From: Desulfomonilia bacterium
GTDB taxonomy: Bacteria > Desulfobacterota > Desulfomonilia > UBA1062
DNA: 36,959 bases
Assembly: GCA_036567785.1 (NCBI GenBank)
Contig: DATCTV010000045.1
Location: 1-36,959, forward strand
Reading direction: 5' to 3'
Position 1 is the first letter of the stretch. Each line of letters opens with the position of its first letter. The position numbers were made by a program, and so were the translations under genes. The notes under the pieces are model-generated. The model was not told the origin of the DNA, did not search any database, and was given only the letters and a program-made list of their open reading frames with translations. Shown in pieces: positions 1 to 36,959 of this stretch.

Positions 1-2
1 GA

Positions 3-83
3 ACCCCCATGGAAACCTTCCTGGAAAATCTGCCCTTGGCAAAAGACAAAATCTTGGATATGAAGTTCGATCTGGCAGCTTAA
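3..83 (+). CDS. C-terminal end of an IS transposase (partial, runs off left edge)
   Basis: The first 83 bases hold an open frame ending in TAA at 81-83. The 26 visible residues include TPMETFLENLPLAKDKI, which resembles the C-terminal tail of DDE integrase-core transposases of the IS481/IS3 type; this is recalled family knowledge, not a search. It is followed after about 60 bases by a sequence that behaves like an IS terminus, which supports the call. The catalytic domain lies outside the window, so family and intactness cannot be judged. Confidence 0.5.
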   Translation, partial: TPMETFLENLPLAKDKILDMKFDLAA

Positions 84-145
84 ACTTAATCGTACAAACA
101 TCCCCTCGGAAAGGAGAGCTGTCAGATCAGGTCGGAGCTACTACA
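84..145. mobile_element. Terminal end of the insertion sequence
   Basis: Read on the minus strand from 145 this segment begins TGTAG and continues into CTGATCTGACAGCT, a small C/G-rich hairpin, and TTTGTACGATTAAG before reaching the transposase stop. The same series of blocks recurs at 6495-6560, which is why it is taken as a conserved IS terminus and not ordinary spacer. A TGT...ACA end is common in IS481/IS3-like elements. The other end and any target duplication are outside the window. Confidence 0.55.
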
Positions 146-213
146 GATGAAAATATGAATAAAACGTCCCTATGTATATCACCTGAGCGCAGCAATCGGC
201 TGTATTGCGTTTG

Positions 214-444
214 TCATGCGTTCTTTTGATAATGTGAAGCGTACCTGTCTATTACTTCCCTTATCATTTTCTGGTAAGAAGTCTTCTGCAATTTAGCCTG
301 TTCTTTAAAGAAGTTGATGCTGGATTTCTTCAAAGAAATGGTAACTTTCACATTATCTTCTTTCAGTATTAACTTGTCCGGGGGAGGCAGCAAGTCTTTG
401 ACTACTCTCAGATCACCCATAGGTTCTTCTGTATATTTTTTCAT
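214..444 (-). CDS. CopG-like (ribbon-helix-helix) antitoxin-type protein
   Basis: A 76-residue protein with a basic beta-strand-like stretch (KVTISLKKSSINFFKEQAK, near residues 32-50) followed by two short helices ending KMIREVIDRYASH. The N-terminal EEPMGDLRVVKDLLPPPDKL is typical of CopG/BrnA-like antitoxins that normally pair with a BrnT-like or similar toxin. No such toxin gene is adjacent; the upstream gene on the same strand is hepT, 30 bases away, so this looks like an orphan antitoxin attached to the HepT/MntA pair. DNA binding through an N-terminal beta strand is known for the family; its target here is unknown. Confidence 0.6.
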   Translation of the reverse strand: MKKYTEEPMGDLRVVKDLLPPPDKLILKEDNVKVTISLKKSSINFFKEQAKLQKTSYQKMIREVIDRYASHYQKNA

Positions 445-474
445 GGGCGTCTCTTATGAAACATCTTAATTCAT

Positions 475-807
475 TCAAGGCTTGATAATAGGACTGAGCT
501 TGTTAAGTATGTCCGGCAAATCTTTTTCAACTGTTTCCCAAACAATATCAACATTAACCTTATCATAGGAATGGATAAGAATATCTCTCATTTCTGTAAG
601 TTGCTTCCATGGAACCTCCGGGTGAGCATTTCTGAAATCATCAGGAATTCTCTTTGCCGCCTCTCCTATTACTTCAAGGCAGCGTATAACTGCATATTGA
701 GTTTTTCTATCCTTGCTGAAAGCCTCTTTATTCATTCCTGAGGTGAACGAGATTGCATCATTCGCCATAGTGAGGATATCCAGCAGATGGGCAAGTTCAC
801 GCTGCAT
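475..807 (-). CDS. hepT: HepT-like HEPN-domain toxin (DUF86)
   Basis: A 110-residue, mostly helical protein. It carries the HEPN ribonuclease motif R-x4-H-x-Y as RDILIHSY (R74, H79, Y81). In characterised pairs HepT is an RNase toxin that the partner nucleotidyltransferase MntA neutralises by adding AMP to the tyrosine of this motif. The gene overlaps the 3' end of mntA by 11 bases, so the two are translationally linked. The motif is intact, so the toxin could be active; that is inference. Confidence 0.85.
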   Translation of the reverse strand: MQRELAHLLDILTMANDAISFTSGMNKEAFSKDRKTQYAVIRCLEVIGEAAKRIPDDFRNAHPEVPWKQLTEMRDILIHSYDKVNVDIVWETVEKDLPDILNKLSPIIKP

Positions 808-1111
808 AAAGAACCTCGCTGGAAGACAGTATTGAATCCCGCCTTATGTAATTTGAGCTTTCTTCAATGCTTTTTTTAATCACAAGGTCAATGTCCCTGC
901 CGAAAATAGCTTTCAGCTCGTCCTTCATCTCAACGATATTGAGAAGCGAATAGTTAGAGCCTTCGCCAAATGAAACGAGAACGTCAACATCGCTGTCGGG
1001 CTTGAAATCATCTCTCAAAACAGAGCCGAAAAGTGAAAACTCCTTAACATTCCATTTCCGGCAGAATGCTTCCACTTTCTTTTTCGGCACCCTTATTCTT
1101 GGTTTAATCAT
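797..1111 (-). CDS. mntA: MntA-like minimal nucleotidyltransferase antitoxin
   Basis: A 104-residue protein with the nucleotidyltransferase signature GS-x10-D-x-D seen as GSVLRDDFKPDSDVDVL (G29, S30, D41, D43), which binds the metal and ATP. MntA proteins AMPylate the partner HepT and so inactivate it. The gene is first in the minus-strand unit mntA-hepT-copG. Its start ATG at 1111 has a GGAG about 8 bases upstream. A candidate promoter and an inverted repeat lie just upstream, fitting autoregulation. Confidence 0.85.
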   Translation of the reverse strand: MIKPRIRVPKKKVEAFCRKWNVKEFSLFGSVLRDDFKPDSDVDVLVSFGEGSNYSLLNIVEMKDELKAIFGRDIDLVIKKSIEESSNYIRRDSILSSSEVLYAA

Positions 1112-1141
1112 CAGCTCAACTCCGCAGTCTTAATGAACCAT

Positions 1142-1194
1142 ACAATGGATGTTAATGTATTGTGAAATATATAGCATGAGTTGAAGAAACACAA
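1142..1194 (-). promoter_or_regulatory. Candidate promoter and inverted repeat upstream of mntA-hepT
   Basis: On the minus strand TTGTGT (complement of 1189-1194) and TATATT (complement of 1166-1171) are separated by 17 bases. Just downstream, ACAAT at 1142-1146 and ATTGT at 1159-1163 form a short inverted repeat around the expected transcription start. The -35 box is poor and the repeat is only 5 bp per arm, so this is a weak prediction supported mainly by its position in front of a toxin-antitoxin unit. Confidence 0.3.
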
Positions 1195-1315
1195 TCAAGT
1201 CTTAGCAGGAGACGTCCATGGGCAACCTTAGGGACTCCCATAAATAATTGACTTATTGGTCTGGAAAACATTGGATTCCGATTCTCGCCAGGATGATCCT
1301 ATACAAAATTCGCCT

Positions 1316-1361
1316 GGCCTTGATTCTTAACAGATTGATTGATCTGTCCCGAATCAAGGCC
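1316..1361. repeat. REP-like two-tier palindrome, copy 1
   Basis: A symmetric hairpin: outer arms GGCCTTGATTC (1316-1326) and GAATCAAGGCC (1351-1361), inner arms ACAGAT (1330-1335) and ATCTGT (1342-1347), with a 6-base loop and a 3x3 internal bulge. Outer and inner arms share the same centre. It lies 15 bases beyond the lipase stop codon but has no U-tract, so it is not a classical terminator. Bases 1322-1361 match 2763-2802 at 34 of 40 positions by hand count. Confidence 0.7.
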
Positions 1362-1376
1362 GGACACCAAGCAAGT

Positions 1377-2642
1377 CTAATCCGATGTTCCTTTTTTTAT
1401 AAAAGTGTCGAACCAGTCCTTCTGGTCAAGGACGCCGTATATGAAAGTGCCTCTATGGTTGGCGTCATCCCCTGCATAAACCGCTTCAGCCGAGGCTCCT
1501 CCTATTGTTTTTTCATACTCGACGGGCAGGGTCGCCACATAAGGCGGCAACACCTCATCGATCTTGCCGTAATAATAGCGGCTTGGGGTTGCATATCGCC
1601 AGTTATAGGGCTGATTGTCCTGAAGCTGTTTATAAAAACGGTTGCCGACTATTGAGCTTGCCGATGCAAAATCGGGATCAAGGAAATCTTTCGTAGTTGC
1701 CGGGAATACTTTGGATGCCTCTTCCCAGCCTATTCTGTTCTTATAAAAATCACCGGCAGTCTGCCGGTACTGGGTTTTGATCGCAGCACTTGAAAGTCCC
1801 TGAAGGCCATAATAATTTTCATAAGAATTTATTAGCAGCGTCACTGTTCCTACAATCCAGGAGACGTCCAGTGGTGAAGGGTTGTTGATCCAGCGGGCCA
1901 TCATCACATAAAGATCATTGGGCGTGCTTGCGGTTGCCGATGCTTTAACCGGTATACCCAGGCTTTCAAGTTTGTTCCTGAATACCATAGTGCTCCAGGC
2001 TCCCTGGGACCAGCCGCTCAGGAACAGCTCACCCTGTTCTATTTTCAGGTCGCTGCAAACAGCGCGAGAAGCGAAAAGCATATCCAGACAGGCCTGCGAG
2101 GTGCTGTCCTTTACCATGTAGCTGTCAGGTTCGTTTGAGTCGCCTTTTCCGATGTAGTCGGCGCCGATTACGATGTAGCCGTCACCAGCGCAGCGTGCTA
2201 TCAGCAGCCTGGTTTCCATTGATTCTTCGGGATTGGATGGAACTTCCGTCCTGGAGAAAACCGTTCCATGCTGATAGGAAACCACAGGCAGTTTTTTCAA
2301 AGCTGTTTTTGGAACAGCCACAAGCCCGGAGGCAATTACCGGCCGGTTGCCTTTTTCCGGTATGACGGTGTTGTAAACTACTTTATAAAGACTCACGGAA
2401 TTCTTTGCAGGAGGGAATTTGATTTTGAAACTGCTGAACTCGGAAAGCTCCGATGTCAGAATTCTGTTAAGCCTTTCAACGCTGTAATCGCCTATATGCC
2501 GATAGCTGACCCCGCCGGTTACCTGTTTGTAGCTGTCACCGGCCAGGGCTTCAGTAAAAAAACCAAGGATGAGAAACTGGGCAATGATAAAAGAATACCA
2601 CGCGATGTGAATGGTCCGGTTTCTAATATTTCCCTTTTTCAT
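1377..2642 (-). CDS. Secreted alpha/beta-hydrolase (lipase/esterase-like)
   Basis: A 421-residue protein starting at MKKGNIRN, chosen because AGGAGG sits 6 bases upstream; a longer frame to 2819 would run through the repeat and lacks such a site. An N-terminal hydrophobic stretch (about residues 11-34, ending EALAG) is a signal peptide or anchor. The nucleophile elbow is GWSQGAW (S212); likely partners are D362 in GKIDEVLP and H396 in DANHRGTF, the usual Ser-Asp-His order. LPVVSYQHGT (about 118-127) fits the oxyanion-loop region. It resembles secretory lipases that act on hydrophobic esters outside the cytoplasm; the substrate is not predictable. It stands alone and is flanked by two copies of the same repeat. 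Confidence 0.75.
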   Translation of the reverse strand: MKKGNIRNRTIHIAWYSFIIAQFLILGFFTEALAGDSYKQVTGGVSYRHIGDYSVERLNRILTSELSEFSSFKIKFPPAKNSVSLYKVVYNTVIPEKGNRPVIASGLVAVPKTALKKLPVVSYQHGTVFSRTEVPSNPEESMETRLLIARCAGDGYIVIGADYIGKGDSNEPDSYMVKDSTSQACLDMLFASRAVCSDLKIEQGELFLSGWSQGAWSTMVFRNKLESLGIPVKASATASTPNDLYVMMARWINNPSPLDVSWIVGTVTLLINSYENYYGLQGLSSAAIKTQYRQTAGDFYKNRIGWEEASKVFPATTKDFLDPDFASASSIVGNRFYKQLQDNQPYNWRYATPSRYYYGKIDEVLPPYVATLPVEYEKTIGGASAEAVYAGDDANHRGTFIYGVLDQKDWFDTFIKKGTSD

Positions 2643-2762
2643 GATTACCTCCTGAAATGTATGTTTTATATTTAATAACAACCGTTTTCCGGAAAACAAG
2701 AATGAGTAAGAAAGGCATAAGAGCTTTGATCCCGGCATAATGAATGAATAGCGCATAGCATC

Positions 2763-2802
2763 GATTCTTAATGGAATGATTGATCTGTCCCGATTCTTGG
2801 CC
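2763..2802. repeat. REP-like repeat, copy 2 (palindrome eroded)
   Basis: Forty bases that match 1322-1361 at 34 positions in the same orientation, sharing the uninterrupted core TGATTGATCTGTCCCGA. The changes fall in the arms (GATTCTTGGCC in place of GAATCAAGGCC), so the outer stem seen in copy 1 is largely lost here. Together the two copies bracket the lipase gene as direct repeats about 1.4 kb apart. Confidence 0.65.
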
Positions 2803-2812
2803 TGATAACATT

Positions 2813-2844
2813 TTGACACAGGTACCTTTCGCTGCTGGCATAAT
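2813..2844 (+). promoter_or_regulatory. Possible extended -10 promoter for the phosphoesterase gene
   Basis: TTGACA at 2813-2818 and CATAAT at 2839-2844, the latter preceded by TGG, which makes an extended -10. The spacing of 20 bases is longer than usual, so the -10 may act mostly on its own. It would give a leader of roughly 110 bases before the start at 2962. Confidence 0.35.
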
Positions 2845-2961
2845 AGAAATCAAATGATATATTGGATAGAGATGTGCAGGCAAAAATTGGTGATACAAGC
2901 TACAGGAATCCGATTTTTTGTGTTATTAACTCAACAAAGAATTATTCATAAGGAGAACAGA

Positions 2962-4308
2962 ATGATATCGATGAGAAACCGAACGCTGCTTGCAGGGCTG
3001 TTGATTTTGTTCGTCAGCATGACTTCATGCGTCAAGAAAATCGAAACTGATCTGAAATCGAAACTCGAGACACGGCCTGCGTGGCCTGAAACCCGCTTCA
3101 TCGTTATGTCTGACCTGCATTATTATGACCCGGCATTAGGCATTTCAGGAAAGGCCTTTCAGGAATACGTTGCTGACGACCGCAAACTTCTCAAAGAAAG
3201 TCAGGAGATACTGACTCAGGCAATATCAGATGTCTCAAAAGAAACCGCCGATTTCGTGATAATCTGCGGAGATTTGACCAAGGATGGCGAAATGGTCACA
3301 CATACGGCGGTAGCCCGTTATCTTGGAATTCTGAAACAATCCGGGAAAGCCGTTTATGTGATTCCGGGCAATCATGATGTGGCAAATGGCATGGCCGTCA
3401 AATATACAGGGGACAAGAGCGAACGGGTTCCCAATATCAGTGCGGAGCAGTTCACAGAAATCTATGCGCCCTTCGGGTATCAGGCGGCTCTGGATCGGGA
3501 CCGGCATTCCTTGAGCTATCTGGCCGAGCCGAAGCCGGGTTTGTGGCTTTTAGCCCTTGATTCCTGCCGCTGGAAAGAGAATCCGGCTCAGGGCCATCCG
3601 GTAACGGGCGGGGTTTTTTCCGCGGATACCATGTCATGGATCAAGGATATCCTTACCCGTGCCAAGAATGAAAACAAAGCAGTTCTGGCCATGATGCATC
3701 ATGGCGTGCTGGAGCATTATCCCACCAATGAAAAGAACTATCCGGAATATCTCGTAAAGGATTATGATAAAATAGCACGGATGTTTGCCGGATACGGCGT
3801 ACCCCTTGTTTTTACAGGTCATTTTCATGCACAGGACATTACGGAGAAAACCTATGAAGGCGGCAAGCTCTTCGTGTTCGATGTGGAGACCGGATCGCTG
3901 GTCACATATCCATGCCCCTACCGAATTGTCACTATTACAAAGGATCAGCAGGCGGATATCCAATCGCGTTTCGTCATGTCGATTCCCTCTCACCCGAATG
4001 ATTTTCGCGAATTCGCAGAACGCTATGTATATGAGGGCACCATCAATATGGCAAATGATGCATTGACTGGCTATCATGTCGCGCCGGCCGATCAGAAAAT
4101 CATCAGTCCGCAAATATCACGGGCGTATGTAACCCATCTGAAAGGTGACGAACAGAAGCCGGCGGTGGTCCGGAACACCGATGGATTATCTCTGTGGGGC
4201 AGCTTCATTTTCTTCATGCGGGGAAGCCTGATTGAGGGCTGGTGGACCGATCTGCCGCCTCAGGACAATCATGTGAATATCAACTTGATTACGGGCGAGG
4301 TATCCTGA
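2962..4308 (+). CDS. Calcineurin-like metallophosphoesterase lipoprotein
   Basis: A 448-residue protein beginning MISMRNRT, chosen because AAGGAG lies 6-7 bases upstream at 2950-2955. The signal peptide ends in a lipobox-like MTSC (C23). All metallophosphoesterase motifs are present in order: SDLHYY (D51, H53), CGDLTKDG (D104), PGNHDV (N137, H138), MMHHG (H246/H247) and TGHFHAQD (H287, H289). The enzyme should bind two metal ions and hydrolyse a phosphomonoester or diester on the periplasmic side of a membrane. About 150 residues after the GHxH motif form an extra C-terminal part of unknown role. It is a single gene followed by a hairpin shared with the opposite strand. Confidence 0.85.
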   Translation: MISMRNRTLLAGLLILFVSMTSCVKKIETDLKSKLETRPAWPETRFIVMSDLHYYDPALGISGKAFQEYVADDRKLLKESQEILTQAISDVSKETADFVIICGDLTKDGEMVTHTAVARYLGILKQSGKAVYVIPGNHDVANGMAVKYTGDKSERVPNISAEQFTEIYAPFGYQAALDRDRHSLSYLAEPKPGLWLLALDSCRWKENPAQGHPVTGGVFSADTMSWIKDILTRAKNENKAVLAMMHHGVLEHYPTNEKNYPEYLVKDYDKIARMFAGYGVPLVFTGHFHAQDITEKTYEGGKLFVFDVETGSLVTYPCPYRIVTITKDQQADIQSRFVMSIPSHPNDFREFAERYVYEGTINMANDALTGYHVAPADQKIISPQISRAYVTHLKGDEQKPAVVRNTDGLSLWGSFIFFMRGSLIEGWWTDLPPQDNHVNINLITGEVS

Positions 4309-4357
4309 ACCGGACCGGTACCTTAAAGAAAGCATGTTAAAAGGATAGAAAAGATTT

Positions 4358-4406
4358 CAGGCCCTGAACCTTGACAGATTGAGTAGTTGTTATTGTTCAG
4401 GGCCTG
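4358..4406. terminator. Long-stem hairpin between convergent units
   Basis: Perfect 12-bp arms CAGGCCCTGAAC (4358-4369) and GTTCAGGGCCTG (4395-4406) with a 25-base loop. It sits between the stop of the phosphoesterase and the stop of the minus-strand thioesterase relic, the normal place for a bidirectional terminator. No clear U-tract follows on either strand. Confidence 0.5.
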
Positions 4407-4409
4407 ACG

Positions 4410-4855
4410 CTAATCGTCCCTTTTAGCTGATTCTTTTTTTGCGAGCGCGTCTTCGTTGATTGCATTAAGGCGTTCCGGAACGGTCGAGGGTTTCATGGTC
4501 GCCAGGCTTATGAAGACGCCGGATTGCGTTGCCGTGACCGCGGTTTTTCCGTTTACGATTATTTCCATGCCTGCGGTCCATTTGGGAGAATCGAAACATT
4601 CCATCCATATACAGCCCGTGACATTATCCATCATGCGGATAGGGCGTCTGTAATTCAAGGTGATCGACCCTGATTTTTCATATATGCCGATCAGCCTGAA
4701 TTTGTTTCTCGTGTCGTCTCAGTATATGAAAATGAGACCTTTTTAAAAAGAAATTCATCGTTTCGGATCTTCCCGGTTAACGGGGGCTTTGCGCCGTAAA
4801 CCCTGGCATATATATTCTTGACACACGATACCCCTGCACGTATATTCAAACTCAT
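4410..4855 (-). pseudogene. Hotdog-fold (4HBT-like) thioesterase, frameshifted and internally deleted
   Basis: Two minus-strand frames join into one protein-like sequence. The first begins at ATG 4855 (MSLNIRAGVSCVKNIYARV) and reads through FKKVSFSYTETTRE before TGA at 4691-4693. The second is open from 4718 to 4410 and reads SITLNYRRPIRMMDNV and GMEIIVNGKTAVTA. The frames overlap at 4693-4718, so a single indel lies there. YTET followed by LNYRRP fits the start and middle of an acyl-CoA thioesterase hotdog, but the roughly 30-residue central helix expected between them is missing. The 82-codon downstream frame alone is unlikely to be functional. The N-terminal part overlaps the promoter of the next gene. 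Confidence 0.5.
4818..4846 (+). promoter_or_regulatory. Strong sigma70-like promoter for the amidohydrolase gene
   Basis: TTGACA (4818-4823) and TATATT (4841-4846) are separated by exactly 17 bases. Transcription would start near 4853 and give a leader of about 47 bases with AAGGAG before the ATG at 4900. The promoter is embedded in the coding remains of the thioesterase pseudogene on the other strand. Confidence 0.65.
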
Positions 4856-4899
4856 CGAAATGGATATCTTCTCAATACAAATCCAAGGAGCCGATTCTT

Positions 4900-6459
4900 A
4901 TGAATAAACATTCCGTTTCCGTATTGACCGTTCTTTATGCCGTAACTGTCTTCTTAACGCTGGGAATACAGCCGGCATTGGCCCAGCAGTACGATATCGT
5001 TATTCATCAAGGCAGAGTCGTCGATCCGGAAACCAACCTCGATGCGGTTCGCGATATCGGCATCAATGGCGGAAAAATAGCCGCTATAAGCGAAGCGCCG
5101 CTTCACGGCAAGAAAAACATCAATGCCCGCGGACTGGTTGTAACACCGGGATTCATTGACCTTCATTGTCACGCGATAAACGTCCCGTCAAACTGGATGC
5201 AGGCCTTCGATGGGGTAACGACGGCGCTTGAACTCGAGGCCGGATCGTTCCCGATAGCCAAGGCGTATGACGTGGCTGAGAAAAAACATCTTCCGCTGAA
5301 CTACGGTTTCAGCGTTTCTTGGGCTATGGCCAGGCTGCAGGTGGTCGATCACGTCGAGCTGGACGGAACGTTCGAGACCGCCCTGAAGAATTTCGGTCAG
5401 CCGGGATGGGGCAAATTGTTGCCGGAAGAGACTTCCCGCGAGGTTGTCGCCGCAATTGAACAGGGGCTGAATGAAGGCGGTTTGGGGATAGGGCTACTGA
5501 TCGGGTATGCCCCTGATTCGAACCGTGAAGAGTATCTTGCCGTAAACCGTCTTGCCGCAAAATACGATGTTCCCACCTTTACGCATATCCGGCCGAGCTA
5601 CGAATACGAACCGGATGGGGCCATGGAAGGTATTCTTGAGGTGCTGGGGGTGGCGGCCGCCACGAGCGCCCATATGCACATCTGCCACATAATCAGCTCA
5701 ACCGTGCACAAGGTTAATGATGCGCTCGATGCCGTGCACACGGCCCAGCGCCAGGGCCTGAAAATAACAGCCGAGGCCTATCCGTTCGGGTGGGGATCGA
5801 CGGCGATCGGCTCGCCGTTCTATGATCCGGCGAATTTGCCGCGCATGGGCATCGGCCCCTCTGACATCTATTATGCCAAGACCAACGAGCATATCGCATC
5901 CGTTGAACGTTTGGCCGAGATTCGTCAGAAGGACCCTGGCGGCCTCGCTGTTGCGCTCTTCCTGGATGAAAACAAACCTGACCAGATGAAGTTTATCGAC
6001 GACTCCATCCTGAGCCCGGATATGATGATCGCATCGGATGCCATGCCGTACACCATAGACGGGCGCACAGTAAGCAGTGATGTCTGGCCGCTGCCACATG
6101 AGGCGTATGCACACCCGCGGTCTACAGCAACCTTTACACGCGTGCTTGAGCGTTATGTTAAGGAAAAGAAGGCCATGACCGTGAGCGAATTCGTCCGTCG
6201 TGCGAGCCTTCTTCCCGCAAACCTGGTGGCCCTGGCCGCGCCCGAGGCGAAGCGAAAAGGCCGGCTGCAGGTGGGCATGGATGCAGACATCGCCGTCTTC
6301 GACCTTGACGGGATCAAGGTAAGGGCCACGTATGAAAATCCCCGTACCCCATCGTCAGGAATGCGCTATGTCATGGTGGGCGGACGGTTTATTATCTCCG
6401 ACGGGAAACTGCTCACCGGTGTCCGTCCGGGCCGCCCGTTGCGCGGACCCACCCGCTGA
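4900..6459 (+). CDS. Secreted amidohydrolase, D-aminoacylase / N-acyl-D-amino-acid deacylase type
   Basis: A 519-residue protein with a signal peptide ending ALAQQ (about residue 29). The amidohydrolase metal motif is GFIDLHCHA (H89, H91). Further candidate ligands are H229 in FTHIRP, H260/H263 in AHMHICHI and D380 in ASDAMPY, in the order known for N-acyl-D-amino-acid deacylases. The C-terminal GRLQVGMDADIAVFDLDG is the small beta-sandwich typical of the superfamily. It probably hydrolyses an N-acylated D-amino acid or a related cyclic amide in the periplasm; family members vary, so the substrate is open. AAGGAG precedes the ATG by about 10 bases. The gene is monocistronic. Confidence 0.8.
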   Translation: MNKHSVSVLTVLYAVTVFLTLGIQPALAQQYDIVIHQGRVVDPETNLDAVRDIGINGGKIAAISEAPLHGKKNINARGLVVTPGFIDLHCHAINVPSNWMQAFDGVTTALELEAGSFPIAKAYDVAEKKHLPLNYGFSVSWAMARLQVVDHVELDGTFETALKNFGQPGWGKLLPEETSREVVAAIEQGLNEGGLGIGLLIGYAPDSNREEYLAVNRLAAKYDVPTFTHIRPSYEYEPDGAMEGILEVLGVAAATSAHMHICHIISSTVHKVNDALDAVHTAQRQGLKITAEAYPFGWGSTAIGSPFYDPANLPRMGIGPSDIYYAKTNEHIASVERLAEIRQKDPGGLAVALFLDENKPDQMKFIDDSILSPDMMIASDAMPYTIDGRTVSSDVWPLPHEAYAHPRSTATFTRVLERYVKEKKAMTVSEFVRRASLLPANLVALAAPEAKRKGRLQVGMDADIAVFDLDGIKVRATYENPRTPSSGMRYVMVGGRFIISDGKLLTGVRPGRPLRGPTR

Positions 6460-6494
6460 TCTCCTTGCAAAGGAAGTCATTTAATACAACTGTT

Positions 6495-6560
6495 TGTATC
6501 GTTCTGACTTGATCTGGCAGCTCCTTTTTCTAAGGAGATGATTGTACGATTTAGATTGAG
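6495..6560. mobile_element. Solitary IS terminus (relic), homologous to the end at 84-145
   Basis: Starting TGTAT at 6495, this segment follows the minus-strand sequence of 145-79 block by block: CTTGATCTGGCAGCT against CCTGATCTGACAGCT, a short hairpin CTCCTT...AAGGAG in the same place, then ATTGTACGATTTAG against TTTGTACGATTAAG. No transposase remains; the interior side runs straight into the 3' end of the permease gene. It is therefore a solo end or the stub of a deleted element. The hairpin may also act as a weak terminator. Confidence 0.6.
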
Positions 6561-6582
6561 TTTATCTATTACACCAAACTCT

Positions 6583-7788
6583 TTATTCGTGTCTCAAAGC
6601 CTCAATTGGGTCAAGCCTGGCAGCCTTCAGCGCCGGGAAGTAACCGAATATCACTCCTACAGCGGCTGAAAATAAAAACGCAATCACCACGATTTCCAGG
6701 TTGAAAACAAACGGAACCTTAAGCAACGAAGAAAGCAATATAGAACCGACAATGGCAAGGATGATTCCCGTAAGCCCGCCAAGTGAGGACAGCACTACCG
6801 ATTCAACCAGAAACTGCATCAGTACCTCTTTTTCAAAAGCGCCGATGGCGAGACGGATTCCGATTTCACGGGTACGCTCAGTCACGGAAACAAGCATGAT
6901 GTTCATGATGCCGATACCTCCCACAAGAAGGCTGACTGCGGCAACGGCGCTCAATAGCCCGGTCATCATCTTGGTGGTTCCGGTGAGCATGTTAATGATC
7001 TCCTTCATGTCCATTACGGTGAAGTTGTCATCGTCACTGTCCGAGAGGTGCCTGCGTTCACGCATCAATTGCGTGATGTCGGTTTTCGCCTTTTCTGTAG
7101 AAACACCCTCTTTTATTGAGATTTGGATAAGGTTTACGTCCTGGTTTCCTGAGATGCGCCTCTGATATAATGCAAGCGGTATGATTACGATGTCGTCCTG
7201 GTCCGTGCCCATGGAACTCTGGCCTTTTCCCTCAAGAACACCCACTATTTCGCAGGTGAGCTTCTCAAGCCTGATTCGTTCTCCGACCGGGTCCTGAGAA
7301 CCGAACAGCTTCTTGCTCACTGTCTCGCCTATGATGCAGACAGGTGTACCTATGCGGATTTCGCTGTCGTTGAACTCCCGGCCTTCTTTTATCTGCCGGT
7401 TTGTCACTTTAAAATACTGGTTATTGCTTCCGGTAATCTGTGTGGTCCAGTTCTGATTGCTGAAGATCGCCTTGACCGAAGTCGTTGAAACAGGCGCAAC
7501 AGCCGACACTGAATTTATCTCCCTGGCAATCGCTTCCCCGTCCGAGAGCTTGAAAGGGACGGTACTTGAGGATTGTCCGGGACCAAGACGCTTGCCCGGA
7601 GTAATCATCAACATATTGCTTCCCATGCTGCTGATCTGTTCTTTGACTTGTTCGGTCGTGCCATTGCCAAGGGTCACCATTGTGATGACGGCGCCGACCC
7701 CGATTATAATGCCAAGGATGGTGAGAAATGATCTCATCAAGTTTCTTCTTATATCACGAAGGGCCAGTAGTATGGTGTTCCACAGCAT
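6583..7788 (-). CDS. MacB-like ABC transporter permease (FtsX-type)
   Basis: A 401-residue membrane protein. TM1 lies at about residues 17-42 (RSFLTILGIIIGVGAVITM), followed by a large MacB-type periplasmic domain (about 45-275) and three C-terminal TM segments; ILVSVTERTREIGIRLAIGA and PALKAARLDPIEALRHE are the FtsX/MacB signatures. The ATPase is a separate gene, unlike the fused E. coli MacB. With the upstream genes it forms a tripartite pump moving substrate from periplasm to outside. AGGAG overlaps the end of the ATPase gene. It is the last gene of the five-gene operon. Confidence 0.9.
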   Translation of the reverse strand: MLWNTILLALRDIRRNLMRSFLTILGIIIGVGAVITMVTLGNGTTEQVKEQISSMGSNMLMITPGKRLGPGQSSSTVPFKLSDGEAIAREINSVSAVAPVSTTSVKAIFSNQNWTTQITGSNNQYFKVTNRQIKEGREFNDSEIRIGTPVCIIGETVSKKLFGSQDPVGERIRLEKLTCEIVGVLEGKGQSSMGTDQDDIVIIPLALYQRRISGNQDVNLIQISIKEGVSTEKAKTDITQLMRERRHLSDSDDDNFTVMDMKEIINMLTGTTKMMTGLLSAVAAVSLLVGGIGIMNIMLVSVTERTREIGIRLAIGAFEKEVLMQFLVESVVLSSLGGLTGIILAIVGSILLSSLLKVPFVFNLEIVVIAFLFSAAVGVIFGYFPALKAARLDPIEALRHE

Positions 7789-7794
7789 GATGAA

Positions 7795-8517
7795 TTATCT
7801 CCTATTGTAATTATCGGAGTCAACGAGTCCGTCCACGAAATGGATTATACGTTTTGCATATTCCGCCATATCTGGTTCATGTGTCACCATGACGATGGTC
7901 ATTCCGAGATCGGTGTTGAGTCTTATGAGAAGGTCCATTATTTCTTTGCTTCTGGCTGTATCAAGATTTCCTGTCGGTTCATCAGCATAAAGAACCATTG
8001 GTTCGGTCACTATTGCACGGGCGATGGCGACACGCTGCTGCTGTCCGCCGGAAAGTTCGGCCGGCGTATGGGACTCCCATCCATTGAGTCCGACGGTTTC
8101 AAGGGCCCCCAATGACTTTTCGCGCCTGATGCGTGCTGATTCCCCCCGATAGATTAGCGGAAGTTCCACATTCTCAAGGGCGGAGGTACGGCCCAGCAGG
8201 TCATAACCCTGGAATACAAACCCGAGATAGAAACGCCTCAAGCGTGTGCGCTGGGCACGGCTCAACCTTCCGACATCTACGCCTTTGAAGCTGTATATTC
8301 CGCTGCTCGGCGTATCCAGGCAACCCAGGATATTCATACACGTGGATTTTCCCGAACCGCTGGGCCCCATGACTGCAACGAACTCGCCCTTATCGATGCT
8401 GAGGCTGATGCCCCTCAGCGCCTGCATGGCAGCCTGGCCTTTGCCGTATGTCTTGGTGACGCCTTTAAGTTCTATCAGAGGGATCGATGCTGATCCGTTA
8501 TTGTCCGGCATGTTCAT
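7795..8517 (-). CDS. ABC transporter ATPase, MacB/LolD class
   Basis: A 240-residue ATPase with Walker A GPSGSGKST (51-59), a Q-loop FQGYD, the signature LSGGQQQRVAIARA, Walker B with catalytic E in LYADEPTGNLD, and the H-loop THEPD. The LDTPSSG and GNLD segments are typical of the MacB/LolD/FtsE group that drives mechanotransmission and not membrane transport of the usual kind. Its ATG overlaps the TGA of the adaptor gene (ATGA at 8514-8517), and the permease follows 6 bases after its stop, so it pairs with both. Confidence 0.93.
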   Translation of the reverse strand: MNMPDNNGSASIPLIELKGVTKTYGKGQAAMQALRGISLSIDKGEFVAVMGPSGSGKSTCMNILGCLDTPSSGIYSFKGVDVGRLSRAQRTRLRRFYLGFVFQGYDLLGRTSALENVELPLIYRGESARIRREKSLGALETVGLNGWESHTPAELSGGQQQRVAIARAIVTEPMVLYADEPTGNLDTARSKEIMDLLIRLNTDLGMTIVMVTHEPDMAEYAKRIIHFVDGLVDSDNYNRR

Positions 8518-9815
8518 TTCACCTTGGTGATTGTGTCGACCACCACCGCAGTACCCGGTTTTAGGTCTGTGCTGATGATCTCCGTCAAATTGCCGTTTGT
8601 TGCTCCGGTCTTTACCGGAACAGCCTTAAGGGATCCATCCTGAACTATCCATACCTGCTGTTTCTTTCCTTCTCCTGATGAGTTTTGATCGCGACTGGAT
8701 GACTCTTTGGGCGGATGGGGTAACAGTGAACCCACAAGGCCGCCTGAAGAGGATGTCTTTTCTGTATCTTTATTTTCCTCAGGAGGAACAAATCTGAGGG
8801 CGGCGGTTGGTGCCAGCAAGGCCTGTTTCACCTCGTTGACCTTAATGTCTGCCGTAACCGTCATGCCGGGCCTCAGACTCAGGTCGGAGTTGTCGACTTT
8901 CAGGACCGTTTCGTAGGTCACAACGCCTGACGTGGTCGATGAACCGTAATGTGATTTTGTTATACGGGCCGTAAATATCCTGTTTGGATATGCGGAAACG
9001 GTGAATGTCGCATCCTGGCCTTCTTTGATTTTGCCGATATCGGCCTCGTCCACGTTCACATGCAGTTCCATCTTGGTCAGGTCCTCGGCTAACGTAAACA
9101 ATACTGGAGTCTGGTAAGAGGCCGCAACAGTCTGACCGGGTTCGATGTCGCGTTTAAGGATGACTCCATTGATGGGCGAGCGGATTATTGCCTTGGAAAG
9201 ATCCGTCAGGTTCGAATCAAGTTTTGCCTGTGTTTCAGATACAGCAGCTTTCGCGCTTGCCAGATCAGCCTTTGCTCTATCATAAGATGCCTGTGCGGAG
9301 TTCATTTCCGTCTGGGATGGAACCTTATTGTTGCTCAATTTTCTCACATTCTGGTACTGTACAAGTTTATCGCGTGTTTCGGACAGGGTCGCCTGGGCCT
9401 GCTCAACCTTAGCCAAGGCTGACTCAAGAGAGGCCTTGGTCTGCGTGGCCTCTGCCTTGAGTTTCGTGGTATCAATCTCTGCCAGGGGCTGGCCTGCCTT
9501 GACCCTGTCGTTGTAATCCACCAAGACCTTCTTTATGGTGCCGGACAACTCGCTGCCCACTTCCACTTCGTTCGTAGGCTCAAGGGTTCCGGTTGCGGTT
9601 ACTTTCACTATCAGATCGTTTCGCACTATCTTCTCTGTCTTATATTGAAGCGGCTTGTCGTTTGACGTACCTTTGATAATCACTATAACTATGACCAGAA
9701 CAACCAGAACTCCGGCTATAATAACCCAGCGTTTGATCTTATTTGTGTTCCCTGATTTATGTCCTATCTCCAGTACCTCATTGATGTTTGCTTCAGTATT
9801 TGTATTTATTTCCAT
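8514..9815 (-). CDS. MacA/HlyD-type periplasmic adaptor
   Basis: A 433-residue protein with a short cytoplasmic N-terminus, one TM segment (about residues 29-47, WVIIAGVLVVLVIVIVII), a split lipoyl domain (VEVGSELSGTIKKVLVDYND and SPINGVILKRDIEPGQ), a coiled-coil hairpin between them, and beta-barrel/membrane-proximal domains. A low-complexity Ser/Lys-rich insertion near residues 345-380 is unusual for MacA. It bridges the FtsX-type permease and the outer-membrane channel encoded next to it. AGGGAGATG precedes the start. Confidence 0.9.
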   Translation of the reverse strand: MEINTNTEANINEVLEIGHKSGNTNKIKRWVIIAGVLVVLVIVIVIIKGTSNDKPLQYKTEKIVRNDLIVKVTATGTLEPTNEVEVGSELSGTIKKVLVDYNDRVKAGQPLAEIDTTKLKAEATQTKASLESALAKVEQAQATLSETRDKLVQYQNVRKLSNNKVPSQTEMNSAQASYDRAKADLASAKAAVSETQAKLDSNLTDLSKAIIRSPINGVILKRDIEPGQTVAASYQTPVLFTLAEDLTKMELHVNVDEADIGKIKEGQDATFTVSAYPNRIFTARITKSHYGSSTTSGVVTYETVLKVDNSDLSLRPGMTVTADIKVNEVKQALLAPTAALRFVPPEENKDTEKTSSSGGLVGSLLPHPPKESSSRDQNSSGEGKKQQVWIVQDGSLKAVPVKTGATNGNLTEIISTDLKPGTAVVVDTITKVK

Positions 9816-9837
9816 ATTTCATCTCCCTGATGATCGT

Positions 9838-11295
9838 TTAGGATTTTGTTCCTTCTGATGTCCATCCCCCGCCGATTGCCTTATATAGCCGGACGACATC
9901 CATGGTTATATTTCCTTCAGACTGTGCCAGATCGTCCTCAAGAGATAAAAGAGAGCGTTCAGCCACAAGCACATCGGTGAAATCAGTCAATCCGGACTGG
10001 TATTTATACTGCGTCAGCTCAACCGCCAGTTGCGCCGACTTGACCGCCTCGACCAAAGCATTTCTCCGGTTTTGCTCCTGAGCATAGGCTGTGATTGCAT
10101 TTTCAACTTCTTCCAATGCTTCCAGAACGGCAGTCTCATAGTCGCAAAGGTATTGCTCCTGAATGGCTGTCTGGACTTTTATATTCTGGCGTATGGATCC
10201 GGCCTCGAAAATCCTCCATGAGATAAGACCGCCACCGCTTGCGGTCTGGTTTCCCGGCGAGAATATCTTGTTTATCGACAATGCTTCAAGCCCTATCGAA
10301 CCATCAAGAGTAAATTTTGGATAGAGTTCGGCAGTTGCAACACCAATTTGAGCGGTCTGTGAGGCTAAATCGCGTTCAGCCTTCCGGACATCCGGACGTT
10401 GTCTGAGGACGTCGGCCGGCACCCCAACTGCAATATTCGACGGCGCCAATGGTATAGGTTGATGATTCTTTATCTCTTTCTGCACCTTGCCGGGCTGTTC
10501 GCCGATAAGTACGGCGAGGCGATTTGCCGCTTCTTCAAGGCCGGTGTACAAGGGAGGAATTTCAGAGAGTGTGGCTTCCCGGTTGTATTTGGCTTGCTGA
10601 ACCGCCAATTCGTCGGTAAGTCCGGCCTGATATCGCCACTGGGTCAGCCTGAGAGTTTCATCCTGTGACTTCAAATTGGACTCCATAACGTCTATCCTGG
10701 ACTGGTATGTCCGGGCATCCAGATAATTCAAAGCTACTTCCGCAAGTAATGAAACGAGAACATCCCTCTTGTTCTCGACGCTTGATTGGAGGGAAGCATC
10801 TGAGGCTTCAACGGAACGACGTACGCCCCCGAATACATCAAGTTCCCAGCTGGCGTCGAATCCCAGTGAAAAAAGGTTGGAAGTGATTCCACTGCCGGAA
10901 TTTTCACTGGTGCTGCTGCGATTGCCGCTGCCGGATGCATCAACTGTTGGATAATATCCCGCCTTGGCCATGTTCCGCTGTGCTCGGGCTTCATGTATAC
11001 GGGCTTCAGCCTTTTTCAGGTCAAAATTATTGGCGACGGCCCTGTTTATAAGGCTTGTGAGTTCCGCATCATTAAACACGGTCCACCATGAAGCAAGATC
11101 CTTCTGATTGATTGCGCCATCGTTAATTCCGTTTTCAAGCGGAGAATGCCACTTGCTGTTCGTTGATATATCCGGCTTGACATAATTAGGGCCCACTGAT
11201 GGGATCGAGGCACATCCAAAAAATACAAGCGCTGAAAAAATTCCTGACAGATATAAAATGCCACGGTGAAAAATCTCTTGTTGGATATGGATCAT
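9838..11295 (-). CDS. Outer-membrane efflux lipoprotein, NodT/TolC family
   Basis: A 485-residue protein. The signal peptide ends with a lipobox-like FFGC (C28), then SIPSVGPNYVKPD, the standard opening of NodT-family outer-membrane factors. Two OEP repeats follow, with the typical ARIHEARAQRN and QYKYQSGLTDFTDVL segments near the end of each half. It would form the trimeric outer-membrane channel of the pump. The start ATG lies 3 bases after the tetR stop, with AGGAGG inside the end of tetR, so the two are cotranscribed. Confidence 0.9.
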   Translation of the reverse strand: MIHIQQEIFHRGILYLSGIFSALVFFGCASIPSVGPNYVKPDISTNSKWHSPLENGINDGAINQKDLASWWTVFNDAELTSLINRAVANNFDLKKAEARIHEARAQRNMAKAGYYPTVDASGSGNRSSTSENSGSGITSNLFSLGFDASWELDVFGGVRRSVEASDASLQSSVENKRDVLVSLLAEVALNYLDARTYQSRIDVMESNLKSQDETLRLTQWRYQAGLTDELAVQQAKYNREATLSEIPPLYTGLEEAANRLAVLIGEQPGKVQKEIKNHQPIPLAPSNIAVGVPADVLRQRPDVRKAERDLASQTAQIGVATAELYPKFTLDGSIGLEALSINKIFSPGNQTASGGGLISWRIFEAGSIRQNIKVQTAIQEQYLCDYETAVLEALEEVENAITAYAQEQNRRNALVEAVKSAQLAVELTQYKYQSGLTDFTDVLVAERSLLSLEDDLAQSEGNITMDVVRLYKAIGGGWTSEGTKS

Positions 11296-11298
11296 ATG

Positions 11299-12000
11299 CT
11301 AGCGCCTCCTGGATGAACTTCTCTTTTGTAACGATTTTGTCGATTCTGCTTTTCTTGATTTCTTTGCATCAAGTACTGCCCTTATGCCACCTAATGAAAA
11401 TGTAATGACATGCTCGATATAGTCATTGATATCATTAAGGCTTGTTGGTTTGTTGCCCTTGTCAGCGTTTTCACCACGTCCCCAGTTTGTTACAGCAGGG
11501 TTCACACATTGGCTAAAGATGCTGATTTCGCAGAATTGAACCTGCGTCTCGGAGACATCGGGGCCAAGTAGTTCACGGATGACCAAATTCAACCTCGCCT
11601 GCATGGGCTGGATCTCCTCATGGATTACATGTTCTAAAAGTCCTGTCGGGCTGGCCATTTCCCTCTGAACAATCATGAATTCCTTGTTGTTCTCGTCAGA
11701 AAAACGGTTGAGGAGTGCTTTAATTTGACCCTTAAGCCTTTCTTTTGGAGGTGCATTTTCGTTGACGCCGCCATCTGGCGGATGGTCTCTTAGCGCCTCC
11801 TTGAGGGATTGCCTCCATGCTTCACGGTACAAGGATTCCTTGTCGCCGAAATGATAATTTACCGCTGCAGTATTAGCTTGGGCTCTGGCGCAAATTTCTG
11901 CAATGGTTGCGTCGCGGTAGCCTTTCACTGCAAAGACCTCGGCTGCCGCCTTAAGAAGTCTTCCTTGCGTTCTTGCCGCATCCTCTCTCTGTATCTTCAT
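11299..12000 (-). CDS. TetR-family repressor with CerR-type C-terminal domain
   Basis: A 233-residue regulator. The N-terminal HTH (about residues 12-58) reads ATIAEICARAQANTAAVNYH, a classic TetR recognition helix, and the C-terminal part (MIVQREMASPTGLLEHVI) fits the CerR/DUF1956 ligand domain. The protein ends in an Arg/Lys/Ser-rich tail from about residue 215. It is the first gene of the efflux operon and very likely represses it until a ligand binds. An AT-rich inverted repeat overlaps its promoter. Confidence 0.88.
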   Translation of the reverse strand: MKIQREDAARTQGRLLKAAAEVFAVKGYRDATIAEICARAQANTAAVNYHFGDKESLYREAWRQSLKEALRDHPPDGGVNENAPPKERLKGQIKALLNRFSDENNKEFMIVQREMASPTGLLEHVIHEEIQPMQARLNLVIRELLGPDVSETQVQFCEISIFSQCVNPAVTNWGRGENADKGNKPTSLNDINDYIEHVITFSLGGIRAVLDAKKSRKAESTKSLQKRSSSRRR

Positions 12001-12018
12001 AAAGCTCCCTAATTAATA

Positions 12019-12058
12019 ATTTAATATGATAATTAAAATATATATTTGAAATAGTCAA
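12019..12058 (-). promoter_or_regulatory. Promoter and candidate TetR operator for the efflux operon
   Basis: On the minus strand TTGACT (complement of 12053-12058) is followed after 17 bases by TAATTA. The inverted repeat ATTTAAT (12019-12025) / ATTAAAA (12032-12038) matches at 6 of 7 positions and covers the -10 area, as expected of a local TetR-type operator. The region is very AT-rich, so part of the symmetry may be chance. Confidence 0.4.
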
Positions 12059-12060
12059 GT

Positions 12061-12394
12061 AAAATATTACGAGCAAGGAAACCAATGAAATTGTTTGTCA
12101 TTTTGATAAGATCATGAGGATATTTCGATAGACGGGAATAAGCATATTTAGCCGGTTTGTGGTATCAGATGTGATAACCGGGAAGTTATCAGGCTAGATA
12201 AAGAATTAAAATCTCTATCGTCAATTCTTTTTCAACCTTATACTGTACAGTTCTTTTGTGGCACATCACATTCCGGATTAATTCATCACCGTATTTAAAA
12301 GCTGAATTCGTGAACATATCGATCAGGTCAGCCAAAACTTTGCTCGTTTAAGATAAGATTATAAAAAGAGCTCAGCATATTGTTATTTTTTATG
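12061..12394. other. Intergenic gap with no recognised feature
   Basis: Between the tetR promoter and the stop of the lipoprotein gene there are about 330 AT-rich bases. No coding frame with protein-like content, RNA gene, clear terminator or long repeat was found. Confidence 0.4.
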
Positions 12395-13381
12395 TCACGG
12401 AATCAATCTATCTTCGCACCAGTCTTCCAGATCCCAAGACCCGCTGGTTTTTGTGAGCGTGGCCGTTGAATCGTCAAAAGTAACGGTAATTTCCACAATT
12501 CCGTCATCGTCGGCGTCCTCGTCATCTTCATTGTCAGCGTATATCGTCAGGGTTCCGTCAGTCCAGTAATAATCGCCTTCATCACGTGTTATGGATGTAC
12601 CGTCGATCTCGTAACTCACATCATTGATGCTGAATGTGCCCGAGACTTCATCTATCGAATCTGAACCCTGCTCAATATAGAAGGAAGAGAATGTGAGATC
12701 GAAGGTTTCGTCATCGTCCGTGTCATAAACGCTCACCGAACCTTTGAGCGTGAGCGACGGGTAGTCGGAGTCGGCATCCTCAACCTCAACGGTGAAGGAG
12801 GAGTAATCGGCCTCGTAGCCGTCAACATTGCATGTGGTGGAGAGAGATGAGGCCTTGATGGTTCCCTCGGTTAATGAAAGTTCTCCCGAATCGCTTTCTA
12901 TCGTCGCCACCAGATCGATAATTTTTAATGTACCGGAATAATCAATACCGTTGTTTGTAAAACCATCCAGTTTGATATTCGCATCGAGATACCAGGAATA
13001 AGTCGACTTCTCATCGAAATATATAATTCCGGAGCTTATACCGTCCGGTATGTCATAACCCTCGTTCTTGAGGGTGATGAGATTGACACTCGCAGGCAGT
13101 TCGTCGTTTGCGGCATAGTAATCATAAAGGTAATCCTGAACACCTCCTTCCGTTATCGCCACGAAAGCGTTTACCAGATTGTCATAAACGATCTGGCGCA
13201 TGGGTTCATCCGGATTGGTACATGCATAAGATAGAAAAAGTGCCGTATCATAATCGCTGCTGGTGGATGAATCGTCTCCGCATCCGGCCAGGAACAGTAT
13301 GACCAATAAGGTTGCAAAGGGGTACGCCAACCTGGATATAAAATCTTTCTTCCTGTTTATTTTACAATAAGATGTAATCAT
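12395..13381 (-). CDS. Acidic lipoprotein of unknown function
   Basis: A 328-residue protein. The start MITSYCKI is chosen because AAGGAG lies 5 bases upstream; a longer frame to 13420 has no such site. The signal peptide ends in the lipobox LFLAGC, followed by a Ser/Asp linker (GDDSSTSSDYD). The mature part is very rich in Asp, Glu, Ser, Thr and alternating hydrophobic residues, suggesting repeated beta strands such as LTLKGSVSVYD and GTLTIYADN. EDDEDADDDG near residue 290 could bind calcium. Two further cysteines (CNVDGY and the near-terminal DWCED) might form a disulfide. No family is recognised. Confidence 0.7.
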   Translation of the reverse strand: MITSYCKINRKKDFISRLAYPFATLLVILFLAGCGDDSSTSSDYDTALFLSYACTNPDEPMRQIVYDNLVNAFVAITEGGVQDYLYDYYAANDELPASVNLITLKNEGYDIPDGISSGIIYFDEKSTYSWYLDANIKLDGFTNNGIDYSGTLKIIDLVATIESDSGELSLTEGTIKASSLSTTCNVDGYEADYSSFTVEVEDADSDYPSLTLKGSVSVYDTDDDETFDLTFSSFYIEQGSDSIDEVSGTFSINDVSYEIDGTSITRDEGDYYWTDGTLTIYADNEDDEDADDDGIVEITVTFDDSTATLTKTSGSWDLEDWCEDRLIP

Positions 13382-13498
13382 TTCAGCTCCTTTATTTTTA
13401 GCCGCCATTTTCTTGACCATATGAAAAAGTCATGCTCTTTTCTAGCCCGGCAGTAGCGGGATTTACAAATAAGAGGATCTTTGGTTAGCTTTGCTCAT

Positions 13499-13945
13499 TT
13501 ATTTTGAAGGAACAGATGGACACGGCCCAGAAGGCTTCATGTTCAGTTTCTTCTGGATATCATCGGCCTGCTTCTTTGTGATCACTCCCGCCGCGGCAGC
13601 CTGCGTTACGAGTTTCGCCGTCTGCTTGTCCATTGCGGTACCAAAAGCCTCCGGTGCAACCCCGTATGAATTCAATATCGCCTGAGGCGGGCTGCTTATG
13701 AGCATCTGCCTGATATTCTCCTGGGATAAACCGGTAAGCTCTGCAAGGACATTTGTCTGAATTGCCTCGTTTAGAAGTTTGATTCCGGGATTGACAGAAG
13801 AAGGTATCCCTACATGTGACGGTGGAGCCATAAACGAATCGGACATCCGAGGGGGTCCTCCGGGCTGATCAAATCCAAATGCTGCTGCTGAAAGAAAGAC
13901 GCAATATGCGAGAACCATTATAAACGATATATGATGTTTCTTCAT
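13499..13945 (-). CDS. Small secreted helical protein, function unknown
   Basis: A 148-residue protein with a signal peptide ending SAAAFG (about residue 24), a Pro/Gly-rich linker and a helical C-terminal half. The segment AGVITKKQADDIQKKL looks like the short helical hairpins found in DUF2680-type secreted proteins. The start has AAAGGAGG 6-7 bases upstream. It lies 118 bases upstream of the acidic lipoprotein on the same strand, so the two could be coexpressed, but no shared function can be inferred. Confidence 0.6.
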   Translation of the reverse strand: MKKHHISFIMVLAYCVFLSAAAFGFDQPGGPPRMSDSFMAPPSHVGIPSSVNPGIKLLNEAIQTNVLAELTGLSQENIRQMLISSPPQAILNSYGVAPEAFGTAMDKQTAKLVTQAAAAGVITKKQADDIQKKLNMKPSGPCPSVPSK

Positions 13946-14252
13946 ACGTATTCCTCCTTTATGGATTAATTCATTTCTCTCACAAGACTGTGAAGATATT
14001 ATGGAAAAAATATGTATTTGCTGTGTAACACCAGGAAATAAGTCCGGAGTCTTCGACAGATTGAACAGTTATCCAGTATTAAGGTCGAATGCTAAGGATT
14101 TCTATATTGATGAAGATTCGACAGAATACCATAATGCGAATGATTGATTGCATGGAACACTTGATTGCTTATAATGAAGATCGATAGTGATTTCGTCATA
14201 AGGCCTGATAGTGTATTATAGTCATTCGGAAAATTGTTCAGGGAGTCATGTT
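13946..14252. other. Intergenic gap with no recognised feature
   Basis: About 307 bases between the divergent secreted-protein gene and the DUF218 pseudogene. No coding frame, repeat or clear hairpin was found. It presumably held the promoters of both genes. Confidence 0.4.
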
Positions 14253-15485
14253 ATGAAATTGATGAGGTGTTACTAAATAAGATCCCCGGCGTTTCTGGCG
14301 TTATGTGTTATCGCGGCTTTCTTCCTTCACGGATGCAACGAACAAGCCGCTTTCAATCCTGATTATAAGCTAATTTCAAGCGGTTCGTTCATGCAGGACA
14401 AGAATTATTACCTGCTAACCGTTTTTCAGAAGGATGCGCGTGTAAGGGGCTGTATCGAAAACGATGATAATCTCGCGGCCATCAGTGCCGGACAGGAAAG
14501 CCTGTTCCTCTTGGCCGCCCGGACATGTGCAGGCGATATAGACTGCTGAGCATCCGCCTTGCTCTTTACAGGAGAGCAGACATCGCAGATATCGGATGAC
14601 CTTTGCCGGGTCTTCGGCAGACCCATTGCCTCCCGGACATTGATATAGAAGCATATGAGGCCGTCAGGCATGTTTCAGCTTCATGCGTCCGAGACGAACG
14701 GGTCGTTTATCAAAAACTCGTGGCTTGATACTATTCATGGGCTTGAGATTGACTTCGATTCGTATGTAAAACACCTCGCACCCCGGGACACTGGATAAAA
14801 TCATGAAAGATGTCGACGCGTAATCGCCGGAGGGGATGCTCTTTTTCGAACCGCTGCTCAAGGTATGCATTGCCGCAATGATTGAACAGGGCAGGGATGA
14901 ATCCGCCCGATACGAGCCTCTTGCAGACGGCGAGCACAAAAAGGCGCTTGAGAAGATGGCGAATATCGACTGGGACGACTACGAGTATCCCCTGCTCATC
15001 GTTCCATGCTATGGACCGGATGAAGAGGGTATCGCCCTTAGTACTTATGGCAAGATAAGGTGTCAAGCTGCGGTCAGAAGATACCATGAAGGAGTCGCCC
15101 CGTTCATACTTACGTCCGGAGGGCACGTGCATCCGGACAGGACCCCGTACTGCTAGACCATGGGAATGAAGAAATATCTAATTAACGAGCTTGATGTCCC
15201 AGAATATGTGATCCTTGTCGATCCCCATGCTCGGCATATGACGACGAACCTTCGCAACGCCGCACGCATAAGTTCCGCAACAAGATACCGACGGAGAGGC
15301 ACTCGCTTGTCATTACAAACACGTTCCAGAGCTTTTTCATTACCTATATGATCGACGAGCGGTGCCTTGAGGAACTGGGCTATATGCCTTATCTTGAGGT
15401 CAGGATGATATTGCTTTGCGAAACGTTCTTCCTGCACGATATGACATCGCTTTATGCAGACCCCAGCGATCCGCTGGATCTTTGA
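14253..15485 (+). pseudogene. Dead lipoprotein gene with DUF218 (YdcF/ElyC-like) domain
   Basis: No single frame is long, but joining frames gives a protein of about 410 residues. It opens MKLMRCY, stop (14274), then a lipoprotein signal LALCVIAAFFLHGC in the same frame. In-frame stops follow at 14547 and 14646, and another at 14796 near the first frameshift. The second frame reads YPLLIVPCYGPDEEGIALS and ILTSGGHVHPDRTPYC, with stops at 14821 and 15154, then DVPEYVILVDPHARHMTTNL. A second shift near 15270 restores the first frame (LVITNTFQSFFITYMIDERC) to TGA 15483-15485. SGGHxHP, the stop in place of the expected E of EA, and PHARHxTTNLRNAARI match DUF218 proteins. At least five nonsense changes and two shifts mean the gene is long dead. 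Confidence 0.75.
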
Positions 15486-15566
15486 TTAGGAAGCGGAATC
15501 AGGCCGCCCGCCTTTGGTGTTAATGCATCATCGTCTGAGGCAGAGGCCTGCGGGTATCCAGCCGCA

Positions 15567-16979
15567 TCATTCGTCCGGAGTCTTCAGGATGAATGCCACC
15601 GAGCTCTTCACTCTGCCGGGTCTGCCCGCGAATCGGTCGTATTCGTTTGCCAGTCTTTTCGCGCTGTTTATTGAAGCCAGCTTTCGTACCAGTGGATCTG
15701 CACCCTCAACTATTCGGTTCTTGATGACATCTGTGCCCTGCTGTCTTACCTGCGAGATGCCTGTTTTCAGTTCAAGCGTACCTGCCTCCAGCTTTTTTGA
15801 ACCGTCGATCATGGCAAGCGAGCCCTTATTCAGCTGAGAGATTCCGTCTGCAGTGACCCTGATGCCCGGGAATTCCTTGACCGGAGGGGCCTCCTTGCCC
15901 TGCTCCTTCAGGAAGGCGAGTATGTCGTCGGGGAAGGGGCCGCCATTCGATGCGAGATCGAGAAGTCCCTTCTGAATGTCCATGTAACGCTTGGCCTTTC
16001 CGGCTTCGCCGGAGACGACCGGAATTTTTGTAAGAGGTGTTATCTTTTCTCCCATACCCTCGCTTATTCTGGCCGCTCCGCCGATCATTTCAATCTGGGC
16101 GTTCGATGCGAGGATCAGGTCCGAGGTTCCCCTGTTGACCTGTGTGAGGGCATCAAGCATCTGCTGCTGTCCGTCGGCCAGCTGCGATGCGCCGTTTTCA
16201 AGCCTTGTGAGATAACCCCCTACCGAATCCACGCCTGAGTATATCTGGTTAAGCTTTCCCTCCAGATCTATCTCGGGCAGCGCCGGAAATTTAGGGATGA
16301 CAGTGAAAAGTATGGACGGGATCTTAGCATTATTGATGTCCGAGGTGAGCCTGACACTGGCTTCGGGGTAGGGGAAACACATCCAGTTCATCTTCATGGT
16401 ATGGCCCACTACTGCATAAGCGCCGTCGGGAGCGGATATGTTGTTGAACTGGCTGATGTCCAGGTCCGTACTCACCATGACGACAAATGGCACCTGAATA
16501 TATTCGCTCGCTTTGATGAGTTTCCCGGTGCCGATCTCTTTATATGTGAATTCCCTTAATTCGCGTGTACGGTTCCTAATGTTAATGGTCATCTCCAGCC
16601 TGCCGCTTCTGCCGCTTATTTCACTTCTCGCTACAGGCTTTCCGTTGAGTTTGTACTTAATGTCGAATGTTACGGGCAGGTCCCTGGAAGTTGTCCCGCT
16701 ATAGAAGATATCCTTAGCCGGGGCCGTGAATGTGATGACCCCTTCCTGGGAAACTGACGGCGTTTCGGAGCCCTGGATATTTTTTATGCCTTTGAGCGCC
16801 GTGGCATCCTGTGCGGGGCCGCGGCTGTCCGTACGCAGCCAGGTGACGACCTCGGTTTTCTGAGGCTTGCCGTGAGAGTCCAGGCTCACATACACTGTTT
16901 CGTTGCGCGATATGGTCTGAGCGTATGCGCTTAAAGTCGTGATCAAGAAGATGAAGATGGTGATGATGATTTTTTTCAT
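15567..16979 (-). CDS. Secreted YhgE/Pip-like partner protein of the RND exporter
   Basis: A 470-residue protein with a signal peptide ending SAYAQ (about residue 21). The N-terminal NETVYVSLDSHGKPQKTEVV resembles the opening of YhgE/Pip-like exported proteins that in Firmicutes occur beside MMPL transporters (recalled knowledge). From about residue 255 it has helical repeats such as LENGASQLADGQQQMLDAL and LNKGSLAMIDGSKKLEAGT, the spaced G/L pattern of long periplasmic helical hairpins. No C-terminal TM segment is visible, unlike full Pip proteins. It starts 3 bases after the RND stop codon, so it is probably a dedicated periplasmic component. Confidence 0.7.
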   Translation of the reverse strand: MKKIIITIFIFLITTLSAYAQTISRNETVYVSLDSHGKPQKTEVVTWLRTDSRGPAQDATALKGIKNIQGSETPSVSQEGVITFTAPAKDIFYSGTTSRDLPVTFDIKYKLNGKPVARSEISGRSGRLEMTINIRNRTRELREFTYKEIGTGKLIKASEYIQVPFVVMVSTDLDISQFNNISAPDGAYAVVGHTMKMNWMCFPYPEASVRLTSDINNAKIPSILFTVIPKFPALPEIDLEGKLNQIYSGVDSVGGYLTRLENGASQLADGQQQMLDALTQVNRGTSDLILASNAQIEMIGGAARISEGMGEKITPLTKIPVVSGEAGKAKRYMDIQKGLLDLASNGGPFPDDILAFLKEQGKEAPPVKEFPGIRVTADGISQLNKGSLAMIDGSKKLEAGTLELKTGISQVRQQGTDVIKNRIVEGADPLVRKLASINSAKRLANEYDRFAGRPGRVKSSVAFILKTPDE

Positions 16980-16982
16980 CGA

Positions 16983-19055
16983 TTACTCCTTAACTGTTTT
17001 TCTCCAGCCGTAGCTGGTTCGCAAGATGATCCTGTCCGATAGGAGAATAACTCCGGGCAGCAGGAAGAGTATGACGGCGACGGCCAGAAGCGCACCCCTG
17101 CCTATCATCAGGGAGAGCGACTGGATCATGTTGATGTCGCTTATATAGACCAGGCCGATGGTGGAGCAGAAGAGGCAGACGCCCGAGGTCAGAATGGCCG
17201 GGGCGGTGCCGACCATGCTGGAGACCATGGCCGGTCCGGCCTTGTCCCTGCGCCGCTCCTCCCTGTAGCGTGTCATCAGGAAGATGGCATAGTTGACGCA
17301 GGTTCCCAGCTGGATGGTCGTTATGCATGAGAATGTAATGTAGGGTATCGATTGCCCGAACAGATAGGGTATCGACACATTGATGAAAATGGCCAGGAGT
17401 ATTGCAGCCACGAGCACCACCGGGATAGAAAACGAGGCGAAGACGATTGTCACTATAAGCAGAATGCTGGCTATGCCTATGATGTCCACCTTTGCAAGGT
17501 CAGTGGCCGACAGGTCAGTCAGGTCCTTGGAGATCGGTGCATTGCCGGAGACATAGCTGCCGGAAATCTGGTGATTCCTGATTATGGAGCGAATATTACC
17601 GACCAGGGCATTGCCTTCGTTTGATCCCGGCAGAACGCTGACCCGCACCATGGCCAGAGTATAGCCACCTTTGGTGAAGCGGGACACGACATCCTCAGGG
17701 ATGAAGGAGGAAGGAACGGCGGGGTCCACAAGGCTTTCAAGAGAAATGGTCTGGATTACGCCAGGCTGCCTGCCGATGTCGTCTAATACCTGCTTTTGCA
17801 ACCAGCGCGGGGTCGAGGACGGGAAAAGGATGTTGATCAGTTCAATCGATCCCATGGAGTCCTGTATTTCATGGACGGCCTTAAGGGCCTTGAGGTTCTG
17901 GGGCAGTATGTCCTGTATGCTGTAGGAAAGGCTCGAATGCTGCCTTATATAGACAGTAGGCACGAAAAGGGAAACAAAGACAAGGCTCAGTGCGACCGGG
18001 TGTTTCACCATCTTGCCGGAAAGGAATGTCATGGGTTTTATCATGCCTTTGGGTTCTCTGATCGTGCTGAAACGTCCCGCTGCCAGAGTCAGAGGCGGCA
18101 GTATCACCATGGTGCTCAACAGGCCGAAGAAGACACCTTTGGCCATTACGATGCCCATATCGGCGCCGAGCTTTATTCGCATGAATGTCAGCGCCAGAAA
18201 TCCGGCCATAGTGACCAGGGCACACGGGATTATGGCGCTTGCAGTGCGCTCCATGGCCCTGACCATTGCCTCGCGCCTGTCCGTTGTACTGGCCGTCTCT
18301 TCGCGGAATCGGTGCATGAGAAAAATGGAGAAGTCGATGGTGACGCCGAGCTGGATTACGGCGGCCACGGCCTTGGTTATATATGATATGGAACCCAGGA
18401 AGTAGTTCGTTCCCATATTGTAAGTGATGCCGAAGCCCATGACTATGAGGAACAGTATCGGGATGCTCAGGGAACCCGTGGCAATGGCTGTGGCAACAGC
18501 CGAAAGGATCACCGCCGTCAGAACTGATTTGACCTCCTGCTCCTTGACCAGATCGCGCAGCTCATAGAGAAACACCGGCATGCCGGTGAATGACGTGCCC
18601 TCGCCTATATACTTCTTGATGTCGCGTATCGCATTCTGGGTTTCGACCGAATTGGCCTCTTTCGAGAAAGAGATATGCATCAGTGCATGATCGCCCTTCT
18701 TGAATAAGGCGATCATTTCCTTCGGGATGAAGACATCCGGCACTGAAGGATCGACAAGGTCGCTTATCCAGGTGACGCCTGCCACCCCTTTTATTGAGGC
18801 CAGATCGTTTTTGATCTTGAGGAGTTGAGCCGTATTCGATGAATTGAGCATAACAAACCCCGTATCGGCGGTCTTGAACTGCTCTGTCATGATGAGCTGG
18901 CCTTTTATAGCCTCAACATTCCTGGGCATGTATGAGAAGATGTCGTAGTTGATCGGGGTTTTTATCGCACCGACGCCAGCCAGGACCGCAAGCAGGAGGG
19001 CTGCGATCAGAATGGTGCGCGGGTGCCTTGTTATGAATTCAGCAAATTGTTTCAT
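16983..19055 (-). CDS. RND-superfamily exporter, MMPL type
   Basis: A 690-residue membrane protein made of two similar halves, each with one TM, a periplasmic loop and five further TM segments. The loops show the duplication directly: DLVDPSVPDVFIPKEMIALF (about 99-118) against SLVDPAVPSSFIPEDVVSRF (about 441-460). TM4 has the proton-relay motif GVTIDFSIFL (D241), whereas the matching site in the second half reads GTCVNYAIFL (N588). MMPL proteins export lipids, siderophores or other hydrophobic molecules using proton motive force. The start overlaps the stop of the PhaR-like gene (ATGA at 19052-19055), and the YhgE/Pip-like gene follows directly. Confidence 0.88.
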   Translation of the reverse strand: MKQFAEFITRHPRTILIAALLLAVLAGVGAIKTPINYDIFSYMPRNVEAIKGQLIMTEQFKTADTGFVMLNSSNTAQLLKIKNDLASIKGVAGVTWISDLVDPSVPDVFIPKEMIALFKKGDHALMHISFSKEANSVETQNAIRDIKKYIGEGTSFTGMPVFLYELRDLVKEQEVKSVLTAVILSAVATAIATGSLSIPILFLIVMGFGITYNMGTNYFLGSISYITKAVAAVIQLGVTIDFSIFLMHRFREETASTTDRREAMVRAMERTASAIIPCALVTMAGFLALTFMRIKLGADMGIVMAKGVFFGLLSTMVILPPLTLAAGRFSTIREPKGMIKPMTFLSGKMVKHPVALSLVFVSLFVPTVYIRQHSSLSYSIQDILPQNLKALKAVHEIQDSMGSIELINILFPSSTPRWLQKQVLDDIGRQPGVIQTISLESLVDPAVPSSFIPEDVVSRFTKGGYTLAMVRVSVLPGSNEGNALVGNIRSIIRNHQISGSYVSGNAPISKDLTDLSATDLAKVDIIGIASILLIVTIVFASFSIPVVLVAAILLAIFINVSIPYLFGQSIPYITFSCITTIQLGTCVNYAIFLMTRYREERRRDKAGPAMVSSMVGTAPAILTSGVCLFCSTIGLVYISDINMIQSLSLMIGRGALLAVAVILFLLPGVILLSDRIILRTSYGWRKTVKE

Positions 19056-19600
19056 TTCCGTTCCCTTTCCGGAGATGTTTCGGGTGCAGCGTCAGTGCCG
19101 GAATTGAAAAGGCTGTCGAACGCGGAACGGCGGTCCTTCACTGCCTGCTCAAGCTTTTCGAGGATGGTATCGTAAAGATCATCCAGCTCTTTCGCTATCT
19201 CTTCGACAATTCTTTTCTCCCTGTTAAGCGGTATGAGAGAGGCAAGCGATGTCCTGTGTATAAGCTGCTTCGCCCAGGCCCTGCCCAGTTCCTTGTCATG
19301 CTTGTTTTTCTGGACCATCTCCTTGAGCACCTTAAGAAGGTCCAGCCGGGGAAGGTTGAAGAGCGAGGCTACCAGGTCAGGCAGGAGATTTCGCATCCCC
19401 CTGCCTGATTTCTCCAGATCGATCAGCATCTGGAGAATTGTCATGCGTGTTACGTCCTTGCCGGATTCATTGTCCTCGATGCGGATGTTGCAATCCTCCT
19501 TGAGCATCTCGGCCAATTGTTTGAGGGTGATCAACTTTGATGTAACGGTATCGTACATCAGCCGGTTTTTGTATTTTTTTATTCTGCGTAGTTTGCTCAT
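19052..19600 (-). CDS. PhaR-like (PHB/PHA accumulation regulator family) DNA-binding protein
   Basis: A 182-residue protein starting at MSKLRRIKKY; a longer frame to 19732 would cross the promoter. Residues 6-62 match the PHB_acc DNA-binding domain: IKKYKNRLMYDTVTSKLITL, then IEDNESGKDVTRMTILQML. The remainder is helical (residues about 70-170) with a charged C-terminal tail and could oligomerise or sense a ligand. Classical PhaR represses phasin and PHA genes and is released by PHA; here no PHA synthase, phasin or depolymerase is near. It heads an operon with an MMPL exporter, so export of a hydrophobic compound is the likelier output. Two palindromes over its promoter suggest autoregulation. 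Confidence 0.82.
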   Translation of the reverse strand: MSKLRRIKKYKNRLMYDTVTSKLITLKQLAEMLKEDCNIRIEDNESGKDVTRMTILQMLIDLEKSGRGMRNLLPDLVASLFNLPRLDLLKVLKEMVQKNKHDKELGRAWAKQLIHRTSLASLIPLNREKRIVEEIAKELDDLYDTILEKLEQAVKDRRSAFDSLFNSGTDAAPETSPERERK

Positions 19601-19607
19601 GGCCGCC

Positions 19608-19659
19608 CCTATATCTTTGTGCACTGCACAAGTCAAGGGAAAAATTATGCACTGCATAA
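19608..19659 (-). promoter_or_regulatory. Promoter with two palindromic operators for the PhaR-like/RND operon
   Basis: On the minus strand TTGACT (complement of 19631-19636) and TATAGG (complement of 19608-19613) are 17 bases apart. Two perfect 15-base palindromes differ only at one symmetric pair: TTGTGCACTGCACAA at 19617-19631, lying in the spacer between the boxes, and TTATGCACTGCATAA at 19645-19659, upstream of the -35. Their centres are 28 bases apart. TGC/GCA-rich symmetry is what I recall for PhaR sites. Binding would block RNA polymerase. The expected start point is only about 0-3 bases before the ATG. Confidence 0.65.
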
Positions 19660-19800
19660 AAATATTATTTGTCCTGCTTGAATAGAGATAGACAGACGGG
19701 TCCGATTTTTGCCGGTCGAGGACAGGCGGCATTATCAGACAAAGAATCTTATTTAATGCTGCTCTAGCTCCTGATGCCGGAATGCATGCAAATGGGTAAA

Positions 19801-20724
19801 TCAGGGCATTGCGATCTTAATGTTGTTGTTCTTTAAAAATTCCGGGAAACCGTAGAGCTTTTTGCCGAACATCTTCATCTCGTGGGCATCTGCCGGGCAG
19901 TTGTTGAGGCAGCCGAAGCACAGGATGCATCTGTCATCGTCTATTTTCGCCTGGGCTATGTCGATTGCACCTGTCGGACACTGCCTTATGCATTTGCCGC
20001 AGGCAATGCATTTGCTTTTGTTCAGCTTGTGGCTGATAAGGAGTTTGGTCGGGGACATCATGGCTTTTCCGCTGAAGATGCTGCCTGATCCGGTTTCAAA
20101 GGTGATACCGCCTTTGCCGTACTGATCGAGGGTTTTAGCAGCGAAAGCCCGCACGGCTTCATATGTTTTTACATTTGGTCTGTCCCTGAATTTAAGGATG
20201 CGGCCGGAATTGCCGAGCGACCAGGTCGGCGGATATGTGCTCATGTTGCCGAACATATCCATGCCGAGCGGTACTCCACCCTTTTCAGAAAGCAGCTTCA
20301 GCATGCAGGCGGCAGCCCATTTCTGACCGTCACCGTTGCCGCCGAAGCTTGTGAATGAAGCTACCCCTGTCCCTTTTATTGAGGGGATTGAGCCTAGCCA
20401 TTTCTGAACATTTAAAGGCGTATCGAGATAATGAACGGGTGAACCCGTGACTATCAAATCATAACCGGAAAGTGCTGAGACATCTGCATTCTTGATGAAA
20501 ACCGCGTCAACCTGAAGTCCGGTCTTTTTCCATGTCTCGGCGATCAATTCACCGTAAATTCTGGTATGTCCGGTCTGTGAATAGTAGACGACGATGGCCT
20601 TTTCCGGGGCCGGCTTATTAAGCCTGCCTGCCGGTGTTATTGTTTTGGAAAATGCCCGGGCAGGAATTATTGAACTGGCCGCTGCCCCTGCGCAGCCTGA
20701 AATGAACTTTCTTCTGTTTATCAC
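19801..20724 (-). CDS. Tat-exported flavodoxin / double-cluster ferredoxin fusion (EFR1 type)
   Basis: A 307-residue protein starting with GTG at 20724. The N-terminus NRRKFISGCAGAAA is a twin-arginine signal, with a possible cleavage site after PARA (residue 24). A flavodoxin domain follows, with the FMN loop YYSQTGHTR (47-55) and TGSPVHY (93-99). The C-terminus has two [4Fe-4S] motifs: C239-C242-C245-C249 and C266-C269-C272-C276, each ending in CP. It should carry electrons between FMN and iron-sulfur clusters outside the cytoplasm. It is the last gene of the operon with the GGR-like flavoprotein and VOC protein. Flavodoxin-ferredoxin fusions are common in anaerobes; a Tat signal on one is less usual. 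Confidence 0.85.
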   Translation of the reverse strand: MINRRKFISGCAGAAASSIIPARAFSKTITPAGRLNKPAPEKAIVVYYSQTGHTRIYGELIAETWKKTGLQVDAVFIKNADVSALSGYDLIVTGSPVHYLDTPLNVQKWLGSIPSIKGTGVASFTSFGGNGDGQKWAAACMLKLLSEKGGVPLGMDMFGNMSTYPPTWSLGNSGRILKFRDRPNVKTYEAVRAFAAKTLDQYGKGGITFETGSGSIFSGKAMMSPTKLLISHKLNKSKCIACGKCIRQCPTGAIDIAQAKIDDDRCILCFGCLNNCPADAHEMKMFGKKLYGFPEFLKNNNIKIAMP

Positions 20725-20759
20725 ACGATCACCGCCTGTCTCATCTGTTAATGTTCTAT

Positions 20760-22178
20760 CTATTTTACAGCCGCAGCAAAAAGCCTGTCAGCCTTTGATT
20801 TCCAGGCCTCGAACAGGACAGGGTCCCATCTGCCGGGATATGCCATATAGTGTTTGAAAATCTTTGTGCCTGCTGTTGTTGCGGCATTGAGTTTAAGTAG
20901 AAGCCCGGGCCTCATTATACCGCGCGTAACCGTTTTGATCATGGTAGGCAGGTCCGGCAATGTCACAATGCCGTTGATCGAGTTTGTCAGCATTTCGCTG
21001 CTCAATATATCCTGCCTGAACAGGAATGAGATGTCCTCGTGGCTTAGGTCCTGGAGGATATTTCTGATTGCAGTCAAACCTGCGTAGTTGGCTCCCCTTC
21101 TCGAGCCTGCAAACCATTTGAAGTTATATTCCCATAATGCGCTGCAATCGTTCTTTCCGGTATTCGCCGCAGACAGAACGGCCTCAGCCGCATATTTGCC
21201 GCCCACCATTGCGCCGCCCGCGCCGCAGCCTGTCATGGGAATGGTCTGTGATGCCGCATCTCCTATTACGACAAATCCATTTGCAACAAGGCTTGCCGGC
21301 GAACGGCCCACTAGGCATAGCCCGCCGCCTCCGCGGACAACTTCATCGGAAATCGAGGGGTGTCTCGATATGAATTCCATGACTATATCTTTCGGGTCGG
21401 GATTTTTCGGGTCATGACTTACGCCTGCGCCGGTGTCAATCTCGTCTTCATTCAAATACTGCAGCCACTGATAGCCTGTGTTAAAGCCATATCTGTAATG
21501 GTCATTAACAGGGTCAATAGGATTTTTATTTCTTTTCCTGACCGTCCTGTAAACAAGGGCGAATTCACTGTCTGAAAATTTTCCTGCAATGCCTGTGGTC
21601 TGAGGAAGTTTTGTCCTTAAGACCGCATTGAAGCCCGTATCGTCTGCAACTATATCCGCCTCAATATTTGTTATTTCACCCGATTCAATGTCTTTTACGG
21701 AAATGCCTTTCACCTCAACATCGCCAAGACTCTTTCCTCCCTTAAAAACAAGATCGACTGCCTCCTGTCCAAACAGGAATTTAGCACCGGCTTCTTGAGC
21801 CTCTTCGATGAGGAGTTTCGCCAGGGCGCGTCTGTCGGTGGTGACATACCTGAAATCAATGATCTTCATGCTCGAATAATCAGGCGCCCAGACTTCCATT
21901 CTGGGATAAGCATGCCGTTCGTAAATACCAGTCGTATTACCTGAAGCATCAGTAGTCTTGACGAGGGGCCCAAGATTTATAGAGCCTTCAAAAGGCGCAT
22001 CAAAACCTGTTTCAGCGAGCGCCGTGCGCTCGATTGCATCGGACCAGTCATGCCCTAGAGTTTCATATCCGCCCTTTTCGTAAACCTTTACGTCAATGCC
22101 TCTTCTGGCAAGGTCTCTTGCAAATATGCACCCGCCTGGACCTGCTCCGGCTACGACAACCTTGAAATTATCCGGCAT
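20760..22178 (-). CDS. FAD-dependent oxidoreductase, geranylgeranyl-reductase-like
   Basis: A 472-residue flavoprotein with the Rossmann dinucleotide motif VAGAGPGGCIFARDLARRG (GxGxxG at 11-16, E34 for ribose) and the second FAD motif GFVVIGDAASQTIPMTGCGA (GD in the middle), followed by GGAMVGGKYAAEAV. This matches the GGR/p-hydroxybenzoate-hydroxylase superfamily, whose GGR members saturate isoprenoid double bonds and in archaea can take electrons from ferredoxin. It has no evident TM segment. It lies 17 bases after the VOC gene and 35 bases before the flavodoxin-ferredoxin gene, which may supply electrons. The actual substrate is unknown; halogenase-like or epoxidase activity is a possible alternative. 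Confidence 0.75.
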   Translation of the reverse strand: MPDNFKVVVAGAGPGGCIFARDLARRGIDVKVYEKGGYETLGHDWSDAIERTALAETGFDAPFEGSINLGPLVKTTDASGNTTGIYERHAYPRMEVWAPDYSSMKIIDFRYVTTDRRALAKLLIEEAQEAGAKFLFGQEAVDLVFKGGKSLGDVEVKGISVKDIESGEITNIEADIVADDTGFNAVLRTKLPQTTGIAGKFSDSEFALVYRTVRKRNKNPIDPVNDHYRYGFNTGYQWLQYLNEDEIDTGAGVSHDPKNPDPKDIVMEFISRHPSISDEVVRGGGGLCLVGRSPASLVANGFVVIGDAASQTIPMTGCGAGGAMVGGKYAAEAVLSAANTGKNDCSALWEYNFKWFAGSRRGANYAGLTAIRNILQDLSHEDISFLFRQDILSSEMLTNSINGIVTLPDLPTMIKTVTRGIMRPGLLLKLNAATTAGTKIFKHYMAYPGRWDPVLFEAWKSKADRLFAAAVK

Positions 22179-22195
22179 AAGCTACCCCCTTAAAG

Positions 22196-22711
22196 CTAGA
22201 TTCCGAGCTTGCAGGCCAGGGTATGCGTAAACCGGTTCATTTTGAGCGGTAATGGCCCGAGTTTTGACTGGATGAATTCGATTACAACACCACAGCTTGA
22301 CTGTGTGTCCATGTAGGCATAATCAACCGTGAAGCCTTTGCTTTTTATCTGCCCGCGCTGGAGTACCTCGATGCCTGCCGCCTTGCATTCTTCGATGCGT
22401 TTTTCAAGGTTGTTAACCATGTATCCGAGATGATGAAGACCTTCGCGTTTATCCAGTGTATCGTTGTAGTAACTGCGGCCTGAAGTCACTTCGATCAGTT
22501 CGATCTGAACGCTTCCGGAATAGGCCATTAATATCTTGAGCGAGGCATTCACGGGCCCGGTTTTTTCGATAGTAAATTCAGGTGTTCCTTCCCATAGCAT
22601 CCAGGGGCCTATGCCCATGGTTTTCAACTGTTCCATTGTTTTTTCGGCATTGTAGACAACCATGCCTATCTGTCCCAGACCAGGCAGTTTTATTCCTTCC
22701 AATCGATTCAT
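22196..22711 (-). CDS. VOC-superfamily (glyoxalase fold) protein
   Basis: A 171-residue protein with two beta-alpha-beta3 modules. GLGQIGMVVYNAEKTMEQL opens the first module, with Q in the usual first metal-ligand position; SVQIELIE supplies a Glu. The second module begins REGLHHLGYMVNNLEKRIEE with a His and ends CGVVIEFIQ with another Glu. Members include methylmalonyl-CoA epimerase and various lyases and dioxygenases; nothing here fixes one activity. It is the first gene of the minus-strand redox operon. GAGGTG lies 5 bases before the ATG. Confidence 0.75.
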   Translation of the reverse strand: MNRLEGIKLPGLGQIGMVVYNAEKTMEQLKTMGIGPWMLWEGTPEFTIEKTGPVNASLKILMAYSGSVQIELIEVTSGRSYYNDTLDKREGLHHLGYMVNNLEKRIEECKAAGIEVLQRGQIKSKGFTVDYAYMDTQSSCGVVIEFIQSKLGPLPLKMNRFTHTLACKLGI

Positions 22712-22750
22712 TTTTCACCTCGCATGGTTTAAGGTTGAAATATGGACTGA

Positions 22751-22780
22751 ATTATATACGGCTGGTCTTTAACAGCGCAA
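22751..22780 (-). promoter_or_regulatory. Candidate promoter for the VOC-GGR-flavodoxin operon
   Basis: On the minus strand a perfect TATAAT (complement of 22751-22756) lies 18 bases after TTGCGC (complement of 22775-22780). The -35 box keeps only the first three consensus bases. The leader before the ATG at 22711 would be about 33 bases. Confidence 0.45.
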
Positions 22781-22846
22781 GGGAATTAGTGATTGTTTAC
22801 CAACAGAGGATTGACAACGGCAGAACTGAAACGGCATATCCATGTC

Positions 22847-23722
22847 ATGAAGGATTATCTCATTCGTACAATATCGGAAGAATATAATGTCAGGGCGATT
22901 GCGTGCGTTACAACCGGGCTTGTCTCAAAGGCATGCAAGAGGCACGAGACGTTTCCTACGGCATCGGCGGTTTTGGGAAGGGCGTTGACTGGCGGGCTGA
23001 TCCTTGGCGCTCTGCTTGATCCAGGACAGAGGGTTGCGCTTGTATTTGACGGCGGCGGGCCTGTCGGAAAGATCATGGTAGAGGCCGTAAGCTCCGGAAC
23101 GGTTAAGGGTTATGTCAAGAATCCACAGACCGAACTTGATGCGAAAGACGGGAAACTGGATGTCGCCGGTGCGGTCGGAAAAGACGGGTTTTTAACGGTT
23201 ACAAAAGACCTCGGGCTGAAGGATCCGTACAGGGGAATTGTCAAGATTGTTTCAGGTGAAATCGCCACGGATATTGCATATTATCTCACCGAGAGCGAGC
23301 AGATACCATCGGCGGTCGGTCTGGGTGTGTATGTGGATAAGGACGGTTCGATCGCCGCTTCAGGAGGCTTCCTGGTACAGACTTTACCACCTTCCGATGA
23401 TGCGGTGATTGATGAGCTCATAAACCGGATACAATCAATGCCCGCTGTAACCGAACAACTGAGAAACGGAATTACTCCTGAAGGCATGCTTGAAACCATA
23501 TTCGGTTCGATTGGATTCAAGGCGCTTGAGAAAAGGCCTCTTTTTTACAGGTGCTCCTGCAGCAGGGAGCGTATTGAGCAGGCCCTCATAACACTGGGCA
23601 GAAAGGGCCTTGAATCCGTTATTCATGACGAAGAGGATATAGATATAAAATGCGAGTTCTGCCGCAGGGTCTACATGTTCAGGAGGGAGGAAATCATGAG
23701 ACTCCTTGAAGAGATGCATTAG
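22847..23722 (+). CDS. hslO: Hsp33 redox-regulated chaperone
   Basis: A 291-residue protein with the Hsp33 core (MKDYLIRTISEEYNVRAIAC; ALTGGLILGALL; GYVKNP) and the C-terminal zinc switch C236-x-C238 ... C269-x2-C272 (RCSCSR and KCEFC). Under oxidative stress these cysteines release zinc, form disulfides and activate the holdase. The start at 22847 is chosen because Hsp33 proteins begin M-x-DYL; no good Shine-Dalgarno precedes it, and a TTG at 22793 with AAGGGA upstream is an alternative that adds 18 residues. It heads the plus-strand run hslO-AMMECR1-corC-lnt. Confidence 0.92.
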   Translation: MKDYLIRTISEEYNVRAIACVTTGLVSKACKRHETFPTASAVLGRALTGGLILGALLDPGQRVALVFDGGGPVGKIMVEAVSSGTVKGYVKNPQTELDAKDGKLDVAGAVGKDGFLTVTKDLGLKDPYRGIVKIVSGEIATDIAYYLTESEQIPSAVGLGVYVDKDGSIAASGGFLVQTLPPSDDAVIDELINRIQSMPAVTEQLRNGITPEGMLETIFGSIGFKALEKRPLFYRCSCSRERIEQALITLGRKGLESVIHDEEDIDIKCEFCRRVYMFRREEIMRLLEEMH

Positions 23723-23728
23723 CGGTCA

Positions 23729-23756
23729 TTGAATATGATCGACAAACGGTTATAAT
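23729..23756 (+). promoter_or_regulatory. Sigma70-like promoter for the AMMECR1-family gene
   Basis: TTGAAT (23729-23734), a 16-base spacer and a perfect TATAAT (23751-23756). It starts 7 bases after the hslO stop, so the downstream gene can be expressed separately. The leader would be about 16 bases. Confidence 0.55.
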
Positions 23757-23778
23757 CCATGAATACAGGGGGATGATT

Positions 23779-24342
23779 ATGAAGCTTACCGATGGAGAAA
23801 AGGCGTTTCTTTTAAAGCTTGCAAGGGATACCATAAAAAACCTGCTTCAGGGAAAGGGCATCGAGCAGATCAAAGCGGATGACGAATCTCTCAGCAATAC
23901 ATTGAAGGAAAAGCGCGGAGTGTTTGTCACCCTTCATAAAGCTCAGCATGAATTGAGAGGCTGCATCGGCTACATCCTTCCCATGCTTCCCTTGTGGCAG
24001 GCCGTTATTGAAAATGCAAGGAATGCCGCCTTCAGGGACCCCAGGTTCTCGCCGCTTAAAAAAAACGAGCTTGATGAAATAGAGATTGAGATTTCGGTTT
24101 TGAGCGTTCCCCGTGAGATCAAAGATATATCCGAATTCAGGGTCGGCATAGACGGTATAATTCTGAAAAAGGGCTTTCATCAGGCAGTATTCCTGCCGCA
24201 GGTAGCACCGGAGCAGGGGTGGGATGCAGAGACCACGCTTCAATATCTGAGCATGAAAGCGGGGCTTTCCCCTGACGCCTGGCAGGATGGTGCAACCTTC
24301 GAAACGTTTCAGGCGGATGTATTCAGCGAAACCAGGGAATAA
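23779..24342 (+). CDS. amrA: AmmeMemoRadiSam protein A (AMMECR1 domain)
   Basis: A 187-residue AMMECR1-domain protein with the hallmark LRGCIGYI followed by ENARNAAFRDPRFSPL and EIEIEISVLSVP. The second of two close ATGs is chosen: AGGGGG at 23767-23772 is 6 bases before ATG 23779 but directly abuts ATG 23773. Such proteins usually occur with a MEMO-family protein and a radical-SAM enzyme; neither is in this window, so the system is scattered or this is a lone copy. The biochemical role is not established for the family. Confidence 0.88.
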   Translation: MKLTDGEKAFLLKLARDTIKNLLQGKGIEQIKADDESLSNTLKEKRGVFVTLHKAQHELRGCIGYILPMLPLWQAVIENARNAAFRDPRFSPLKKNELDEIEIEISVLSVPREIKDISEFRVGIDGIILKKGFHQAVFLPQVAPEQGWDAETTLQYLSMKAGLSPDAWQDGATFETFQADVFSETRE

Positions 24343-24351
24343 AATACTTCT

Positions 24352-24380
24352 TTGACTGTCCGGGCTTCTTGGTTTAGATT
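24352..24380 (+). promoter_or_regulatory. Sigma70-like promoter for corC-lnt
   Basis: TTGACT (24352-24357) and TAGATT (24375-24380) are 17 bases apart. It lies wholly in the 60-base gap before corC and would give a leader of about 16 bases carrying AAGGAG. Confidence 0.5.
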
Positions 24381-24402
24381 GCCGGAATTGAAGGAGAAAT
24401 AA

Positions 24403-25233
24403 TTGGAAGAAGATAGGAAACAGGATGACGTGTCAATTATTGAGAAGATCAGGAATTTTCTGGCAGGAGACAGAAAGAAGGATGCAAGGCTCGAACTCCA
24501 CGAAATGATCGATGAGGTTGAAGAAATCGGAATAATCAACGAAAGTCAGGGAGAGATGATCCAGAACATCCTGGTACTCAAGGATACTATGGTAAGGGAG
24601 ATCATGGTTCCCAAAGTTGATATGGTTTGCGTGGGATCATCCAACCCTGTTACGGAAGTGGTTAAGACAATAGCAAAAAGCGGTTATTCGACAATACCTG
24701 TTTTTGATGGGTCTCCGGACAATATTGTCGGCATAGTACATGCCAAAGACATTCTGGTTAACCTTAATCAATGTCTTAATGAATTCAATGTAACTGACAT
24801 CATGAGACAGCCCTATTTTGTACCTGAGGGTAAAAAACTTATTGACCTGCTTAAGGAATTCAAGGATCTCAAGGGGAAAATTGCCATTGTTATTGACGAA
24901 TACGGGAGTGTGGACGGTCTTGTCACTCTTGAAGACATATTGAACGAAATTGTCGAGACCGAGGATGATGAAAACAGCGTTCAGGACACAGGCGACGGGT
25001 CCTTCATCGTTGATCCCAAGATGTCTATTGATGAATTTATGGATGAATTTTCTCTGGACCTGCCAAGAGGTGAATATGATACAGTGGGCGGATTCATAAT
25101 ATCCACGCTTGAAAGAATACCCCAGAAGGGTGAGATATTTGAATTTAACGATCTTGTATTTGAAATATCTGAAGCGGACAAGAAACGCATTTCAAAGCTT
25201 AAATTGAAAATACACCGGGAGAGCAAAGATTGA
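24403..25233 (+). CDS. corC: CBS-pair/CorC_HlyC protein
   Basis: A 276-residue soluble protein starting with TTG, fixed by AAGGAG 7 bases upstream. An acidic N-terminal helix region is followed by two CBS domains (about residues 60-185: REIMVPKVDMVCVGSS, and IDEYGSVDGLVTLEDILNEI closing the second) and a C-terminal CorC_HlyC transporter-associated domain (about 195-273: YDTVGGFIISTLERIPQKGE). It is the short form without the membrane DUF21 domain. Neighbouring lnt is a widespread arrangement (ybeX-lnt in enterobacteria). Family members are linked to magnesium/cobalt efflux; the precise role is uncertain. Confidence 0.9.
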   Translation: MEEDRKQDDVSIIEKIRNFLAGDRKKDARLELHEMIDEVEEIGIINESQGEMIQNILVLKDTMVREIMVPKVDMVCVGSSNPVTEVVKTIAKSGYSTIPVFDGSPDNIVGIVHAKDILVNLNQCLNEFNVTDIMRQPYFVPEGKKLIDLLKEFKDLKGKIAIVIDEYGSVDGLVTLEDILNEIVETEDDENSVQDTGDGSFIVDPKMSIDEFMDEFSLDLPRGEYDTVGGFIISTLERIPQKGEIFEFNDLVFEISEADKKRISKLKLKIHRESKD

Positions 25234-26702
25234 AGCGAGTCATATTAGCCTGTTTGTCGGGCCTGTTTTATTCATTGTCTTTTCCTTCATTTAACCTGTG
25301 GCCGTTCATCTTTGTTTTTGCCGTACCGCTCTTATTCGCTGCTGAGGATTCAAGCCTTAAGGAATGCATGGGACTGGGCTTTATGGCAGGACTTGTAGCC
25401 TGGGCGGGGAATCTTTACTGGGTGGCCTATATAATGGATATCTATGGCTTTATAGCACTGCCTCTTTGTGCCCTCATATTCCTGCTGCTTATTTCCTATC
25501 TGGCGCTTTATTTCGGTTTTTTTCTCATATCATGCAGATTATTGATGAAATCTCCATTTTCAATCCTGACCATCCCGGGCATGTGGATCTTCCTGGAAAT
25601 GATTAAATCATACGCATTCACGGGCTTTCCCTGGACGCTCTCCGGTTATGCCCTGGCACCTTTTGATGCAATCATACAGAATGCGGAATGGGGCGGGATA
25701 TATGTACTGAGCGGGCTTGCACTGATGGGTAATGTGGTTTTATATAATGCGATAAAGAAAAAATATATTCCTGCAGTAGCGGGGATCATAATAATCGCCT
25801 GCTGCATTTTCTGGGGGGCATGGCGTATGGACAGCCTTAAACTTGAAGGCGAAAACCTGAGAGTCGGAGTCTGTCAGGCAAACATTCCTCAGAACCAGAA
25901 GTGGAAAAAGGATATGGTCAATCCCACAATAGATATCTATACAAGGCTCAGCAGGGAAGCAGTATCCCAGGGCGCAGAAATAATTGTCTGGCCAGAGACG
26001 GCATGTAACTTTTTCCTGTTTCATGAGTGGGCGCCTACTTCCAGGATAGTCGAAATCTCAAAGGAAGCTGATATACCAATGCTTGTAGGCAGTCCAGCTA
26101 TTGAAGACGATAAGGTTTTCAACAGGGTATGGATGCTCGACCAGGGGCTGATAAGGGGATATTATGACAAGACTCATCTTGTGCCTTTCGGCGAATATCT
26201 TCCCTTGCCCTGGCTTTTTGGCTTTCTGGGGAACATCACCCAGGAAGTCAGCGACTTTTCCAATGCTAGAAAACTCAAACCCATTGAAGATATAGGGGTT
26301 CTGGTGTGTTTTGAGAATGTGTTTCCCGATCTGGCAAGAAGTCTTACGAAGCAGGGTGCGACATGGCTTCTGACCGCATCGAATGATGCATGGTTCCTTG
26401 ACTGGTCCACGACTGAACAGCATGTCAGAACGGCTGCAATCAGGGCGATTGAGAACAGACGCTATCTTGTCATGCCTGTGAATCACGGGATATCAGCCGT
26501 AATAGACCCGTTCGGCAGGATTATAAGAAGCCTTGGTCTGATGAAAGAGGGTTCATTCACCGTTGAGATTAAAAAGGTGTCATATAGGACCCTTTTTAAT
26601 AAGATAGGCTCATTGATCGGATGGCTCTGGATATTTGCCGGTATAGCCGGACTTCTGCTTGAGATTTATAGAAAATATCGTGGCCGTGTGTTAACAAGCT
26701 GA
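25230..26702 (+). CDS. lnt: Apolipoprotein N-acyltransferase
   Basis: A 490-residue inner-membrane enzyme that adds the third acyl chain to lipoproteins. Several TM segments occupy residues 1-200, followed by a periplasmic nitrilase-like domain with the triad E256 (VWPETA), K314 (YDKTHLVPFGEYLP) and C360 (GVLVCFENVFPD), then a C-terminal TM near 465-485. The TTG start shares bases with the corC stop (TTGA at 25230-25233), giving translational coupling. It serves the many lipoproteins encoded in the same window. Confidence 0.95.
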   Translation: MKRVILACLSGLFYSLSFPSFNLWPFIFVFAVPLLFAAEDSSLKECMGLGFMAGLVAWAGNLYWVAYIMDIYGFIALPLCALIFLLLISYLALYFGFFLISCRLLMKSPFSILTIPGMWIFLEMIKSYAFTGFPWTLSGYALAPFDAIIQNAEWGGIYVLSGLALMGNVVLYNAIKKKYIPAVAGIIIIACCIFWGAWRMDSLKLEGENLRVGVCQANIPQNQKWKKDMVNPTIDIYTRLSREAVSQGAEIIVWPETACNFFLFHEWAPTSRIVEISKEADIPMLVGSPAIEDDKVFNRVWMLDQGLIRGYYDKTHLVPFGEYLPLPWLFGFLGNITQEVSDFSNARKLKPIEDIGVLVCFENVFPDLARSLTKQGATWLLTASNDAWFLDWSTTEQHVRTAAIRAIENRRYLVMPVNHGISAVIDPFGRIIRSLGLMKEGSFTVEIKKVSYRTLFNKIGSLIGWLWIFAGIAGLLLEIYRKYRGRVLTS

Positions 26703-26720
26703 AGGCAGGAAAAATACCTG

Positions 26721-26749
26721 TTGAAATTTAGCATGTCGTTTTGTATAAA
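26721..26749 (+). promoter_or_regulatory. Sigma70-like promoter for the DUF1015 gene
   Basis: TTGAAA (26721-26726), a 17-base spacer and TATAAA (26744-26749), both close to consensus, placed 19 bases after the lnt stop. The leader of about 35 bases carries a strong AAGGGGAGGG. Confidence 0.6.
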
Positions 26750-26790
26750 ACTTTTTCGCTTTTTACTCTTTAAGGGGAGGGAGCACCAGC

Positions 26791-28086
26791 ATGCCGAAGA
26801 TCAAGGCATTTAAAGGGATCAGATACAATGTCGGGACGGTAGATATCAGTGCAGCTATGTGCCCTCCCTATGATGTGATTACAAGCCCTCTGGTTGATGC
26901 CTATTATAACAAGTCCCCGTATAATCCGGTAAGGCTTGTTCTTGGTCAGCAGTTTCCAAAGGACACAAAGACAGACAATCGATATACAAGGGCGAGGGAT
27001 TTCTATCGGGACTGGAAAGATAAGGGAATCTTGATACAGGATGAAAAACCATCAGTTTATTACCATGAACAGACATATACAATAGGCGATAAGATCTGTA
27101 CCAGAAAAGGAATTATAGCAGCGGTAAAAATGGATGAAAATGACAGCAATGATATTATGCCTCATGAATATACGCATAAGGGTCCCAAGATCGACCGTCT
27201 GAGGCTGATGATGGAAGTCAAGGCAAATCTGAGCTGCGTTTTCGGGATATACACAGACAAAAACAGGCTTATTGATACCGAGGTTAAACCGCTCCTGAAA
27301 GAGATGCTCTGGGATTTCACAAACGGAGAAGGCACACAGAAACTATGGAAAATTGAATCGCAGCAGCTGATAAAGAAAATTGCAGGCATTCTCTCGGATA
27401 AGAAGATTCTTATAGCTGACGGACACCACAGGTATGATACGGCAAGGACATACAGGGACAGGATGAGGGCTTTAACTGGCAAAATGGACGGCAAACAGCC
27501 GTTTGATTATGCCTTATTCTATCTGAGCAATTCGGAAGACGGGGTATCGATTCTTCCTACACACAGGGTAATTGTCGACAGTATGGGAGTGGGACTTGTT
27601 GATATCGAACACAGGGTAAAAGAACTTTTCAGGATTCTTCCTTTTGACAACAGGAAGGCATTTCTTGATGCGCTTAAAAAGAACGGAAAGGGATATCTGG
27701 GGCTGAGGGTGAAAGGTATTCCGAGATATTATCTGCTTGAACTCTCTGAGATGGACGCGCTTGACAGGCTGATGCCTGATGACAGCCATCCTTTGCTAAA
27801 AAAGCTTGATGTCAATATTCTTCATACCTGTATCATAGAACCTATTGTCGGAATCGATTATTCGATGACCGCCAAAAGGATAGAGTTTATCAGCAATGCA
27901 ACTGAAGCGCTTGAGATGGTCGAGAAGGAAAAAGCTGATATTGTATTTTTGCTAAATCCGAGTACAATACAGGATATTATGGCCATAGCGGATGCAGGTT
28001 TGAGAATGCCACAGAAATCGACATTCTTCTATCCTAAGATCCCTACGGGGCTTGTTTTTTATCCACTTGAGGCTGGAAATAAGTAG
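26791..28086 (+). CDS. DUF1015-family protein
   Basis: A 431-residue cytoplasmic protein of the DUF1015 family. Typical features are the start PKIKAFKGIRYN, MCPPYDVI near residue 28, the highly conserved ADGHHRYDTA (about 210-219), and FLLNPSTIQDIMAIADAG with MPQKSTFFYPKIPTGLVFYPL at the C-terminus. The GHHRY motif suggests an active or ligand site; the family is often annotated near serine metabolism genes, but none is adjacent here. It is probably a single-gene unit with its own promoter and a weak hairpin downstream. Confidence 0.9.
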   Translation: MPKIKAFKGIRYNVGTVDISAAMCPPYDVITSPLVDAYYNKSPYNPVRLVLGQQFPKDTKTDNRYTRARDFYRDWKDKGILIQDEKPSVYYHEQTYTIGDKICTRKGIIAAVKMDENDSNDIMPHEYTHKGPKIDRLRLMMEVKANLSCVFGIYTDKNRLIDTEVKPLLKEMLWDFTNGEGTQKLWKIESQQLIKKIAGILSDKKILIADGHHRYDTARTYRDRMRALTGKMDGKQPFDYALFYLSNSEDGVSILPTHRVIVDSMGVGLVDIEHRVKELFRILPFDNRKAFLDALKKNGKGYLGLRVKGIPRYYLLELSEMDALDRLMPDDSHPLLKKLDVNILHTCIIEPIVGIDYSMTAKRIEFISNATEALEMVEKEKADIVFLLNPSTIQDIMAIADAGLRMPQKSTFFYPKIPTGLVFYPLEAGNK

Positions 28087-28108
28087 AAGAAAAGATATCT
28101 ATTATTAG

Positions 28109-28126
28109 GGAAATTAATTTCCTTTT
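28109..28126 (+). terminator. Short hairpin with T-run after the DUF1015 gene
   Basis: GGAAATTAATTTCC (28109-28122) is a perfect palindrome that can form a 5-bp stem with a TTAA loop, followed at once by TTTT. The stem is AT-rich, so it is at best a weak terminator. Confidence 0.4.
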
Positions 28127-28229
28127 GGACTGATATGAAGGGGTTTATTGTTAATGTTTTCTTTAAATTCAATGTATTAGGATAATAGGAGATTGGTATC
28201 CATATTGCTTAAATATAACAGGTATGTGT

Positions 28230-30794
28230 ATGAATAGGTTTGTAAAATATGCTGCAATAATTGTCTGCATGGCTTTTTTTGTTGCCATTGCTGCATGTTC
28301 AAGCAATAAGAATGATGAATCAACGGTAGTCAGTTTGGAAACAGGAGCTGAAAACATCACGTCACTTGGTGAGTTCCCTGTCGGCATTAGAGACTATACG
28401 CCGCCTGCAATAGAAATCACATCGCCTTTATCGGTTAATCCGGTGACTACTGTTGCTAATGATGGAAGCGTTTATCTGAAAGAAGTTGTCCCTGGTGAGA
28501 AATGGTCTCTTGAGGTCAAAGGCGAAGTGACGCCTTCAACTTTTGGGATTAAAAGGAACCGGCTTGAGTTGAAAGGTGTTTATGTCAACAGGCAGCTTGT
28601 AGATTCAGCAAATGGAGACGATATCAAATGGGTTGACGGGAAGTTCACATTTACGAAAACCATTTACATATCAAAAGAAGATATTGCAGGCACCTTCTAT
28701 CCAATAATCATTGCTGCGGTCGATGAAAAGAATTATGTATCAGGTGCAAAATCGGTTGTCATATTGCAGGACAGGGCTGCAAACAAAATCGGAAAAGATT
28801 ATCCGCTGGCAAATTCACTGCATCTATCCGGAAACAAGGAATTTGTTTCAAATGCATTACCGATACTCGTATCCCAGATTGACGGTCTTAATTTTGCTCC
28901 TTATCTGGGCAATATAAATATTTTGGTAAATAATGTCCTCAGCCCAAGGACAGTGATGCTTCAGGGAGTGACAATCAGTGATTACTCGATAAATTCGGCC
29001 GGTGCGGATTTGTGCTCCATAAATCTTGATATCAAGGTTTCAAATCTCGTTGTTGAATATACTAATAATTACTCCATCTTTAATCCCGGGCAGAACGTGG
29101 TAAACATCAACATGAAAAATATCGAGATCGACGGCCTCGTAATAGAACTGAGAAAAGAAGGCAATGGAATCAAAGCCTATCTCAAAGCAGGTGATATTGC
29201 TTTGGTAAAAGGCGAAGGCTTCAAGTATAATCTGGATACCCCTTTTACCGAAATCTTCAACTATCTGCTGGATAATGTTTTCAGTTTCCTGATCCAGGAT
29301 GTTTTCAAACAGACAAATCAAAAGCCAGTGCAGCTGAAGCTGGGTTATTATGCTCTAAGGTTATTGATCAAGCAGCTGTCTGGTGATGAAACTGCATTGA
29401 ATTCCGATGCCATAACAGGGCTGAAATACTGCACAAAAGATAATAATGGCGGCATCAATCTGGGAATGGATATCAACTTCACGATAGATAAAGAGTCAAA
29501 AAGCAAACTGACAAGCACTTATTCTTCTTCCAAGGCAAAAAGTGATAAACTTGATCTGGCTGTTAATTACGGAAACTCAACATTTGCCTTAAGTGATGAC
29601 ATGATAAATCAGATGCTGGCAATGAATTTCCCGGATGACACTCAGGAAATCACCGATCTGGATTTGAATGAACTGATCGATGAACTGGGCATTGACCTTG
29701 GAGATTATAAACTCTGGCCATGGTTGAGAGACGGCAACGATAAACTTCCCAACATCAAAATAAAGTACCAAATGCCTACGCCCCCTGTGCTCAAAATTCA
29801 GGGTAACGGCAATTATATAGGGAGCTTGTACGTCAGGAACGTCCTTGTGGAAGTATGGGAACTTGATGATCAAGGGAAGGATGTAGAACTTCTTGCAAGG
29901 CTTTCGATCAGCCTTGATATAGCGATGAAATGGGACAACGGAAAGTTCGTGCTTGAATGCGGAAAAGGTGATGCGACCTATCTGCTGCTTTTCAACAAGC
30001 TTTACCCGATGCTGATACCTGAACAGATGAAGGAGATCCACACCTATATAGCAAACAACCTTAATCAGCTATTAAGTAAAATTGGACTAATAGGTTATCC
30101 TATAGAAAATGTTAGCACCATGAATGATGCCTATCTTGTGTTCAGTGGAAAGCTGGAGGAAGAGATTAACTCAGAACCATCACCAATAGCAACTTTTTAC
30201 AGCAAAGAATGGAACAGGAAACCGCTCTCCTCAAACCCTGGAGCTAGCTACAGAATGATTAATGATAAAATTGTCGAAGAAGGGTCAAACCCTCCTGATA
30301 ATGATCCTGAAAATGATATTTTCTTGTCACTCTTTTTTAAATCAATTGATGGTAACGGTAATGTGGTCAAGGATATGGACTGGAATGATTCATGCGGATA
30401 TTTTTATACTTTGCCGGAGAAATCAAACTGTCTGATAACAGGAATATCCTTTGACAGGAATATTGCTTTTGATTTCATTACAGGGAACACTGTTGAATTT
30501 TATGAAGAGTTTGCAGTGATGTGCATTGCATATGGTGAAGCAGCAGCATCAATAGACAAAGAAGAATTTATCCCCGGCAATGGCTGTGCAATACCATTTG
30601 AATTCTCGGTTGAGGATATTATCCCTGATACAATAAAGATGCCTTTAACTAAAAATGTCGGCATAGGAATCAGGGTAAAAAAGGATCCATCCATACCTTT
30701 AAAAGCCAATCCGATTGCATTGCAGATGGCGTCCGCCTCGAATATCAAAATTAAATATATTGATTTAAACATTGATCAAGGGTTGAAATTCTAG
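28230..30794 (+). CDS. Large lipoprotein with Ig-like and BPI/TULIP-like lipid-binding regions
   Basis: A protein of about 854 residues. MNRFVKYAAI is chosen as start, 6 bases after AGGT; an ATG 6 bases earlier is possible. The signal peptide ends in the lipobox VAIAAC. An Ig-like region follows (about 58-185, opening TPPAIEITSP). From about 200 to 400 come alternating strands and a helix (TPFTEIFNYLLDNVFSFLI). Residues about 405-645 resemble the second barrel of BPI/CETP proteins: a S-D-D-x-I-N-Q motif (FALSDDMINQMLAMNF), LPNIKIKYQMPTPPVLKIQG, and the barrel-closing helix LNQLLSKIGLIGYPI. A further C-terminal domain has four cysteines. It may bind or carry lipids at the outer membrane. The fold call is by pattern only. 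Confidence 0.6.
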   Translation: MNRFVKYAAIIVCMAFFVAIAACSSNKNDESTVVSLETGAENITSLGEFPVGIRDYTPPAIEITSPLSVNPVTTVANDGSVYLKEVVPGEKWSLEVKGEVTPSTFGIKRNRLELKGVYVNRQLVDSANGDDIKWVDGKFTFTKTIYISKEDIAGTFYPIIIAAVDEKNYVSGAKSVVILQDRAANKIGKDYPLANSLHLSGNKEFVSNALPILVSQIDGLNFAPYLGNINILVNNVLSPRTVMLQGVTISDYSINSAGADLCSINLDIKVSNLVVEYTNNYSIFNPGQNVVNINMKNIEIDGLVIELRKEGNGIKAYLKAGDIALVKGEGFKYNLDTPFTEIFNYLLDNVFSFLIQDVFKQTNQKPVQLKLGYYALRLLIKQLSGDETALNSDAITGLKYCTKDNNGGINLGMDINFTIDKESKSKLTSTYSSSKAKSDKLDLAVNYGNSTFALSDDMINQMLAMNFPDDTQEITDLDLNELIDELGIDLGDYKLWPWLRDGNDKLPNIKIKYQMPTPPVLKIQGNGNYIGSLYVRNVLVEVWELDDQGKDVELLARLSISLDIAMKWDNGKFVLECGKGDATYLLLFNKLYPMLIPEQMKEIHTYIANNLNQLLSKIGLIGYPIENVSTMNDAYLVFSGKLEEEINSEPSPIATFYSKEWNRKPLSSNPGASYRMINDKIVEEGSNPPDNDPENDIFLSLFFKSIDGNGNVVKDMDWNDSCGYFYTLPEKSNCLITGISFDRNIAFDFITGNTVEFYEEFAVMCIAYGEAAASIDKEEFIPGNGCAIPFEFSVEDIIPDTIKMPLTKNVGIGIRVKKDPSIPLKANPIALQMASASNIKIKYIDLNIDQGLKF

Positions 30795-33316
30795 ACTTTT
30801 GTCCTGTTTTTTGTCTTCTTCGTAGGGATTGCCTCCAGCGGGTTTTCCGGCCATGGATGTTTGGGATACCGGCCTTTCAGTTCTTTTCTGACATCATTAT
30901 AAGCCCCTTTCCAGAAACCCATGATGTCCCTTGTCACCTGTACAGGACGGCCTGCAGGAGAGAGCAGATGAAGGATGACCGGGATGCTGCCTGCCACAGT
31001 AGGGGTGGACCTGCACCCGAACATTTCCTGAAGCTTCACTGCCAGAACCGGAATATCTCCTTTACTGTAGTCGAGCCTTACAGAAAAGCCTGACGGGACA
31101 CGGATGTGTGTTGGTGCAAGTGAGTTAAGCTCTATCTGTTGATGCCATGATAGAATCGAAGTAAGTGCTCTGATTATGTCCGGTCCGGATATCTGAGAGA
31201 TACGTGAAACCCCGTCGAGATGTGGCATCAGCCAGCTTTCGAGGCCTTCGAGAAGGGATTCGTCCGAAACATCAGGCCATTTTCCGTCGGTGTTGGAATT
31301 AAACATGAAGTTAATCCTTGCCCTTAATTGAATGGATTCATTGCTCCAGGGCAGGATGCCAAGCCCGTTTTTTCTTATCCCGTCAATAAAAGCTTTTTCC
31401 ATTAAATAAATATCCGGTTTATCTGTTTGTTTTTCACTTATGATGATGCTGCCTAGAGACTCTCTTGTGGATGAGATCACACCCATGACATCATCGTTCC
31501 AGACGCAAATGGATTCGGTTTTTATATGCGATGAGAAATGTTCCAGGAGTGCCTGCCTTTTAACTGGTGCGGCAAGAAATATTGCTGCCTCCTGCTTGTC
31601 GCCGTCAAGACTTGCAACTGTTATGAACTCTTCATCTGCAAGGGAATCGGTATCGTCAAGCCAGGCGCCCTTGCCGCCGGACAGAAGGAATCTGGGGTTT
31701 TTCCCAAAGCGGCGCTGTGCAATGCGGTCGGGGTATGCGAAACCCAGGAGGACTCCGGTCATATCAACATCGTTTTCTCCGGCATCTGAAATCTTCATTT
31801 GTTTCTTCAGCTGCTCTGCAGTCTTATTGATTCTTTTTATGACTGAGACTCCATGATAATATTCATTATCGAATTTGCCTGCTGAATGCAGTGCGTCCAG
31901 TCTCAACCTCATATCCGATTGCCTGGAGCCGGGATTCTTATCAAGAAAATCCTTTTCACCGAGAATTGCGGCGATTTCGCAGGCGAGTGCGCCTTGACCC
32001 AAAGACTTGCCCATGATAATCATACGGGCAAGTCTCGGGTGGATTCCAAGTGAGTTCATAACTTTACCTGCGGGTGTGATCCTGCCTCTTTCATCAACCG
32101 CATCAAGTTCGGCAAGAAGGCCTACAGCATGCCTGAAGGACGATTCATCAGGCACATCCATCCATTTCAGTTCGGACGGGGATTTTATTCCCCATCGCAG
32201 CAGTTCAAGCGCAAGAGGTATCAGGTCTGCATTAAGTATTTCCGGGTCATTATCCTGCTTCAGCAGCGTTTCTGATTTTTCATCCCAGAGTCTGTAGCAT
32301 ACACCCGGTCCTGTCCTGCCTGCCCTTCCCCTGCGCTGATCAGCCGATGTCCTGGAAACACGGACAGTCTCAAGCCATGTCATGCCGCTTCCCTTATCAA
32401 ACCTGGGAACGCGCGAGTATCCGGAATCTATTACGACATTTATTCCTTCAATAGTAAGCGATGTTTCTGCAATAGAGGTGGCAAGTACGACTTTCCTCAT
32501 CCCTGCCGGGGCAGGCATGATCGCGTTTTTCTGCTCGTCTGCCGTTAGCATCGAGTAAAGAGGTGCAATGATGACATCATCAGGCAGCCCGGTCCTGCCA
32601 AGGAATCGCTCGACCCTTCTGATTTCAGGTGCACCCGGAAGGAAGACAAGTATGCTGCCCGGCTCGCAGGCAAGGGCTTTCATGATCGAGAGGGCGACGT
32701 GTCTTTCAACATGCTGATCTGCAGCCTTTCCTTTTGCTGCAGTCAAAGGCAGGTATCTTGTTTCCACCGGCCATAAACGGCCTTCGCAAGAAATAACGGG
32801 CGCATTTCCGAGCAGGGCTGATACTGCATTCGTATCCAGGGTGGCCGACATTATGATAATTCTGAGGTCCGATCTCAGAGCCTCTTGTGAATCCATGCAC
32901 AGGGCCAGTCCAAGATCGGCATGAATGCTTCGCTCATGAAATTCGTCGAATATAACCAAACCTGCTTCGATCAAAGAGGGATCTTTCTGAAGCATTCTGG
33001 TAAGGATGCCCTCAGTGACAACCTCTATTCTGGTATTCATGCCCACCTTTGTATCCAGTCTTGTACGGTAGCCTATTGTTTCTCCGATATTTTCTCCCAT
33101 AATTGACGCCATCCTCGCGGCGGCGGCATATGCTGCAAGTCTTCTTGGTTCAAGCATTATGATCTTCCTCCCTTCAAGCCACGGTTCATCAAGCAGCGCA
33201 GGAGGTACAAGTGTTGTCTTCCCGGCGCCGGCAGCGGCGCTCAGGACGGCGGCGTTTTTCTTCGCCAGGACCTTCTTCAGATCGGGCAGGATTTCAGCAA
33301 CAGGAAGTTCTTGCAT
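30791..33316 (-). CDS. hrpB: ATP-dependent helicase HrpB
   Basis: An 841-residue DEAH-type helicase. Walker A is AAAGAGKTT (27-35), the DEAH-equivalent box is FDEFHERS, motif III is SATLD, and motif VI sits in QRRGRAGRTGPG. The C-terminal third carries the HrpB-specific domain (SRISQISGPDIIRALTSILS; ending RYPKHPWPENP). Its role in most bacteria is not settled. The stop codon overlaps the stop of the convergent lipoprotein gene in the palindrome CTAG (30791-30794). No strong Shine-Dalgarno precedes ATG 33316. Confidence 0.94.
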   Translation of the reverse strand: MQELPVAEILPDLKKVLAKKNAAVLSAAAGAGKTTLVPPALLDEPWLEGRKIIMLEPRRLAAYAAAARMASIMGENIGETIGYRTRLDTKVGMNTRIEVVTEGILTRMLQKDPSLIEAGLVIFDEFHERSIHADLGLALCMDSQEALRSDLRIIIMSATLDTNAVSALLGNAPVISCEGRLWPVETRYLPLTAAKGKAADQHVERHVALSIMKALACEPGSILVFLPGAPEIRRVERFLGRTGLPDDVIIAPLYSMLTADEQKNAIMPAPAGMRKVVLATSIAETSLTIEGINVVIDSGYSRVPRFDKGSGMTWLETVRVSRTSADQRRGRAGRTGPGVCYRLWDEKSETLLKQDNDPEILNADLIPLALELLRWGIKSPSELKWMDVPDESSFRHAVGLLAELDAVDERGRITPAGKVMNSLGIHPRLARMIIMGKSLGQGALACEIAAILGEKDFLDKNPGSRQSDMRLRLDALHSAGKFDNEYYHGVSVIKRINKTAEQLKKQMKISDAGENDVDMTGVLLGFAYPDRIAQRRFGKNPRFLLSGGKGAWLDDTDSLADEEFITVASLDGDKQEAAIFLAAPVKRQALLEHFSSHIKTESICVWNDDVMGVISSTRESLGSIIISEKQTDKPDIYLMEKAFIDGIRKNGLGILPWSNESIQLRARINFMFNSNTDGKWPDVSDESLLEGLESWLMPHLDGVSRISQISGPDIIRALTSILSWHQQIELNSLAPTHIRVPSGFSVRLDYSKGDIPVLAVKLQEMFGCRSTPTVAGSIPVILHLLSPAGRPVQVTRDIMGFWKGAYNDVRKELKGRYPKHPWPENPLEAIPTKKTKNRTKV

Positions 33317-33419
33317 AAGCTGAGTCCATCATACTTGCAGAGCTAAAACAAGCGCTTTGATAAGGTGAATTCAATCATTGTTTGTTGGCGTCCGCGTTTT
33401 ATGATAAGTGGATTTTAAT

Positions 33420-33632
33420 ATGAAGTGCAGATTCGGTGATGAAAACATGTATGATTTTCATGAGGCGGATGCAAAGGATACATGTTTCCTGTGCAGAAAA
33501 GCCTGCAAGAAGACGTTTACAGTAAGAGAAATCAAATCGCAGAAGATGGTTCATCTCTGCGGGGGCTGCATGCTCAGCAACGTTTCCGGTTATATGCTGG
33601 ACAACACGAGGCCGTGGGAAGAACCCCAATAA
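33420..33632 (+). CDS. Small CxxC zinc-ribbon-like protein
   Basis: A 70-residue protein with two knuckle-like cysteine pairs, TCFLCRKACKKT and HLCGGCML, spaced by about 20 residues, as in small treble-clef or zinc-ribbon proteins. The ATG at 33420 follows a weak AGTGGA by 7 bases; a GTG at 33408 would add four residues. It lies between divergent hrpB and the convergent kinase gene. Nothing indicates its partner. The coding case rests on the paired cysteines; a same-length frame exists on the other strand without such features. Confidence 0.6.
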   Translation: MKCRFGDENMYDFHEADAKDTCFLCRKACKKTFTVREIKSQKMVHLCGGCMLSNVSGYMLDNTRPWEEPQ

Positions 33633-33635
33633 GAT

Positions 33636-34736
33636 TTATCTTGGGAATTTCAGCAGGAAGGTGGTGCCTGTCCCCTCTATCGAGGATACTTCGATTCTGG
33701 CATTATGTGCATCCATAATTTTTTTGCAGAATGTGAGCCCGAGACCTGAACCCCTGTAAGGTTCCCTGTTGCCGAGGACACGATAGAAAGGTTCGAACAG
33801 GAACTGGAGTTTGTCCTGCGGGATGCCTTTGCCTGTATCAGTTATTTCAGCATTAATATAATAGTCATCGTAAGATATTTTTGTTGTGATACTGCCTCCG
33901 GCATCCGTATATTTGGTTGCATTGCCGATGATATTGACAAAAACGCGTAGAAGGCTTTCAGCATCTCCCATGATATCCGGGAGTCCCTCAGGCGGTTCTT
34001 CCAGTTTTACGATAAGCCCTCTTTTTTCAGATATTGATGAAAGATCGCTTATGGCGTTTCTTATAACGGCAGGAAGGTTTACGGGGACCTTTGACTTCAA
34101 GAATGATTTGTTTGCAACCCTTTCGAGATCCAGCCAGTGGCTTACAAGGTCTTCAAGGTTTTTTATCCGGCTGCTACATTTCATGAGTATATCATTCAGC
34201 TGCGGATTGTCATTATTCGAACAGATAACCTTGAGGCTTTCAAGATACTGCTGGACTGTTACCAGAGGGGAGCGCATTTCATGGCTGACGAAGGTGATGA
34301 AGCCCTTTTCAAACATATCCCTTTCTTCACGGAGTATCCTGGCCTCAATCTTGAGTGTCCTGTGCTCCAGGCATCTCTGTGCTACAACCCTTAAATGATC
34401 CGGTACAAAAGGTTTGGAGAGATAGTCGTATGCCCCTTTTTTAATTGCTTCTACCGCGGAATCAATCGATGCATATGAGGTTATTACTACAAGAACAATA
34501 TCAGGTATATCTTTTGACAGTATTTCAAGGGCGTTTATATCAGCCATTCCCGGCATGTTGAGGTCAAGAAAGACCATATCGGGCTTTATCTCCCGTGCCA
34601 GACGGATTCCTTCCGTTACCTCTGTGGCTGTTACTACTTCAAACCCCGACTTTGTCAGTTCATGCCTGCACTCATCACAGATAGATTCTTCATTGTCTAT
34701 AATCAGGATGAGTGCGGTTTTTTCATTCTCCGGCAT
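33636..34736 (-). CDS. Receiver-histidine kinase hybrid (REC-HisKA-HATPase)
   Basis: A 366-residue soluble protein. The N-terminal receiver (about 8-125) has phosphoacceptor D58 in VFLDLNMPG and K108 in YLSKPF. HisKA (about 143-210) has H152 in FVSHEMRSPL. The ATPase domain (about 250-366) shows N-box IIGNATKY, DTGKGIP and GSGLGLTFCKK. It has no TM segment or sensor domain, so it should receive its input through phosphorylation of its own receiver. The stand-alone receiver gene lies 9 bases upstream. No DNA-binding output is encoded nearby. Confidence 0.92.
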   Translation of the reverse strand: MPENEKTALILIIDNEESICDECRHELTKSGFEVVTATEVTEGIRLAREIKPDMVFLDLNMPGMADINALEILSKDIPDIVLVVITSYASIDSAVEAIKKGAYDYLSKPFVPDHLRVVAQRCLEHRTLKIEARILREERDMFEKGFITFVSHEMRSPLVTVQQYLESLKVICSNNDNPQLNDILMKCSSRIKNLEDLVSHWLDLERVANKSFLKSKVPVNLPAVIRNAISDLSSISEKRGLIVKLEEPPEGLPDIMGDAESLLRVFVNIIGNATKYTDAGGSITTKISYDDYYINAEITDTGKGIPQDKLQFLFEPFYRVLGNREPYRGSGLGLTFCKKIMDAHNARIEVSSIEGTGTTFLLKFPR

Positions 34737-34745
34737 GTTCTTTTT

Positions 34746-35135
34746 TCAGCCGATAAGGTTTCTCACATATGTAATCAAATCATTTGCTTTAATCGGTTTT
34801 GCCAGTATCAGATCCGGTTTTGCATCATCACCTGACGGCTCGTTTGCTTCAGAGTATGGTCCCTGAATATCAACCGCACTGAGCAGGATAAGCTTGATCT
34901 TTTTAGTTGCCGCTGCAGCCCTGAGTTTGGATACCACATTGAATCCTTCGCTCCATGTCTCCATCATCATGTCAACTATTGCCAGGTCAGGTTTGAGTTT
35001 CGAGGCGATGTCAATCCCTGACTTTCCGCTCTCGGCAATAGATACTTCAAATCCTCCGCTCTCAAGAATAAGTTTTGTCGCCTCACAGAAGTCGATGTCG
35101 TCATCAATTATCAGGACCTTTTTGTTCGTGCTCAT
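34746..35135 (-). CDS. Stand-alone receiver-domain response regulator
   Basis: A 129-residue CheY-like protein with the acidic pocket IIDDD (9-13), phosphoacceptor D55 in LAIVDMMME, S/T switch residue in LLSAVD and K in LAKPI. It has a longer beta4-alpha4 segment (DIQGPYSEANEPSGDDAKPD) than typical CheY proteins. GGAGG precedes the ATG. It is cotranscribed with the kinase and may be its phosphorelay partner or connect it to other proteins. Confidence 0.9.
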   Translation of the reverse strand: MSTNKKVLIIDDDIDFCEATKLILESGGFEVSIAESGKSGIDIASKLKPDLAIVDMMMETWSEGFNVVSKLRAAAATKKIKLILLSAVDIQGPYSEANEPSGDDAKPDLILAKPIKANDLITYVRNLIG

Positions 35136-35189
35136 TAATTGCCTCCATTCAATTATTTATGTGTAATGCTCATCCTTATTTTAGGGGAC

Positions 35190-35201
35190 TTGTTTAAACA
35201 A
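35190..35201. promoter_or_regulatory. Perfect 12-base palindrome in a divergent intergenic region
   Basis: TTGTTTAAACAA sits in the AT-rich 209-base gap between the divergent receiver gene and uppP. It could be an operator for either gene, but no known regulator site is recognised and such short AT-rich palindromes arise by chance. No confident promoter was read in this gap. Confidence 0.2.
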
Positions 35202-35344
35202 ATAATAGATATAGGGGATAAGTCAATAGAAGTTTATGCTCAATGAAATGTTATTAAAAAAATCATATTATGGAAAATTCCGGCAATGTTATTTTATAAG
35301 AATGTATTTGCAGAGATATGATTAAATAGTGTTATATCAGATTA

Positions 35345-36157
35345 ATGAATGAATTTATCAGTTCAATAATCTTAGGTGTTGTTGAAGGCGTTACAGAGTT
35401 CCTGCCCATATCATCGACAGGCCATCTGATAATAGTAAACAGGTTTGTCAATTTCACAGGAAGCTTTGCCGGTACATTCGATGTTGTAATCCAGCTCGGG
35501 GCCATACTTTCCGTGGTTGTATATTTCTGGAAAAGAATTTTCCCGTTCGGCACTCATTTAACCTCTGCCGATAAAAGGCAGATATTCACCCTCTGGTTAA
35601 AAGCCGCTGTCGGTGTCACCCCAGCATTGATACTGGGTTTTATTTTGGGGAATATTATAGAGGAAAAGCTGTTCAATCCTGTCACTGTCGCAATGGCGCT
35701 TGTTGCCGGAGGCGCAGTCATGATTTACCTTGAGGACAGGAAAAGGCATGCAAAGATAAATTCGATATCAGGTCTTGGTTATAAAACTGCACTTGCCATC
35801 GGATTCATACAATGTCTTGCAATGATACCGGGGACCTCAAGGTCTGCAGCCACAATAATCGGAGCAATGTTTCTGGGAGCTTCCAGGCTTGTTGCCGCCG
35901 AGTTCTCGTTTTTTCTTGCCATACCGACTATGGTTGCGGCATCGGGATATTCACTGATAAAGACTGGAGGAAATCTGAGCACTCATGAAATGTTGCTTCT
36001 TGCAACCGGATTTGCCGTTTCGTTTGTCGTGGCGCTAGCCGTGATCGCAGTCTTCATGAGGTATATAACAAGACATGATTTCAAAGTCTTTGCATATTAC
36101 AGAATAGTGCTGGGTGTGATAGTTCTCGGCTATTTCTTTATAAACGGCGGCAGCTGA
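35345..36157 (+). CDS. uppP: Undecaprenyl-diphosphatase
   Basis: A 270-residue integral membrane phosphatase that recycles undecaprenyl pyrophosphate for cell-wall synthesis. Both family motifs are intact: EGVTEFLPISSTGH (14-27, with two Glu) and PGTSRSA (162-168, R166). Hydrophobic segments fill most of the protein. No good ribosome binding site is visible before the ATG. It ends 2 bases before the convergent stop of the reductase gene. Confidence 0.95.
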   Translation: MNEFISSIILGVVEGVTEFLPISSTGHLIIVNRFVNFTGSFAGTFDVVIQLGAILSVVVYFWKRIFPFGTHLTSADKRQIFTLWLKAAVGVTPALILGFILGNIIEEKLFNPVTVAMALVAGGAVMIYLEDRKRHAKINSISGLGYKTALAIGFIQCLAMIPGTSRSAATIIGAMFLGASRLVAAEFSFFLAIPTMVAASGYSLIKTGGNLSTHEMLLLATGFAVSFVVALAVIAVFMRYITRHDFKVFAYYRIVLGVIVLGYFFINGGS

Positions 36158-36159
36158 TA

Positions 36160-36753
36160 TTATTTTTGCGGAAGCCTGTCAATTATCTCTTCAACCTTTT
36201 TAAGCCATTCCTGTCGCTGTTCGGGACTGCTTGTGACAACAACCGAAAACACCTCTCTTCTGAAATCTGATATGCCGCAGAGGCCGAAAATGCAGTTCTT
36301 CCAGATCAGTTCAAGAGGGTCTCCAAAAACGTTGGCCTCTCTTTCGGGTGGTGTGTTTGCGGTATTGAAAACTATTGCGACTCTGGCCTTAAGGAGTCCT
36401 ACAGGAACGCCTTCTCCTCCATCGCCTTCGAGAAACCTGTAGGCGACACCGGGTCTAATCACACGGTCAACCCAGCCTTTGAGTATCGCCGGAGGCTGGC
36501 CCCACCAGTTCGGATGGATAATGATGATTCCGTCGGCATTTGCAATCTCATTGCAATGCTCCATGATTTCGATTGGGATTACGGCATCAGAATGTATTTC
36601 ACCGGCAGTCATGAGAGGATTGAAATATTCTTTATAGAGGTCATGGTATGATACGCAATGTCCGTTAAACTTTAGACGGCTGACTGCTGTTTCGGCAATG
36701 GCATGATTGAAGCTTTTTCCATCGGGGTGCGCAAGAATGACAGTGATGTTCAT
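36160..36753 (-). CDS. NAD(P)H quinone-reductase-like flavodoxin-fold protein
   Basis: A 197-residue protein of the NQO/KefF/MdaB group. The start NITVILAHPDGKSFNHAIAE is the FMN/FAD phosphate-binding region, and IIIIHPNWWGQPPAILKGWV is the characteristic flavin loop, followed by DRVIRPGVAYRF. Such enzymes reduce quinones or act as ancillary regulators with NAD(P)H. It is apparently a single gene, separated from the upstream gene by a terminator. Confidence 0.85.
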   Translation of the reverse strand: MNITVILAHPDGKSFNHAIAETAVSRLKFNGHCVSYHDLYKEYFNPLMTAGEIHSDAVIPIEIMEHCNEIANADGIIIIHPNWWGQPPAILKGWVDRVIRPGVAYRFLEGDGGEGVPVGLLKARVAIVFNTANTPPEREANVFGDPLELIWKNCIFGLCGISDFRREVFSVVVTSSPEQRQEWLKKVEEIIDRLPQK

Positions 36754-36770
36754 TTGTAAGTGAAGAAAAA

Positions 36771-36809
36771 ATCCTGCACCCTGATTAAAGGAAACCAGGA
36801 GTGCAGGAT
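36771..36809 (-). terminator. Intrinsic terminator of the outer-membrane protein gene
   Basis: Perfect 9-bp arms ATCCTGCAC (36771-36779) and GTGCAGGAT (36801-36809) with an inner CCTG/CAGG pair. On the minus strand the stem is followed at once by TTTTTTCTTC. It lies 7 bases after the stop of the minus-strand gene at the right edge and before the reductase gene. Confidence 0.85.
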
Positions 36810-36816
36810 GATAGAT

Positions 36817-36959
36817 TTAGAACGTCAGAATCATGGTCAAACCGCCTATGGCCTCATAACCGAGCTTGCTGTAACCGTTGCTGAGGAAGTCCTTGTTGGC
36901 GTCCTGGCCGTTGAACATATAGAGGAATTCGGGGCATATGTTCAGGTATTCCTTCACTT
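36817..36959 (-). CDS. C-terminus of a probable outer-membrane beta-barrel protein (partial)
   Basis: The minus strand is open from the right edge to TAA at 36817-36819. The 47 visible residues read VKEYLNICPEFLYMFNGQD near the start and end GYEAIGGLTMILTF. A last strand of alternating hydrophobic residues closing with Phe is the usual BAM-recognition signature of outer-membrane barrels. Family and function cannot be judged from this fragment. Confidence 0.55.
   Translation of the reverse strand, partial: VKEYLNICPEFLYMFNGQDANKDFLSNGYSKLGYEAIGGLTMILTF

Follow-up and report, generated by a model that had tools for sequence, protein, structure and literature searches.

A PhaR-family regulator with twin PhaR-type operators at the head of an MMPL exporter operon in a Desulfomonilia bacterium

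A regulator of the PhaR family probably represses its own synthesis together with that of an exporter encoded in the same operon, and a hydrophobic ligand may be the release signal. Classical PhaR is a granule-sensing repressor of PHA storage, for which the surface of the PHA granule is the signal; here, the switch appears to have been put to a different use, at an exporter operon. The operon lies within the window, which is the whole 36,959-base contig (C45) of a draft genome (G000; 3.96 Mb, 97% complete) from an uncultured bacterium with no apparent capacity for PHA synthesis. Our literature search turned up no publication in which a PhaR-family protein controls an MMPL operon, most subscription papers falling outside that search.

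The operon and its products

Three tightly coupled genes make up the operon, all on the minus strand. They encode a PhaR-like transcriptional regulator of 182 aa (19052–19600), an MMPL/RND-type inner-membrane exporter of 690 aa (16983–19055) and a secreted or periplasmic partner protein of 470 aa with a signal peptide (15567–16979). The stop codon of the regulator gene overlaps the MMPL start as ATGA and only 3 bases separate the MMPL gene from that of the secreted protein, confirming the coupling described in an earlier note on this DNA. Control of the MMPL pair from the regulator promoter is very likely.

The same note had read the first two products as a PHB_acc-type DNA-binding protein and an MMPL protein, and both assignments are upheld by Pfam (PHB_acc_N, 65.8 bits against a cut-off of 25, residues 7–65; MMPL, 191 bits in two stretches). 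The regulator gene is the sole PHB_acc_N gene in the genome. Against TIGR01848, the PhaR equivalog model, its product scores 58.9 bits over residues 7–69 only, below the cut-off of 109.45, whereas canonical PhaR proteins from sister genomes of the same order reach 103–106 bits along the entire model and so fall slightly short of it as well. The regulator therefore matches TIGR01848 over its N-terminal half only and differs from canonical PhaR in its helical C-terminal part. With no resemblance to PhaR in this half of the protein, granule sensing in the PhaR style may have been lost. The AlphaFold model of the regulator has a mean pLDDT of 58, and a search for relatives of solved structure found none.

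For the MMPL protein, relatives of solved structure include the lipid/siderophore exporters MmpL3, MmpL4 and MmpL5 and the hopanoid transporter HpnN. With these and BstA (MMPL/HAE3-type RND proteins) it has in common the family, the two MMPL repeats and the hydrophobic segments, of which 10 are strong by the Kyte-Doolittle scale in an RND-type topology. It differs from them in lying far below every named-subfamily cut-off (HpnN, 85.8 bits against 751.85; BstA, 56 against 1400; MmpL3, 38.2 against 1400), in its length of 690 aa and in being coupled to a dedicated secreted partner. The export role proposed earlier stands at the level of the MMPL family and gained no further support; by analogy with these relatives, lipid export by the MMPL pair would be a reasonable expectation.

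In each of the five copies examined, the partner gene immediately follows an MMPL gene of this subtype, and the copies are 49–66% identical to the partner of the operon. Its product has one hydrophobic segment, at the N-terminus, and a low-confidence AlphaFold model (mean pLDDT 44) gives it a beta-rich N-terminal half followed by long helices. A match to the xxxLxxG heptad repeat is sub-threshold (16.2 bits against a cut-off of 18.6). The earlier description of this protein as YhgE/Pip-like was abandoned, as neither Pfam nor NCBIfam returned a YhgE/Pip match and the hydrophobic segment is N-terminal only.

Two neighbouring gene groups may be mentioned. Upstream of the operon and in the same direction (19801–22711, minus strand) are genes for an EFR1-type flavodoxin-ferredoxin, a geranylgeranyl-reductase-like FAD protein and a methylmalonyl-CoA-epimerase-like protein. 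The latter two score below curated cut-offs, and isoprenoid or lipid chemistry adjoining the exporter is possible. A second exporter cluster (6583–12000, minus strand), named by sequence reading, contains MacA/MacB-like ABC exporter genes and an outer-membrane factor, and is headed by a CecR-type TetR regulator (Pfam TetR/CecR; 11299–12000).

Twin operators at the regulator promoter

On the minus strand, the promoter region reads TTATGCAGTGCATAA-TTTTTCCC-TTGACT-TGTGCAGTGCACAAAGA-TATAGG-GGCGGCC-ATG. Two perfect 15-base palindromes, noticed earlier in and just upstream of the promoter, are exact and occupy positions 19617–19631 (proximal, TTGTGCACTGCACAA) and 19645–19659 (distal, TTATGCACTGCATAA). 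The −35 element, TTGACT (19631–19636, minus strand), and the −10 element, TATAGG (19608–19613, minus strand), were predicted from the sequence and are separated by a 17-bp spacer. The first base of the proximal palindrome is the last base of TTGACT and the remainder lies within the spacer, while 8 bp separate the distal palindrome from the −35 downstream of it. Centre to centre, these putative sites are 28 bp apart. A generic promoter scan did not return the TTGACT-N17-TATAGG promoter because its rules accept a −10 only if the sixth base is T. Only 7 nt lie between the −10 and the ATG, and a leaderless or nearly leaderless mRNA is therefore predicted. Of 20,000 dinucleotide shuffles of the 200-bp intergenic region, 3 gave two perfect 7+1+7 palindromes, and across the 3.96 Mb of the genome the only exact matches to TTRTGCANTGCAYAA are these two palindromes. 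Operator-like sites with one mismatch lie near unrelated or intragenic positions in this genome, with no obvious regulon.

The phaP1 site of Sinorhizobium meliloti, TTATTGTGCACTGCACAAATT, at which PhaR binding was proven by gel shift, includes the proximal 15-mer without a single change (PMC12542648). Both phaP1 and phaP2 of S. meliloti carry two PhaR sites flanking the −35; those of phaP2 are 28 bp apart by their listed coordinates, the same arrangement of twin sites around a −35 as at the MMPL operon (PMC12542648). Consensus PhaR sites of Ralstonia eutropha contain a TGCN3GCA core (PMC12849132), as do those of Herbaspirillum (PMC3206438), and the operon promoter carries this palindromic core by sequence match to sites proven elsewhere. 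Because they match the S. meliloti, R. eutropha and Herbaspirillum sites, the palindromes are PhaR-type operators as far as sequence can tell, to which the 182-aa protein would be expected to bind. The system thus has in common with PhaR/AniA/PhbF of S. meliloti, Paracoccus, Rhodobacter, Ralstonia and Herbaspirillum the PHB_acc_N domain, the TGCN3GCA operator and, presumably, autoregulation, but its target is an MMPL operon and no PHA synthase was found in its genome.

A search for PHB_acc_N across the order (24 genomes) yielded two classes of protein. The weaker-scoring class, type 2, occurs in five genomes (G000, G001, G002, G008 and G010) and forms one clade (FastTree support 1.0), whose four other members are 34–68% identical to the operon regulator. 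A single-sequence scan of genome contigs gave no matches. With an alignment as the query, only the four sister genomes were recovered, and when 395 genomes from across the phylum were searched in this way (E ≤ 1e-25), clade members turned up only in the family to which G000 belongs. In all five genomes, the type-2 regulator gene is preceded by T[T/C]GACT, with the operator directly after it and then the −10. From the operator onwards, the sister promoters read TGTGCAGTGCACAAAGA-TATATG in G010, TGTGCACTGCATAATAC-TATGGT in G002, TGTGCATCGCATAATAC-TATGGT in G001 and TGGGCAATGCACAAGTA-TTATTA in G008. A one-mismatch operator pattern has so few matches in each of these genomes (2–9 per strand) that its presence exactly beside the −35 of the regulator gene throughout the clade is not attributable to chance. 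Lack of conservation of the palindromes upstream of orthologous operons had been named in the earlier note as a result that would refute its reading. This did not come about, as the spacer operator is kept upstream of the diverged orthologous regulators in four further genomes. The short distance from −10 to ATG, which suggests a leaderless mRNA, is found in G000 and G010 and not in G001, G002 or G008.

Self-repression, as first proposed for this regulator, is strengthened by the identity of the operator with proven PhaR sites and by its placement in the spacer. Since four sister genomes carry the operator in the same promoter spacer, direct autorepression by the regulator is very likely. It is most improbable that the palindromes are the sites of another palindromic regulator, such as the CecR-like TetR protein encoded at 11299–12000 on the same contig, since they are identical in sequence to proven PhaR sites (PMC12542648) and, in five genomes, occur together with the PhaR-like gene, in the promoter of that gene itself. 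That the two sites activate transcription instead of repressing it is improbable, if less so. The distal site lies upstream of the −35 in a position compatible with activation, and dual roles have been reported for PhaR, which activates phaP3 in R. eutropha (PMC12849132). However, in each of the five genomes the operator in the spacer covers part of the region contacted by RNA polymerase, and in G001, G002 and G008 the promoter of the regulator has no distal site. The distal operator is present solely in the genomes with the MMPL operon, G000 and G010; in G010 the entire operon was found with both operators and with gene order and close spacing kept.

A PhaR clade apparently apart from PHA synthesis

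The absence of a PHA gene nearby, remarked on in the earlier note, is true of the 36,959-base contig, which contains no pha genes, and is even stronger at the level of the genome. In G000, PhaC_N has no match and the class III PHA synthase model (TIGR01836) none above its cut-off, the best score being 27 bits against 365. No type-2 genome of the five has this synthase above the cut-off, an absence that is weaker for G001 and G010 because these genomes are incomplete (82% and 86%), whereas three sister genomes with canonical PhaR do (G005, G006 and G016). The failure to find a PHA synthase in the type-2 genomes disfavours the suggestion that the export is polyester-related. The canonical PhaR loci of the order adjoin phasins and other pha genes. 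Elsewhere in the phylum, further PHB_acc_N proteins stand alone (loci L126, L129, L130 and L132). Their neighbours are Lys/Ala-rich or phasin-like helical proteins, and the stretches fetched gave no match to PHA synthase; at L126, two PHB_acc_N genes lie around ArsA-like ATPases.

The operators of the two classes also differ within the same order, with RTGC half-sites in type 2 and TTGC at canonical PhaR loci. G or A precedes TGC in 20 of 20 type-2 half-sites (ten sites), whereas in the canonical half-sites of the order this base is T in 21/24 and C in 3/24, counts that are not phylogenetically independent. Since 9 of 52 canonical sites phylum-wide have G or A at this position, the difference is a tendency within the order and not an absolute rule. 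A candidate residue for a change in specificity is Leu14 of the type-2 motif NRLMYDT, which is Arg in the canonical NRRLYDT. Taken with the missing synthase, these data describe what is apparently a variant of the PhaR switch detached from PHA metabolism. We tentatively suggest that this clade without PHA synthase may have been rewired, from TTGC to RTGC, to sense a non-PHA hydrophobic compound and to gate lineage-specific targets, in this genome a lipid exporter.

A regulator left over from a decaying PHA system, with the exporter co-transcribed by chance, could also leave a small clade in which PHA synthase is not found. Such a relic is very improbable: the ORF is intact, the operators and promoter spacing have been kept over 34–68% regulator identity, and operon order and tight spacing are preserved in G010. 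We rejected it on the basis of the conserved operators and the coupling.

Targets of the regulator and a model for its release

Operons in which a TetR or MarR regulator is co-transcribed with an RND or MMPL pump, with operators in the promoter, are well known. The present operon shares with them the layout of local repressor plus exporter and differs in that its repressor is of the PhaR family. PHB_acc_N neighbourhoods were viewed in the order and in the 395-genome phylum sample (65 positive), with flanks of 1.5 kb at the best-scoring loci and up to ∼6 kb at most others. Throughout the order and this sample, an MMPL gene of the operon's type adjoins a PHB_acc_N gene in G000 and G010 only. The PHB_acc–MMPL neighbourhood put forward in the earlier note thus holds for two of the five clade members and is much narrower than had been implied, the other three having no exporter beside the regulator.

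In those three genomes (G001, G002 and G008), a perfect operator is also found upstream of an orthologous radical-SAM gene, 7–9 bp before a TTGC[A/C]T −35, near the geometry of the distal site of the operon. No operator was found upstream of the more distant radical-SAM homologues in G000 and G010 or of a second one in G008. The radical-SAM gene was therefore rejected as a target common to all type-2 genomes, and targets differ between genomes. This gene (loci L075, L081 and L077; position 1501) encodes a protein of ∼480 aa with an N-terminal extension and is divergent from a nadC-containing cluster.

These differences bear on the main rival explanation, that the protein is a general metabolic regulator of carbon or redox status (acetyl-CoA/redox or carbon surplus) kept after PHA loss. 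Its targets would shift, with the MMPL pair as a lineage-specific one, and its ligand would be unrelated to the cargo. The operators at the radical-SAM gene in three genomes favour such a regulator, as does the control of many non-PHA genes by PhaR in S. meliloti (PMC12542648), and we consider it a plausible if somewhat doubtful alternative. In G000, however, exact operators occur only at the operon itself, a pattern that looks more like a switch dedicated to one locus than like global regulation.

The MMPL pair also exists without the regulator, so the regulatory link could be incidental to the substrate. Such pairs are encoded in G341 and G375 (53–55% identity), where they adjoin acyl-CoA dehydrogenase-like genes by sequence reading. 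A paralogous pair in G000 itself (44%; L072, 7994–11481, contig C43) is located downstream of a small TatA-like gene, with neither a PhaR-like gene nor an operator.

For a dedicated switch at the exporter operon, we propose the following model. By extension of PhaR biochemistry, a dimer or tetramer of the regulator would bind both operators, the one in the spacer and the one ahead of the −35, and the bound protein would block RNA polymerase, keeping the regulator, the MMPL protein and the partner low. An accumulating hydrophobic ligand or surface would titrate the regulator off the DNA; by analogy with PhaR, the prospect that this inducer is hydrophobic but not PHA is close to even, and a lipid, a fatty-acyl compound or a neutral-lipid droplet would be the most likely candidate here. 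The derepressed MMPL pump and its periplasmic partner would then move the same class of substrate towards the envelope, although the idea that the exported lipid is identical or related to the inducer is more speculative.

A monophyletic PhaR clade without detectable PHA synthase that has kept the operator and promoter geometry would mean that PhaR sensing is separable from PHA, and the type-2 clade makes this testable in vitro. Any compound able to release the repressor would be a candidate cargo of the uncharacterised MMPL pair, and the two half-site forms found within a single order lend themselves to a natural comparison of specificity. If the model is true, the operon would represent a switch titrated by hydrophobic surfaces outside storage metabolism.
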